This document shows, in pieces, positions 1 to 47,922 of a stretch of DNA of 47,922 nucleotides. The DNA is from Candidatus Bipolaricaulota bacterium (GTDB lineage: Bacteria > Bipolaricaulota > Bipolaricaulia > UBA7950 > UBA9294). The translations under genes and the position numbers were made by a program. The stretch lies in NCBI GenBank assembly GCA_030611415.1, contig JAUWPW010000005.1, positions 1-47,922 on the forward strand. Reading direction: 5' to 3'. Under the pieces are notes generated by a model. It was not told where the DNA came from. It did no database searches and saw nothing but the letters and a program-made list of their open reading frames with translations. Every line of letters begins with the position of its first letter. Position 1 is the stretch's first letter.

Positions 1-86
1 GGAAGATTACGTGCCAGGTACCTGAGGTTGGGCGGGTTGTCTATGACATAACTAGTAAGCCACCAGCTACTATTGAGTGGGAGTAA
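1..86 (+). CDS. guaA: GMP synthase (glutamine-hydrolysing), C-terminal end only
   Basis: The window opens inside a plus-strand gene. The frame starting at base 3 gives 27 codons ending in TAA at 84-86, with the tail VVYDITSKPPATIEWE. This is the strongly conserved C-terminus of GuaA, which closes the dimerisation domain. GuaA amidates XMP to GMP using glutamine and ATP in the cytoplasm. Only the last 27 residues are visible, so the amidotransferase and ATP-pyrophosphatase domains cannot be checked. The ORF is too short for the ORF track. The family call rests on this one diagnostic tail. Confidence 0.85.
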   Translation, partial: KITCQVPEVGRVVYDITSKPPATIEWE

Positions 87-243
87 TTGATTCCTGGGAT
101 CTTAGCGGCTTGAGTGAGTGAAACGAGCGGGCGAGAGAAAAGCTTCATCTCAGAAGGAGGTCCTTATTACACTCCGTACCTTGTGTCCAGCGTGAGGAGC
201 CGGTTTCTTTTCTTCAAAACGATCTAGAACAAGTATTATCCAG
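87..243. other. Intergenic gap between guaA and dcd (tail to tail)
   Basis: No coding signal is seen. The gap separates guaA (plus) from the end of dcd (minus). It contains a repeat unit, TGAGTGAGTGAAACGAGCGG and flanks (109-138), that recurs near-identically at 43913-43942. An AGAAGGAGGTCC stretch looks like a Shine-Dalgarno but has no open frame after it. No convincing terminator hairpin was found. Confidence 0.6.
109..138. repeat. Dispersed 30-bp intergenic repeat, copy 1
   Basis: The stretch CTTGAGTGAGTGAAACGAGC followed by GGGCGAGAGA matches 43913-43942 at all but one base (GAGCGGG here, GAACGGG there). Both copies lie in gaps next to gene ends. A more diverged relative may sit near 33584 (CTTGAGCGAGAGGATCGGGC). 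No terminal inverted repeats or ORF accompany it. Confidence 0.7.
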
Positions 244-804
244 TTATTGTGGCAGGGTTACTCCTTGTTGGCCTTGATAAATTCCACCGGTCTCTTTTTC
301 TGCATAGGTGCGCAGTGGCCTCTTTCCTCGGAAAAAGATCACCTGGGTTATTCCTTGGTGAATGTGAAGCCGGATCGGAAGAGGTGAAAGGTTGGCAAGT
401 TCGAGGGTAAGTTTTCCTCGCCATCCTGGCTCAAGTGGTGTTACGTTTACCAGAAGGCCGCAGCGAGCATAGGAGCTTTTTCCCCAACAAACAGCACAAA
501 CATTGTCTGGTATGTTGAACCATTCGACAGATTCAGCGAGTACCTGGGAGCCTGCAGCGATTTCAAGAATTTCATCAGCTTCGATCTCTCTGAAGTGGTG
601 CACAGGAAAAGCTATCGGGTCAAGTACGGCGTTGATGCCGCCTAGTGGTACTAAGAATTTGTTTCCTAGTCGCAGGTCATACCCAAAACTTCCCAACCCA
701 TAGGAAGGTTTCCCTTCCTGAAAAGGAACGAAGGGATCAATCATCGGGTTATTGCGCTCGCACAGGGCAGCGACTTCGTGATCGGATAAGATACCGTTGT
801 TCAT
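244..804 (-). CDS. dcd: dCTP deaminase
   Basis: The 186-residue protein matches the dCTP deaminase/dUTPase trimeric family in length and motifs. It carries SFGYDLRLG near residue 40, the conserved WGKSSYARCGL stretch near residue 110, and EPGWRGKLTLELAN near residues 130-145, which includes the catalytic glutamate of the family. It deaminates dCTP to dUTP, the route to dUMP for thymidylate synthesis. Some archaeal homologues also hydrolyse dUTP, and that cannot be decided here. The ATG follows a good GGGAGG site and overlaps the stop of the upstream thymidylate-synthase-like gene by 4 bp, so the two are probably translationally coupled. That pairing strengthens the call, since dcd makes the precursor of the partner's substrate. 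Confidence 0.9.
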   Translation of the reverse strand: MNNGILSDHEVAALCERNNPMIDPFVPFQEGKPSYGLGSFGYDLRLGNKFLVPLGGINAVLDPIAFPVHHFREIEADEILEIAAGSQVLAESVEWFNIPDNVCAVCWGKSSYARCGLLVNVTPLEPGWRGKLTLELANLSPLPIRLHIHQGITQVIFFRGKRPLRTYAEKETGGIYQGQQGVTLPQ

Positions 805-1583
805 TTGGCCTCCCTTGCTTTCTCAAAGAAAGGAGCAGCAAAGCTGGTTGTCCATGTACGTTTGTCAAAAGGCCGGGTTCTTACGGAAGAGAGGAATTTC
901 TCAAATTCTTTCCAATCCTTGCCGTAGATATGATAAGAGTCTGATATATCCATGTATCCTCCGCTATATACAGGCTGTTTGATCTGATTCTGTAGTTGTT
1001 CTGCAACAGCACGTTGTAAGTCGGTCAATGCCCACATGTTCATAAACGCTGCTTTGAAAGCATCTCTTGATCTCCAGTGGGCGTTCATGTTGAGCACTAA
1101 ACCATCATTGCCAGGAAGTACCCGAAAATGGAGCCGCTGAAGACAAGGTGGTTCATCACTGTGCAAATCCTGGGCAGGGATCCAGGTTATCGCCTGAGCA
1201 CGGCGGGTATACGGTGTTTTAGCAAGCCTTCTTACTACGTAGGAAAGCTGGTCTATTTCGTCAGCATACGAGAATAATCGGTGATGGTAGCTGTAAGGCC
1301 ATCTGCCCTCTCCCACGCGGTTGTCATGGATACCGTTTACTACTTCTAGGCGATAGATCTCCAGGTCTTCCAGTTTTGCAGGAAAAGATCGATGGATTCG
1401 TGGTTCAGCAAAAGGCTCTTTCACTGTTATTATCATCGTGCAGTCCTTGCTCGGAGGGTCATTGGGGCGGTCATATTCGGTCTCTATCTCGATTCCGTTC
1501 TGCCAAGCCGAAAGAACCGATTTTTCCCAAGCTTCGGGCAAAAGCCTTTCCGAAACATGCAACACCGGAATGTGTCCTTTCAT
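801..1583 (-). CDS. Archaeal-type thymidylate synthase
   Basis: The 260-residue protein resembles methanogen-type thymidylate synthase rather than bacterial ThyA or ThyX. The catalytic region reads DEPPCLQRLHF (nucleophilic Cys near residue 147), followed by NAHWRSRDAFKAAFMNMWAL, the counterpart of the ThyA QRSxDxxLGxPFN substrate-binding segment. An N-terminal EPRIHRSFP stretch is also typical of the archaeal group. It should convert dUMP to dTMP using a reduced one-carbon carrier. Whether that carrier is tetrahydrofolate or a pterin cannot be told. A strong AGGAGG precedes the ATG, and the stop overlaps the dcd start as ATGA. The neighbourhood (dcd, nrdD, nrdG) is all deoxynucleotide synthesis. 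A related dUMP hydroxymethylase-type activity is a less likely alternative. Confidence 0.82.
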   Translation of the reverse strand: MKGHIPVLHVSERLLPEAWEKSVLSAWQNGIEIETEYDRPNDPPSKDCTMIITVKEPFAEPRIHRSFPAKLEDLEIYRLEVVNGIHDNRVGEGRWPYSYHHRLFSYADEIDQLSYVVRRLAKTPYTRRAQAITWIPAQDLHSDEPPCLQRLHFRVLPGNDGLVLNMNAHWRSRDAFKAAFMNMWALTDLQRAVAEQLQNQIKQPVYSGGYMDISDSYHIYGKDWKEFEKFLSSVRTRPFDKRTWTTSFAAPFFEKAREAK

Positions 1584-1703
1584 CTTGTCCTCCTGGCTCT
1601 CGACCCTGGACTATCTTCTGTCCTCTAATCCATAATCCTTAATCCTTAATCCTGTGTTTTTCACCCATCACCCATCACCCATCACGATTTACTATTTCTA
1701 TCA
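1584..1703. other. Gap with two heptameric tandem repeats
   Basis: This 120-bp gap lies between the nrdG stop and the thymidylate synthase start, with both genes on the minus strand. No gene is seen. About half is occupied by two short tandem arrays with a 7-nt period (listed separately). A promoter for the synthase-dcd pair should lie here or within the end of nrdG, but no clear -35/-10 pair was recognised. Confidence 0.6.
1626..1685. repeat. Two adjacent 7-nt tandem repeats
   Basis: TAATCC(A/T) is repeated almost four times at 1626-1652. After a short spacer, TCACCCA is repeated three times plus TCAC at 1661-1685. The two units differ but share the 7-nt period. The copy number is low and there is no spacer structure, so this is not a CRISPR. 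Confidence 0.85.
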
Positions 1704-2405
1704 TTAGCGTGCCCCCCCTGCAGGAAACGAACTTTTTATCTGTTCCCATATTGCACCCAACTCTTCCTCCGAGAAAGCTTGCCTATCCTTCCAGGCGGGA
1801 TCAACCAAGGCTTTGTCCTGTGGTACCACGAACCGCTGTAGATAGTAACGTTTTGCTCCGGCAATCATAGGAATTGTCTCCTCTATATCACCAACAGTGA
1901 TTGTTGGGGCAACGGTTGTGCGAAACTCGTAATCGGGCGCATTATGGATTACGAGACGGATCGAGTGCCGGATTGCATCGATATCAACATGGACCCCCGC
2001 TAGTTCGTCATATCGCGCTGGTGGGCCCTTGACGTCCATCGCGACGTAGTCAAGGAGATGGGCCCGAAATAGTGCTTCAAGAATCTCAGGTTGTGAGCCG
2101 TTGGTGTCAAGCTTGACTAGAAGACCGAGGTGTTTTACGCGTGTGATGAATTGGCCTAGATCAGGCTGTAAGGTTGGTTCTCCGCCGGTGATGACCAGAG
2201 CATCGATAAACCCTTCTCGTTCGCGCAAGGTGCTAAGGATATCATTTTCCGGGATGAGGTGGAGCTTACTTGTTTCCTCTGGCAACACTAATTCTGAGTT
2301 GTGGCAGAAGGGACAGCGGAAGTTGCAGGCTGCCGCGTAGACCAGTGCCGCAATATGGTCTGGGTAATCAATTAGCGTCATTGGAAGCAGGTGAGCAAAT
2401 TTCAC
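1704..2405 (-). CDS. nrdG: Anaerobic ribonucleotide reductase activating protein (radical SAM)
   Basis: The 233-residue protein carries the radical-SAM cluster motif as CNFRCPFC near residues 28-35 (CxxxCxxC) and the ITGGEPTLQ glycine-rich SAM segment near residue 73. It uses SAM and a 4Fe-4S cluster to install the glycyl radical on NrdD. Its placement 135 bp downstream of nrdD on the same strand supports this specific role among glycyl-radical activases. At 233 residues it belongs to the longer NrdG form common in anaerobes rather than the roughly 155-residue E. coli form. The start appears to be GTG after a GGGGG-rich site; an ATG two bases upstream is out of frame. Confidence 0.9.
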   Translation of the reverse strand: MKFAHLLPMTLIDYPDHIAALVYAAACNFRCPFCHNSELVLPEETSKLHLIPENDILSTLREREGFIDALVITGGEPTLQPDLGQFITRVKHLGLLVKLDTNGSQPEILEALFRAHLLDYVAMDVKGPPARYDELAGVHVDIDAIRHSIRLVIHNAPDYEFRTTVAPTITVGDIEETIPMIAGAKRYYLQRFVVPQDKALVDPAWKDRQAFSEEELGAIWEQIKSSFPAGGAR

Positions 2406-2540
2406 ATGAGACCCCCGCTTAATACATACATTAAGCCTTGTCCGCGTATTCCAGGCACAGAAGATTCAGTGTTCATCTTGGGTATTATCTCTCTGAATAC
2501 CGAACCTTGCTAGTGACGTTTTCCTCGCAGATTCTTATAA

Positions 2541-4655
2541 CTACGGATTTGCGGCTACCTTAGCGAGTTGACCGGTTGAGTATACTTTGCGGTCAGCAAA
2601 CTCAGCGCGTTTCCCATCATTCCATTGCTCTACCGGTCTCAGGTATCCAACCACGCGGGAGTAAACCTCGGTATGTGCGCCACATAGCGGACAACTTGTT
2701 TGCTCTCCCACAAGATATCCATGCTCTGGACAAATAGAGAAGCTCGGCGTAAGGGTGTAGTACGGCAGATGGAAGCCCTCGGCTATCTTTCGTACTAGTT
2801 GCTTGGTCGCCTCAGAGCTTGGCAAGTGCTCGCCAAGGAATCCATGAAAGACCGTTCCGCCCGTGTAGCGAGTTTGCAATGGATCCTGCATCTGTAGTGC
2901 TTCGAATAGATCGTCAGTCAACCCGACCGGTAGGTGAGTGGAGTTGGTGTAGTACGGCTCCTTGCCCCCATAACGCTCTAAGGTGTATATATGAATATTC
3001 GGATAGCGATTGAGGTCCTTCCTTGCCAAACTGTAGCTTGCTCCTTCGGCTGGGGTTGCTTCTAGGTTAAAGATCTCATTGGTTTCTTCCTGAAAATTAC
3101 TTAGCTTTTCTCGCATGAAGTCGAGCGTTTTTAGCGCGAAGGCTTGTCCGGCAGGATCAGCAATCGAAAGGCCATACAAGTTGAGTAAAGCATCATTCAT
3201 TCCAATAAGGCCAATTGTGGAGAAGTGATTTCTCCAGTAACCTCCTATGCTTTGTTTGACCTCTTGTAGATAGAACTTCGAATAGGGGTAAAGCCCTTTT
3301 TCTGTAAGGTTCTCTAGAGTCTTGCGCTTGATCAATAGTGATTCTCTAGCGAGATCCATCAGATCACTCAAGCGGTTGAAGAAATCAGACTCGTTCTTAG
3401 ATAGGTAACCCAAGCGTGGGATGTTGATCGTTACCACGCCGATCGATCCAGTGAGTGGGTTTGCCCCGAACAGTCCGCCGCCGCGTTTCCTGAGCTCACG
3501 ATTGTCAATACGAAGGCGGCAACACATACTGCGGGCATCCTCCGGCTTCATGTCGCTTCCTATGAAATTAGAAAAGTATGGTATCCCATATCTTGCTGTC
3601 ATCTCCCACAGCGGAGCGAAATTGTCATTTTCCCAATCGAAATCCTCTGTTATATTGTAGGTGGGGATAGGGAAGGTGAACGGTCGATCGTGCATGTCTC
3701 CTTTAACCATCACCTCGGCAAAGGCACGATTGAACATGTCCATTTCGTGTTGATAGTCACCATAGACAGAGTCTTGCAGCTTTCCGCCTATGGCTATTGG
3801 TTCTCCTCTCATATAACGCGGGACCTCCAGGTCAAAAGTTACGTTGGTAAACGGGGTCTGAAAGCCAACTCGCGTGGGCACATTCATGTTGTACACAAAC
3901 TCTTGCAGGTTTTGTTTTACTTCGCTGTAGGAGAGGTTGTCGTGTCGGATGAAGGGAGCAAGATAAGTATCGAGGTTTGAGAAAGCCTGTGCTCCGGCCG
4001 CTTCGCCCTGTAAAGTGTACATAAAGTTTACTACCTGGAGTAGCGCAACGCGGAAGTGTTTTGCCGGTGCGGCCTCTATTTTTCCCCGTACACCACGGAA
4101 GCCACGCATGAGCAAATGATACAAGTCCCAGCCCACACAGTAGGCGCCAAGGGTTCCCAGGTCGTGGATATGAAAGTCCCCTTCAATGTGGCGCTCACGG
4201 ATTTCCTTGGGGTAGATCTTATTCAGCCAATAACGTGAGATCACTCTATCCGTAATATGGGTGTTTAGCCCTTGTAGCGAGTAGGTCATGTTGCTGTTCT
4301 CGCGCACCCGCCAGTTGCGGTCCTGTAGGTAGTCTTCCACGAGTGGGATTTCAGTAAGGAGGCCGCGCATCTCGCGCATGTCAGCGTGTTGTTTGCGATA
4401 AAGAATGTAAGCCTTGGCCGCTCTGATGTATCCTGTTTCGATGAGTACTTTTTCTACTGTATCCTGGATTTCTTCTACCTTGGGCGGCTTATCTACAAAT
4501 GTCTCATAGAGGTACTCCACGACCCGGCCCGACAATTGCTCGGCCGCTGCTCTGTCAGGGTTTCCCACCGCGTGCATGGCTTTCTGGATAGCGGTTGTGA
4601 TTTTCTCCTTATCGAAGGGCATTACACGGCCGCTGCGTTTAATGATTCTGTCCAA
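2541..4655 (-). CDS. nrdD: Anaerobic ribonucleoside-triphosphate reductase
   Basis: The 704-residue protein starts with an ATP-cone regulatory domain (IIKRSGRVMPFDKEKI, residues 4-95), followed by the glycyl-radical reductase barrel. The C-terminus holds the zinc-binding CPEHGY...CPLCG cysteines (about residues 640-660) and the radical-glycine loop RVVGYLRPV (about residue 671). It reduces NTPs to dNTPs in the absence of oxygen, and the ATP cone allows allosteric activity control. The likely start is TTG after GAGGGGGA, with no better ATG nearby. nrdG follows downstream. No NrdR box or cobalamin riboswitch was recognised upstream. It is the only ribonucleotide reductase in the window and indicates anaerobic or facultative growth. 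Confidence 0.95.
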   Translation of the reverse strand: MDRIIKRSGRVMPFDKEKITTAIQKAMHAVGNPDRAAAEQLSGRVVEYLYETFVDKPPKVEEIQDTVEKVLIETGYIRAAKAYILYRKQHADMREMRGLLTEIPLVEDYLQDRNWRVRENSNMTYSLQGLNTHITDRVISRYWLNKIYPKEIRERHIEGDFHIHDLGTLGAYCVGWDLYHLLMRGFRGVRGKIEAAPAKHFRVALLQVVNFMYTLQGEAAGAQAFSNLDTYLAPFIRHDNLSYSEVKQNLQEFVYNMNVPTRVGFQTPFTNVTFDLEVPRYMRGEPIAIGGKLQDSVYGDYQHEMDMFNRAFAEVMVKGDMHDRPFTFPIPTYNITEDFDWENDNFAPLWEMTARYGIPYFSNFIGSDMKPEDARSMCCRLRIDNRELRKRGGGLFGANPLTGSIGVVTINIPRLGYLSKNESDFFNRLSDLMDLARESLLIKRKTLENLTEKGLYPYSKFYLQEVKQSIGGYWRNHFSTIGLIGMNDALLNLYGLSIADPAGQAFALKTLDFMREKLSNFQEETNEIFNLEATPAEGASYSLARKDLNRYPNIHIYTLERYGGKEPYYTNSTHLPVGLTDDLFEALQMQDPLQTRYTGGTVFHGFLGEHLPSSEATKQLVRKIAEGFHLPYYTLTPSFSICPEHGYLVGEQTSCPLCGAHTEVYSRVVGYLRPVEQWNDGKRAEFADRKVYSTGQLAKVAANP

Positions 4656-5065
4656 TATTGTTCCCCCTCATTGAAACATGCGTTGATATGTAAGACCGAG
4701 CTCAGCGTAGCTTATGGAGGGATATAAAGTCAACCGTAACTTGTTCGCCTTTGTGGTAATGAAGGAGTGATCGCCAGGGGATAAGAACAAACGCCATATA
4801 CAAAAGAGTGATAGAGGTCTGACAATAGGGCAGGGGGTGATGAGCGAAAAACGGTGAACGGTGAATCGTACCCCTAGTCCTGCTTCCGGCCTCCGATTCT
4901 CCACTGCTGGCGCTTGACTGCAGTAGGTAGGCCAGATAGGGAAGAACCCCTCTTGCGTGAATTGGAGAGTAGCTTCGAGTAAAGGTTTCGGAGCTTGATT
5001 TTGCGATGAGCATGAGATAAGCTTCTGCAGTACTGAATAATTCGACAATTAGTAATCCAGGAGAG
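4656..5065. other. 410-bp divergent gap between nrdD and rpsT
   Basis: This is the promoter region for nrdD (minus) and rpsT-secF-recJ (plus). Two overlapping minus-strand ORFs of 126 and 127 codons lie here, but they share no recognisable family and start inside or against rpsT, so they are treated as noise. A 7-nt direct repeat ACGGTGAACGGTGA lies at 4851-4864. I found no riboswitch or NrdR-type palindrome and could not fix either promoter. Confidence 0.5.
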
Positions 5066-5335
5066 GTGATCAAAATACCTAACATTCGTTCAGCAGAGAA
5101 GCGTTTGCGTCAGAGTAAAAAACGTCGAGGACTCAATCGAGCAAAAAAGACGGCACTCAAGCATGTCATTAAGCAGATAAAGACTCATCTGGCTGCTGGC
5201 GATAGAGAGGCGGCACGCGCACTCTTGCCCGAGCTTGCCAAAGTAACTGATAAAGCGGCCAAACATCACACAATTCATAAGAATAAGGCCAATCGGATTA
5301 AGTCTCGGTGGATGAGGAGGGTGGGAGCAGTTTAA
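5066..5335 (+). CDS. rpsT: 30S ribosomal protein S20
   Basis: The 89-residue, very basic helical protein has the S20 signature: PNIRSAEKRLRQSKKRR at the start, then NRAKKTALKH, and an alternating helix ending in HKNKANRIKSRW. S20 binds 16S rRNA in the body of the 30S subunit as a primary assembly protein. The start is GTG at 5066 after CAGGAGAG. Only 11 bp separate its stop from the GTG of secF, and the secF ribosome-binding site begins immediately after the stop, so the two are co-transcribed. S20 next to secF-recJ is not the usual arrangement, in which secD precedes secF. Confidence 0.93.
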   Translation: MIKIPNIRSAEKRLRQSKKRRGLNRAKKTALKHVIKQIKTHLAAGDREAARALLPELAKVTDKAAKHHTIHKNKANRIKSRWMRRVGAV

Positions 5336-5346
5336 GGGAGGTTTGC

Positions 5347-6246
5347 GTGCGACAGTACGATTTTCTTGGCAAAGCAAAGTACTTGGTTCCCATCTCTATC
5401 ATTCTTGTAGTGGCGAGCATTGTTCTCTTGATCCCTCAAGTGCGAGGCCTAAATCCAGGGATTGAGTTTACCGGTGGAACCGAATTTACGATTAAGTTCG
5501 CCGGGCCAGTAGAGATAGCTGATTTGCGTGGCGTATTAGCTGGGCTTTCCCCTGAGAGTACGGATTTAGGAAAGAGCGCTATCCAGGATGTTTCTGGCAA
5601 GAACACTAAGGTCATCACAACACAGTTAGACGTAGAAGCAAATCAGTCGACAATTGATCAGATCGAAGAGACTATAATAGCTCAGTTTGAAGTGGAGGAT
5701 ATCAACCGTCGCTCAATTGGCAAGCAGGTTAGCCGGGAGCTTACTCAAAAGGGTTGGCAAGCTGTGTTGCTTGCCCTGGTGGTAATACTGGTTTACGTCT
5801 CGTGGCGATTTCGCCTGCGGTACGCTATCGGCGCTGTGGCGTCAGTTACGCATGACGTAATCATCGCACTGGGTATCTTTGCTCTTTTCAAGATTCAAGT
5901 GAATCTACCTACAATTGCTGCGTTTTTGACTATCGTTGGGTATTCCCTCAATGATACAATAGTTATCTTTGACCGCATTCGTGAGAATATCAAGATGAAC
6001 AAGAAAAGGTCGATCTTCGATACTATCAACCTTAGTGTTAATCAATCATTGACTCGGACCCTAAACACTTCGTTTACAACTTTTATTCCCGTCTTGATCT
6101 TGTTCTTGTTTGGTGGAACGGTTTTACGCGGATTCTCTGTGGCTCTTTTTATTGGGGTGGTTGTAGGCACGTATTCCTCTATGTATGTAGCTAACCCGAT
6201 TCTCTATGCATGGACACTTAAGGCAGGTGGGGCGAAGAAGGGTTGA
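5347..6246 (+). CDS. secF: Protein translocase subunit SecF
   Basis: SecF is the smaller RND-like partner of SecD, which uses the proton gradient to help pull proteins across the inner membrane after SecA action. From the GTG at 5347 the protein is 299 residues, with a first membrane helix (YLVPISIILVVASIVLL), the conserved GLNPGIEFTGGTEF segment, a periplasmic domain to about residue 130, and five further helices. SVTHDVIIALG and GYSLNDTIVIFDRIREN are diagnostic SecF signatures. The ORF-track start at 5308 lies inside rpsT. GTG 5347 has a GGGAG site at the right distance and is preferred. No secD is adjacent: rpsT occupies its usual place. recJ follows directly. Confidence 0.93.
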   Translation: MRQYDFLGKAKYLVPISIILVVASIVLLIPQVRGLNPGIEFTGGTEFTIKFAGPVEIADLRGVLAGLSPESTDLGKSAIQDVSGKNTKVITTQLDVEANQSTIDQIEETIIAQFEVEDINRRSIGKQVSRELTQKGWQAVLLALVVILVYVSWRFRLRYAIGAVASVTHDVIIALGIFALFKIQVNLPTIAAFLTIVGYSLNDTIVIFDRIRENIKMNKKRSIFDTINLSVNQSLTRTLNTSFTTFIPVLILFLFGGTVLRGFSVALFIGVVVGTYSSMYVANPILYAWTLKAGGAKKG

Positions 6247-6247
6247 T

Positions 6248-7969
6248 GTGAAGTCTCTTATCCATCCAGGGAAGGAATGGAAACTCTCCGCTTGTCCAAG
6301 TGATAGCCTGATTCACGAGATTCAAGAAGCAATTCCCTGTAAACGACCGTTTGCTGTCTTGCTCGCGCAACGTGGCGCGCATAAATGGGAAGCATTGATG
6401 AATCCTTGTTCTCGGGATTTTCATTGCTCTTCTCTTATGCTGGGAGTGGAAAAGGCTGTCCCTCGACTGATACAAGCAATTGGGAAGAAGGAAAAGATAT
6501 TCATCCATGGAGATTTTGACGTTGACGGCTTGAGTGGAGCAGCTGTCCTTTACAAAGGCTTGCTACCTCTGTTCCCCCCAAAAACAATAAAAGTCGAGGT
6601 CGGTACCCGCGAGCAAGGGCACGGCTTGTCTGTTGGTTTTGTGCGCCGCGTGATAGGTGAGTTGTTTTCACTTGTTCTCACTGTTGATTGTGGGATCTCC
6701 AACGGTAAAGAGATTTCCGAGCTACGTGATGCGGGGATTGACACAATCATCACAGATCACCATTTGCCCAGCCGGCAACTGCCTCCGGCGGTGGCCATCC
6801 TTGATCCACATCAGGCGGGTGAAACATACCCTAACTGTGATTTGGCTGGGGTAGGTGTGGCCTACAAGTTGATCTGCGGGCTGTACAAGCAACTCGGGCG
6901 AGAAGTTCCCTATTCTTTTCTGGATTTGGTTGGTCTAGGAACGATCGCGGACCTTGTTCCCCTTGCCAGAGGCTCAGAGGTGGAGAACCGAGCGATAGTG
7001 CGGGAGGCACTTTCGCTGTTGGCTAGCGGTACAGGATCTTCACTTGGCCTACGGGTATTGATGGATAGAATGTCTGTCAACGTAACAAGAGTAACAGCTA
7101 GAGACATTGCTTACATGGTTGTCCCCAAGTTGAACGCGGCGAATCGGGCTGGTGATCCCAAGGTGGCTTTTCTTCTTCTCTGCACAGGAAAGCAGGAGCG
7201 TGCGAGATATCTAACCGAGATCCTACTAGACTACAATCGCGATCGTGAGATTGCGCAAGCTGATTTGTTGGCTCAGGCCGAGGAGAAGATAGCAGCAGAG
7301 GGAACAGACCCGGCAAAGGATGGTATCGTTGTTCTTACTGGAAAGTATTGGAATGAAGGGATACTAGGGCTCGCAGCTTCTAGGCTGGTTGATCGTTATC
7401 ATGTTCCGGCAGTTGTTATCTCTCGCGGAGATCGAATGAGTCGTGCTTCTTGCCGCACCATAGAAGGATTTGACATCGCGGAGTGCCTTGAGGCGCATTC
7501 TGATTTGCTTATTCGTTACGGTGGGCACAAAATGGCAGCGGGGTTTTCGGTTTCAAATGATCTGCTTCCCATATTGCGCAAGCGGCTCCTGCTTTATGCT
7601 ACAGAAAAGAATCTAGCTCCTTTGTCCACGGCTAACAGCATTGATGTGGAGCTTGTGCCTGATGGGATCGATATACAGCTCTATACTAACCTGCGCTCGC
7701 TAGCTCCTTATGGGCAAGGTAATCCCTTGCCCATCTTTCTCTTACGGGGATGTTTATTCGATGGTCTCTCTTTGGTAGGCGCGCGAAAGCAACACCTAAA
7801 GGGAAGGGTTGTGTGTGATGGATCACGGGTTCCATTTATCGCTTTCCGCATGGCAAGGCATATTAATACCTTTGAAAACACATGTAACGTTGCCGTTGTT
7901 TTTAGAGCTGGATTTGATAGCTGGCATAAACAAGTGCAATTAGAAGTTATTGACTTGGTGGAAAACTAA
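6248..7969 (+). CDS. recJ: Single-stranded-DNA-specific exonuclease RecJ
   Basis: RecJ is a 5'-3' exonuclease on single-stranded DNA, acting in recombination, mismatch and base-excision repair. From the GTG at 6248 the protein has 573 residues, the usual core length. The DHH domain shows IHGDFDVDGLSG (about residues 83-95), TVDCGIS and ITDHHLPSR (about 170), which hold the Mn-binding aspartates and histidines. The DHHA1 domain shows RYGGHKMAAGFSV (about 423-435), followed by an OB-fold. The ORF-track start at 6206 lies inside secF. The GTG at 6248 follows AAGAAGGG and begins one base after the secF stop. Its own stop overlaps that of the convergent TagO-TagA gene. Confidence 0.93.
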   Translation: MKSLIHPGKEWKLSACPSDSLIHEIQEAIPCKRPFAVLLAQRGAHKWEALMNPCSRDFHCSSLMLGVEKAVPRLIQAIGKKEKIFIHGDFDVDGLSGAAVLYKGLLPLFPPKTIKVEVGTREQGHGLSVGFVRRVIGELFSLVLTVDCGISNGKEISELRDAGIDTIITDHHLPSRQLPPAVAILDPHQAGETYPNCDLAGVGVAYKLICGLYKQLGREVPYSFLDLVGLGTIADLVPLARGSEVENRAIVREALSLLASGTGSSLGLRVLMDRMSVNVTRVTARDIAYMVVPKLNAANRAGDPKVAFLLLCTGKQERARYLTEILLDYNRDREIAQADLLAQAEEKIAAEGTDPAKDGIVVLTGKYWNEGILGLAASRLVDRYHVPAVVISRGDRMSRASCRTIEGFDIAECLEAHSDLLIRYGGHKMAAGFSVSNDLLPILRKRLLLYATEKNLAPLSTANSIDVELVPDGIDIQLYTNLRSLAPYGQGNPLPIFLLRGCLFDGLSLVGARKQHLKGRVVCDGSRVPFIAFRMARHINTFENTCNVAVVFRAGFDSWHKQVQLEVIDLVEN

Positions 7970-9666
7970 CCGCTCTCTTCGCTAATGGAGAGGAAAGCAA
8001 ATAGATTTAGAGCGAGACGAGCTACAAGAACCCTGGTGATGAAAACCGGTATTGTAATGGCGCTCTTGATCCGATATGGTTGGTGCAAGAGGCGGTACAA
8101 CCATTCTAGACCCATCCGTTGCCAGTGAGCCGGCGCGCGTGTGCAATTACCAGCAAACACATCGAGTGCTCCTCCAATCCCGATCATTAAGGGTACATGA
8201 AGTCTATCTTTGTGCTTGGCCATCCATAGCTCTTGCTTGGGAGCTCCCATCCCCACTAGAAGAATATCCGGGGCTGTTTGTGCAATTGTCTTGATTACTG
8301 TCTCATCGTCGTTGAAGTAACCGTGATGGGTGCCTACAATAGCAAGGTTGGGAAAGTGTTCTGTGATCTTGTCTCTTGCCTGCTCTGCTACTCCTTCTCT
8401 CCCTCCAAGGAGGAAGATACGGTAGCCTTTTGTGTTTGCCAGTTCTAGCAAGCGTTTTGTCAGGTCAATCCCTGTGACCCGTTCTTTGAGTGGTAGACCA
8501 AGAAAGCGGGTTGCCCAAACGATCCCCACTCCATCTGCGGCTACAAGATCCGCATCCAGGTATGCCTTACGAAGGATCTGATTCTTTCTTGCTCGCAGCA
8601 AAGCCACGCTGTCTGGCGTTACGATAACGTGTGGCCGCCTAGGAGCGAGAAGCATCTTTTCGAGACGGCAAAGAGCTTCGTCCAATGCCAGGTTGTTGAA
8701 TCCTATTCCGAAAACGACACGTCGAGATCCCTGCTTAATTACCCAACGTTTGGCAAGCCAACCGGAAACAGGCTTACGAACAAGGTGTACTGCAAGCAGG
8801 AAAGGTATGACTCCAGCAACAAGAAACCCATGGGCTGGAGAGAGATGAACACCAAGCACGGCTCCTATAGTGAGAGCACTCGACAGCACTAATAGCAAGA
8901 ACGCAACTTCGCCTTGAGTGTACCCCCGCGCGACCAGCCATGGAGGCAGAGGCTTCACCCTGGCTCTGGTTGATCCCTGGGCGATAAGACTATAAGAAGT
9001 GGTCATGATCGGAAGGGTGATTATAGCAAGTGGAGCTAGTAACGAGAGGGAAATCGGTGTTTTCATGACCCCACTGATTCCATAGAGTGCTAAACAGAAT
9101 GCTACTGTGCGATGAAGTTTGATCAAGAGTCCGCGGTAACCTTGATAGACAGCAACTGCCGTTGCCAACACAATCCCCAACAGGGCAAATGGGAGGTGAA
9201 TTGCGATTGGTTCCAGGCGTGTTTGTGGTGATATCATTGTGAGCAGAATAGCATTGATTACTAAGGTAGCATCAAAAGCGAGCTGTAGTGCTGGGCGGGG
9301 AAGCAGTCGAGAGAGCTCCTCGCGCGAGCGCAGGATGATGAGAACCCAAACAACAGTAAGGGGAAGGGAGATCCAGTTAAGGTATATGTAACCACCTCCC
9401 GGATTGGTAAAGAAGTGTATGCGGAAACCGAATAGAGCAGCTATGAGAGCTGCAACAAGTCCTTGCAGAAAAGGTGTAGCTCCTCGATTGGGTAGATCAA
9501 GAGAGAGCACAAAAAGCCCCAATCCCAGCCCGAGAATTTCAATTCGAGGTCCCACGGTAAACAACAGCGCTAGTACTGGCAGACACCAGGCCATACGGTG
9601 CAGATAGCGTGTACCTGATATGCCAAGCAGTCCGGTTAAAGCCGAGGAAACTAGCCCATATACCAT
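7966..9666 (-). CDS. Fusion: degenerate TagO/WecA-like membrane domain plus WecG/TagA/CpsF glycosyltransferase
   Basis: The 566-residue protein has two parts. Residues about 320-550 are a WecG/TagA/CpsF transferase (GT26), with VTPDSVALLRA, ADGVGIVWATRFLG, ERVTGIDL, LVGMGAPKQELWMAKH and IGIGGALDVFAG. Such enzymes add a ManNAc-type sugar to an undecaprenyl-linked GlcNAc. Residues 1-310 are membrane segments that align by eye with TagO/WecA (GT4): a Q-LVAALIAALFGFRI stretch, NPGGGYIYLNWISLPLTVVW, and a late ARGYTQGEVAFLLLVLSSAL. The active-site motifs are replaced: DD becomes DLPNR, the N-x-x-DGxDG block is absent, and the HHRL motif reads PPWL. The membrane half is therefore probably catalytically dead. 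A TATGAT box 5 nt before the ATG with no Shine-Dalgarno suggests a leaderless transcript. It lies 89 bp downstream of mnmE. Confidence 0.8.
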   Translation of the reverse strand: MVYGLVSSALTGLLGISGTRYLHRMAWCLPVLALLFTVGPRIEILGLGLGLFVLSLDLPNRGATPFLQGLVAALIAALFGFRIHFFTNPGGGYIYLNWISLPLTVVWVLIILRSREELSRLLPRPALQLAFDATLVINAILLTMISPQTRLEPIAIHLPFALLGIVLATAVAVYQGYRGLLIKLHRTVAFCLALYGISGVMKTPISLSLLAPLAIITLPIMTTSYSLIAQGSTRARVKPLPPWLVARGYTQGEVAFLLLVLSSALTIGAVLGVHLSPAHGFLVAGVIPFLLAVHLVRKPVSGWLAKRWVIKQGSRRVVFGIGFNNLALDEALCRLEKMLLAPRRPHVIVTPDSVALLRARKNQILRKAYLDADLVAADGVGIVWATRFLGLPLKERVTGIDLTKRLLELANTKGYRIFLLGGREGVAEQARDKITEHFPNLAIVGTHHGYFNDDETVIKTIAQTAPDILLVGMGAPKQELWMAKHKDRLHVPLMIGIGGALDVFAGNCTRAPAHWQRMGLEWLYRLLHQPYRIKSAITIPVFITRVLVARLALNLFAFLSISEESG

Positions 9667-9671
9667 GACAT

Positions 9672-9677
9672 ATCATA
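9672..9677 (-). promoter_or_regulatory. Candidate -10 box of the TagO-TagA fusion gene
   Basis: TATGAT on the minus strand lies 5 nt upstream of the ATG at 9666, with no Shine-Dalgarno in between. Transcription would start at or next to the start codon. No good -35 was found, so this is weak on its own; it is listed because the same geometry recurs at other operon heads. Confidence 0.35.
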
Positions 9678-9755
9678 ATGGTGATCTTGTCTGATAAGAA
9701 AAGGAAAGAGGTCTCTATCTGTAATGCTGTTGGTCACTGGCCTGCGTGATAATTG

Positions 9756-11117
9756 TCACTTCCCTACGCAAAAACGAGCGAAAATGTGATCAAGCACATC
9801 TTCGCTTAGATCGATTCCCTGAAGCTCGCCGGCAACCCTGTACGCCGAACGTAGTTGTTCAGCGACCATGTCGGGTGATTGAGCATTCTTAAGCGCTTCT
9901 GCCGCGTTACTTAGGAGGTTGCTGATGCGAAAAAGGAGGTCTTGTTCCCAGACATCGAGCAGAAGGATCGTCTGCTTGCTGGGGACGTATCCCTCGAGCA
10001 ACAGGTTGACTATCCCGTGAGACAGCTGCTTGATTCCCTCCCCGTTTCTCGCGGAGATCTTGTAGGCGTTTTTTGCTGTGCCGGGGATTGTCTGTTGGAG
10101 TTTGCATGGAAGATCCGACTTATTGATTACAACCAGCACCGGTTTTTCCCAGTTTTTTTCTAGTAGGGTGTGATCTTCGCTTGTGAGAGGGGAGCTTGCG
10201 TCTAGGAGGAGTAACACAAGATCAGCACGGTTGATTGCCTGCTCAGTCCGTCTTACTGCGGCTTTTTCTATCTGGCCGGTAGGTTTGCATAATCCAGCAG
10301 TGTCTATGATGCGAAATAACACTCCATTGATTGTTGCCTCTTCTTCTACCGTGTCTCGTGTCGTTCCAGGGATTGGTGTAACGATGGCTCTTTCTTCGGC
10401 CAACAAAGCGTTAAACAGAGTTGACTTGCCAACGTTTGGTCGACCAACCAGGGCAATAGTAAGTCCATCTGTTACAATCTTCCCTTGTTCCCCTTGCTTA
10501 AGTAGCTTGTTAGTGTAATCAATAACCTTGACTAAGAGAGGAAGAATTTGCCCTATTTGTTCTTCCTGGTCCGGGAAGTCAATTCCTACATCGATCTCAG
10601 CGAGCGATTCAGCTATTTTGTCACGAATAAAGGCGATTCCTTCCGAAAAGCGTCCGTGTAGTTGGTCAACTGCGGCTTCTAAGCCGAGCTTTGTCTTTGC
10701 CTTCACGATGTCCAGGACCGACTTGGCTTGGTCGAGTGATATACGACCATTTAGGAATGCTCGTTTCGTAAACTCCCCTCGTTCTGCTAATCGTGCTCCT
10801 TTCCTTAAGGTAAGGTCAAGCACTGTACGTAGAGCAACAATTCCGCCATGGCAGTTGATCTCGACGATGTTTTCACGGGTATACGTGCGAGGGGCGTGCA
10901 TTACTGTGACAAGGACCTCGTCGATTTCTCTTCCTTGAGAGACAATAGTGCCGTAGTGCAACGTGTGGCTCTTAGCTTGCTTGAGAGAAATGCCATGCGC
11001 GGGGTGAAAGATTTCTTCAGCAATAGTTATTGCTTGTGGACCGCTCATGCGAACGATTCCGATTCCTCCCTCACCGAGGGGGGTAGAGATAGCGGAGATG
11101 GTGTCATCATACATCAT
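9756..11117 (-). CDS. mnmE: tRNA modification GTPase MnmE
   Basis: MnmE with MnmG installs the 5-(carboxymethyl)aminomethyl group on wobble uridine 34 of several tRNAs. The 453-residue protein has the N-terminal folate-binding domain (DTISAISTPLGEGGIGIVRMSG), a helical domain, and an inserted G domain with GRPNVGKSTLFNALL (G1, about residue 226), GTTRDTVEEE (G2), DTAGL (G3) and NKSDL (G4). The C-terminus is FCVGK, the CxGK cysteine motif of the family. Its ATG overlaps the stop of jag by 4 bp. yidC-jag-mnmE is a classic conserved order. MnmA, acting on position 2 of the same uridine, is encoded at 21647-22702. No mnmG is in the window. Confidence 0.95.
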   Translation of the reverse strand: MMYDDTISAISTPLGEGGIGIVRMSGPQAITIAEEIFHPAHGISLKQAKSHTLHYGTIVSQGREIDEVLVTVMHAPRTYTRENIVEINCHGGIVALRTVLDLTLRKGARLAERGEFTKRAFLNGRISLDQAKSVLDIVKAKTKLGLEAAVDQLHGRFSEGIAFIRDKIAESLAEIDVGIDFPDQEEQIGQILPLLVKVIDYTNKLLKQGEQGKIVTDGLTIALVGRPNVGKSTLFNALLAEERAIVTPIPGTTRDTVEEEATINGVLFRIIDTAGLCKPTGQIEKAAVRRTEQAINRADLVLLLLDASSPLTSEDHTLLEKNWEKPVLVVINKSDLPCKLQQTIPGTAKNAYKISARNGEGIKQLSHGIVNLLLEGYVPSKQTILLLDVWEQDLLFRISNLLSNAAEALKNAQSPDMVAEQLRSAYRVAGELQGIDLSEDVLDHIFARFCVGK

Positions 11118-11584
11118 ATCTGGCTGGGCTCGATGACCACTCGACGCTGATCTCCTTTGCCTATGCTATATGTCTTCACTGCAGGGAAGCTGGCAAGGGT
11201 AACGTGAATCGTTCGCCGTTCTCGAGCAGACATTGGATTTAGGCGGATCCGCTTGTGCTCTTTTCTAGCAGATTCGGCGGCTGTGAGCGCAAACCGAATT
11301 AGAGCGGCTTTCTTTCGCTTTATTGCCCCATTTGTGTCAATGACAACTTTGCATTCAGTCTCTGTTTCGCGGTCCAAATAAGCCTGGAGAAGACGCTCAA
11401 GTGAGGTTAGGATAGGGCGCTCTTGCGGGATGGAGAATATGTTTCCTGTGATATTAATATAGATGTCTTCAGGGGTTTGGCCCTGGATTTCGAACGTTGC
11501 TTCCTCTTCCATGATAGAGAGAAGACTCTGCAGGTAGTCTTTAATCTGTGCTTTGGTCTTCTCCATCATCCGTTTCTCCATCAT
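11114..11584 (-). CDS. jag: Jag/KhpB-type R3H-domain RNA-binding protein
   Basis: The 156-residue protein has a KH-like middle and a C-terminal R3H domain (SARERRTIHVTLASF, with the Arg-x3-His motif as RRTIH near residue 127), ending in GKGDQRRVVIEP. Jag/KhpB proteins bind RNA and in Firmicutes pair with KhpA to influence cell division and envelope growth. The N-terminal Jag_N domain of many homologues is reduced here. Its placement between yidC and mnmE is diagnostic. The gene overlaps the end of yidC by 44 bp if the first ATG is used. The ATG at 11569, behind a GGAG, has a better ribosome-binding site, so the true start may be 15 bp downstream. Confidence 0.85.
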   Translation of the reverse strand: MMEKRMMEKTKAQIKDYLQSLLSIMEEEATFEIQGQTPEDIYINITGNIFSIPQERPILTSLERLLQAYLDRETETECKVVIDTNGAIKRKKAALIRFALTAAESARKEHKRIRLNPMSARERRTIHVTLASFPAVKTYSIGKGDQRRVVIEPSQI

Positions 11585-13109
11585 CCAGGATTGCCTCGGC
11601 CGGGGCTGACATGGATGTTATCGTCTTTGCTTTGGCCATTTCCCAGTTGACGAAGTACTGCTGTCCAACCTGGGAAAGCGTGGTCAACAGATAGTAGAGC
11701 CATAATCCCGCAGGGAAGCTATATAAGAAAACTGCCATAAATATGGGGAATATGTACCCCATGTATTTCTGGCTTCCACCGGTATTGCTAGCCGTCATTG
11801 GCGTCATCATCCGCTGTTGCAAGATCATGAGCAATGTAGTGATCCCGACAAGAATGAAGTAAGGATCACGCAAGCTAAGATCTGGTACCCATAGGAACCC
11901 AGGAGAAAGATGAATCTGCTCAGCGGAGTACAGGATTGCTTTCCAGAGAAGAATTAGGATTGGAAGTTGTACAAACATTGGAAGACATCCACCCATCGGG
12001 TTGACCCCTTCTTGTTTGTATAACTGCATCATTTTTCGCTGTAGTAGCTGACGATCGTCTTTGAACCGTTCCTGGATTCTCTTAAGCTTTGGTTGTAGTT
12101 TCTGCATTTTGGCCATTGAGTGGTACTGTTTACGCATTAAGGGAAACAAGATCACCCTGGTCAAAATCGTGAACAGAATGATTGCCCAGGCATAGTTTCC
12201 TGTATGACGATATAGGAAATTGAGGAATTGAATTACTGGCACCATCATTCGTGCCATGTTTCCTGGCGAGTCGAGTTTTCCTAACCCAGCATCCTCCATG
12301 AGTAGGAACCTGCGACGCCCGCCGTACAGAGAAAATGAATAGTGGGTTGTTCCTCGTGTCAAAGGTAGGCTTACTCCGAAGCGCTGGCTGCCGGCCGGTG
12401 TACGCTCTGAAAAAGGTGCAGCTTCTGTCAAGCCAACTGGCATGAGGAAGAAGACGGTTTGTTTGTCCATCAACCCGAGCCCATCAAACGAGGTGTAGGA
12501 GTTTGGAACAAGCAGGGCTTCTGTTGGGGCATCATCGAATAGATAGACCAAGGCTGGGCTGTTCTTGGTAGGTGTATGATCGGCGAGGATCATGAGCAAG
12601 GTGGAAGAGAGATTTTCCCCATCTAGGTTATCGATTACGAGTTCCATATCAACCGTGTAGTACGGTTCGTTGCGGATGGTAAAACGTTTTGTGAAATCAA
12701 CGCCACCCGCTCTACCCTTGAATTCAACAATGACTTCATCTGCATAGGCTTGTATCGGGGTAGAAAGCACGCAGTCGGCCTCCGTTCCGTTCATTAGTAC
12801 GGTAAATGGAAATGTGGTGTTGGCCACATATTGTCTGTCTAGATCATCAGGGTCTGTCTTTGTCCCTGGTACAAGCTCGCTTGATTTTGAGCCATAGGGA
12901 GAGAAGGTCAAGAACACGCTTTGTAGTGTGCCCTTCTCTTCTGAAAAAACATAACTTGTTAGGGCTGTCCTAACTTCAATCTCTTTGTACTCCCCGGACT
13001 GATAAATGCTATAGGTTAGATCTGTTTGTACTCCCCAGCTCGGGACTCCCACTAAGAGGAAGAGAGACAATGTAATGAATATCGTTAGCCAAGTACGGAT
13101 TTTTCTCAA
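11541..13109 (-). CDS. yidC: Membrane protein insertase YidC (diderm type)
   Basis: YidC inserts and folds inner-membrane proteins, alone or with Sec. The chosen TTG start at 13109 follows AAGGAGGT and gives 522 residues: an N-terminal signal anchor (TWLTIFITLSLFLLVG), a large periplasmic beta domain to about residue 280, and the five-helix insertase core (NYAWAIILFTILTRVILFPLM, then NPMGGCLPMFVQLPILILLW and FPAGLWLYYLLTTL). The conserved core arginine lies in the first of these segments. The periplasmic domain marks a Gram-negative-type protein. A short acidic tail ends the protein. The ORF-track start at 13217 would run into the divergent ribE and has no ribosome-binding site. rpmH and rnpA, the usual upstream partners, are absent. 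Confidence 0.94.
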   Translation of the reverse strand: MRKIRTWLTIFITLSLFLLVGVPSWGVQTDLTYSIYQSGEYKEIEVRTALTSYVFSEEKGTLQSVFLTFSPYGSKSSELVPGTKTDPDDLDRQYVANTTFPFTVLMNGTEADCVLSTPIQAYADEVIVEFKGRAGGVDFTKRFTIRNEPYYTVDMELVIDNLDGENLSSTLLMILADHTPTKNSPALVYLFDDAPTEALLVPNSYTSFDGLGLMDKQTVFFLMPVGLTEAAPFSERTPAGSQRFGVSLPLTRGTTHYSFSLYGGRRRFLLMEDAGLGKLDSPGNMARMMVPVIQFLNFLYRHTGNYAWAIILFTILTRVILFPLMRKQYHSMAKMQKLQPKLKRIQERFKDDRQLLQRKMMQLYKQEGVNPMGGCLPMFVQLPILILLWKAILYSAEQIHLSPGFLWVPDLSLRDPYFILVGITTLLMILQQRMMTPMTASNTGGSQKYMGYIFPIFMAVFLYSFPAGLWLYYLLTTLSQVGQQYFVNWEMAKAKTITSMSAPAEAILDDGETDDGEDQSTD

Positions 13110-13160
13110 TATAACCTCCTTGCGATAGGGTATCCCAGTGATTAGAAGGTTGCAACTCCG

Positions 13161-13189
13161 TTGATAGGGGCTAAGGCTTGCTGTAAACT
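13161..13189 (+). promoter_or_regulatory. Promoter of the riboflavin operon (sigma-70 type)
   Basis: TTGATA (13161-13166), a 17-bp spacer, and TAAACT (13184-13189) match the housekeeping consensus well. Only 11 nt separate the -10 from the ribE ATG at 13201. The message would thus have a leader of about 4-6 nt, with no room for a Shine-Dalgarno or an FMN riboswitch. Confidence 0.65.
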
Positions 13190-13200
13190 TCTTAGTGTCG

Positions 13201-13785
13201 ATGTTTACAGGGATCATTCAGAACCTAGGAGTGTTACGCAGACGAAGGACGGGTCTCCTTGAAGTGGAAGTACCTACGTCGATCCGGGAACGATTGACTG
13301 TAGGGGTAAGCATTGCAGTGAATGGGGTTTGCGTGACTGTTAGTGAGCTATCAGCCAAAGCGTTTTCGGCAAGCATCTCACAACAGACTCTTTCTTGTTC
13401 CACCGTTGGAAGATTGAGAGAGGGGACACCGGTAAATTTGGAGCTTCCAGTTGGCCCGGAGGGTGCTTTTGACGGACACATTGTGCTTGGGCATGTTGAT
13501 ACAATTGGTCGAGTGCGAGGGGTTTTTCGCGCTCGAGAAGGCCGGGTATTCATCTTTTCCTTTGCCCATGAGTTTTGTCGTTATGTAGCAGATAAGGGGG
13601 CGGTGAGTGTGGACGGCATTAGTCTTACCCCATTTGCTGTCAGCAAGGATGATTTTCGCTGCGCAGTGATTCCGCAAACACTTGCCTTAACAAATCTACA
13701 GTATCGAGCCAACGGAGATTCGGTAAACTTGGAGTTTGACATCTTAGCAAAGTATGTGGAAGGGATGATAAAAAATGTCCATTGA
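13201..13785 (+). CDS. ribE: Riboflavin synthase, alpha chain
   Basis: The enzyme dismutates two 6,7-dimethyl-8-ribityllumazine molecules into riboflavin and a pyrimidinedione. The 194-residue protein begins with the hallmark [10 protein letters not shown] and repeats the fold in its second half ([16 protein letters not shown] near residue 97), giving the two lumazine-binding barrels of about 95 residues each. The ORF-track start at 13195 is two codons upstream; MFTGII is the universal start, so 13201 is used. The end overlaps ribBA by 11 bp. No ribosome-binding site precedes it and the promoter lies immediately upstream, so translation is probably leaderless. Downstream ribBA and ribH complete much of the pathway. 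The symbol is ribC or ribE depending on nomenclature. Confidence 0.93.
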
Positions 13786-14974
13786 AATAGAGGAAGCAAT
13801 TAGGCGATTTAGTGCTGGGGAAATGTTGATAATCGTTGATGAGGAAAGCAGGGAGAATGAAGGCGATCTAATGATAGCAGCCGACCATGTTACCCCAGAT
13901 GCGATTAATTTCATGTCCAAGTACGGCCGTGGATTGGTCTGTTTGGCTATCGACAGTAAACGAGCCCATTCCCTTGCACTGGCCCCGATGGTCTCCGAGA
14001 ACACCGCTTTGCATGGAACCCATTTTACCGTATCTGTCGATGCGAAAGATGGTGTAACCTCTGGCATATCTGCTCACGACCGGGCTCGTACAGTACAGGT
14101 AATGATAGATGAGGCGACACAGCCAGAGGATCTGGCTCGTCCTGGGCATATCTTCCCGTTAATTGCTTGTGAGGGAGGCGTGCTCAAACGTGCTGGACAT
14201 ACGGAAGCTGCAGTTGATCTGGCACGGCTGGCTGGCCTAAAACCAGCGACCGTCCTTTGTGAAGTGCTGAATGATGACGGGACCATGGCGCGTTTACCCG
14301 AACTGAAGATAATAGCGGATAGACATAGTCTAGGTATTGCCAGCGTTGCTGATTTGATTACTTATAGAAAGCGGAATGAGCCTTTGGTCACGCGGGTGGC
14401 GAGCGCGGAGCTTCCTACCATCCATGGTGATTTTAGAATCTACAGCTACTTCAGCCAAATAGAAGACGAAGAACACGTGGCTTTGGTGAAAGGAAATGTG
14501 GCAGGGAAGAAGAACATTTTAGTTCGGGTTCACTCAGAATGTCTTACCGGTGATGTGTTTGGCTCGCTGCGGTGTGACTGCGGGGATCAACTCCACCGTG
14601 CCCTTGATATGATTGAACAGGAAGGGTGTGGGGTGTGCTTGTACATGCGACAGGAGGGAAGGGGAATTGGCTTACGCAATAAGGTGTGTGCCTACAGACT
14701 ACAGGATGAGGGTTTGGATACCGTGGAGGCAAATGAGCGGCTTGGCTTTGCGGCCGACCTGCGCGATTATGGTATTGGTGCTCAGATCTTGTGCGATTTG
14801 GGTTTGTCCACCATCCGTCTTCTTACCAATAACCCAAAGAAAGTAATCGGTCTCTCTGGTTACGGCTTGCAGATCATAGAGCAGATCCCTATTGAGGTCT
14901 CTCCGAATGAACATAACCGTTACTATTTGAAGACCAAGAAGGAAAGATTGGGACATCACCTGACAAATGTCTAG
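13775..14974 (+). CDS. ribBA: Bifunctional 3,4-dihydroxy-2-butanone-4-phosphate synthase / GTP cyclohydrolase II
   Basis: The 399-residue protein fuses both committed steps of riboflavin synthesis. Residues 1-200 are the RibB half, with [15 protein letters not shown] holding acidic metal ligands and [16 protein letters not shown]-type motifs (here [14 protein letters not shown]). Residues about 205-399 are the RibA half, with the zinc site [20 protein letters not shown] (three cysteines), RQEGRGIGL and the closing LTNNPKK segment. RibB makes the four-carbon unit from ribulose 5-phosphate; RibA opens GTP. All the residues I expect for activity in both halves appear present. It overlaps ribE by 11 bp, indicating coupled translation. 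Confidence 0.95.
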
Positions 14975-14976
14975 GG

Positions 14977-15003
14977 TCGTCCTGTAGATTAGTTACAGGA
15001 CGA
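14977..15003. other. Intercistronic hairpin between ribBA and ribH
   Basis: The arms TCGTCCTGTA and TACAGGACGA (14977-14986 and 14994-15003) are perfectly complementary over 10 bp around a 7-nt loop. No T-tract follows, so it is not a typical terminator. It lies just upstream of the strong AAGGAGG of ribH and could affect mRNA processing or stability. Confidence 0.6.
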
Positions 15004-15028
15004 AGAGATGATCTAAGGAGGAATGACT

Positions 15029-15496
15029 ATGGGGAATACGTATGAAGGAAAACTAGATGGACATAGCCAGCGAGTAGGAATTGTTGTTAGCCGCTTCAAT
15101 AATTTCGTCACAAGTAGGCTTCTTGATGGTGCCCTTGATCGACTGAAGCGGTCAAATGTACCACAGGAATCAACGGATGTATGCTGGGTTCCAGGCGCCT
15201 TTGAGGTTCCTAAGGCAGTAAGGCAAATGGCCAATACGGACCGTTATGATGGAGTAATTGCGCTAGCTGCAGTAATTCGAGGGGCGACCCCGCACTTTGA
15301 GTACATTGCCAGTGAAATCACCAAGGGGCTAGCCAGAATTAACCTGGAAGTTGCTATTCCAGTGGCATTTGGCGTAATTACCTCTGATACTGTTGAGGAA
15401 GCGATTGAGCGAGCCGGTACGAAGCTAGGAAACAAAGGAGCGCAAGCGGCGGAAAGCTTGATTGAGATGATCAATGTGCTACAAGAGATTGGATGA
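15029..15496 (+). CDS. ribH: 6,7-dimethyl-8-ribityllumazine synthase
   Basis: Lumazine synthase condenses the RibB and RibA-branch products into the substrate of RibE and forms pentameric or icosahedral cages. The 155-residue protein shows GIVVSRFNNFVTSRLLDGA (substrate-binding Phe-Asn), CWVPGAFEVPKA and AAVIRGATPHFEYIASE with the catalytic histidine. The ATG at 15029 sits 7 nt after AAGGAGG; the ORF-track ATG at 15023 is only one base from that site and is less likely. The end overlaps the hisS start by 4 bp. A ribD gene for the deaminase/reductase step is not in this operon or elsewhere in the window. Confidence 0.94.
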   Translation: MGNTYEGKLDGHSQRVGIVVSRFNNFVTSRLLDGALDRLKRSNVPQESTDVCWVPGAFEVPKAVRQMANTDRYDGVIALAAVIRGATPHFEYIASEITKGLARINLEVAIPVAFGVITSDTVEEAIERAGTKLGNKGAQAAESLIEMINVLQEIG

Positions 15497-16767
15497 AGTA
15501 CGAATCGGTTCGCGGGATGCGTGATATCTTACCAGGCGAGATTGGCTACTGGAAGCAGGTTGAGGAAAAGGTACGTGAAGTAGCAACCTGTTTCCATTAT
15601 GGTGAGATCCGTCTACCCCTTATGGAGCATACCGAGATCTTCTCACGCGGTATTGGTGAAGAGACAGATGTCGTAAATAAGGAGATGTATACCTTCCTAG
15701 ACAAGAAGAATCGTAGCTTGACCTTACGACCAGAGGCAACAGCGTCAGTTGTAAGAGCCTACCTTGAACATGGCCTTCATATTAGGGAACCGTTCCAAAA
15801 ACTCTTCTATATTGGGCCAATGTTCCGTTATGAAAAGCCGCAGAAAGGACGTAGTCGTCAATTTCATCAGTATGGGGTAGAAGCAATTGGTTCACTTGAT
15901 CCAACATTGGATGTAGATGTAATAAGCTTTGCTTGGACATTGATGGATATGTTGGGTCTTTCCGGCCTGTCGCTGCGATTAAATAGTATTGGTTGCGCGG
16001 AGGATCGACGACGTTACAAGAAGGCCTTATCCGGTTACTTTGCCATCCATATTGATGAGATGTGTACAGACTGTCAAAGGCGTTATGATTCTAATCCATT
16101 ACGCATTCTTGACTGTAAGAAAAGCCAGTGTCAGCCGTATATTCAACAGGCACCAGCTAGTATTGATTACCTGTGCGCCGATTGCGCTCGACACTTCGCA
16201 GAGGTACAAGGTTACTTGGATGAGCTAGGATTGAATTACGGGATTGATGCACGCCTTATCCGCGGGCTGGATTACTACACGCGCACCGTGTTTGAACTCA
16301 TCTCCAAGGACCTTGGCGCCCAAGATGCCTTGCTTGGCGGGGGGAGGTACGATGGTTTGGTTGAGTTGCTTGGCGGCCCAGCTACTCCAGCTGTTGGCTT
16401 TGCCGGTGGAATGGAGCGGTTGATCCTTGTTTTGCAGGAAAAAAACGGGTCCTTTGGGCAAGAAAAGCGGCTCGACCTGTTTCTTCCTGCGTTAGGGGAA
16501 AAGGGGCGCTTGCTTGCCCTTACGCTTGCACAAGGGTTGCGTAGTCAGGGAATATCGGTTGACCTTGATTACCGTGGCCGATCCTTGCGCAAGCAACTTG
16601 GCTATGCCGATCAAGTCGGAGTACGTTACTTGATCATACTCGGCGAAGATGAAGTTACCTCAAGAAAGGGTAGGATCAAGAATATGGACAGAGGGCAAGA
16701 ATACGAAATTGCCCTAACCACTGATGCAATAGCGCGTATTGTGCATGGGACTAAGCATGGAGATTAA
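15493..16767 (+). CDS. hisS: Histidyl-tRNA synthetase
   Basis: This class II synthetase charges tRNA-His. The 424 residues match the bacterial HisRS length. Visible landmarks are VRGMRDILPGE at the start, the motif 2 region (LRPEATASVVRAYLEHG, then FRYEKPQKGRSRQFHQYG), the histidine-specific RGLDYYTRTVFE segment near residue 258, motif 3 (GFAGGMERLIL), and a C-terminal anticodon-binding domain. The ATG overlaps the ribH stop in an ATGA arrangement, implying translational coupling to riboflavin genes, with which it has no evident functional link. The tail overlaps the next gene by 11 bp. Confidence 0.95.
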   Translation: MKYESVRGMRDILPGEIGYWKQVEEKVREVATCFHYGEIRLPLMEHTEIFSRGIGEETDVVNKEMYTFLDKKNRSLTLRPEATASVVRAYLEHGLHIREPFQKLFYIGPMFRYEKPQKGRSRQFHQYGVEAIGSLDPTLDVDVISFAWTLMDMLGLSGLSLRLNSIGCAEDRRRYKKALSGYFAIHIDEMCTDCQRRYDSNPLRILDCKKSQCQPYIQQAPASIDYLCADCARHFAEVQGYLDELGLNYGIDARLIRGLDYYTRTVFELISKDLGAQDALLGGGRYDGLVELLGGPATPAVGFAGGMERLILVLQEKNGSFGQEKRLDLFLPALGEKGRLLALTLAQGLRSQGISVDLDYRGRSLRKQLGYADQVGVRYLIILGEDEVTSRKGRIKNMDRGQEYEIALTTDAIARIVHGTKHGD

Positions 16768-17239
16768 GATTGTTCAGGTTGATAACCCACGTGGATTGAA
16801 TCTTATCCTTGGTCAAACGCACTTCATTAAATCAGTGGAAGATTTGCACGAGGCATTGGTCACTGCAGTACCGGGAATCAAGTTTGGAATAGCATTCTGT
16901 GAGGCGTCTGGCCCAGCGCTTGTTCGCTACTCTGGAACTGATCAGAAGCTAATTGACCTTGCCATTAATAACGCAAAGGAGATTGGAGCTGGACATGCGT
17001 TCATCATATTCCTAGATGGGAGCTTCCCGATCAATGTACTGAATAGGATCAAACAAGTCCCAGAAGTGTGTTATATTTACTGTGCCAGTGCCAACGCAGT
17101 GCAGGTAGTCATCGCCGAAACAGAGAAGGGACGCGGAATACTTGGTGTAATTGATGGTATTTCGCCAAAGGGAGTGGAAACGGAGACTGACATCACCGAG
17201 CGGAAGTCATTCCTGCGAAAGATCGGATATAAGCTGTAG
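16757..17239 (+). CDS. Adenosine-specific kinase family protein (PF04008)
   Basis: The 160-residue protein resembles the small adenosine-specific kinase family first described in archaea, with KFGIAFCEASGPALVRYSG near residue 45, NAKEIGAGHAFIIFL, and the AETEKGRGILGVIDG glycine-rich segment near the end. Members are thought to phosphorylate adenosine, but biochemical evidence for bacterial copies is thin and the role here is inferred from family membership. The ATG at 16757 is inside the hisS end and starts at the family's MEIKIVQVDNP; ATGs at 16739 and 16745 are possible but add only a few unconserved residues. It appears to be the last gene of the rib-hisS transcript and converges with the HTH gene after 8 bp. 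Confidence 0.8.
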   Translation: MEIKIVQVDNPRGLNLILGQTHFIKSVEDLHEALVTAVPGIKFGIAFCEASGPALVRYSGTDQKLIDLAINNAKEIGAGHAFIIFLDGSFPINVLNRIKQVPEVCYIYCASANAVQVVIAETEKGRGILGVIDGISPKGVETETDITERKSFLRKIGYKL

Positions 17240-17247
17240 GTTAACGC

Positions 17248-17898
17248 TTATCTGATTTCGCCGTCATTTTCCCATAGAGAGTGCAGGAGGATTTCAATCT
17301 TACGTTTAGATTTACTGGAGCGTGGGCGTTTCACTTTTCCTTGATATAGACGGTTTACTAGTTTCACATCTACCTTTGCGATTCGCGCAAATTCTGTGAG
17401 TGCGATACCAAAATGATCAAGGGTTACCTCTAGCCTAAAGCTCAATGGTGCCGAATTCTCTAGCTCTGAAGGGACGCCACACAGTTCCCAATCAATCTTT
17501 CCCGGATCAGCCCAATCGCACGTGTTACTCAATGGCGGATGTGTTTTGTTATTGAGTGTCCGTCGTCGTTTGTCGTCGCTCTTCCCTAGAACTACGATCC
17601 CATGCAGCACTGTTGGCGTCATACGAGGTTCCTTGCTCTGGGTAGCCTTGCGCTTCTTGGGAGGTTTCCTGTACGCAGTGCAGGGTGGTTTCTCTGAACG
17701 GATAAAACCATCTGCTGCTACCATGCGAACCAAGGCCTTATCGGGGGTAAGTTCAACAACGCTGACCTCAAGCTCTCCTAGTCCTTGGTCGACTAACTCG
17801 GTTAAGAAAGCATGGATCGAAAGATCTGTTTCCTCCTTGGTGTTGACCAAGCGATATCCTCGGTTTATCAACGACTGAATTGCAGCTTGATATTTCAT
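17248..17898 (-). CDS. Unrecognised protein with C-terminal XRE-like helix-turn-helix
   Basis: I do not recognise the whole protein (216 residues from the ATG at 17898, behind GAGGAG). The last 60 residues look like a Cro/C1-type helix-turn-helix: LDHFGIALTEFARIAKVDVKLVNRLYQGKVKRP, with the G-A-LTEFAR-A-V helix pattern and a basic RSSKSKRKIE tail. The middle is low-complexity and basic (KPPKKRKATQSK). The N-terminal 70 residues could form a small alpha/beta domain. The ORF-track start at 18018 adds 40 residues with no ribosome-binding site and crosses the upstream promoter region. A palindrome just upstream of the start may be its operator. A transcriptional regulator is the likely role, acting on itself or on the divergent dehydrogenase operon; the ligand is unknown. 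Confidence 0.6.
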   Translation of the reverse strand: MKYQAAIQSLINRGYRLVNTKEETDLSIHAFLTELVDQGLGELEVSVVELTPDKALVRMVAADGFIRSEKPPCTAYRKPPKKRKATQSKEPRMTPTVLHGIVVLGKSDDKRRRTLNNKTHPPLSNTCDWADPGKIDWELCGVPSELENSAPLSFRLEVTLDHFGIALTEFARIAKVDVKLVNRLYQGKVKRPRSSKSKRKIEILLHSLWENDGEIR

Positions 17899-17916
17899 CT
17901 GACATGAAACTCCTCT

Positions 17917-17927
17917 TAGTCTGACTA
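17917..17927. promoter_or_regulatory. Short palindrome, possible operator
   Basis: TAGTCTGACTA is a perfect 5-bp inverted repeat around one central base. It sits 19 bp upstream of the HTH gene start, next to its ribosome-binding site and inside the divergent intergenic region. Autoregulatory binding is plausible but unproven; a palindrome this short can arise by chance. Confidence 0.3.
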
Positions 17928-18045
17928 CTTTGTTGATAGTATATCTGTCGACCGATTTCAATGCTCCCGAGCGTCGCCCTCGGCAATTGAAGTACTTACG
18001 GGAGGGACGTATCAGCAACTTGGTGTGTCACACCTTATGGAGTTG

Positions 18046-18073
18046 TTGTTTGTTGTAAGAGAACGGGTAGAAT
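18046..18073 (+). promoter_or_regulatory. Promoter of the lysine-dehydrogenase-like operon
   Basis: TTGTTT (18046-18051), a 16-bp spacer and TAGAAT (18068-18073) form a reasonable housekeeping promoter. The predicted start lies about 58 nt before the GTG of the dehydrogenase gene, leaving a normal leader that contains the GGAGG ribosome-binding site. Confidence 0.5.
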
Positions 18074-18137
18074 GTACTTAAAGCAGTAAAGGGAATAACT
18101 TCTGAAGGTTGAAATAAGACGCATTACGGAGGGGTTG

Positions 18138-19286
18138 GTGAAAGTAATAGTGATTGGTGCTGGGATGATGGCACGGGCAATTACCTTTAACCTAACTCAG
18201 CGAGAGGAGATTGATGAAATCTGTCTTGTCGATCGGGAAGTAAAAAGAGCCGAGCAGATTGCGGACTGGTTATCAGATAAGAGGGTGGTTCCTATGCGGT
18301 TAGATGTAACTGCCCCTCGTGCTGTACGTGAAGCAATGCAGGGATGTGTAGCTGCAGTTAGTGCCGTGCCCTATTTTCTTAATCTCTCACTTGCGCAAGC
18401 AGCCGTGGCTAGCGGTACTCATTTCTGCGATCTTGGAGGGGACAAGCGCATAGTAAAAAAGGAATTTGCCCTTGATGAGCAGGCAAAACAAGCAAGAGTA
18501 ACAGTAATTCCTGATTGCGGTCTTGCTCCGGGCTTGGTTAATATCCTTACTGCTGGGGCAATTGCCGAACTTACAGATGTAGAGGTGGTCAAGATCCGAG
18601 TAGGTGGGCTTCCTCAACGCCCGCACCCACCCCTTGAGTACCAGATTGTATCCTCTCCTCATGGCTTGATTAACGAATACATGGAGCAAGCGACTATTAT
18701 CCACGATGGAAAAGCTGTCAAGGTGTCATCTTTGACAGAGCCGGAAGAGATTTCGTTCCCCGGGTATGAATGTCTGGAAGCATTTCACACCTCAGGAGGT
18801 ACTTCCACTTTGCCGCAAACTATGCTTGGTCGAGTGGCTAACCTGGATTACAAAACGATTCGTTATCCAGGGCATCTTGAAAAGATAAGTGCAATGGCAA
18901 CGCTTGGTTTCTTTGGTACAACGCCACGGCTGGTAGGCAAAGTTGAGGTAAGCCCACGAGAATTAGCGGTACAGCTGTTGAGTGAGAATCTTTCATTTGA
19001 TGAGCCGGATGTTGTGCTGTTGCGCGTGACGGCAAACGGAAAAATAGATGGCCAAGCAGTAGAAGTGTGCTACCAGATAATTGATCACTTCGATGAGAAG
19101 ACCGGGCTTTCTGCTATGATGCGTACAACCGGTTTTTCCGCGGCTCAGGTTGTTTTTATGCTTGCGAGCGGATGGATCAAAGAATATGGGGCGCTTACAC
19201 AAGAGACTTGTGTACCGCACGAGGAATTTATTGCCGGATTACGCAGATTTGGTATAGAGGTTAAACGTACGGTCACCAGGCAATGA
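18138..19286 (+). CDS. Saccharopine dehydrogenase family protein, lysine 6-dehydrogenase-like
   Basis: The 382-residue protein opens with a Rossmann NAD(P) site (VIVIGAGMMARAITFNL) and has AVSAVPYFLNLSLAQAA and HFCDLGGDKRIVKK. It then has IPDCGLAPGLVNIL, a stretch typical of the L-lysine 6-dehydrogenase/saccharopine-dehydrogenase-like group. Members oxidise the epsilon-amino group of lysine or reduce related semialdehydes; the substrate here is not proven. The GTG at 18138 follows GGAGG with good spacing, so the track's TTG at 18135 is not used. The stop overlaps the next gene as ATGA. No lysine-catabolism partner genes are adjacent, so the physiological role is open. Confidence 0.75.
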   Translation: MKVIVIGAGMMARAITFNLTQREEIDEICLVDREVKRAEQIADWLSDKRVVPMRLDVTAPRAVREAMQGCVAAVSAVPYFLNLSLAQAAVASGTHFCDLGGDKRIVKKEFALDEQAKQARVTVIPDCGLAPGLVNILTAGAIAELTDVEVVKIRVGGLPQRPHPPLEYQIVSSPHGLINEYMEQATIIHDGKAVKVSSLTEPEEISFPGYECLEAFHTSGGTSTLPQTMLGRVANLDYKTIRYPGHLEKISAMATLGFFGTTPRLVGKVEVSPRELAVQLLSENLSFDEPDVVLLRVTANGKIDGQAVEVCYQIIDHFDEKTGLSAMMRTTGFSAAQVVFMLASGWIKEYGALTQETCVPHEEFIAGLRRFGIEVKRTVTRQ

Positions 19287-19927
19287 TAAAGCTAATCGGA
19301 TTTGATATGGATGGAGTTATCCTGGATTCAGATAACCTTAGCCAGGGTAATTGGTTTATGGAAGTATTCATGCAAACCTTGCGGGAGTTTGGCATCCCAG
19401 AAACAGAAGAAAATGCTCGTTTGCTCTATATCAAGAATCTGCGTAACAATGCTGAGGCCATTTGTAAGAAGTTCGGGATTGATAAGCCGGAGGAATTGTG
19501 GAATCGCCGTGATGCCAATTATGTTGCGGGTAAACTTGCCGCACTTGAAGCAGGTAAAATTCCCCTTTATCGCGATGTTGCCGCCTTGGAAGAGTTGGCG
19601 GCAGACTCCAACTATCGGATTGGTATTGTAAGCAATTCTCCGCAAGTAGTGGTGGATCGAGTAGTTGCCTACTTTTCTCTGGATCGCATATTCGACACTT
19701 GGATCGGTCGCGGAACTACATTGAGTGACATCCAGTTTGCTAAGCCTGCTCCAAACCTGCTTGAACGTCTGAAAGCGGTCCTTGGAGTGGTCCATGGCTA
19801 TTATGTCGGAGACCAACCCGAGGATGCCCAGGCTGCTCGTGCAGCCTCACTTGTTCCTATTATCATCGCTCGCAATGGAAATGGTGGAGATATAAAGAGC
19901 CTGACAGGACTGAAGTATTTACTCTGA
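19283..19927 (+). CDS. HAD-superfamily phosphatase
   Basis: The 214-residue protein has the HAD motifs in order: IGFDMDGVILDSD (motif I, with nucleophile and acid/base aspartates, residues 5-17), GIVSNSPQ (motif II), a lysine in AKPAPNLLERL (motif III), and YYVGDQPEDAQAA (motif IV). A helical cap lies between motifs I and II, as in phosphoglycolate-phosphatase-like (subfamily IA) enzymes. The substrate cannot be read from sequence. The gene is coupled to the preceding dehydrogenase by an ATGA overlap. It lies 93 bp before the phosphodiesterase, which seems to have its own promoter. Confidence 0.8.
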   Translation: MIKLIGFDMDGVILDSDNLSQGNWFMEVFMQTLREFGIPETEENARLLYIKNLRNNAEAICKKFGIDKPEELWNRRDANYVAGKLAALEAGKIPLYRDVAALEELAADSNYRIGIVSNSPQVVVDRVVAYFSLDRIFDTWIGRGTTLSDIQFAKPAPNLLERLKAVLGVVHGYYVGDQPEDAQAARAASLVPIIIARNGNGGDIKSLTGLKYLL

Positions 19928-19985
19928 TAACCATGATGGCCGAGTATGGCAGCAATGTGTCCACTGGATGAAACTGGGCATATGG

Positions 19986-20014
19986 TTTCAATCATCCCAG
20001 GCAAAGCCTATAAT
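19986..20014 (+). promoter_or_regulatory. Candidate promoter giving a leaderless phosphodiesterase mRNA
   Basis: A perfect TATAAT (20009-20014) lies 6 nt before the ATG at 20021, so transcription would begin at the start codon. The -35 (TTTCAA at 17 bp) is poor. No Shine-Dalgarno exists upstream of this ATG or of the other in-frame ATGs. Confidence 0.45.
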
Positions 20015-20020
20015 GATTCT

Positions 20021-21280
20021 ATGTCGAAGAAAAGTGCTATTGAAGCCAGACTGCGTACCGCTAGCCTTCCAGGACTGCCGAAAGAAAAACTAGTTATCCC
20101 CGACTATAGAGGTTTCTGTATTGATGCTATTCCCGATCTTGTATCTTCGTTGTATGGTCTTTCGAGCACAAGAGCACCCTTGTTGAGCCTGGAGCTCTCT
20201 TCTTTGATCGATTCAGGGTTTAAGAGAGTGGTTCTATTTCTTATAGATGGATTGGGTTACCTGCACCTATGCAATCTTCTCGATCGTTTTAGGAAACTCT
20301 ATTTGCATCACCTGATAAGAGATGGGATTTTTCTCCCACTTACCTCTGTCTTTCCCGCCACAACAGCGACTGCCTTGACAACCTATAGCACCGGATGTAC
20401 ACCCCAGGAGCATGGGATGTTAGGGTATCGTCTGTATCTTAAGGAAACCTGTGCAATTACCAACATGGTACGCCTGTCGCTTTTGGGCAATAGTGAAAGC
20501 AACTCTGCGGTCAAAGCGGGGATAGATCTGGAGACTTTCCTTGGTGTTCCCACCGTGTACGAGAAACTAAGCGCGATGGGTGTGCAAACGCATCTGATAT
20601 TGAGCAGGCATATTGCATCGAGTGGGCTTTCATCAATTCTCTATAAGAGCATTGACTGCGTTAATCCTGTGGTTAATCTGTCGGACATGCTTGTCACCGC
20701 TCGTCGAGTGTTGGAACAGACGAGCGATAGAGTCTTTGTCAGTCTTTATTGGGGAGCAACGGATGCCATTGCACATACGCATGGGCCATGGGGTGAGGAA
20801 TTTGCCGCTGAGTTCCGGGCAATTGATGCGGCATTAGAGCGTGAGCTGAAAGACAGCAAGGACACACTGTTGATTCTGTGCGCGGACCATGGATTTGTGG
20901 GGATGGAGGAGTCTGACTATCTATCAATTTGTGACTATCCAGAACTAGAGGAAAATCTTGTCATGCCTCCAGTGGGAGAAACGCGGGCCTCATATTTATT
21001 TGTAAAGACTGGCAAGAAAGCTGCTGTAGCCGGATTTATCAACGAGAACTTCGGTGGAGATATTGTATGCATCGACTCTCGAGATGCACTTGCTCAGGGT
21101 TTGTTTGGCCTGGGGGACCCAGGATCGCGGATCTATGATCGCATTGGTGATCTTATCGTTCTTTCCACGGGTAAACGTGCTCTATACTATCCATACAAGA
21201 ACAGCACTAAACTCAAAGGGATGCATGGTGGGATGACGCCCCAGGAGATGCTTGTTCCACTAATCGCTTGTCCCTTGTAG
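20021..21280 (+). CDS. Type I phosphodiesterase / alkaline-phosphatase-superfamily enzyme
   Basis: The 419-residue cytoplasmic protein (no signal peptide seen) has the metal-ligand set of the nucleotide pyrophosphatase/phosphodiesterase family: LFLIDGLGYLHL with the first aspartate, FPATTATALTTYSTGCTPQEHGMLGY with the threonine nucleophile, YWGATDAIAHTHGP with Asp and His, ILCADHGF with Asp-His, and GMHGGMTPQEMLVPL supplying the last histidine. Such enzymes hydrolyse phosphodiesters, pyrophosphates or phosphonates; the substrate is unknown. The ORF track begins at 19946, but those 25 residues are not conserved-looking. The ATG at 20021 sits exactly where a leaderless start is expected. A cupin gene begins 11 bp after the stop. 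Confidence 0.82.
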   Translation: MSKKSAIEARLRTASLPGLPKEKLVIPDYRGFCIDAIPDLVSSLYGLSSTRAPLLSLELSSLIDSGFKRVVLFLIDGLGYLHLCNLLDRFRKLYLHHLIRDGIFLPLTSVFPATTATALTTYSTGCTPQEHGMLGYRLYLKETCAITNMVRLSLLGNSESNSAVKAGIDLETFLGVPTVYEKLSAMGVQTHLILSRHIASSGLSSILYKSIDCVNPVVNLSDMLVTARRVLEQTSDRVFVSLYWGATDAIAHTHGPWGEEFAAEFRAIDAALERELKDSKDTLLILCADHGFVGMEESDYLSICDYPELEENLVMPPVGETRASYLFVKTGKKAAVAGFINENFGGDIVCIDSRDALAQGLFGLGDPGSRIYDRIGDLIVLSTGKRALYYPYKNSTKLKGMHGGMTPQEMLVPLIACPL

Positions 21281-21291
21281 GTGGAGGAATA

Positions 21292-21645
21292 ATGATTGTA
21301 AAAGGCAGAAGCAAAATGGTAACTGCGCTTGACCTTAGTGATGGAAAGACGGTTTGTGATGTAACAAAGCAGGTTCTAATAGGGCCAGATCAAGGCGCAA
21401 GTAATTTTGTGATGCGTCTGTTTGTGCTTAAAGAAGGTGGTTACAGCCCGCATCATTCCCATCCTTGGGAACACGAGGTATTTATCCTGACTGGAGAAGG
21501 GATAGTGAAATCTCAGGATGACGAAATCCCGGTTGAGGAGGGGGATTTTGTTTACGTACCTCCAATGGAGAAACATCAATTCCTGAACGCTGGCTCTACT
21601 CCATTCGAGTTCTTGTGCATTGTGCCTGCCGAGGGCAAGAGGTAG
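21292..21645 (+). CDS. Small cupin-domain protein
   Basis: The 117-residue protein is a single cupin barrel. Motif 1 is seen as HHSHPWEHEVFILTGEG (two histidines, a glutamate) and motif 2 as PVEEGDFVYVPPMEKHQF with the final histidine, so a metal site is likely intact. Single-domain cupins of this size range from sugar isomerases to dioxygenases and binding proteins, and no specific activity can be assigned. The ATG at 21292 follows GGAGG; the ORF-track start is inside the phosphodiesterase gene. It sits 11 bp behind the phosphodiesterase and 1 bp ahead of mnmA, so all three are probably co-transcribed. Confidence 0.8.
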   Translation: MIVKGRSKMVTALDLSDGKTVCDVTKQVLIGPDQGASNFVMRLFVLKEGGYSPHHSHPWEHEVFILTGEGIVKSQDDEIPVEEGDFVYVPPMEKHQFLNAGSTPFEFLCIVPAEGKR

Positions 21646-21646
21646 T

Positions 21647-22702
21647 GTGAGCAAGCGCGTCGTTGTCTGTATGAGTGGCGGCGTAGACAGCACTGTAGCC
21701 GCGTATCTGTTGCAAGAACAGGGTTATGAAGTTGAGGGGATCACTTTTTCTTTTTGGTCGTTTTCTGGGGCGCCCCATTACCTAGAGAAAGCAGGGCGTT
21801 GTCTGGTTAACATTACAAGTCTTGCTGCGCGCGAGCTTGAGATCCCTCACCATACGATCGATGCCAGCGCACAATTCTACGACCTTGTTCTGCGCGATTT
21901 TGTCGAGCGCTCACGCCTTGGAGAGACCCCCAATCCTTGTGGCCGCTGCAATCGTTACCTGCGCTTTGATCTTGCTCTGCATTATGCTGCCAAGCACGGA
22001 TTTGATCGGGTGGCAACTGGTCACCATGTGCAAATCGTTAAGGGAGAGGATGAGCGGCTCCATCTTTGTCAAGGGAGAGATTCGCAAAAGGATCAGTCCT
22101 ATTTTCTGTATGGATTGAAGGCAAGGGATCTAGGCCGCCTTGTCTTTCCAGTGGGAGGGATGACCAAGGAGGAAGTGTTCGCTATTGCCGATGCTCAAGG
22201 GTTACGCGCAGCATCCCTTCCGGAAAGTCAGGACCTCTGTTTTGTTCAAGGGGGCCGGGCCGATTTCTTGTTTTCTTCGAAGGATCTTACCCCTGGGCCA
22301 ATTATTGATCGGCAGGGACATATCCTTGGGGAACACAAGGGTCTCCCTTTCTATACTGTTGGTCAACGGCGAGGTCTTGGGGTTACGGCGAAGCGGGCAC
22401 TGTATGTAATTGCTATTGACAAGACAAGAAACGCACTTATTGTGGGACAAGAAGAAGGCCTTTACGCAAGCAGCCTTGTTGCTAGAGAGGGGCACTTTCT
22501 TTCCGGAGAGGCTATGCTTGCTGGATCGCGTGTTAGTGCAAAGATTCGTTACCGCTCACCGGCCTACGCTTGTACCTTTTGTCCTTTGGATAACGAGCGA
22601 TTCTCCATTGACTTTGATGAACCACAGCGAGCAATTACTCCTGGTCAGATTGTTGCCATCTATGATGGTGCACGCCTTCTTGGCGGTGGGATAATTGAAT
22701 GA
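21647..22702 (+). CDS. mnmA: tRNA-specific 2-thiouridylase MnmA
   Basis: MnmA places the sulfur at position 2 of wobble uridine 34 in tRNAs for Lys, Glu and Gln. The 351-residue protein begins with the PP-loop ATP-pyrophosphatase motif (VVVCMSGGVDSTVAAYLL). It holds the two catalytic cysteines in NPCGRCNR (about residue 104) and SQDLCFV (about 194), and has the YTVGQRRGLG segment of the C-terminal half. The GTG at 21647 follows an AGAGG site and is one base after the cupin stop; the track's start at 21620 lies inside the cupin gene. With mnmE at 9756-11117, two enzymes modifying the same nucleotide are present. The sulfur-relay genes are not in the window. Confidence 0.94.
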   Translation: MSKRVVVCMSGGVDSTVAAYLLQEQGYEVEGITFSFWSFSGAPHYLEKAGRCLVNITSLAARELEIPHHTIDASAQFYDLVLRDFVERSRLGETPNPCGRCNRYLRFDLALHYAAKHGFDRVATGHHVQIVKGEDERLHLCQGRDSQKDQSYFLYGLKARDLGRLVFPVGGMTKEEVFAIADAQGLRAASLPESQDLCFVQGGRADFLFSSKDLTPGPIIDRQGHILGEHKGLPFYTVGQRRGLGVTAKRALYVIAIDKTRNALIVGQEEGLYASSLVAREGHFLSGEAMLAGSRVSAKIRYRSPAYACTFCPLDNERFSIDFDEPQRAITPGQIVAIYDGARLLGGGIIE

Positions 22703-22769
22703 AAGATCTGATCGTTGTTCATTCTCTAGGTGTGTGAGGAACAGAAGAGCAATGTGTATAATGATTCTC

Positions 22770-22857
22770 GGAGGGGTGGGCGAGCGGACTAAACCACCGG
22801 TCTTGAAAACCGGCGAACCATTGTGTTCCGCGGGTTCAAATCCCGCCCCCTCCGCCA
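22770..22857 (+). tRNA. tRNA-Ser (UGA)
   Basis: Acceptor arms GGAGGGG and CCCCTCC pair perfectly, with discriminator G and encoded CCA. The anticodon stem-loop CCGGTCTTGAAAACCGG carries TGA. The long variable arm (GAAC...GTTC) is the class II serine form, and the T-arm GCGGGTTCAAATCCCGC is perfect. One D-stem pair appears mismatched (C-A). A TATAAT box lies 7 bp upstream (22757-22762). Confidence 0.96.
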
Positions 22858-22942
22858 ACAAGAAAATAGACTGCTAATGCATCCCGCATGTGGAATTCCG
22901 TGTTGTATGATTGCATGACTAGTGGAAAGAGGAGAGAAACTC

Positions 22943-24394
22943 ATGGCAGCACAAGGCGTAACTAAGCGTATTGAGGATTACTCCCGATGGTACACCGATG
23001 TGGTTAAGATGGCAGACCTGGCTGACTATGCAGCGGTTCGTGGGTGCATGATTATCAAACCTTATGGGTACGAGCTATGGGAGAATATCAAAAGTGGGCT
23101 TGACAAACGATTCAAGGCCACTGGACATAGGAATGCCTACTTCCCGCTGCTGATTCCGATGAGCTTCATCGAAAAGGAGGCAAAGCATGTGGAGGGATTT
23201 GCGCCTGAGCTTGCTATTGTCACACATGCTGGGGGTAAGGAGCTTGATGAACCGCTTGCCATTCGTCCGACATCAGAGACGGTGATCGGCCATGCCTATG
23301 CACGGTGGATTCACTCCTATCGCGACCTTCCTGTTCTCATCAATCAGTGGGCGAATGTTGTTCGCTGGGAGATGCGACCACGTCTATTCCTGCGTACCTC
23401 GGAGTTTCTGTGGCAAGAGGGACACACGGCACATGCTACCGAGGAGGAGGCGGAAGAAGAGACGATACGCATGCTTGATATCTACGCTGATTTTGCGGTG
23501 AAGGATGCAGCGATCCCAGTAATTAAGGGAGAGAAGAGTGGGCAGGAGAAGTTCGCGGGTGCCAGCAGGTCGTTCACTATTGAGGCGATGATGGGAAATA
23601 CCTGGGCTCTGCAATCTGGGACATCACACTACCTCGGCCAGAACTTTGCGCGTGCCTTTGATATTAAGTTTCTTGACGAGGAGAACAAACTTAAGTATTG
23701 CTATACCACCTCATGGGGAGTGAGCACTCGTATGGTCGGCGGGATTGTCATGGCACACGGCGATGATAAGGGACTGCGTCTTCCTCCTCGTCTTGCTCCG
23801 ATACAGGTGGTGATTGTCCCTATCTGGCGGACTGTTGATCAGCAAGGTGTGGTGATGAAGGCGATCGATGACATACGTGGCGCGCTTGTGGATGCGGGCG
23901 TGCGAGTGCACGTCGATAAGCGCGAGGGGATAACACCTGGCTTCAAGTTCAACGACTGGGAAATGCGCGGGGTTCCTATGCGTATGGAGATCGGTCCACG
24001 TGACGTTGAGCATGGTACGGCAATCCTTGCACGACGCGACATGCAAGGGAAAGATGCGAAGCAATCTGTATCGCAAGACGGGATCGCGCAGAGAGTCCTT
24101 GAGTTACTGACCGATATCCAGAATCACATGCTGGCACAGGCAACAGAGTTTCGCGATGCCCACCTGCACCGGGCAAACTCCTACGATGAGTTAAAGGAGA
24201 TTGTAACCGATGGCTGGGCCCTCATTCCTCACTGTGGTGCTTCGGAGTGTGAGGAGAAGATTAAGGAGGAGACGAAGAGCTCATCGCGGTGCTACCCGAT
24301 TGCAGAGAACAAGGATTGGGATCCACGTGAGAAAACCTGTCCCATTTGTGGTAAGCCGGCGGTTGGCCTTGCTTACTTTGCTCGCTCCTACTAG
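22943..24394 (+). CDS. proS: Prolyl-tRNA synthetase (archaeal/eukaryote-like form)
   Basis: The 483-residue enzyme charges tRNA-Pro. It lacks the editing insertion of the long bacterial ProRS and belongs to the shorter archaeal/eukaryote-like group. It shows RGCMIIKPYGYELWE (motif 1 region), RTSEFLWQEGHTAHAT (motif 2), GIVMAHGDDKGLRLPPRLAP (motif 3 region), an anticodon-binding domain, and a C-terminal zinc-binding-like domain with CGASECEE and CPICGKPA cysteines. The ATG at 22943 follows GAGGAGAG. This form is also found in several bacterial phyla, so it is not by itself proof of recent transfer. Genes on either side are tRNAs or unrelated. Confidence 0.94.
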   Translation: MAAQGVTKRIEDYSRWYTDVVKMADLADYAAVRGCMIIKPYGYELWENIKSGLDKRFKATGHRNAYFPLLIPMSFIEKEAKHVEGFAPELAIVTHAGGKELDEPLAIRPTSETVIGHAYARWIHSYRDLPVLINQWANVVRWEMRPRLFLRTSEFLWQEGHTAHATEEEAEEETIRMLDIYADFAVKDAAIPVIKGEKSGQEKFAGASRSFTIEAMMGNTWALQSGTSHYLGQNFARAFDIKFLDEENKLKYCYTTSWGVSTRMVGGIVMAHGDDKGLRLPPRLAPIQVVIVPIWRTVDQQGVVMKAIDDIRGALVDAGVRVHVDKREGITPGFKFNDWEMRGVPMRMEIGPRDVEHGTAILARRDMQGKDAKQSVSQDGIAQRVLELLTDIQNHMLAQATEFRDAHLHRANSYDELKEIVTDGWALIPHCGASECEEKIKEETKSSSRCYPIAENKDWDPREKTCPICGKPAVGLAYFARSY

Positions 24395-24499
24395 AGCTAT
24401 AGAGCAATTATCCCCTTCCATAGTCTCAAATAGAGGTCGTGCATAGAGATGGACAAGTCTCTCATCAATTCTTAGACATTCTGCAACGAGGGAGGAAGA

Positions 24500-25369
24500 A
24501 TGAATCAGGGCTACGGAAGCCAAAACATGGCTGGCCATCTGCGGCGGGTTCTTGTCAAGCGCCCTGATTCTGCATTTGCTGTAAGCGACGCAGCGAGGTG
24601 GCACTACACCGGTCGGCCGAATCTGGAGATTGCCCTGAAGGAGCATGGCCGGTTTGTTGAGCTTTTGCACCGGGCCGGCACAGAGGTTGTCTATCATGAA
24701 GAGCCACAGCCCAAGCGTGCTGATGCGATCTACGTTCACGATCCCGCGTTCGTAACTGATAAAGGGGCGATTCTCCTGCATATGGGGAAACTGCTTCGAC
24801 GTGGGGAAGAAGAGGCGATTGGTCGACGATTTGAAAGCCTTGAAATTCCGATCTTCTACAAGCTGCATGGTGATGCGACAGCAGAAGGAGGAGATCTTCT
24901 GTGGATTGACCACGATACCCTTGCTGTTGGCCAAGGATTCCGCACCAATGGGGAAGGTCTGCGACAACTGACGCTGGCGATGCGTGCCTTGGAGGTAAAG
25001 GTCATCCCAGTTCCTCTTCCTTACTTCCAGGGGCCTGATGCTTGTCTGCACTTGATGTCGTTCATCAGTATCATCGGAGAGAAAATCGCGGTCGTCTATC
25101 CGTCTCTCATGCCGATCCCGTTCTGGCAAGAGTTACGTAATCGTGGATTTAGTTTTGTCGGGGTAGCGGATGAGGAGTTCCTAACTATGGCGGCGAATGT
25201 CCTTTCCCTCACACCGACAAGCTGCGTGATGCTTGCTGGAAACCCGATTACCAAGAAACGGCTTGAAGAAGTGGGATTCGAGGTACTAACCTACGCAGGC
25301 AACGAGATCTCACTAAAGGCAGAGGGTGGCCCGACTTGCCTTACCCGACCGATCCTGCGCACTGGTTAG
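24500..25369 (+). CDS. Dimethylarginine dimethylaminohydrolase / amidinotransferase family protein
   Basis: The 289-residue protein matches the guanidino-group-modifying superfamily (pentein fold). Conserved features are EGGDLLWIDHDTLAVGQGFR (acidic substrate site and Arg), CLHLMSFISII with the catalytic-type histidine near residue 180, and EGGPTCLTRPI with the nucleophilic cysteine near residue 282. The family includes DDAH, arginine deiminase and amidinotransferases. The 289-residue size and short loops favour DDAH-like hydrolase, but the substrate in a bacterium of this kind is unknown. A GGGAGG site precedes the ATG. The gene stands alone, followed by a repeat-rich gap. Confidence 0.78.
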   Translation: MNQGYGSQNMAGHLRRVLVKRPDSAFAVSDAARWHYTGRPNLEIALKEHGRFVELLHRAGTEVVYHEEPQPKRADAIYVHDPAFVTDKGAILLHMGKLLRRGEEEAIGRRFESLEIPIFYKLHGDATAEGGDLLWIDHDTLAVGQGFRTNGEGLRQLTLAMRALEVKVIPVPLPYFQGPDACLHLMSFISIIGEKIAVVYPSLMPIPFWQELRNRGFSFVGVADEEFLTMAANVLSLTPTSCVMLAGNPITKKRLEEVGFEVLTYAGNEISLKAEGGPTCLTRPILRTG

Positions 25370-25679
25370 ATCAATACGGTGATGAGTGACGAGTCAAAAG
25401 TCAGCAGTCAGTTGGGTTCGTTGGGTTGGTAGAGTTCGTTGAGTAAGAAGCAGGAACTGAAAGCTGATCGCTGACCGCTGATAGCTCTTTCCTGAAAGCT
25501 GACCGCTGATAGCTGTTTGCTGATGGCTGAAGACTGAAAACTACTGACTGATGAGCTGATCTGTGGCGAGGGAAAAAGCAGTGCCAAGTTATGCCAGCTA
25601 GGCGCAACTCGTTTTTCTAAGTGTTGTCACCGCACAGTCTTATCGGGTACATGTAGAAACCTACTAGGCACTGCCAAAG
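25370..25679. other. Repeat-rich gap before the tRNA pair
   Basis: No gene is seen in this gap between the DDAH-like gene and the serine tRNA promoter. The left two-thirds are imperfect short repeats (listed separately). The right third (about 25565-25679) shows neither coding nor repeat structure that I can recognise. Confidence 0.55.
25392..25562. repeat. Imperfect GCTGA-rich tandem repeat
   Basis: AAAGCTGATCGCTGACCGCTGATAGC is followed by a second GAAAGCTGACCGCTGATAGC and further GCTGATGGCTGAAGACTGA units. Upstream of these, GTTGGGTTCGTTGGG-like repeats occur from about 25412. A single related unit (GAGCTGATCGCTGACGGCTG) occurs at about 33600. The array is purely intergenic. Confidence 0.75.
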
Positions 25680-25708
25680 TTGACTGAAACTTCTCTCAAA
25701 GGTAGAAT
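25680..25708 (+). promoter_or_regulatory. Strong promoter of tRNA-Ser(GCU)/tRNA-Arg(CCG)
   Basis: TTGACT (25680-25685), exactly 17 bp, then TAGAAT (25703-25708) is a near-consensus sigma-70 promoter. Its -10 ends 11 nt before the first base of tRNA-Ser. It should drive both tRNAs, which are only 5 bp apart. Confidence 0.75.
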
Positions 25709-25719
25709 GGTTAATAATC

Positions 25720-25812
25720 GGAGGGGTAGTCAAGAGGTCTAAGACAACGGTTTGCTAAACCGTCGATGGGTTCATAGCTCATCCGCGGGTTCAAATCCCG
25801 CCCCCTCCGCCA
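25720..25812 (+). tRNA. tRNA-Ser (GCU)
   Basis: Acceptor arms GGAGGGG/CCCCTCC are perfect, with G discriminator and encoded CCA. The anticodon arm ACGGTTTGCTAAACCGT carries GCT. The D-stem pairs fully, the variable arm is long (class II) and the T-arm GCGGGTTCAAATCCCGC is identical to that of the other serine tRNA, as is the acceptor stem. Confidence 0.97.
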
Positions 25813-25817
25813 GATTC

Positions 25818-25891
25818 GCGCCCGTAGCTCAGTGGATTAGAGCGTCGCACTCCGGATGCGAAGGTCGGAGGTTCGAATCCTCTCGGGCGTA
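25818..25891 (+). tRNA. tRNA-Arg (CCG)
   Basis: The acceptor GCGCCCG pairs with CGGGCGT (one G-T). The D-arm GCTCAGTGGATTAGAGC, anticodon loop CTCCGGA (anticodon CCG) and T-arm GGAGGTTCGAATCCTCT are all canonical. The CCA end is not encoded, unlike the two serine tRNAs. Confidence 0.96.
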
Positions 25892-26043
25892 TTCTCAGGA
25901 CCTCGCTTTACTGGCCATTATTGAGCCCTTGGTCACATATTGAGCCAAAACCATATTGCCTGGCAGCGTGTTGTTGGTTCTATCGACAAGCACGTGCAGA
26001 CCATGACCAATGTGTATTGCGAAATGCCGTTATTGATCTCTCT

Positions 26044-26073
26044 TTGCACGCTTGTAGGGGATCGGGTTAAAAT
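26044..26073 (+). promoter_or_regulatory. Promoter of the nitrilase-family gene, leaderless geometry
   Basis: TTGCAC (26044-26049) and TAAAAT (26068-26073) are spaced by 18 bp. The -10 ends 7 nt before the ATG at 26081, so the transcript should begin at or next to the start codon. No Shine-Dalgarno is present. Confidence 0.55.
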
Positions 26074-26080
26074 GTGAGCG

Positions 26081-26863
26081 ATGATGGATCAGCCAGAACA
26101 ACAAAGGTTTACCGTGGCACTTCTGCAACTAGCAATTGCTAGCAAGAAGGATACGGATTGGCCAGAACGGATAGATGGACTCCTTGCTCAGGCGGGTGAA
26201 GTAGATCTTGTAATCTTACCCGAACTGTGGCGGGTTGGGTATTATAACTTTGGTTCCTACCATAGCAAGGCGGAGACAGTAAAGGGTGAAACTGTCTGTT
26301 TCTTGACAAAGCTTGCAAAGAATCTGAGAGCCTACGTGCTGGGGGGAAGCTTTATTGAGGAATGTGCTGGAAGACTGTACAACACGGCGGTATTCTTGGA
26401 TCGTGAAGGAAATGTTCTTGACTTTTACCGGAAGACGCACTTGCTTAGTTATGGCTCTAAGGAACGAGCGATTCTCTCTCCGGGAGACGGTGGCAGGGTG
26501 GTGAAAACAGGATTAGGCAGTTTTGGGATTGCTATTTGCTATGATCTTCGTTTCCCCGAACTCTTCAGAGAAATGAGCGTGAAAGGCGCAGAAGTATTTC
26601 TTCTTCCGGCGGCTTGGCCGCTGAGTCGCATGGAGGCGTGGGAAGTTCTTTGCCGGGCACGAGCGACAGAGAATCAGGCTTATGTTATCGCTTGTAATAG
26701 CGCTGGCCGAGGACTGCTTGGCAGAAGCATGGTGGTGGATCCGTGGGGGGTTAAGATTGCTGCTCTAGGGAATGGCGAGGGAGTGCTTCGTGCACAGATT
26801 GATCTTACCGCAGAAGAGAGCTTTCGGAGTGAGTTTCCTGCGTGGCGTGAGCGGAAGGGCTGA
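26081..26863 (+). CDS. Carbon-nitrogen hydrolase (nitrilase superfamily amidase)
   Basis: The 260-residue protein has the full Glu-Lys-Cys triad of the nitrilase superfamily: LVILPELWRVGY (Glu near residue 48), FYRKTHLLSYG (Lys near 118), and GIAICYDLRFPELFR (Cys near 153). Length and the ICYDLRFPE block fit the omega-amidase/Nit2-like branch, which hydrolyses alpha-keto acid amides or deaminated glutathione, but related amidases share these features. Two adjacent ATGs (26081, 26084) could start it. The promoter's -10 lies just before them with no ribosome-binding site. The gene is flanked by tRNA genes and appears to be a single-gene transcript. Confidence 0.85.
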   Translation: MMDQPEQQRFTVALLQLAIASKKDTDWPERIDGLLAQAGEVDLVILPELWRVGYYNFGSYHSKAETVKGETVCFLTKLAKNLRAYVLGGSFIEECAGRLYNTAVFLDREGNVLDFYRKTHLLSYGSKERAILSPGDGGRVVKTGLGSFGIAICYDLRFPELFREMSVKGAEVFLLPAAWPLSRMEAWEVLCRARATENQAYVIACNSAGRGLLGRSMVVDPWGVKIAALGNGEGVLRAQIDLTAEESFRSEFPAWRERKG

Positions 26864-26883
26864 TTACCCAAATGGAGCCCTTC

Positions 26884-26912
26884 TTGACATAACTTGATCG
26901 GCTACTTAAACT
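26884..26912 (+). promoter_or_regulatory. Promoter of tRNA-Leu(CAG)
   Basis: A perfect TTGACA (26884-26889), 17 bp, and TAAACT (26907-26912) stand 17 nt upstream of the tRNA. Together with the 25680 promoter this shows that the organism's main sigma factor uses the classic TTGACA-17-TATAAT type. Confidence 0.75.
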
Positions 26913-26929
26913 AGTTTGGTATGTCACTA

Positions 26930-27015
<86 letters not shown>

Positions 27016-27069
27016 TAATAGAAGAAATTGTCTTGGTTACCATATTTCTGCCTTCGAACAAGGGCTTTC

Positions 27070-28059
27070 CTAAACACGTGTTGCAATGATGCCTAGACCA
27101 ACGAACAAGATCTGGAGAATCCACAATCTAATTGTGATCTTTGGCTCTGCCCACTCTACCTTGGGGAGAAGGTAGGTATAGTCAATTCCGGTAGTGTGTT
27201 CGAAGTGGTGATGAAATGGGCTGACCTTAAAGATTCTTCTCCCTGTAAGCTTGAAGTAGGTGACTTGTAGGATTACTGAACCTGATTCAACAACAAGCAA
27301 ACCAGCAAGCAGAGGGAGGATGAGTGCTGTTCCGCTGACAAGGGCAATAGCAGCGACTACACCTCCTAATGCAAATGCCCCTACGTCTCCGAGGAAAAGC
27401 TGCGCCGGGTAGGTGTTTACCCACAGAAAACCAGTAAGTACTCCCAATAAAGGGATAATTATCCAACAGAATTCTCCGTTGAAGGAAAGGATCAGGTAAC
27501 CACACAGGATGACAATCGAAATCCCCGTTGCTAGGCCATCGAGCCCATCGGTCAGATTCATACCATTTGCTGTCCCCATGAAGGCCCCCCATAGCAGGAG
27601 GAATGAGAAAAAGGGCGACAGGGATAGGGTGATATGCGAAAATGGTACTTGAACCGGTATATGTAGTATCTGCGGAAAGGAGAAGAACAAGACCAGGGAG
27701 ACAGCAGTTGTGAGGATAACCTTCTGTCTAGCGGAAAGGCCGAGCGATCTGCTATTCCAGAGGGATAATAGATCGTCAGCTAAGCCAATCAGCCCCAGTG
27801 AAAAGCCGGCAACAACAACAAATAGGCCTTTCCAAGAGAGTGGTTGCCACCAGTGAATCGCTAAAACGCTCGCTACCCACACAAGGAGAATGACGATTCC
27901 TCCCATCGTTGGGGTTCCACTCTTTTTCTCGTGAATGTTGGGGCCGTATTTCCGAATTTGCTGTCCGAGCCCTGCTCTTCTCATACCAGCAGCGAAGAGA
28001 TGAGCAAGGACTGCCGTTGCTAGAGTAAGTAGAAGAGAGATACCAACGAGAAGACTCAT
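27070..28059 (-). CDS. mraY: Phospho-N-acetylmuramoyl-pentapeptide transferase
   Basis: MraY transfers phospho-MurNAc-pentapeptide to undecaprenyl phosphate, making lipid I at the inner membrane. The 329-residue protein has about ten membrane helices and the catalytic motifs: GTPTMGG, LIGLADDLLSL (Asp pair), NGMNLTDGLDGLATG, LFLGDVGAFALGG, and SPFHHHFEHTTG, the MraY-specific histidine loop. The ATG at 28059 begins 7 bp after the stop of the upstream REase-like gene, and no strong ribosome-binding site is visible, so coupling is likely. The GTG at 28095 would overlap that gene. No other dcw genes (murF, murD, ftsW, murG) are adjacent, so mraY is separated from its usual cluster. Confidence 0.93.
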   Translation of the reverse strand: MSLLVGISLLLTLATAVLAHLFAAGMRRAGLGQQIRKYGPNIHEKKSGTPTMGGIVILLVWVASVLAIHWWQPLSWKGLFVVVAGFSLGLIGLADDLLSLWNSRSLGLSARQKVILTTAVSLVLFFSFPQILHIPVQVPFSHITLSLSPFFSFLLLWGAFMGTANGMNLTDGLDGLATGISIVILCGYLILSFNGEFCWIIIPLLGVLTGFLWVNTYPAQLFLGDVGAFALGGVVAAIALVSGTALILPLLAGLLVVESGSVILQVTYFKLTGRRIFKVSPFHHHFEHTTGIDYTYLLPKVEWAEPKITIRLWILQILFVGLGIIATRV

Positions 28060-28066
28060 GGCTGGC

Positions 28067-29404
28067 TTAGCTATTAGAGTGGAACTGACCGACACATTCT
28101 AGGAGCATTTGCCTGCTGTTTGCCTGGCTGGCTTTGTCCTTTTCAGTAAGCGCTTCTCTTACCAACTTAAATAGTTCGTACGTTGACAGCAGGCAGAACC
28201 CCTGTGACTGGCAGCCACGAAGGACCTCTGGTGTAAACTGTGTCGGTCGGCGCCGTGGGTCAAGTTCACGTGAACCACTTACAACAAGGATTCCCTTAGA
28301 CGGACCCTCTCCTTTGGTGCGAGCGGAATCGACCCAACTAAGCAGGCGCTGGTAGCTATCAAGCCCGATTCTTGCCTGTTCAGAGGCCTTTACTATACCT
28401 ATTGCATCTCCTTGCTCGCTCTCCAACAGCAAATCATACCTTGAGTCGCTCACCTGGAAGCCAATGGTACGAAATGCTTCTTGTACAACCGGTAGAAGGG
28501 CAAAACGACCCTTTGTGTAAAGAATACGTTTGTATTTTGCCGCAGCATCAAGTTGCGCCGAAAGCTCTTCTACCTTATGGGCAAGTTTGTTCCTGCGACC
28601 GATAAGGCGTGATACCTCATCGCGAAGCTCATCTTCATCGGGAAGGGAGTAAGCAGGAAGCCAGTCTGGTTCCGGGGAGAAAGCGGGGCGAAAATCCATA
28701 GCAGACACAGCTTCTAATAGAGCAGAGGCCTCACTTGTTGGTGAGACTCCTTCAATGGGCGGAATCAGAACTAGTCTTCCTTCATCAAACGGAATTTGTA
28801 GCGCGACGATATCTCCTGCCTTATTGTAGGCAAGAACTTGAGCAAAACGATCGATTGGGGTGGAGAGAAGGTCTCGATAGACGGCTCGATAGACAATCTT
28901 TCCTTCAAATCTGCGTAGGTAATCTTCAAATGGGTTTCCTGTTTCGGCAAATAGTACATCTTCGCCGGTTCGAGAGAGGAAACGACCATTTGCTGGGAAG
29001 CTTAGCTGATGATGACGATCGACCAGTGAAACAGCAGGTAGCCAGCTATAGCGGTCGATGCGTTCTTCCAGCCCTCCTTGATTGACTACTTGCAGCGCCT
29101 CTCCGCGTGGCCATAAGCGACAGACGAGGATTCCACCGGTTTTGTATAGTAAATCAGCTGTTTCACTTCGGCGTTTCTCCATGAGGCGGGAGAGTGTCTG
29201 GCCAAATCCTCTGTCCCTGTCGCTGTACGTGCGACGCCATCCATCCTTCTCTGGGGGTATATCTTGTATCCAATAGTCGTAGATCCGTTTTGGGTCGATA
29301 AATACTGCATCAATACTAGAGAAAGATTGACTCGTAAGGAAGCTCTCCTGTCTGATGGATGCATGCTCCAATTTCCAATCACTTGATATGAAATGGCGTA
29401 TCAT
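28067..29404 (-). CDS. Unknown protein with coiled coil and degenerate restriction-endonuclease-like C-terminal domain
   Basis: The 445-residue protein is not named by any family I can state precisely. Residues about 265-300 form a short coiled coil (RDEVSRLIGRRNKLAHKVEELSAQLD). Residues about 305-430 resemble a restriction-endonuclease-like fold seen in several bacterial proteins: LPVVQEAFRTIGFQVSDSRYDLLLES, then GIVKAS where an E-x-K pair would be expected, KGILVVSGSRELDPRRRPTQF, and LLSTYELFKLV. The acidic residue before the lysine is missing, so nuclease activity is doubtful. The N-terminal 250 residues hold an unassigned alpha/beta region with YSWLPAVSLV. There are no membrane segments. 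It is co-transcribed with mraY. A promoter close to the ATG suggests a leaderless start. Confidence 0.6.
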   Translation of the reverse strand: MIRHFISSDWKLEHASIRQESFLTSQSFSSIDAVFIDPKRIYDYWIQDIPPEKDGWRRTYSDRDRGFGQTLSRLMEKRRSETADLLYKTGGILVCRLWPRGEALQVVNQGGLEERIDRYSWLPAVSLVDRHHQLSFPANGRFLSRTGEDVLFAETGNPFEDYLRRFEGKIVYRAVYRDLLSTPIDRFAQVLAYNKAGDIVALQIPFDEGRLVLIPPIEGVSPTSEASALLEAVSAMDFRPAFSPEPDWLPAYSLPDEDELRDEVSRLIGRRNKLAHKVEELSAQLDAAAKYKRILYTKGRFALLPVVQEAFRTIGFQVSDSRYDLLLESEQGDAIGIVKASEQARIGLDSYQRLLSWVDSARTKGEGPSKGILVVSGSRELDPRRRPTQFTPEVLRGCQSQGFCLLSTYELFKLVREALTEKDKASQANSRQMLLECVGQFHSNS

Positions 29405-29413
29405 GGTGATGCT

Positions 29414-29443
29414 ATCTTACACGGATAGTTAGCCAGTAGACAA
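29414..29443 (-). promoter_or_regulatory. Promoter of the REase-like gene and mraY
   Basis: On the minus strand TTGTCT, 18 bp, TAAGAT ends 9 nt before the ATG at 29404. The predicted leader is only 2-4 nt and has no Shine-Dalgarno. It lies just downstream of the terminator-like hairpin at 29451-29477, consistent with a fresh transcription unit. Confidence 0.5.
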
Positions 29444-29450
29444 GTTGATA

Positions 29451-29477
29451 GAAGAGCCGCCTTTGGGGCGGCTCTTC
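29451..29477. terminator. Hairpin terminator between the PKD operon and the REase-like gene
   Basis: GAAGAGCCGCC and GGCGGCTCTTC form a perfect 11-bp, GC-rich stem with a 5-nt loop. It starts 8 bp beyond the stop of the minus-strand PKD gene, so it should end the sigma-factor operon. The T-run is better on the plus side (CTTTTCCC) than on the minus side (TATC), so it may act in both directions or be only a partial intrinsic terminator. Confidence 0.75.
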
Positions 29478-29484
29478 CTTTTCC

Positions 29485-31320
29485 CTAATAACCTTCGAGA
29501 TCCTCTATTTGTCCACTCCAATTAATCCAGAAACTTCTCACTGGCCCACTCACGTTGTAAATAAACGGAATCCCTAGCCAAAAATTCGTGCTTGGGACAA
29601 GTGGCCCAGAATTCTTTTTGCGCAATCCAACTACGAACGGAAGAGTAGGTGGGTGAACCATGAGATTGCGCATATACACAAGGTTTGATGATTGTTCCAG
29701 GATGCCGTCTCCATCAATGTCAAGCCGCAGATTCATCCAAATGCTGTCTGAGCCAGAGGTTTCAAATGTGTAGTCGATGCTTTCCATTTGGAGGGTCCCT
29801 TGGAGCAGAAGCTTTCTCCCGTTATCAGTCAGGTTAGGTATGATGTTCATGAGCCTGATTCCTTCGCTTGTAGATTGGCTTACGTTTTGGAATGAGCCAT
29901 CAGTTTGCAGCTCTAACCTATACTCATGCGCACCTAGCCACCCCACCCCAGGATTGACAGTTATGTGCCAGGTGTTGGTTCCCCATACGAATATTCCAGG
30001 GATGTTGTTCATTGGAGGGGCTCCAGGGATGCTATATCCGCCAACAACCATGATCCCTTGCGTTTGAGTTGATGATAAACCAGTGTTATCAATTACAGTC
30101 AGGAGAATCAGGTGCATCCCCGGGTTGTAGTAGCGCACATAAGCTATCTGGCCACTTGCGTCTGTGATCCCGTCTCCGTCCAGGTCCCATTGATAGGAAG
30201 CAATGTAGCCATCAGGATCATAGGAACTGGTAGCGTTTAAGGCTATCCGTTCCCCGATTCCTGGATAGGTGGGAGAATAGCTAAATGTCGCGACTGGTAT
30301 GTGATTTGCGTACGCGATCTGAATAGTATGGGAGCTAGCACTGGTCAAGCCTTTATCGTCGGTAACCGTCAATGTCACAGTGTACGTTCCTCCGGCGGCA
30401 AACGAGTGCGAATCCCAGGGATAGTTCCTTGTAATCATAGGAGTGCCATCACCGTAGTTCCATGTGTAAGCCGTGATACTTCCATCAGGATCATAGGAAG
30501 TCGTTGCGTTAAATGTAACAGGATCTGCCATTAGTGGTTCAGCGGGCGAATAGCTAAATGCCGCGACTGGCACCTGATTCGTGGGAGCGATTGGTTCAAG
30601 TCTAGCAGTGATATTCCGAGTACGTCCGCTGATAACGAATATCCCGCGTGTCCAAACACGGTAACCAGTTTTGTTAAGCACAATCTTGTAGTAGTTCTGT
30701 GTGAGGCGGATAGTGCATGGAGTCTGGCCGAGATAGTTGCCGTTAGCAGTAATCCATGCGCTGCTTGGGACCGAATCAATGATTAGAGTCCCATGTGAGA
30801 CAGGTACCGCGGAGACGATATTGAAGCTTGTGGAATTCCAGCTTCGTTGGCTGACAGGTATGACTCCTAAGATGTTGTTCTGGATCCTGAGCCTGAACGC
30901 TTCAGCATCCTCTGTCATGAAAGAGAAGGGGTTCACCGGTGTTGTGGTCGCAAGAATCTGCAGATACTCGGTTCCCAGAGGGGGGCCGACAGTCCACCTG
31001 CCTGGGACTGTATATTCTCCCGGAGCAACATAGTTCTGCCACCCCGCTGAGGAGCTTGGGAAGATCTGGTGAGCGGTGCCATCGGGTTCAATATCCCAGA
31101 TGTATATGTATGCATGCTTGTCAATGTCGTAGTGAATAGAGATTGGTTCACCTACAGTGTAAACACTCTTGTCAACCCAAATCCGTACTATCAAGCCTTG
31201 GCTTTCAGGCGGAGTAGGAATGATTCCCTTTGGGGTTGTTCTCTGTGGAAGGCCAATTACAGAGAAAAGTATAGCTACAAGCACGATTACCAATGCTGAT
31301 CCGACCAATTTCTTGTCCAT
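29485..31320 (-). CDS. Surface protein: signal anchor, DUF4384, PEGA and two PKD domains
   Basis: The 611-residue protein starts with a signal peptide or membrane anchor (LVGSALVIVLVAILFSVIGL). Residues about 40-150 match DUF4384 (DKSVYTVGEPISIHYDIDKHAYIYIWDI), residues about 175-240 a PEGA domain (GTLIIDSVPSSAWITANGNYLGQTPCTIRL). Residues 243-335 and 336-425 are two PKD domains with YDPDGSITAYTWNYGDG and YDPDGYIASYQWDLDGDG. The C-terminal 180 residues are unassigned beta-rich sequence. It is likely exported and exposed on the cell surface or in the periplasm; DUF4384 proteins are often S-layer or envelope associated. The ATG at 31320 follows AAAGGAGG. It is the last gene of the ECF sigma operon and is followed by a terminator hairpin, suggesting it is a main output of that system. 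Confidence 0.8.
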   Translation of the reverse strand: MDKKLVGSALVIVLVAILFSVIGLPQRTTPKGIIPTPPESQGLIVRIWVDKSVYTVGEPISIHYDIDKHAYIYIWDIEPDGTAHQIFPSSSAGWQNYVAPGEYTVPGRWTVGPPLGTEYLQILATTTPVNPFSFMTEDAEAFRLRIQNNILGVIPVSQRSWNSTSFNIVSAVPVSHGTLIIDSVPSSAWITANGNYLGQTPCTIRLTQNYYKIVLNKTGYRVWTRGIFVISGRTRNITARLEPIAPTNQVPVAAFSYSPAEPLMADPVTFNATTSYDPDGSITAYTWNYGDGTPMITRNYPWDSHSFAAGGTYTVTLTVTDDKGLTSASSHTIQIAYANHIPVATFSYSPTYPGIGERIALNATSSYDPDGYIASYQWDLDGDGITDASGQIAYVRYYNPGMHLILLTVIDNTGLSSTQTQGIMVVGGYSIPGAPPMNNIPGIFVWGTNTWHITVNPGVGWLGAHEYRLELQTDGSFQNVSQSTSEGIRLMNIIPNLTDNGRKLLLQGTLQMESIDYTFETSGSDSIWMNLRLDIDGDGILEQSSNLVYMRNLMVHPPTLPFVVGLRKKNSGPLVPSTNFWLGIPFIYNVSGPVRSFWINWSGQIEDLEGY

Positions 31321-31330
31321 CTTTCCTCCT

Positions 31331-32038
31331 TTATTGCAGTTGTTGACTGAGAACATTCGACAGGATACGTGTTAGGCTTTCCGGTTTAATCCGTTCGAGA
31401 ACCAACTCCACGTCTTCCGCAGGAATAATAGCATTCCGTTCTAACATCGACAAGCGAGTGTGCATTTCTTGGTAGACCAGGTAACCTTCAAGTGGGCTTC
31501 TTCCGGATTCTTGGTAATTGGCAAGTGTGTCAGCGATTTGGGTGACAAGAAAGTCAAATCGAGGAAGCGGCAGGACTAAGCAGTTCTCCTGACCATATTC
31601 CGAGCTAGTGAATATCAAGTTTGTATATAGTAGATCCCTTACTTCGGCAAGCAGGCTGGCGCGCTCGGAGACCATTTGCTTGATTGCTTGCAAGGAAACC
31701 TTGCGAGCTAGACCTTCTTCAACCTTGCCTATGAGCATAGTGACCGGCAGGGAGTCATCCTTGAGTGCACGGGCGATCGTGATAAGGATTGTTTCTTTGT
31801 CCTCTCTTTCCCCATTGTAGGCGGCAAGATTGCTCAGTAGGGAAACCACTTCATCTGGGGCTAGTCGCCCTTGTAAGAAGCCGGTTTCAATTGCGCTCAT
31901 GATTTCAGTAGTGGACCGTAACCCTAATGATTGCAGTTCTTCCTTAACATCAATGGAAGTAGTTTCTGCAAGGGTGATTTGTGTTGGAACGATCATCAGC
32001 AAGCAAGCCACAAATGCTAGGAATGCCAATTCTTTCAT
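31331..32038 (-). CDS. Secreted helical protein of unknown function
   Basis: I do not recognise a family. The 235-residue protein has a clear signal peptide (KELAFLAFVACLLMIVPTQITLA, cleavage near residue 24). The mature part is predominantly alpha-helical by its heptad-like pattern (EIMSAIETGFLQGRLAPDEVVSLLSNLA, KPESLTRILSNVLSQQL) and has one cysteine. It overlaps the preceding membrane CBM48 gene by 4 bp and ends 10 bp before the PKD gene, so it belongs to the same operon. It could be a periplasmic partner of the CBM48 protein, but nothing in the sequence shows this directly. Confidence 0.65.
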   Translation of the reverse strand: MKELAFLAFVACLLMIVPTQITLAETTSIDVKEELQSLGLRSTTEIMSAIETGFLQGRLAPDEVVSLLSNLAAYNGEREDKETILITIARALKDDSLPVTMLIGKVEEGLARKVSLQAIKQMVSERASLLAEVRDLLYTNLIFTSSEYGQENCLVLPLPRFDFLVTQIADTLANYQESGRSPLEGYLVYQEMHTRLSMLERNAIIPAEDVELVLERIKPESLTRILSNVLSQQLQ

Positions 32039-32631
32039 ATCTTATCACCAGCGTAACCCACGTAGCGCACAGAGTTGTATCCTCCAAAGCTGCGTACGTA
32101 CTCGTCGGCAAGAGGATCTTGTCCCCACCAGCGGCCGTCAACGACAAATGCGTACTCGTATCGCCCCGGAGGAAGAGAAAGGTTTGTTAACCAGATACCA
32201 TCCTTATCTTCGTCGGTTAGTAGGATTGGTTTCCAATTGTTGAAGCTTCCGACCACGGCAACGGTCTGTGCTCCTGGCGCAGGCATCACAAACAGGAGTT
32301 GTCCCTCATCAGAGTTGGTGGCTATCGTAGCTTTTTGTTGCTTGTCATATACAGAGAACAGTCCGCGAACCAAGGGGACGCGCTCAGAGACGAAGATTCC
32401 CAGGAATAGGAAGATCACAGCCGTTATTCCGATTACAGTTAGTTGCCTACGGCGAGATCTTTGCATCTGTGCAAACAGCTGCGTGAGTGTTTGCAACCAG
32501 CCTCTTTTGGGAAGCTGCCCGGTCAGTTCGGCGACGATCTTCTTCTCCAAACCATCAAGGTAGTGCCTTTCTTTACTGACCTCTTGTTGTAGAGTATCCC
32601 TTAATAGCTTCTCTAATTTATCCTCATGCAT
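32035..32631 (-). CDS. Single-pass membrane protein with extracytoplasmic CBM48/AMPK-like domain; candidate anti-sigma factor
   Basis: The 198-residue protein has a short helical, charged N-terminus (LEKLLRDTLQQEVSKERHYLDGLEKKIV) and a membrane helix near residues 64-82 (TVIGITAVIFLFLGIFVSE). Residues about 112-190 are an early-set CBM48/AMPK-type glycogen-binding domain (VAVVGSFNNWKPILL, GIWLTNLSLPPGRYEYAFVVDGRWW). It overlaps the ECF sigma gene by 8 bp, the usual anti-sigma position, and the topology (small cytoplasmic domain, one helix, outside sensor) also fits. No zinc-type HxxxCxxC anti-sigma motif is present, so the anti-sigma role is inference. The sensor domain would be expected to bind alpha-glucan or a related carbohydrate. 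Confidence 0.72.
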   Translation of the reverse strand: MHEDKLEKLLRDTLQQEVSKERHYLDGLEKKIVAELTGQLPKRGWLQTLTQLFAQMQRSRRRQLTVIGITAVIFLFLGIFVSERVPLVRGLFSVYDKQQKATIATNSDEGQLLFVMPAPGAQTVAVVGSFNNWKPILLTDEDKDGIWLTNLSLPPGRYEYAFVVDGRWWGQDPLADEYVRSFGGYNSVRYVGYAGDKI

Positions 32632-33178
32632 GGTTAATCACCTCCATTTCTCCAATCTCTTGTCTTAACAAAGCTTTCCCTCGATAGATGTGTGTTTTTA
32701 CCGTTCCTTCTGGAAGAGATAGTATTCTAGCGATCTGATGATACGAAAGATCATTGTAGTAGCGCAGGGTGATCGGTGTTCGATAGCGGTAAGGTAGACG
32801 AGAGAGCCCTTGTCTGATCTGCGCCTGACGGTCTTCCTGTGCAATTGTCGTTGCAGGGTTGCATCCACCCTCCATTTGAGCGGGGAGTGGGGCAATCGGA
32901 TGGTGCCGTCTGTAGCGTAAGCGGTTTCGACATAGATTGGAGGCAATGGTGAAAATCCATGTGGAAAACCGTTTCTCCACGCGGTAACGGTAAAGGTTTT
33001 CGTAAGCACGGATAAATGTATCATGGCTGATATCTTCGGCATCGGCATGGTTTCGCAGAAATCCCAAACATAAACCAAAGACCGCTTCCTTATAGCGATT
33101 GACGATCTCCCCCCATGCCTCAACTTCGCCGTCGAGTGATGCTCTCAATAGGCTCGCCTCATCTTGAACGTGATACAC
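32624..33178 (-). CDS. ECF-type RNA polymerase sigma factor
   Basis: The protein (184 residues from the GTG at 33178) has region 2 with KEAVFGLCLGFLRNHADAEDISHDTFIRAYENL, where the HADAED stretch and DTF contact the -10, RFSTWIFTIASNLCRNRLR, and region 4 with LPYRYRTPITLRYYNDLSYHQIARILSLPEGTVKTHIYRGKALLRQ, the helix-turn-helix that reads the -35. Regions 1 and 3 are absent as in RpoE-like factors. The upstream GTG at 33211 has no ribosome-binding site; AAGGAGGA stands 11 nt before the GTG at 33178. The next gene overlaps it and encodes the candidate anti-sigma. A GAAACTTT...TATATT promoter just upstream could be self-recognised. Confidence 0.92.
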   Translation of the reverse strand: MYHVQDEASLLRASLDGEVEAWGEIVNRYKEAVFGLCLGFLRNHADAEDISHDTFIRAYENLYRYRVEKRFSTWIFTIASNLCRNRLRYRRHHPIAPLPAQMEGGCNPATTIAQEDRQAQIRQGLSRLPYRYRTPITLRYYNDLSYHQIARILSLPEGTVKTHIYRGKALLRQEIGEMEVINHA

Positions 33179-33202
33179 GCTTGATTCTTCCTCCTTGCTT
33201 CC

Positions 33203-33232
33203 AATATACACCTTGTTGAAGGAAAAAGTTTC
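33203..33232 (-). promoter_or_regulatory. Candidate ECF-type promoter upstream of the sigma operon
   Basis: On the minus strand GAAACTTT (33225-33232) resembles the GGAACTTT-type -35 of ECF factors, followed after 16 bp by TATATT. The position upstream of the sigma gene would allow autoregulation. The -10 does not match the usual CGTC, so the element could equally be an ordinary promoter. Confidence 0.3.
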
Positions 33233-33327
33233 ATTCTTGCGCCGAGCGACTTGCGATTGGAGAGAGTGGACAGGCTACTTTTTGCTAGCTTGCTGCCCAG
33301 CAGGGAAAGACCGGGAGAAGGGAATTA

Positions 33328-33420
33328 GTTCCTCGCAGTTAAGGCAGGCTAGCGCAGAAAGAAAGACTGACAAGCTTAGCCTCTCGCAGAGCCGCAGAGA
33401 GCGCCAAGGAAACCAAGAAC
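33328..33420. repeat. Dispersed intergenic repeat, copy 1
   Basis: GTTCCTCGCAGTTAAGGC and, 40 bp later, CTTAGCCTCTCGCAGAGCCG followed by CAGAGAGCGCCAAGGAAACC recur in the same order and spacing at 43772-43858, with small differences in between. Both copies are in gaps and neither has an ORF. Confidence 0.75.
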
Positions 33421-33439
33421 CAGGGTTCTGCTTGTGTAG

Positions 33440-33522
33440 CTTGGGGGGTGTAGTAATTGATTTAAGGACGTACTACACCCCCCAAGCACTTTACTTGCCC
33501 CGTGCAATCCTATTGCACGGGG
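33440..33522. other. Two strong hairpins in tandem
   Basis: The first is a perfect 16-bp inverted repeat (CTTGGGGGGTGTAGTA at 33440-33455 and its complement at 33471-33486) around a 15-nt loop. Eleven bases further, CCCCGTGCAA and TTGCACGGGG (33498-33507, 33513-33522) form a second perfect 10-bp stem around a 5-nt loop. Neither is followed by a T-tract. A small structured RNA, a protein-binding site or the remains of a mobile element are all possible. Confidence 0.7.
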
Positions 33523-33641
33523 GTCTGCGACGTTCTGTTTAACGCCGGGCACTCCAACGGGACAGGCACGGCAGACAGAGCTTGAGCGAGAGGATCGGGC
33601 GAGCTGATCGCTGACGGCTGAAAGCTTCCTTTCTTCCTAGC

Positions 33642-34580
33642 TCAGTTCCTTGCCCTGACAATACTACTGAGCCGCTGAGTTGCCCTGCTCAGTTCTGTCA
33701 TAAGCGAACCAGTCCCTTGATAGCTAAGGGAGATCATGTAGCTATCAGGTAGGGCGTAGTGAAGGAGGTAAGCAAAGTCTAGCTGCAGGTTCTCCCAGTG
33801 AAATGAGAAGCCCAGGCTGCTCCAGTCTCTGTTGGTACCTACACGGAAGACAAACGGCTTACATCCAGTGTACTCACAACCCATTCGTACACAGGCGATC
33901 TCATCACGGGTGATAAGGTTCTCAGTGAAATCAATACAGTAGGTGGTATCCTTATGTTGGTAAGATAGCCCTACAGCAATATCACGAATCCAGGGCTCGG
34001 TATGACCATGTGCATAATAGGTCCCCATGCTTAATGCATTACGCCATATGATTCCTGATGTGAGTGCTCCCTGTTGATAGAGGATAGAAGGACTCAGCGC
34101 AACACCGGAGGCGTTAGTGGGGGAGAACAGCCTGTAGCCCTTTACCTGTAGACCACAGGAAAGGTTGCTGTCTATGCGTTTCCCGAAGCCGAACAGAAGA
34201 CCGCTGCTTGTATACCTGAAGCTGCCTATGACGTTACCATAGAGATCGCGTTCCTCTAGAGTATCTGAGTCAAGGACTAACAGGTAGGTTCCCCAACCAT
34301 GCTCGGATACACCCACCGCTCCGTATGAATAGGCACCAAATGGTCTTACATAAAGGGAAGAAAACCTTGTCTTGGAAAGGGAGGCAAGCCCGGCGGGATT
34401 GTAGAAGATAGCAGCCTCATCATCGGCAACTCCGATGAATGCTCCCCCAAGACCGATCGTTCTTGCCGATACCCCAAGCTCAAAGATGGAGGCAGTGCTG
34501 ATATATGTATCACCGGCTATGGTAGGCACTACTATTAGCACGCAGATGATTAATACAACAGTTATCACTAGCTGTCGCAT
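33642..34580 (-). CDS. UPF0164/PorV-like outer-membrane beta-barrel protein
   Basis: The 312-residue protein has a signal peptide (LVITVVLIICVLIVVPTIAG) followed by FELGVSARTIGLGGAFIGVADDEAAIFYNPAGLASL, the characteristic opening of UPF0164/PorV/PorQ-type outer-membrane proteins. The rest is alternating amphipathic beta strands with aromatic girdles, as in a 14-strand FadL-like barrel. In Bacteroidota, PorV shuttles type IX secretion cargo; UPF0164 members in other phyla have unknown roles. It starts 17 bp after the lamin-tail/PKD gene behind AGGAGAGGTG, so the two form one transcript. That partner's FlgD-Ig-like tail makes an export-related role plausible. Confidence 0.78.
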   Translation of the reverse strand: MRQLVITVVLIICVLIVVPTIAGDTYISTASIFELGVSARTIGLGGAFIGVADDEAAIFYNPAGLASLSKTRFSSLYVRPFGAYSYGAVGVSEHGWGTYLLVLDSDTLEERDLYGNVIGSFRYTSSGLLFGFGKRIDSNLSCGLQVKGYRLFSPTNASGVALSPSILYQQGALTSGIIWRNALSMGTYYAHGHTEPWIRDIAVGLSYQHKDTTYCIDFTENLITRDEIACVRMGCEYTGCKPFVFRVGTNRDWSSLGFSFHWENLQLDFAYLLHYALPDSYMISLSYQGTGSLMTELSRATQRLSSIVRARN

Positions 34581-34597
34581 TACATCACCTCTCCTTT

Positions 34598-36397
34598 CTA
34601 TCGGTCGATCACCATCTTCTGCACCGGGGAATAAGTGGTGGTTCCATCCGTGTGCTTGATTTCCACAAGATAGAGGTACAGTCCGGTTCCGAGTAGCCTT
34701 CCCTTCTCATCCTGTGGTAGCCATCGACCTGTTTGTGGATAACGGCCGGCAGTTGGGTCAAGGCAGATGTCTGGAAGCGCTGCTCCATCAATGTCGAAGA
34801 TCTTAAGGGTTGCATCTAGAGTGTCATTCGGCAGGTTAAGCCAGAAGATGCAACCTTCGGATGGGACAGGGTTGGGGCCATAGGTTATTAGTTCAACACC
34901 TAGAAGGATATTGTTGATTGTGAAAGGGTTGCTCACTCCTTCAGCCGTGAGGCCACCTGGATCTTCTATCAGGACTCTGATCTTGTACTCTCCATTAACC
35001 ACCTTGGTAGTGTCCCAGCCGTAGGTACCATCGTTTTCCGTATCTGTTGCGATCGTGTTCCAGGTGATCCCGCTATCATCAGAGTAGCTAAGCGTTATCT
35101 TTAAGCTATCTTTGCAGTCATCAGGATCGGTTCCGTCCCATTTTATCTCCTCTGTCCCCTTCCATATCTCTCTGCCGGCAGGGGTCTTTAGTTCGATCTC
35201 TGGACCAAGACTTGCTACAGTTACATGCTTGGAAGTGCTATTGGTTGCACCATCGTCATCGGTCACGGTTAAGGTAACAGTGTAAGCGTTATTGTCAGAA
35301 TAGCTGTGAGCCAGCTTCTGGCCTGTTCCTGTTGAGCTATCACCGAAGTCCCATTTGTATTTCTCAATTGAACCATCGGGATCGGAAGAACCAGAGGCAT
35401 TAAAGTTTACGATTTCGTTAGTCTCTGGCTCGGAAGGGCTGTAATCAAAGCTGGCGATAGGGGCCTGGTTAGAAATTGTAACACTATGGGAAGTGCTATC
35501 TGTTGCGCCAACGTCATCAGTTACTTTTAATGTGACGGTGTAGGCTCCGTCATCTGTATACTGGTGAGTAGGGTTCTGTGTTGTTGAGCTGCCCCCATCG
35601 CCAAAGCTCCATTGCCAGGAGGAGATGGAACCATCTGGATCGTTTGATTCATTGGTGAACTGAACTGTCTGTTGGGTTGGAGGACTTAACGGGGAGTAGG
35701 TGAATGCGGCAGTTGGTGGTGAGTTTGTGGCTGAGTTTGTGGCTGAGTTCTTTGACTTGGGCGTGCCATTGATTGGAGATTGGCTAGCGTCAAGTCCGTT
35801 TCTTGCTACGTCGGGGTCATTTGTTACCCAGTTAGCTTCTTCTACGCCAGCTGCATTAGGGTCAATTCGTTCCATGGTTGTTCTATCTGTGCTGTTGCCC
35901 GCAAACCAGCCTCCAGTAGGTTGGTTTACCCTGTCGATTTCGGTGCCCGCGCAGTTTTGGGCATCGTAGAGAACTACTTGGCCCGGAGATGAGTTAATCA
36001 TGCTTATAGTTGCATCCCAGATATCAACATTCGTTTCCATTTCAGAGTTATTAACATCGTCTTCATGACTCGCGTAGATTAGGTAACCATAAGAAGGGAC
36101 AACCCAGCTTCTGTTTCCATCAGCATCTGTAAAATTCAGACAATCTTTGCTATCCGCTCCATGAATGGACCAATCCTTGATGTTGATTGGGGTATTCGTA
36201 TTGTTAGCTAACTCGATCCATTCGTCTCCCGAGCTTGCTTCCGTCCCCATCCAGGCAATTTCATTGATTACAACGTCTCCAGGAGAGGCGGGTAAGCCTT
36301 GAAGAACAGAGCCGAAAACCATGCAAAGAATAGCAACGCAAAATCGCAAGTTTACTTGCCATGCTCTATTCTTAAAGGGGACTTTCTCCTTTACCAT
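34598..36397 (-). CDS. Secreted lamin-tail/PKD protein with FlgD-Ig/T9SS-like C-terminal domain
   Basis: The 599-residue protein has a signal peptide (LRFCVAILCMVFGSVLQGLPA) and then a lamin-tail domain (residues about 38-160: GDVVINEIAWMGTEASSGDEWIEL). Two PKD domains follow (about 225-310 and 315-395, each with DPDGSI and W-FGD), then an Ig-like segment. The last 85 residues read like a FlgD-Ig or type IX sorting tail (YGPNPVPSEGCIFWLNLP, LKIFDIDGA, LLGTGLYLYLVEI, ending PVQKMVIDR). It is presumably exported and displayed outside the cell; lamin-tail and PKD domains often mediate adhesion or bind polymers. The ATG at 36397 follows GGGAGAG. It is the first gene of a pair with the PorV-like barrel protein. 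Confidence 0.8.
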   Translation of the reverse strand: MVKEKVPFKNRAWQVNLRFCVAILCMVFGSVLQGLPASPGDVVINEIAWMGTEASSGDEWIELANNTNTPINIKDWSIHGADSKDCLNFTDADGNRSWVVPSYGYLIYASHEDDVNNSEMETNVDIWDATISMINSSPGQVVLYDAQNCAGTEIDRVNQPTGGWFAGNSTDRTTMERIDPNAAGVEEANWVTNDPDVARNGLDASQSPINGTPKSKNSATNSATNSPPTAAFTYSPLSPPTQQTVQFTNESNDPDGSISSWQWSFGDGGSSTTQNPTHQYTDDGAYTVTLKVTDDVGATDSTSHSVTISNQAPIASFDYSPSEPETNEIVNFNASGSSDPDGSIEKYKWDFGDSSTGTGQKLAHSYSDNNAYTVTLTVTDDDGATNSTSKHVTVASLGPEIELKTPAGREIWKGTEEIKWDGTDPDDCKDSLKITLSYSDDSGITWNTIATDTENDGTYGWDTTKVVNGEYKIRVLIEDPGGLTAEGVSNPFTINNILLGVELITYGPNPVPSEGCIFWLNLPNDTLDATLKIFDIDGAALPDICLDPTAGRYPQTGRWLPQDEKGRLLGTGLYLYLVEIKHTDGTTTYSPVQKMVIDR

Positions 36398-36580
36398 GCG
36401 TTTTCAAGCTCTCCCATGCAAACATGATGAAAGGGCAGTAGGCCTATGATCACTACAGTACCTATAAGACGATACGTGCCCTTAGATGTATTATACAGGA
36501 TAATGCCTAGAAAATCAACCATCAAAGAAGGTGGTAAGTAAGAAGGGTTTCAAGGATAGGAATATCCCATGACTAGATCC
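36398..36580. other. Divergent promoter region between the lamin-tail gene and btpA
   Basis: No ORF is supported in this gap of about 180 bp. An ATG at 36569 in frame with btpA is rejected as its start because it lies upstream of the btpA promoter. No hairpin or repeat was recognised. Confidence 0.4.
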
Positions 36581-36610
36581 TTGTTGATTAAGGGCAACAA
36601 AGGATATAAT
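36581..36610 (+). promoter_or_regulatory. Promoter of btpA, near-leaderless geometry
   Basis: TTGTTG (36581-36586), 18 bp, and a perfect TATAAT (36605-36610) lie just upstream of the ATG at 36620. Only 9 nt separate the -10 from the start codon, giving a predicted leader of about 2-4 nt and no Shine-Dalgarno. Confidence 0.6.
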
Positions 36611-36619
36611 CGGCATATT

Positions 36620-37405
36620 ATGGAGCCATTTAAAGTTGAAAAACCGCTTATAGGAATGATTCACCTGTCTCCGCTACCAGGGAGTTATCACTATGCTGGT
36701 GGAGGAGTAAGACCGATTATCGATACTGCATTACGTGATCTTGATACGTTGGAACGGGGTGGAGCCGATGCAGGGCTTGTGGAGAACCTTCGTGATACGC
36801 CATTTGCCAAATATGCTTCTAAGGAAACGTTTGCCGCGATGACAGTAGTTGTTCAAGAGGTAGTAAGAAGAGCAAGCATCCCAATAGGTGTAAATGTTCT
36901 TCGAAACGACGGTCTTGCGTCTCTGTCGATTGCTGCTGCTACTGGAGCTTGCTTTCTTCGGATAAACGTGTACTGTGGGGTTGCGTTTACCGATCAAGGG
37001 CCAATTGAAGGAGAGGCGCATGCCTTACTGGAGCTGCGGAAACGACTTGGTTGCAATGTCAATATTCTTGCTGATGTACTAGTGAAACATGCTTCCCATC
37101 TGGCTACAGTGGAACAGGCGGCACTAGACACAGCGAGGAATCTACCCGATGCGCTGGTTGTCTCTGGAATTGGAACAGGAAAGCGAACTGCACCGGATGA
37201 CCTGCAGGTAGCAAAACAGTCAACTTCTTTGCCAGTACTTGTTGGAAGTGGGGTAAGGATCGATAATCTGTTTACCTACGGCGAAGCCGATGGGTTCATT
37301 GTCGGATCTGCCCTTAAGGAGGAAGGAGAAATAACTGCACCGGTTGACTTAGAACATGTACGCGAGCTAGCCGGGGCAATAGCAAGACTTCGTGAGACGG
37401 ACTGA
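36620..37405 (+). CDS. btpA: BtpA/SgcQ family protein (TIM barrel)
   Basis: The 261-residue protein matches the BtpA family: KPLIGMIHLSPLPGS at the start, GGADAGLVENLRDTPF, PIGVNVLRNDG, FLRINVYCGVAFTDQG, and near the end LPVLVGSGVRIDNL with ADGFIVGSALKEEG, a phosphate-binding loop like those of other TIM-barrel enzymes. BtpA in cyanobacteria affects photosystem I stability. In other organisms, including archaea, the family is thought to act in nucleoside or sugar-phosphate metabolism, and the true reaction is unsettled. The start at 36620 is chosen over the track's 36569 because the promoter lies between them and the family begins near MEPFKVEKP. Confidence 0.85.
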   Translation: MEPFKVEKPLIGMIHLSPLPGSYHYAGGGVRPIIDTALRDLDTLERGGADAGLVENLRDTPFAKYASKETFAAMTVVVQEVVRRASIPIGVNVLRNDGLASLSIAAATGACFLRINVYCGVAFTDQGPIEGEAHALLELRKRLGCNVNILADVLVKHASHLATVEQAALDTARNLPDALVVSGIGTGKRTAPDDLQVAKQSTSLPVLVGSGVRIDNLFTYGEADGFIVGSALKEEGEITAPVDLEHVRELAGAIARLRETD

Positions 37406-37577
37406 TCTAAGTCGGTACGCTGCTCGCTCCCATGTTGTGGTGTAACAAACGATACTTCATCGTTCTTGCTGGGCACGGGTTTGATTTCCATTGAGACCTT
37501 CACAATTTGACCTTTGTCGCTTACTTGATAGATAGTGAATATAAGCTAATGGTGTATTGATGTTGAGAGGTGACCAA

Positions 37578-38291
37578 ATGGAAAATGGACGTATCTTGAT
37601 AGTGTATGACAACCGTACTACAAGCGATGACCTCACCCCAGGATGGGGTTTTTCTGCCCTTATTGAGTTACGTGAAAGAAGAATCCTCTTTGATACCGGG
37701 GCGGATGGACAAACGCTTATGGCTAACATGGGACGGCTCAAGGCTGTCCCAAGCATGATTGATACTGTGTTTCTCTCTCACTCACATGGCGATCATACAG
37801 GTGGAATAGAAGAAGTGTTAGCAGCGGGCGGGCAACTCGAAGTCTACCTTGGCCATTCCTTCTCTGATCGGCTAAAGACAGCTGTGAGAGGAGCGGGAGC
37901 GAAACTCCATGAAGTAACCAGGGCCAATCATCTATTTGGCACGGTTTACACCACAGGAGAGCTGGGATTGGGGCTCAAGGAGCAGAGCCTCATTATCGAC
38001 ACAGAGAAGGGCCTGGTTGTGATTACAGGTTGTGCTCATCCTGGAATTGTAACGATAGCAAAGGCGGCAACAGAGCAATTGAGTAGACCGATCGATCTCT
38101 TATTTGGTGGTTTTCACTTAGGCGGTATCTCTCGGGGCAAGGTTCGTTCAATCATTACCTCTTTACAGGAGCTTGGTGTAAGCCGGGCAGGGCCGTGCCA
38201 TTGTACCGGAGGCAGTGCAATAGCCCTGTTTGAGGAAGTATACAAAGAAAGTTTTGTTTCTGTGGGAGTTGGAACAACTATCAAGTTCTGA
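37578..38291 (+). CDS. Metallo-beta-lactamase-fold hydrolase
   Basis: The 237-residue protein has the MBL metal ligands: LSHSHGDHTGGIEE (HxHxDH, about residue 69), TGCAHPGIVTI (His near 154) and FGGFHLGG (His near 180). The wide spacing and the GCAHPG block place it with the family annotated as 7,8-dihydropterin-6-yl-methyl-4-(beta-D-ribofuranosyl)aminobenzene 5'-phosphate synthase. In methanogens that enzyme acts in methanopterin synthesis. Bacterial copies often have unknown roles, so the reaction is not assigned. The ATG at 37578 follows GAGAGGTG. The next gene's ribosome-binding site begins at this gene's stop. Confidence 0.8.
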   Translation: MENGRILIVYDNRTTSDDLTPGWGFSALIELRERRILFDTGADGQTLMANMGRLKAVPSMIDTVFLSHSHGDHTGGIEEVLAAGGQLEVYLGHSFSDRLKTAVRGAGAKLHEVTRANHLFGTVYTTGELGLGLKEQSLIIDTEKGLVVITGCAHPGIVTIAKAATEQLSRPIDLLFGGFHLGGISRGKVRSIITSLQELGVSRAGPCHCTGGSAIALFEEVYKESFVSVGVGTTIKF

Positions 38292-38303
38292 AGGAAGTGA
38301 AAC

Positions 38304-38900
38304 ATAAACCGCAATTTACTAGCTGTCAGACTAGTGACACTGAGCATCGCTGTTGCTGCTGTTAGCCTTGGAGCATTTGCAGCAATAAGCAAGCAGGTAG
38401 TGACCATCACTACAGATGAGTTAAGCCTAGTCTACAGCAAGGAGATTACCTGGGATAAGGAGGGATTTAGCGAGGGGTGTCATTCTTATCTTCTTAACCC
38501 GGAAAGCTACTTGCAGGAACTTGCTACGAAGACCTCAGCAAGTTGGCTGTCCCGTGGCGTCGAAGTAACAGATTGGCAGATATCGTTTAGCTCAACTTAC
38601 ACCCTTGAAACGCAAGAAGTGACCTATAATACACGGCTTCAGTGTAATGTACACAATGCCATCTCCAAATCTGGAGATCGTTACACTGCCAGGTTTCAAT
38701 GGTTGTTGACCCCCTTAAGGCTAGATTTTATTGACGACAAGTTTATGCAATTAACCCACGGTCTTCTTTGGGAGGGAGAGCTTGCAGGCGTCCCGACCGT
38801 GATCGCGGTGGAGGCTCCTATGCGAGATTGTCCATATGGGGCCTGGCATCAGCCCAATGGTCACTGTCACGCGCACCTGTGGTGGGAAAAGCAACCTTAG
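38304..38900 (+). CDS. Secreted protein of unknown function, apparent AUA start
   Basis: No family is recognised. The track starts the ORF at a GTG (38334), which would cut the signal peptide and leave no basic head. In the same frame, ten codons upstream, an ATA at 38304 stands 5 nt after AAGGAAGTG. From there the sequence reads NRNLLAVRLVTLSIAVAAVSLGAFA, a textbook signal peptide. A stop codon (TGA 38298-38300) prevents any earlier start. So the real start is either a non-standard AUA codon or an ATG altered by mutation or sequencing error. The mature part is about 170 residues, beta-rich, with several cysteines (EGCHSYLL, LQCNVHN, RDCPYGAW, NGHCHAHLWW). It lies 12 bp after the MBL gene and is probably co-transcribed. 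Confidence 0.6.
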   Translation: MNRNLLAVRLVTLSIAVAAVSLGAFAAISKQVVTITTDELSLVYSKEITWDKEGFSEGCHSYLLNPESYLQELATKTSASWLSRGVEVTDWQISFSSTYTLETQEVTYNTRLQCNVHNAISKSGDRYTARFQWLLTPLRLDFIDDKFMQLTHGLLWEGELAGVPTVIAVEAPMRDCPYGAWHQPNGHCHAHLWWEKQP

Positions 38901-39071
38901 GCTTGAGAAACACTGTTTCTTACTGAGAATGAACGCTTGTGCTGGTATACAATCTTTTTTCGAGTTGAAATTCGGGAAGTCACAATCATCTCTGAAGGGA
39001 GAAAGGAATACTTGGGCCTCATTGAACATGTTTGCTATTAAGAAGCAAGGATAATCGTGTGGAGGAGAAAT

Positions 39072-39899
39072 ATGCCTGAATTGCCCGAACTGGAAGTGTT
39101 GAAGGAGGTCTTGGAGCGCCGGGTCGTCGGTCGTGAGATTACTGCGGTACGTGTATTGCGTCCAGGAGTCCTAAGAATAGTGGGAACGCCAGTTGAGACA
39201 CTGAACGGTAACTCGTTTGGCGAAGTCTCTCGTAGGGGGAAGCACCTTGTCCTTTCAGTCAATAGAGGCTTGCACATGGTCATTCATCTTATGACCGCTG
39301 GTCGATTGGTCATCAGCCGTAGCAACACGCGGGCGACTAAGGCTACAAGTCTGATGGTTGCCTTCTCAGATGGTGAGGATCTGCGGCTGATCGAAAACGG
39401 TCCAGTTAAACTAGTGCGGGTGCACATGGTGAAGGATCCTCTACAGGTAAAGGGAATTGTACAACAGGGAATTGAGCCCCTCGGTTCTGGGCTTACCGTA
39501 GATGTGTTAGGCGATCTGGTGGCAGGGCGTCGTCGACAGGCGAAGAGGCTTCTTACTGATCAGAAGACGATCGCAGGCATCGGCAGTGCCTACGCTGACG
39601 AAATCCTGTTCGACGCCAAGATCTCTCCTGTTCGCTATGTGAATACCCTTTGTTCTATGGAAATAGAACAGCTGTGCCGATCGATAACAAAGGTCTTGCA
39701 GAATGCGATTGAGCAGATTCGCATTCGCATTGGAGATAGCTTGTTTACTGATGAAATTCGCAATTTCATGCAGGTGTACAAACGTACTGGACAAGCATGC
39801 CTGGTTTGTGGAACTGAGATAGCAGAAATCCGCTATGCCAATACCCGCACCTACTATTGCCCAAGGTGTCAGGGAAGCAGGAAAAACACCCTCCATTAA
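39072..39899 (+). CDS. mutM: Formamidopyrimidine-DNA glycosylase (Fpg)
   Basis: Fpg removes oxidised purines such as 8-oxoguanine and cleaves the resulting abasic site. The 275-residue protein begins PELPELEV (catalytic Pro1 and Glu2 after Met removal) and has the conserved lysine in RRGKHLVL (about 57). It has the helix-two-turn-helix in IAGIGSAYADEILFDAKISP and ends in a zinc finger with two CxxC pairs (CLVCG, then YYCPRCQG). All catalytic residues are present. The ATG at 39072 follows GGAGGAG; the track start at 39057 only adds five codons. nfo, the AP endonuclease acting in the same repair pathway, is about 4 kb away on the other strand. Confidence 0.95.
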   Translation: MPELPELEVLKEVLERRVVGREITAVRVLRPGVLRIVGTPVETLNGNSFGEVSRRGKHLVLSVNRGLHMVIHLMTAGRLVISRSNTRATKATSLMVAFSDGEDLRLIENGPVKLVRVHMVKDPLQVKGIVQQGIEPLGSGLTVDVLGDLVAGRRRQAKRLLTDQKTIAGIGSAYADEILFDAKISPVRYVNTLCSMEIEQLCRSITKVLQNAIEQIRIRIGDSLFTDEIRNFMQVYKRTGQACLVCGTEIAEIRYANTRTYYCPRCQGSRKNTLH

Positions 39900-39981
39900 T
39901 GCTCGCTACTTAACGGTTGAGGTCCATACCTTTGCCTACGTCAAGTGTTACCGATGCAAAGTGTGGCCTCTTCTGTCAACC

Positions 39982-41352
39982 TTACCGATACAAGAGCGGC
40001 ATGTAGTCATGCAGATCGTTGAAGTCATCAATCTTAAGGGTGGCTTGGAGAAGTTCGTTCAGTTGATCCTCTGGCAATACTTGTTCAGCATTAGCCTGGA
40101 ATTTAGTGATCAGCTCTTGGTTTGATAAAGGCCTTTCTGCTCGTCCCTTGGCATGGTCTTCTTGTTTGCTGTAGGTTTCCCAATTCTTGGTCTTGATGGT
40201 CACAATTGCTCGCTTTACCTTGGGGAAAAGCTTGTCGATCTGTGGGTTGGCAACAACTTTTATCTTAGGTAAGAGTTCCCGCACGGATGGGTCCTTGAGT
40301 GCGGCATCTTCGAAATCAGATGGAAGGACGTTTTTCTTTGCTATTGCGACTGCGATGCAGTAAGGAAGGGAATGATCGGCGGTTTCTTTTGTCGTTGGAT
40401 TATATTTGCTTGGATCAGACAGGATGTCTGCTCCCCGCGTCGTTGTTTCCACAATCACTTCACTTACGCTGTGAGGACTGATCTTATGTTCTTCTATCAA
40501 CTCAAGGGTTGCCGTAATTGGTTGATGAGTGAGGGCCTCGGTGGGAAATGCTTTATACCCGCACTCGGTAATGAGGAATCTCTTCCCAAGCCCGTCGAAC
40601 AATACATCGGGATCCCACTTAACATTGGAGAGTACTTCAAAGAGTCCTTCCTTTCCTTCAAATACCTCTGTTGGTCCGGAGTAGCCGGTTCTTGCTAGCA
40701 TTGCTGCTCTAACACCTGCTTCCGTTGCCATTGGGTCGGCTGCGTTCTTCATATTCGTTAGTTGTCCAGCAACGACGCCTCCAAGGCAGAAGTGGCTCGA
40801 TCCACTTATTCCTACCGCTGCCACTAATTCGTCTTCAGACAGGCCAAGCATCCGCCCGGCGACCAGCGGGCTAACAAATTGCGTAAGTGTTGCATGGTGC
40901 CAGCCAACCTCACGAATGCCTGGATTGGCAACCAAACACATCCGCATTTCAAGTTCGTAGGCAATAACAATTCCCACGATCAGGTCTTTCCCACCCGCTC
41001 CTTGGTACTCTGCTGGAGCAAGGGCCGCCGAGATGATGTCAGATGGATGTGAGGGATCTTGCTTCCAGTAGATGTCGTTGTAATCCATAGCGCGGATAAG
41101 CAGTGCATTCATGAGCGCAGCATTAGGCATGTTGGTGCGGGTTCCATGACCGATGATGGACGCTTGAGCCGTTCCCCCGAGCGCTTGAATATAGCTGTAG
41201 GCTGCCTGCATATCTGTGTTATTAAGTGCAGCAAGTGCGCAACCGATACTGTCGAGAAGGAAACGTTTTGCCTCTTTTTGCGCTTTCTTTGGGATTTCCT
41301 CATAGCAGAGAGTGCCGGCAAACTGTGCCATCCTACGGCTGATTGATTCCAT
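39982..41352 (-). CDS. MmgE/PrpD family dehydratase-like protein
   Basis: The 456-residue protein fits the MmgE/PrpD family in length and in blocks such as AKRFLLDSIGCALAAL, MDYNDIYW with HPSDIISAALAPAE (DxxDxxW and HPSD region of the active site), MCLVANPGIREVGWHHATLT, and a C-terminal KTKNWETYSKQEDHAKG. Members include 2-methylcitrate dehydratase, cis-aconitate decarboxylase and iminodisuccinate epimerase; sequence alone does not say which. It starts 9 bp after the isocitrate-dehydrogenase-like gene with a good AGGAGG, so the two enzymes are co-expressed and may act on related tricarboxylic or hydroxy acids. No prpB or prpC is nearby, arguing against a standard methylcitrate cycle. Confidence 0.82.
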   Translation of the reverse strand: MESISRRMAQFAGTLCYEEIPKKAQKEAKRFLLDSIGCALAALNNTDMQAAYSYIQALGGTAQASIIGHGTRTNMPNAALMNALLIRAMDYNDIYWKQDPSHPSDIISAALAPAEYQGAGGKDLIVGIVIAYELEMRMCLVANPGIREVGWHHATLTQFVSPLVAGRMLGLSEDELVAAVGISGSSHFCLGGVVAGQLTNMKNAADPMATEAGVRAAMLARTGYSGPTEVFEGKEGLFEVLSNVKWDPDVLFDGLGKRFLITECGYKAFPTEALTHQPITATLELIEEHKISPHSVSEVIVETTTRGADILSDPSKYNPTTKETADHSLPYCIAVAIAKKNVLPSDFEDAALKDPSVRELLPKIKVVANPQIDKLFPKVKRAIVTIKTKNWETYSKQEDHAKGRAERPLSNQELITKFQANAEQVLPEDQLNELLQATLKIDDFNDLHDYMPLLYR

Positions 41353-41361
41353 ATTGACCTC

Positions 41362-42480
41362 CTATTGAATAGCAGCAGTTATTGCCTCAGCCATTTCTAA
41401 TGTGGATGAACTGCCGCCCATGTCATAAGTACGAACACGCCCTTCAGCGATCACAGATTCTATTGCGTGTTCAACCTGTTGTGCCTTCTCCTTTTCAGTG
41501 AGGTAGTCAAGCATCATCTTGGCGGCACGGATTGTTGCAATGGGATTGACTTTGTACTGCCCAGCGTACTTGGGGGCTGAGCCATGTGTTGGCTCGAATA
41601 AAGCGTAGTTGTCACCTATGTTTCCTGCAGAGGCAAATCCAAGCCCGCCTACAAGTTGTGCTGCAAGGTCAGATATGATGTCTCCGAAAAGATTTGTAGA
41701 GACGAGGACGCTGTAGTTCTGAGGGTTTTTCACTAACCACATGCACATTGCATCAATATTCGCTTTGCCGAAGGTAATCTTGGGGTAATCCCGCGCGATT
41801 CGACGTGCCTCACGGATCATCAACCCGGAGGTTTCACGAATAACGTTTGGTTTTTCCACTACTGTAACTGAGCTATAACCGTGTTTCTTGGCGTATTCAA
41901 AGGCATCGCGGGCAATTGTTTGGCATGCTGCGCGGGTGAAAAGACGAACCGATACGGCTATGTCTTCGTTTGCTGTGTTATTGAATCGCGCCATCTTCGG
42001 ATGAGTATTGAGTGCTTCTCGCACCTGTTTGGGGATGGGATGAAACTCGACTCCAGAGTACAGTCCTTCGGTATTCTCGCGAAAGACGACAAGATCAATG
42101 TCATCACGTAGGTTAAGCGAGTTCCCTGGATAGGCTTTGCAGGGTCGCAGATTGGTGTGTAGGTTGAACAGCTGTCTTAACATTACAATGGGGCTGGAGT
42201 AACTGAGTCCCTTCCCCTGCAGTTTAGGCGATAGTTCTGCAGCTGCTTCATCCCTGGGCTTGGAGGTGATCGCACCAAACATGCAGGCATCCGTCGATTT
42301 CAGCAGATTAATTGTCCGTTCTGGTAATGGGTTTCCTTCTGTTTTCCAGAACTCCCAACCCACGTCCCCGTGAATGTATTCGGCGTCTAAGTCAACCTTG
42401 TCTAGTACGATTCTTGCTGCTTCGAGTACCTCGCTGCCAACGCCGTCACCTGGAAGCCAGGCAATCCTGTATTTTGCCAT
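41362..42480 (-). CDS. Isocitrate/isopropylmalate/homoisocitrate dehydrogenase family protein
   Basis: The 372-residue enzyme oxidatively decarboxylates a beta-hydroxy acid. It begins YRIAWLPGDGVGSEV and has LRQLFNLHTNLRPCKAYPG (substrate arginines), FRENTEGLYSGVEF, VVEKPNVIRETSG (catalytic lysine), and FGDIISDLAAQLVGGLGFASAGNIG (metal aspartates). The coenzyme segment reads HGSAPKYAGQYKVNP; the Lys-Tyr pair matches the NADP-specific determinants of E. coli isocitrate dehydrogenase (GTAPKYAGQDKVNP), which suggests NADP use. The substrate loop is not the canonical isocitrate or isopropylmalate one. The ATG at 42480 follows AAAAAGGAGGAG. It heads a two-gene operon with the MmgE/PrpD protein. 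A 23-codon relic of a very similar 5' end lies at 44847-44918. Confidence 0.85.
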   Translation of the reverse strand: MAKYRIAWLPGDGVGSEVLEAARIVLDKVDLDAEYIHGDVGWEFWKTEGNPLPERTINLLKSTDACMFGAITSKPRDEAAAELSPKLQGKGLSYSSPIVMLRQLFNLHTNLRPCKAYPGNSLNLRDDIDLVVFRENTEGLYSGVEFHPIPKQVREALNTHPKMARFNNTANEDIAVSVRLFTRAACQTIARDAFEYAKKHGYSSVTVVEKPNVIRETSGLMIREARRIARDYPKITFGKANIDAMCMWLVKNPQNYSVLVSTNLFGDIISDLAAQLVGGLGFASAGNIGDNYALFEPTHGSAPKYAGQYKVNPIATIRAAKMMLDYLTEKEKAQQVEHAIESVIAEGRVRTYDMGGSSSTLEMAEAITAAIQ

Positions 42481-42660
42481 TCTCTCCTCCTTTTTGCTGT
42501 CGGTAGTCAACAATTATATAGGTTTTCCGGTTAGAGCGAAATAGGAGATTAGAGATCAAAGGTGTTGTTTGTCATATGCATAGATCAGCATAAGAAAGGC
42601 TGCTATACTATCCATATCTTCTCGCAGTGTGTTATAGTACGACTATAGAAGGGGGAGTAG

Positions 42661-43767
42661 ATGAATGCATATCAGCAGAGAGTAGCGGCGTTGTCCCAGC
42701 GTATGGATGATAATAACCTGGACTATGTTGTGGTTCTTCCAGGGGCTAATTTTACATATAACACAGGATTTACTCGTGAGATAGGCGATCGTCCACTTGT
42801 TGCCTTCTTTTCGGCAGATGGTTCCCCGAGTTTTATCGCTCCACGACTCGAACTGAAAGCTATTAATCAGGTTCTTTCCTACGATGCGCGAATTTTCTCC
42901 TATACGGATGCGCAAGGGTATGAGGATGCGTTTAGCGAGGCTTGTGCCAGACTAAAGCTGTCTGGAAAAAGGATTGGAGTAGAATACAGAGGCATGCGGC
43001 TGTTGGAGTTACGCCAATTAGAGCAGAACCTAACTGATTGTGAGATAAGGCAGGCAGACACTCTCTTGATGGAAGGACGTATGACTAAAGATATTGAGGA
43101 GCTTACTTGCATTCGAGAGGCAATCCGTATGACTGAACAGGCGTTAAACGCGACGTTGACGCAGATTTGTGCAGGGCAGACCGAATTGGAGGTGCAGAGT
43201 ATTCTGCACATGGAGCTATTTCGCGCAGGCGTAGATGGGTTAGCGTTTCCGTCTATTGTTCTGTCGGGCGGGCGGGCGACCCTACCTCATGGAACGGCAG
43301 GAGAGCGAGAAATTGTAGAAGGGGACTGCCTATTGTTTGACTTCGGCGGCAAATGCGGAAATTACATGGCGGATATTACTCGCACCTTTGCTATTGGGAC
43401 AATGGATCCTGAGTGGAAAGATATCTACGAGGTAGTTAAGGGAGCAAACGCTGCTGCGCGGAAGCTAGCCAGCCCTGGTGTTAAGGCAGAGGATGTAGAT
43501 TCGGCTGCACGCGCTGTAATCGAAGAGGCTGGTTATGGGGATTATTTTACTCATCGTACAGGACACAGTCTTGGTCTAGAGGTGCATGAGCCACCATACA
43601 TTGTTGCCGGGGATAAGACCAATCTACAACCTGGGATGACTTTTACCATTGAGCCAGGAATCTACATTCCTGATAAGTATGGCGTACGCATTGAAGACGA
43701 TGTGTTGGTCACAGAGAACGGTTGTGAATCCTTGACCAGTTTCCCGCGTGAGCTAATCAGTCTCTAA
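42661..43767 (+). CDS. M24-family metallopeptidase (Xaa-Pro aminopeptidase-like)
   Basis: The 368-residue protein has a creatinase-type N-terminal domain (residues 1-130: LDYVVVLPGANFTYNTGF) and a pita-bread M24 catalytic domain. The five metal ligands are in place: DFGGKCGNYMADITRTF (two Asp), HRTGHSLGLEVHEPP (His), EPGIYIPDKYGVRIEDDVLVTE (two Glu). Aminopeptidase P/prolidase-type enzymes cut next to proline; which of the two is not decided. The ATG follows GGGGGAG, with a TATAGT box about 24 nt upstream of the start codon. It faces away from the dehydrogenase operon. Confidence 0.9.
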   Translation: MNAYQQRVAALSQRMDDNNLDYVVVLPGANFTYNTGFTREIGDRPLVAFFSADGSPSFIAPRLELKAINQVLSYDARIFSYTDAQGYEDAFSEACARLKLSGKRIGVEYRGMRLLELRQLEQNLTDCEIRQADTLLMEGRMTKDIEELTCIREAIRMTEQALNATLTQICAGQTELEVQSILHMELFRAGVDGLAFPSIVLSGGRATLPHGTAGEREIVEGDCLLFDFGGKCGNYMADITRTFAIGTMDPEWKDIYEVVKGANAAARKLASPGVKAEDVDSAARAVIEEAGYGDYFTHRTGHSLGLEVHEPPYIVAGDKTNLQPGMTFTIEPGIYIPDKYGVRIEDDVLVTENGCESLTSFPRELISL

Positions 43768-43771
43768 AATG

Positions 43772-43858
43772 GTTCCTCGCAGTTAAGGCGAGGTAACCCA
43801 GAGAAAGACTCACGACCTTAGCCTCTCGCAAAGCCGCAAAGAACGCCAAGAAACCCTT
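43772..43858. repeat. Dispersed intergenic repeat, copy 2
   Basis: GTTCCTCGCAGTTAAGGC, then CCTTAGCCTCTCGCAAAGCC and GCAAAGAACGCCAAGAAACC, match copy 1 at 33328-33420 in order and spacing, with scattered substitutions and small indels. The copy lies just after the M24 gene. Confidence 0.75.
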
Positions 43859-43912
43859 TACTTGGTGTTTTATAATCCAGCATTCTCTTTCTTCTCTCTG
43901 CGATCCTGGCGT

Positions 43913-43942
43913 CTTGAGTGAGTGAAACGAACGGGCGAGAGA
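43913..43942. repeat. Dispersed 30-bp intergenic repeat, copy 2
   Basis: CTTGAGTGAGTGAAACGAAC followed by GGGCGAGAGA differs at one position from the copy at 109-138. Here it sits about 50 bp after the CTCGCAGTTAAGG element. Confidence 0.7.
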
Positions 43943-43969
43943 TGAATGTTGCCTGGAGTGTGAGGAACC

Positions 43970-44833
43970 CTATTCTTTACGGAAGGATCGCACTTTCTTC
44001 AAGTTCATTTGGTCGGCATGAGCTTTCCCGTCGATCTCTTTTGGGGTTTCCAGGATGAATGGAAGGCTGCGTAGAGCGTTGTGGTTGACGATCAAGGAAA
44101 AGGCGCTCTCTCCAATCTCACCTTGGCCGATGTGGGCATGGCGATCACGGCGAGACCCAAGCGGGAACTTGGAGTCGTTTAAGTGAATGAGCTCTAACCG
44201 GTTGAGACCGATTTCCCGATCGAATGAAGTAAGCGTCTGTTCCAGCCCTTGCAGTGTGCGTAGCTCATAACCGGCGGCAAAGGCATGACAGGTATCAAGG
44301 CAGATCCCGACGCGACTTGCATCTGAGAGACCATCGATGATCGCTCCGATCTCGGGAAAGCCTGTTCCCATTGTTGTCCCAGCTCCAGCGGTGTCTTCGA
44401 GAAGAAGCCTTATACTTGGGTATCGTGAGAAGCTCTCTGAAGCAAGAACTCGATCAAGTGCAGTAGTGATGCGAGCAATTCCTGCTTCTGTCCCGCTCCC
44501 CTTGTGCGCGCCGAGGTGTGTGACGAGCCGATCGATGTTCAGCATTCCTGCACGCCTGATCTCCTCCTCTAACGCGGCAATCGAGCGTTCAAAGAGGAAT
44601 TTGTCGCGGCTTGCCAGGTTCAATAGGTACATTGTATGAATGACGATGTACTCCACCGATGAGCTTGCAAGCCGCTCCTGGAAGAGGGCAGCCGCCTTAT
44701 CAGTGATCTCCTTGATTCGCCACGAAGAAGCGTTGTGGGAGAAGATCTGTACAGCGTTTATGCCAAGCTCTTCCGCTGCGACGAGCGCACCGGTGAACCC
44801 ATTCCCGATCGATAGGTGACAGCCAAGGAGCAT
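43970..44833 (-). CDS. nfo: Deoxyribonuclease IV (endonuclease IV)
   Basis: Endonuclease IV cuts DNA 5' of abasic sites and trims blocked 3' ends in base-excision repair. The 287-residue TIM barrel has the zinc ligands in family order: GCHLSIGNG, VIHTMYLLNLAS, VTHLGAHKGSG, LLEDTAGAGTTMGTGF, CLDTCHAFAAGYELR, LIHLNDSKFPLGSRRDRHAHIGQGEIG and ILETPKE. All are intact and the length is normal. The ATG at 44833 follows AAGGGAG. It begins 13 bp after the stop of a degenerate 23-codon reading frame that resembles the start of the nearby dehydrogenase gene, so nfo may use that relic's promoter. Confidence 0.95.
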   Translation of the reverse strand: MLLGCHLSIGNGFTGALVAAEELGINAVQIFSHNASSWRIKEITDKAAALFQERLASSSVEYIVIHTMYLLNLASRDKFLFERSIAALEEEIRRAGMLNIDRLVTHLGAHKGSGTEAGIARITTALDRVLASESFSRYPSIRLLLEDTAGAGTTMGTGFPEIGAIIDGLSDASRVGICLDTCHAFAAGYELRTLQGLEQTLTSFDREIGLNRLELIHLNDSKFPLGSRRDRHAHIGQGEIGESAFSLIVNHNALRSLPFILETPKEIDGKAHADQMNLKKVRSFRKE

Positions 44834-44846
44834 CAGATCTCCCTTC

Positions 44847-44918
44847 TCAGTGAACCTTTTTCAGTACCTTGGTGCTAACGCTGCTACCTCGAAGCCAGGC
44901 AATCCTACATTCCGTCAT
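44847..44918 (-). pseudogene. Relic of the 5' end of an isocitrate-dehydrogenase-like gene
   Basis: Behind an AGGAGAAGA ribosome-binding site, an ATG opens 23 codons reading MTECRIAWLRGSSVSTKVLK before a stop. The protein aligns without gaps to the start of the dehydrogenase at 42480 (MAKYRIAWLPGDGVGSEVLE), and the DNA shares GGATTGCCTGGCTTC exactly. An ATATAAT box lies upstream in both. The glycines of the nucleotide-binding start are lost, so this is a decayed duplicate, not a short functional peptide. nfo follows 13 bp later. Confidence 0.75.
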
Positions 44919-45172
44919 TTTCTTCTCCTTCTATTCCTGCTACTTATTATATGGTCTTTTTGGGCAAGACCATAGCGTTCTGTCTTCGCGTAAGAACACA
45001 TAACTGACCCAATTCATAAGATCAGCATTTTCTGGATCTTAGGTTGACATCTCGCTAGAGATTTGCAAGAATTTGTGTTGATTTTACGTTTATTTGAGCA
45101 GGGTTGGTTGTCAATTGAATGTCGTCGTGCCAGGTAAGGCAATAGTAATTGTGCAATGGAGGCATACAACCC
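44919..45172. other. Divergent gap between the nfo unit and the AddB-like gene
   Basis: No gene is supported. The left end contains the ATATAAT-bearing upstream region of the dehydrogenase relic; the right end holds the GGAGG (45158-45162) of the AddB-like gene. I saw no clear promoter for the latter and no repeat. Confidence 0.5.
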
Positions 45173-47922
45173 ATGTCGGTAGAGCGGTATTTCCTTGGTT
45201 GGGATGCACCAGCAACCACAAAAGTGTGTGCTTTCCTGCTAAGTTTGCCATCTTTGAGCTCAGCCGATCTGAAGAACAAGCTAATCGTTGTGCCTACACG
45301 TCAGGCAGGAAGACGATTAAGAGGGGCGCTAGCATTACATTGTGCAGCTCGGCAGACAGCGGTATTATCCCCTCAAGTTGTAACTCCAACTTTCTTATTA
45401 CATTCGGATAACCCACCAGCGCATGTAGCGAACCAGGCAGAGATAAGAGCACTCTGGGCTGAAACGTTACTAGGGATTGATCCAAGTGAATACGCTGGAT
45501 TTTTCTCTGCGCATCCGCCGGCCCAGGATTTCGCCTGGGCGATGCATACTGGCAATATGATTCAAGGGTTGCGTAGTAGGCTTGCTGATGGAGGATATCA
45601 AATAACGGATGTGCAAAGAGATCTTGCTAACCTTGTCCAAGAACCAGAGCGCTGGAGGGACTTGGCAAGGCTAGAGGGAGCTTATCTAAAGCGCCTTCGG
45701 GAACTTGACCGATTGGATCCTCTTGAACTCATGATCAACCAAGCCGAAAACCCGAGACTTCCAGAGAGAATCGACACGGTAGTCATAGCCGCCGTTCCTG
45801 ACCCTACACCGCTTGTGCTTCAAGCGTTGGACCATCTTGCAGAGCAGATTAGTATCATTGTTCTGGTACACGCTCCGGAAAGCCTGAAAGACCAGTTTGA
45901 TAGTTGGGGACGGCCTATTACGGGAAAGTGGCGCAAGGCTCAAATTGATATTCCTGATGCGAGGGCAAATATCGTTCTTGCAGGCTCTCCGGCCTTGCAG
46001 AGCAGTGAGGTCCTGGAGGTGCTTGCTACAGAGGTTGGCAGGTTTGGTCCAAATGACATTGCTCTTGGTGTTCCGGATCGCAGTGTGACCTCGTTCTTGG
46101 CGGCTGACCTGGCTGATAAGGGACTAAGTACATTTGATCCTGCGGGGAAGACCCTTAGGGAGCATCCAGTATACCAGCTTCTCGAAGCGTTTTGGATGCT
46201 GGTCAATGATAGTAACTATGCCGCTTTTAGTGGTTTCTTACGGCAGAGTGATGTTCTCAGGTTTCTGCAGGCGAGTTGTAGCGTGTCGCTGTGCAATCTA
46301 TTGGAAGACCTGGACGTTTTTCGCAACCGTTACCTGCCTTTAGCGCTGGGAGATGTAACGCATAGCCTGTTCCGTGAGCCAGTCAATAAGACGGAGAACA
46401 AGCAGTTTGCGGATCTTAGAAGGGCCACCGCGTTTGTACAAGACCAACTAGATATCTTTGAGAATAACGAACTTGACAGTGCGCTACGCTCACTACTGCA
46501 AGCCGTATACAAAGTGCGCAGCATCGATCCTAACGATCCGGAAGATGAGGAGTTCATAGAAGTGGCAAGACTGGTTGACAGCACGCTTAACGAACTTGCG
46601 GATGAGGTCGTTACTGGAATCGGACTAAAAAAAAGGAACGCATTCGAGCTCTTGCTTAACAGGTTGGGAGAACAGTCTTATTATCCAGAAAGAGGTGATG
46701 CCGTCATCGACCTCGAGGGATGGCTTGAACTACCTTGGAACGATGCTCCGTTGCTGATAGTCACGGGGATGAACGATGGATTAGTTCCCGATAGTCAGCC
46801 AAGTGACGTTTTCCTGCCGGATTCGCTTCGGAATGAACTGGGGCTGCGACATGATGAAGATCGGCTGGCAAGGGATGCCTACTTAATGACCGAACTCATC
46901 GAGTCGCGGAGAGAAAAAGGCCGCGCTTGTTTTATAGCTGGCAAGCGAAGCAGTGCAGGTGACCCATTGAAGCCATCGCGCTTGTTTTTCCATTGCAACG
47001 ATGCGGCTTTGCCTGAACGGGCGCAACGACTTTTCACCGTACCCGAGGAGAAGCGAGCCAGTTATCCATCAACGGTCAGTTTCTTGCTTGACGTTACTCC
47101 CCCAGCGGACGTCTCAGGTGACCGCATGCAGTTAGAAGAGTTGCCGGTTAGTAGATTCAAGGATTATCTGGAATGCCCTTTCCGTTTTTACCTGAACCGT
47201 ATCCTTGAAATGGAAGAACTAAAAGAAAAACGAGAGATGGATCCGCTAGATTTTGGCCTATTAGTGCATGAAGTGCTTCACAAGATGGCCAAAAGCGGTG
47301 AGATGCGCAATTGTGAAAACAGCCGGCGGCTGAGCAACTTTCTTTGTGCCGAAGCCAAAAAGTGGGTTGTGAAACGCTTTGGGTCAACACCACCACTACA
47401 GGTGGAGATCCAGCTTGAAGCGGCAAAACAGCGTCTTAACGCTGCAGCACATGTTCAGAGCAAGTTAGCCGCAGATGGGTGGGAGATTCTGGAATCCGAG
47501 ATGGAGATCGAAGCACAGTTTGGTGGCGTGGCCGTCCGAGGACGAATTGACCGGATTGATCAACACCGTAAGACAGGCTGCATACGAATTATGGATTACA
47601 AGACTTCAGACCAAGCACAAATGCCAGAGAAAGCCCATCTTGGTCCTCTTTCGTCTCTTGTAAGAGACTACGCCAAGGTGAAGGTTGGCAAAGGAGAGAA
47701 GCGCTGGCTTGACCTTCAGCTGCCTCTTTATAGGCTGTTGCTTCCAAATAAGGAATTCCGAGGTCGTATGCAGTTAGGCTACTTCAATCTGCCAAAAGCC
47801 ATAAAGGATACTAAGCTAGTTTTTTGGGATAGTCTTGACGATGAGCTCCTGCAGGCAGCCAGGATATGTGCTGAAGGTGTTGTTGAAGATATAAGGCACC
47901 ACAGGTTCTGGCCACCGGCACC
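45173..47922 (+). CDS. AddB/RexB-like PD-(D/E)XK nuclease with inactive helicase domain, 3' end beyond window
   Basis: The ORF track misses this gene because it runs off the window. From the ATG at 45173 (GGAGG 10 nt upstream) I read one open frame of 916 codons. The N-terminal half resembles an inactivated superfamily I helicase (FLGWDAPATTKVCAFLL where a Walker A would be, later LIVTGMNDGLVPD). Near residue 660 FKDYLECPFRFYLNRIL starts the nuclease domain, with DFGLLVHEVLHKMA and GRIDRID...IRIMDYKT, a complete D...D-x-K catalytic set. Such proteins pair with a UvrD-like AddA helicase-nuclease to process double-strand breaks; addA may follow beyond the edge. The first cysteine of a possible Fe-S site is in LECPF; the other three would lie outside the window. 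The minus-strand ORFs here are shadows. Confidence 0.85.
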   Translation, partial: MSVERYFLGWDAPATTKVCAFLLSLPSLSSADLKNKLIVVPTRQAGRRLRGALALHCAARQTAVLSPQVVTPTFLLHSDNPPAHVANQAEIRALWAETLLGIDPSEYAGFFSAHPPAQDFAWAMHTGNMIQGLRSRLADGGYQITDVQRDLANLVQEPERWRDLARLEGAYLKRLRELDRLDPLELMINQAENPRLPERIDTVVIAAVPDPTPLVLQALDHLAEQISIIVLVHAPESLKDQFDSWGRPITGKWRKAQIDIPDARANIVLAGSPALQSSEVLEVLATEVGRFGPNDIALGVPDRSVTSFLAADLADKGLSTFDPAGKTLREHPVYQLLEAFWMLVNDSNYAAFSGFLRQSDVLRFLQASCSVSLCNLLEDLDVFRNRYLPLALGDVTHSLFREPVNKTENKQFADLRRATAFVQDQLDIFENNELDSALRSLLQAVYKVRSIDPNDPEDEEFIEVARLVDSTLNELADEVVTGIGLKKRNAFELLLNRLGEQSYYPERGDAVIDLEGWLELPWNDAPLLIVTGMNDGLVPDSQPSDVFLPDSLRNELGLRHDEDRLARDAYLMTELIESRREKGRACFIAGKRSSAGDPLKPSRLFFHCNDAALPERAQRLFTVPEEKRASYPSTVSFLLDVTPPADVSGDRMQLEELPVSRFKDYLECPFRFYLNRILEMEELKEKREMDPLDFGLLVHEVLHKMAKSGEMRNCENSRRLSNFLCAEAKKWVVKRFGSTPPLQVEIQLEAAKQRLNAAAHVQSKLAADGWEILESEMEIEAQFGGVAVRGRIDRIDQHRKTGCIRIMDYKTSDQAQMPEKAHLGPLSSLVRDYAKVKVGKGEKRWLDLQLPLYRLLLPNKEFRGRMQLGYFNLPKAIKDTKLVFWDSLDDELLQAARICAEGVVEDIRHHRFWPPA

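Follow-up and report, generated by a model that had tools for sequence, protein, structure and literature searches.

Within the analysed window (the whole stretch of DNA, 47,922 nucleotides), which is part of a 1.33-Mb MAG of Candidatus Bipolaricaulota that is 93% complete, four minus-strand genes lie head to tail. They encode an ECF sigma factor, a membrane protein with a CBM48 domain, a secreted helical protein, and a DUF4384-PEGA-PKD-PKD protein. The sigma and CBM48 genes overlap by 8 bp and the CBM48 and helical genes by 4 bp. With ATG 31320 as the start of the PKD gene, which is preceded by the ribosome site AAAGGAGG, the helical and PKD genes are 10 bp apart (alternative start, 31356). 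The preliminary description had proposed a four-gene operon; its open reading frames, order, strand, and spacing were all confirmed. Its domain calls were also recovered by Pfam, which gave sigma-70 regions 2 and 4, AMPK1_CBM, CBM_48, DUF4384, PEGA, and two PKD domains. The features are as follows.

33205 to 33232, minus strand: putative ECF-type autoregulatory promoter GAAACTTTTTCCTTCAACAAGGTGTATA (-35 GAAAC, 16-nt spacer, GTGTATA), a conserved motif upstream of sigma
32624 to 33178, minus strand: ECF sigma factor, 184 aa, GTG start (Pfam region 2, 2.7e-16; region 4_2, 2.6e-16)
32035 to 32631, minus strand: proposed anti-sigma factor of 198 aa, a one-pass membrane protein whose AMPK-type CBM48 is extracytoplasmic
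32452 to 32631, minus strand: N-terminal helices on the cytoplasmic side (residues 1-60), the part proposed to bind sigma (conserved residues, motif)
32386 to 32442, minus strand: single transmembrane helix, about residues 64-82, with basic residues on its N side
32050 to 32304, minus strand: CBM48/AMPK-beta-type domain, residues 110-194 (Foldseek match to the AMPK beta CBM; W133, W168)
31331 to 32038, minus strand: secreted protein of 235 aa from a new family, all-helical, with a signal peptide
29485 to 31320, minus strand: secreted or anchored DUF4384-PEGA-PKD-PKD protein, 611 aa (Pfam)
29451 to 29477, no strand assigned: 12-pair hairpin, possible terminator, 8 nt past the last gene, T tail on the plus strand

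A hairpin terminator had been placed behind the operon. The hairpin and its 12 pairs were confirmed; since its T-rich tail lies on the plus strand, termination of the minus-strand operon at this site is only likely. Upstream of the operon, on the same strand (33642-36397), are genes for a secreted lamin-tail-domain/PKD protein and for a protein that resembles OmpP1/FadL by a weak Pfam match. In many relatives, a PKD-profile ORF is found on the opposite strand.

The sigma gene most likely starts at GTG 33178, as judged from the ribosome site AAGGAGGA and a start shared with relatives, and the GAAAC...TGTATA promoter at 33205-33232 is therefore intergenic. The product has sigma-70 regions 2 and 4 only (Pfam) in about 180 aa, as in ECF sigma factors. 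Its best NCBIfam match was SigW (6e-40), which stayed below the curated cut-off: the SigW models TIGR02948 and NF007223 scored 137 against 209 and 119.8 against 243.1 bits, respectively. No second ECF was found in the window genome; the further PF08281 matches there were response regulators and a small protein resembling a DNA-binding regulator. Relatives of this genome carry additional ECFs.

Conservation of the unit across the phylum

Conservation was investigated in 80 loci and the window, drawn from 100 Bipolaricaulota genomes. The membrane-protein profile matched 90 of these genomes; about 87 matches were to the sensor itself, and three were weak matches to other CBM48-like proteins. The sigma gene directly preceded the CBM48 gene in every locus with a long enough contig (one locus, L130, was truncated by the contig end), and the sigma stop mostly overlapped the CBM48 start by 4-17 bp. 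An apparent 105-nt gap between the two genes in locus L083 was a start-site miscall. The helical gene adjoined the CBM48 gene on its downstream side in 79 of 81 loci, and a PKD-profile gene followed the helical gene in 68 of the 75 loci with room for one. Five of the seven exceptions belonged to a single divergent family, f3. The 13 genomes that lack the sensor lack the cognate sigma as well; apart from a 55-residue fragment in genome G045, only other ECFs, about 30% identical, were found in them. Genome G018 contained two copies of the whole sigma/CBM48/helical unit (contigs C117 and C64; loci L081 and L085), each with its own promoter.

From this adjacency and co-absence, the sigma/CBM48 pair behaves as one unit. 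The pairing put forward in the preliminary description was thus conserved in other genomes, coupled in about 80 loci, and its neighbours do not vary freely. Since the operon layout is kept across the phylum, the arrangement is not due to chance. These genome comparisons indicate that the sigma factor, the CBM48 membrane protein, and the secreted helical protein are a coupled unit across the phylum.

The membrane protein and its helical neighbour

One strong membrane helix was predicted in all 81 homologues, usually beginning near residue 60, and its N side was the more positive in 75 of the 81, which places the CBM outside. The extracytoplasmic CBM assumed at the outset was thus supported by topology, and a cytoplasmic one was not predicted. 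The N-terminal part carried the motif LxxLLRDTL..EV...L.GLEERIV with conserved L14, L28, E29, and R60. In locus L139 (G096:C21), this helix-pair motif was duplicated in tandem, which suggests that the N-terminal part is a functional module. Class I anti-sigma domains (ASDIs) consist of a three-helix bundle and a further, fourth helix that touches sigma2/sigma4. For the membrane protein, AlphaFold gave N-terminal helices at residues 4-37 and 45-54 with low confidence, mostly at or below 55 pLDDT, and was confident in the CBM only.

In line with the preliminary description, no known anti-sigma domain was detected by Pfam in 16 members. Pfam likewise gave no RsgI_N match in the membrane protein, a PDB relative of the N-terminus was not found, and the zinc motif Hx3Cx2C occurred in none of the 81 homologues. 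Non-zinc ASDIs exist, and the missing ASDI sequence or zinc motif is therefore not decisive. Anti-sigma classes diverge extremely, with RseA and CnrY sharing about 3% identity (PMC7406223), so that missing similarity is weak evidence against an anti-sigma role. We also computed covariation between sigma and the membrane protein (MI with APC, 80 pairs, effective 40). The highest-scoring pairs lay in the external CBM, which is unable to touch sigma; this signal therefore reflects shared descent and was discarded. We consider it very likely that the membrane protein is the anti-sigma factor.

The CBM matched AMPK1_CBM (1e-10) and CBM_48 (4e-6) in Pfam, with a profile score above the cut-off. Foldseek aligned it with the AMPK beta CBM (1z0m/4yef) over about 59 residues with a core rmsd of 1.0-1.4 A. 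W133 and W168, at the ring- and glucan-stacking positions, were conserved in 78 of 80 members (Tyr in the other two) and in 68 of 80, respectively; W168 was lost in some distant clades. Residue 161, the position of the glycogen-contact lysine of AMPK (K126-equivalent), is alanine here and in most members. At the sequence level, two of the three compared glucan-contact positions are kept. The domain thus resembles the glycogen-binding domain of the AMPK beta subunit in fold and tryptophans, whereas AMPK beta is a cytosolic kinase subunit with lysine at the third contact position. The CBM was also more conserved than the remainder of the membrane protein. An alpha-glucan or related sugar is a possible ligand, at somewhat less than even chance.

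A plasmid search for relatives in other phyla returned mainly small glycogen-operon proteins of Pseudoalteromonas, found in a different context, and these were set aside. Thermotoga maritima also gave an AMPK1_CBM match. Within family f4, four relatives (L266, L267, L268, and L269) are secreted and about 690 aa long; they contain several CBM48-like repeats, and their C-terminus ends like an outer-membrane barrel. Some of their genes adjoin glycan-enzyme or sugar-transporter-like genes, and a SusE/F-like starch-binding outer-membrane protein is possible.

The third protein of the operon had no Pfam family. Its signal peptide contains an invariant A24, its model was all-helical with a pLDDT of 86, and a fold search against the PDB gave no match at E<=0.001. 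The constant position of its gene suggests that, like co-regulators of the RseB type, it may partner the sensor in the periplasm.

Promoter and predicted regulon

The strict motif GAAAC-N16/17-TGTATA was present upstream of sigma in 55 of 80 relatives, where shuffled sequences would give 0.035, and occurred almost nowhere else in the same loci. Most of the remaining loci had close variants, such as GGAAC...GTGTATATT or GTGTAATATA. The motif is of the GAAC/GAAAC type of ECF promoters, and its place ahead of the sigma gene is consistent with autoregulation. In the 100 genomes, GAAAC-N15-17-GTGTATA gave 115 matches compared with 16 for the reversed control pattern.

We next considered 59 sites apart from the operon, with a site counted as well placed when it lay 15-60 nt ahead of a good start codon. 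Well-placed sites numbered 32 of 59, compared with 4% of positions picked at random in the same loci. All 32 well-placed genes encoded proteins with signal peptides, as judged by a simple hydrophobicity rule, compared with 20% for well-placed random positions. Representatives of the targets were assigned by Pfam to DUF4384, CARDB with CsgG, VIT with VWA, FlgD-type Ig, and a chagasin-type inhibitor; two of the DUF4384 targets were tested in this way and six more look alike. Two further target groups had no Pfam family name. No alpha-glucan enzyme, amylase, transporter, or glycosidase was present among the sampled well-placed targets. Small secreted proteins of about 160-190 aa, many of them Cys-rich, were encoded behind the promoter in many genomes (L187, L189, L202, L203, L208, L218, L219, L228-L231, and L233); one small secreted target scored as FlgD_ig and another had no Pfam family.

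In the window genome, a second target (L234) was a CARDB-CsgG protein on contig C33, with its promoter at 18937-18963, 38 nt before the start; this promoter recurred in a sister species (L235). Another site (C7:8991) had no well-placed gene and is probably a chance match. A search within the genus that allowed two mismatches was not above control (24 sites in this genome and 22 in the control), and we therefore claim no further targets in this genome from it. The predicted regulon is small: each genome has roughly one to three strict sites, and the products are secreted.

The preliminary description had expected promoters of this type ahead of PKD and DUF4384 genes, and separate DUF4384 and secreted-protein genes indeed carry them. 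Its assignment of the PKD protein to the output of the system was likewise supported. These results make it highly likely that the sigma factor controls this GAAAC...GTGTATA promoter set.

Proposed mechanism and comparison with known systems

The best reading, which we regard as likely, is an autoregulated ECF sigma factor with a divergent anti-sigma factor that carries a CBM48 sensor, and a small secretome regulon. The N-terminal helices of the membrane protein would hold sigma at the membrane, while the external CBM48, possibly partnered in the periplasm by the helical protein, would sense an envelope or carbohydrate signal. A signal received by the CBM, by the helical protein, or by both would lead to regulated proteolysis of the membrane protein, and the freed sigma would drive transcription of its own operon and of genes for secreted envelope proteins. 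PrsW-type and M50-type proteases act on RsiW. The window genome encodes both a PrsW-type and an RseP/M50-type protease, although an M50 protease was also present in 14 of 14 control genomes. Release of sigma by proteolysis is somewhat favoured.

As to the signal, the conserved tryptophans speak for a sugar, and the envelope-type regulon and the change from lysine to alanine speak for an envelope cue. The latter two observations, together with the secreted helical protein constantly encoded alongside and the loss of W168 in some distant clades, would also fit a CBM48 fold that has lost sugar binding and now serves the anti-sigma factor as a platform on which proteins such as the helical third protein or mislocalised envelope proteins dock. 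The system would then respond to envelope stress and not to carbohydrate. This account has a substantial chance of being right, a little below even; however, the retention of W133 and W168 in most members is difficult to account for unless a ring-stacking ligand is bound, and the CBM is better conserved than the remaining protein.

A switch for carbohydrate foraging, in which the CBM senses outside starch or glycogen and turns on uptake as RsgI does in cellulosome control, is improbable. RsgI1-6 share the plan of an inside N-terminus, a TM helix, and a C-terminal CBM, and most overlap their sigma genes (PMC4711584), and CBM48-rich secreted proteins occur near glycan-enzyme-like genes in relatives, but the sampled targets included no genes for such uptake. 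Still less probable is that the CBM48 protein is a client or co-regulator, with sigma controlled transcriptionally or by an unlinked regulator. The lack of a detectable anti-sigma domain would agree with this; however, the CBM48 gene is invariably coupled to sigma, its product crosses the membrane once and has a short helical part in the cytoplasm, and anti-sigma classes are known to diverge as far as noted above.

The preferred reading, an anti-sigma factor with a CBM48 sensor, was compared with known systems. The SigW promoter consensus of Bacillus subtilis is TGAAAC-N16-CGTA. The promoter here resembles it, SigW was the best NCBIfam match of the sigma, and the PrsW-type and M50 proteases are encoded as in the SigW-RsiW system; unlike in that system, the sigma falls under the SigW cut-off and its partner has a CBM48 sensor and no zinc motif. 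SigI-RsgI of Clostridium thermocellum also has an autoregulated sigma gene that overlaps the gene for a one-pass anti-sigma factor, a cytoplasmic N-terminus, an outer carbohydrate-binding module, and control of secreted proteins (PMC4711584). However, its promoter (C.....AAA-N13-14-CGWA) differs from GAAAC...TGTATA, its RsgI_N of about 165 aa is absent from the Bipolaricaulota protein, its sensors are CBM3, PA14, GH10, or CBM42, and its output is cellulosome enzymes. In ECF52 (e.g. SCO4117), an ECF is likewise tied to an extracytoplasmic carbohydrate-binding domain, which is fused to the sigma itself and not carried on a separate membrane protein (PMC8999054). The preliminary description called the CBM sensor unusual. 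This is fair for CBM48, of which no report as an anti-sigma factor was found in the open-access literature, but carbohydrate-binding anti-sigma factors as such have been described in RsgI1-6 (PMC4711584). What is new, as far as that literature shows, is the use of a CBM48, an unclassified N-terminus, the constantly associated helical protein, and a promoter and target set that extend across the phylum. A stronger version, in which CBM48 on a new anti-sigma class reads alpha-glucan or an envelope glycan, requires the helical protein as a periplasmic co-regulator, and remodels the Bipolaricaulota secretome phylum-wide, is rather unlikely.

One described member of Bipolaricaulota has bipolar prosthecae and an unclear envelope, possibly a simple diderm one (PMC6092417), and a conserved regulon of secreted envelope proteins is therefore a sensible place to seek envelope control. 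The sigma/CBM48 system probably adjusts which proteins enter the cell envelope and surface. If true, an almost uncultured phylum would gain its first predicted pathway of envelope signalling, for which promoter and targets are mapped, and a glycogen-type domain would join the known external sensors of anti-sigma factors. A new anti-sigma class and a new family of periplasmic partners would also be indicated, and both are testable in a laboratory host.
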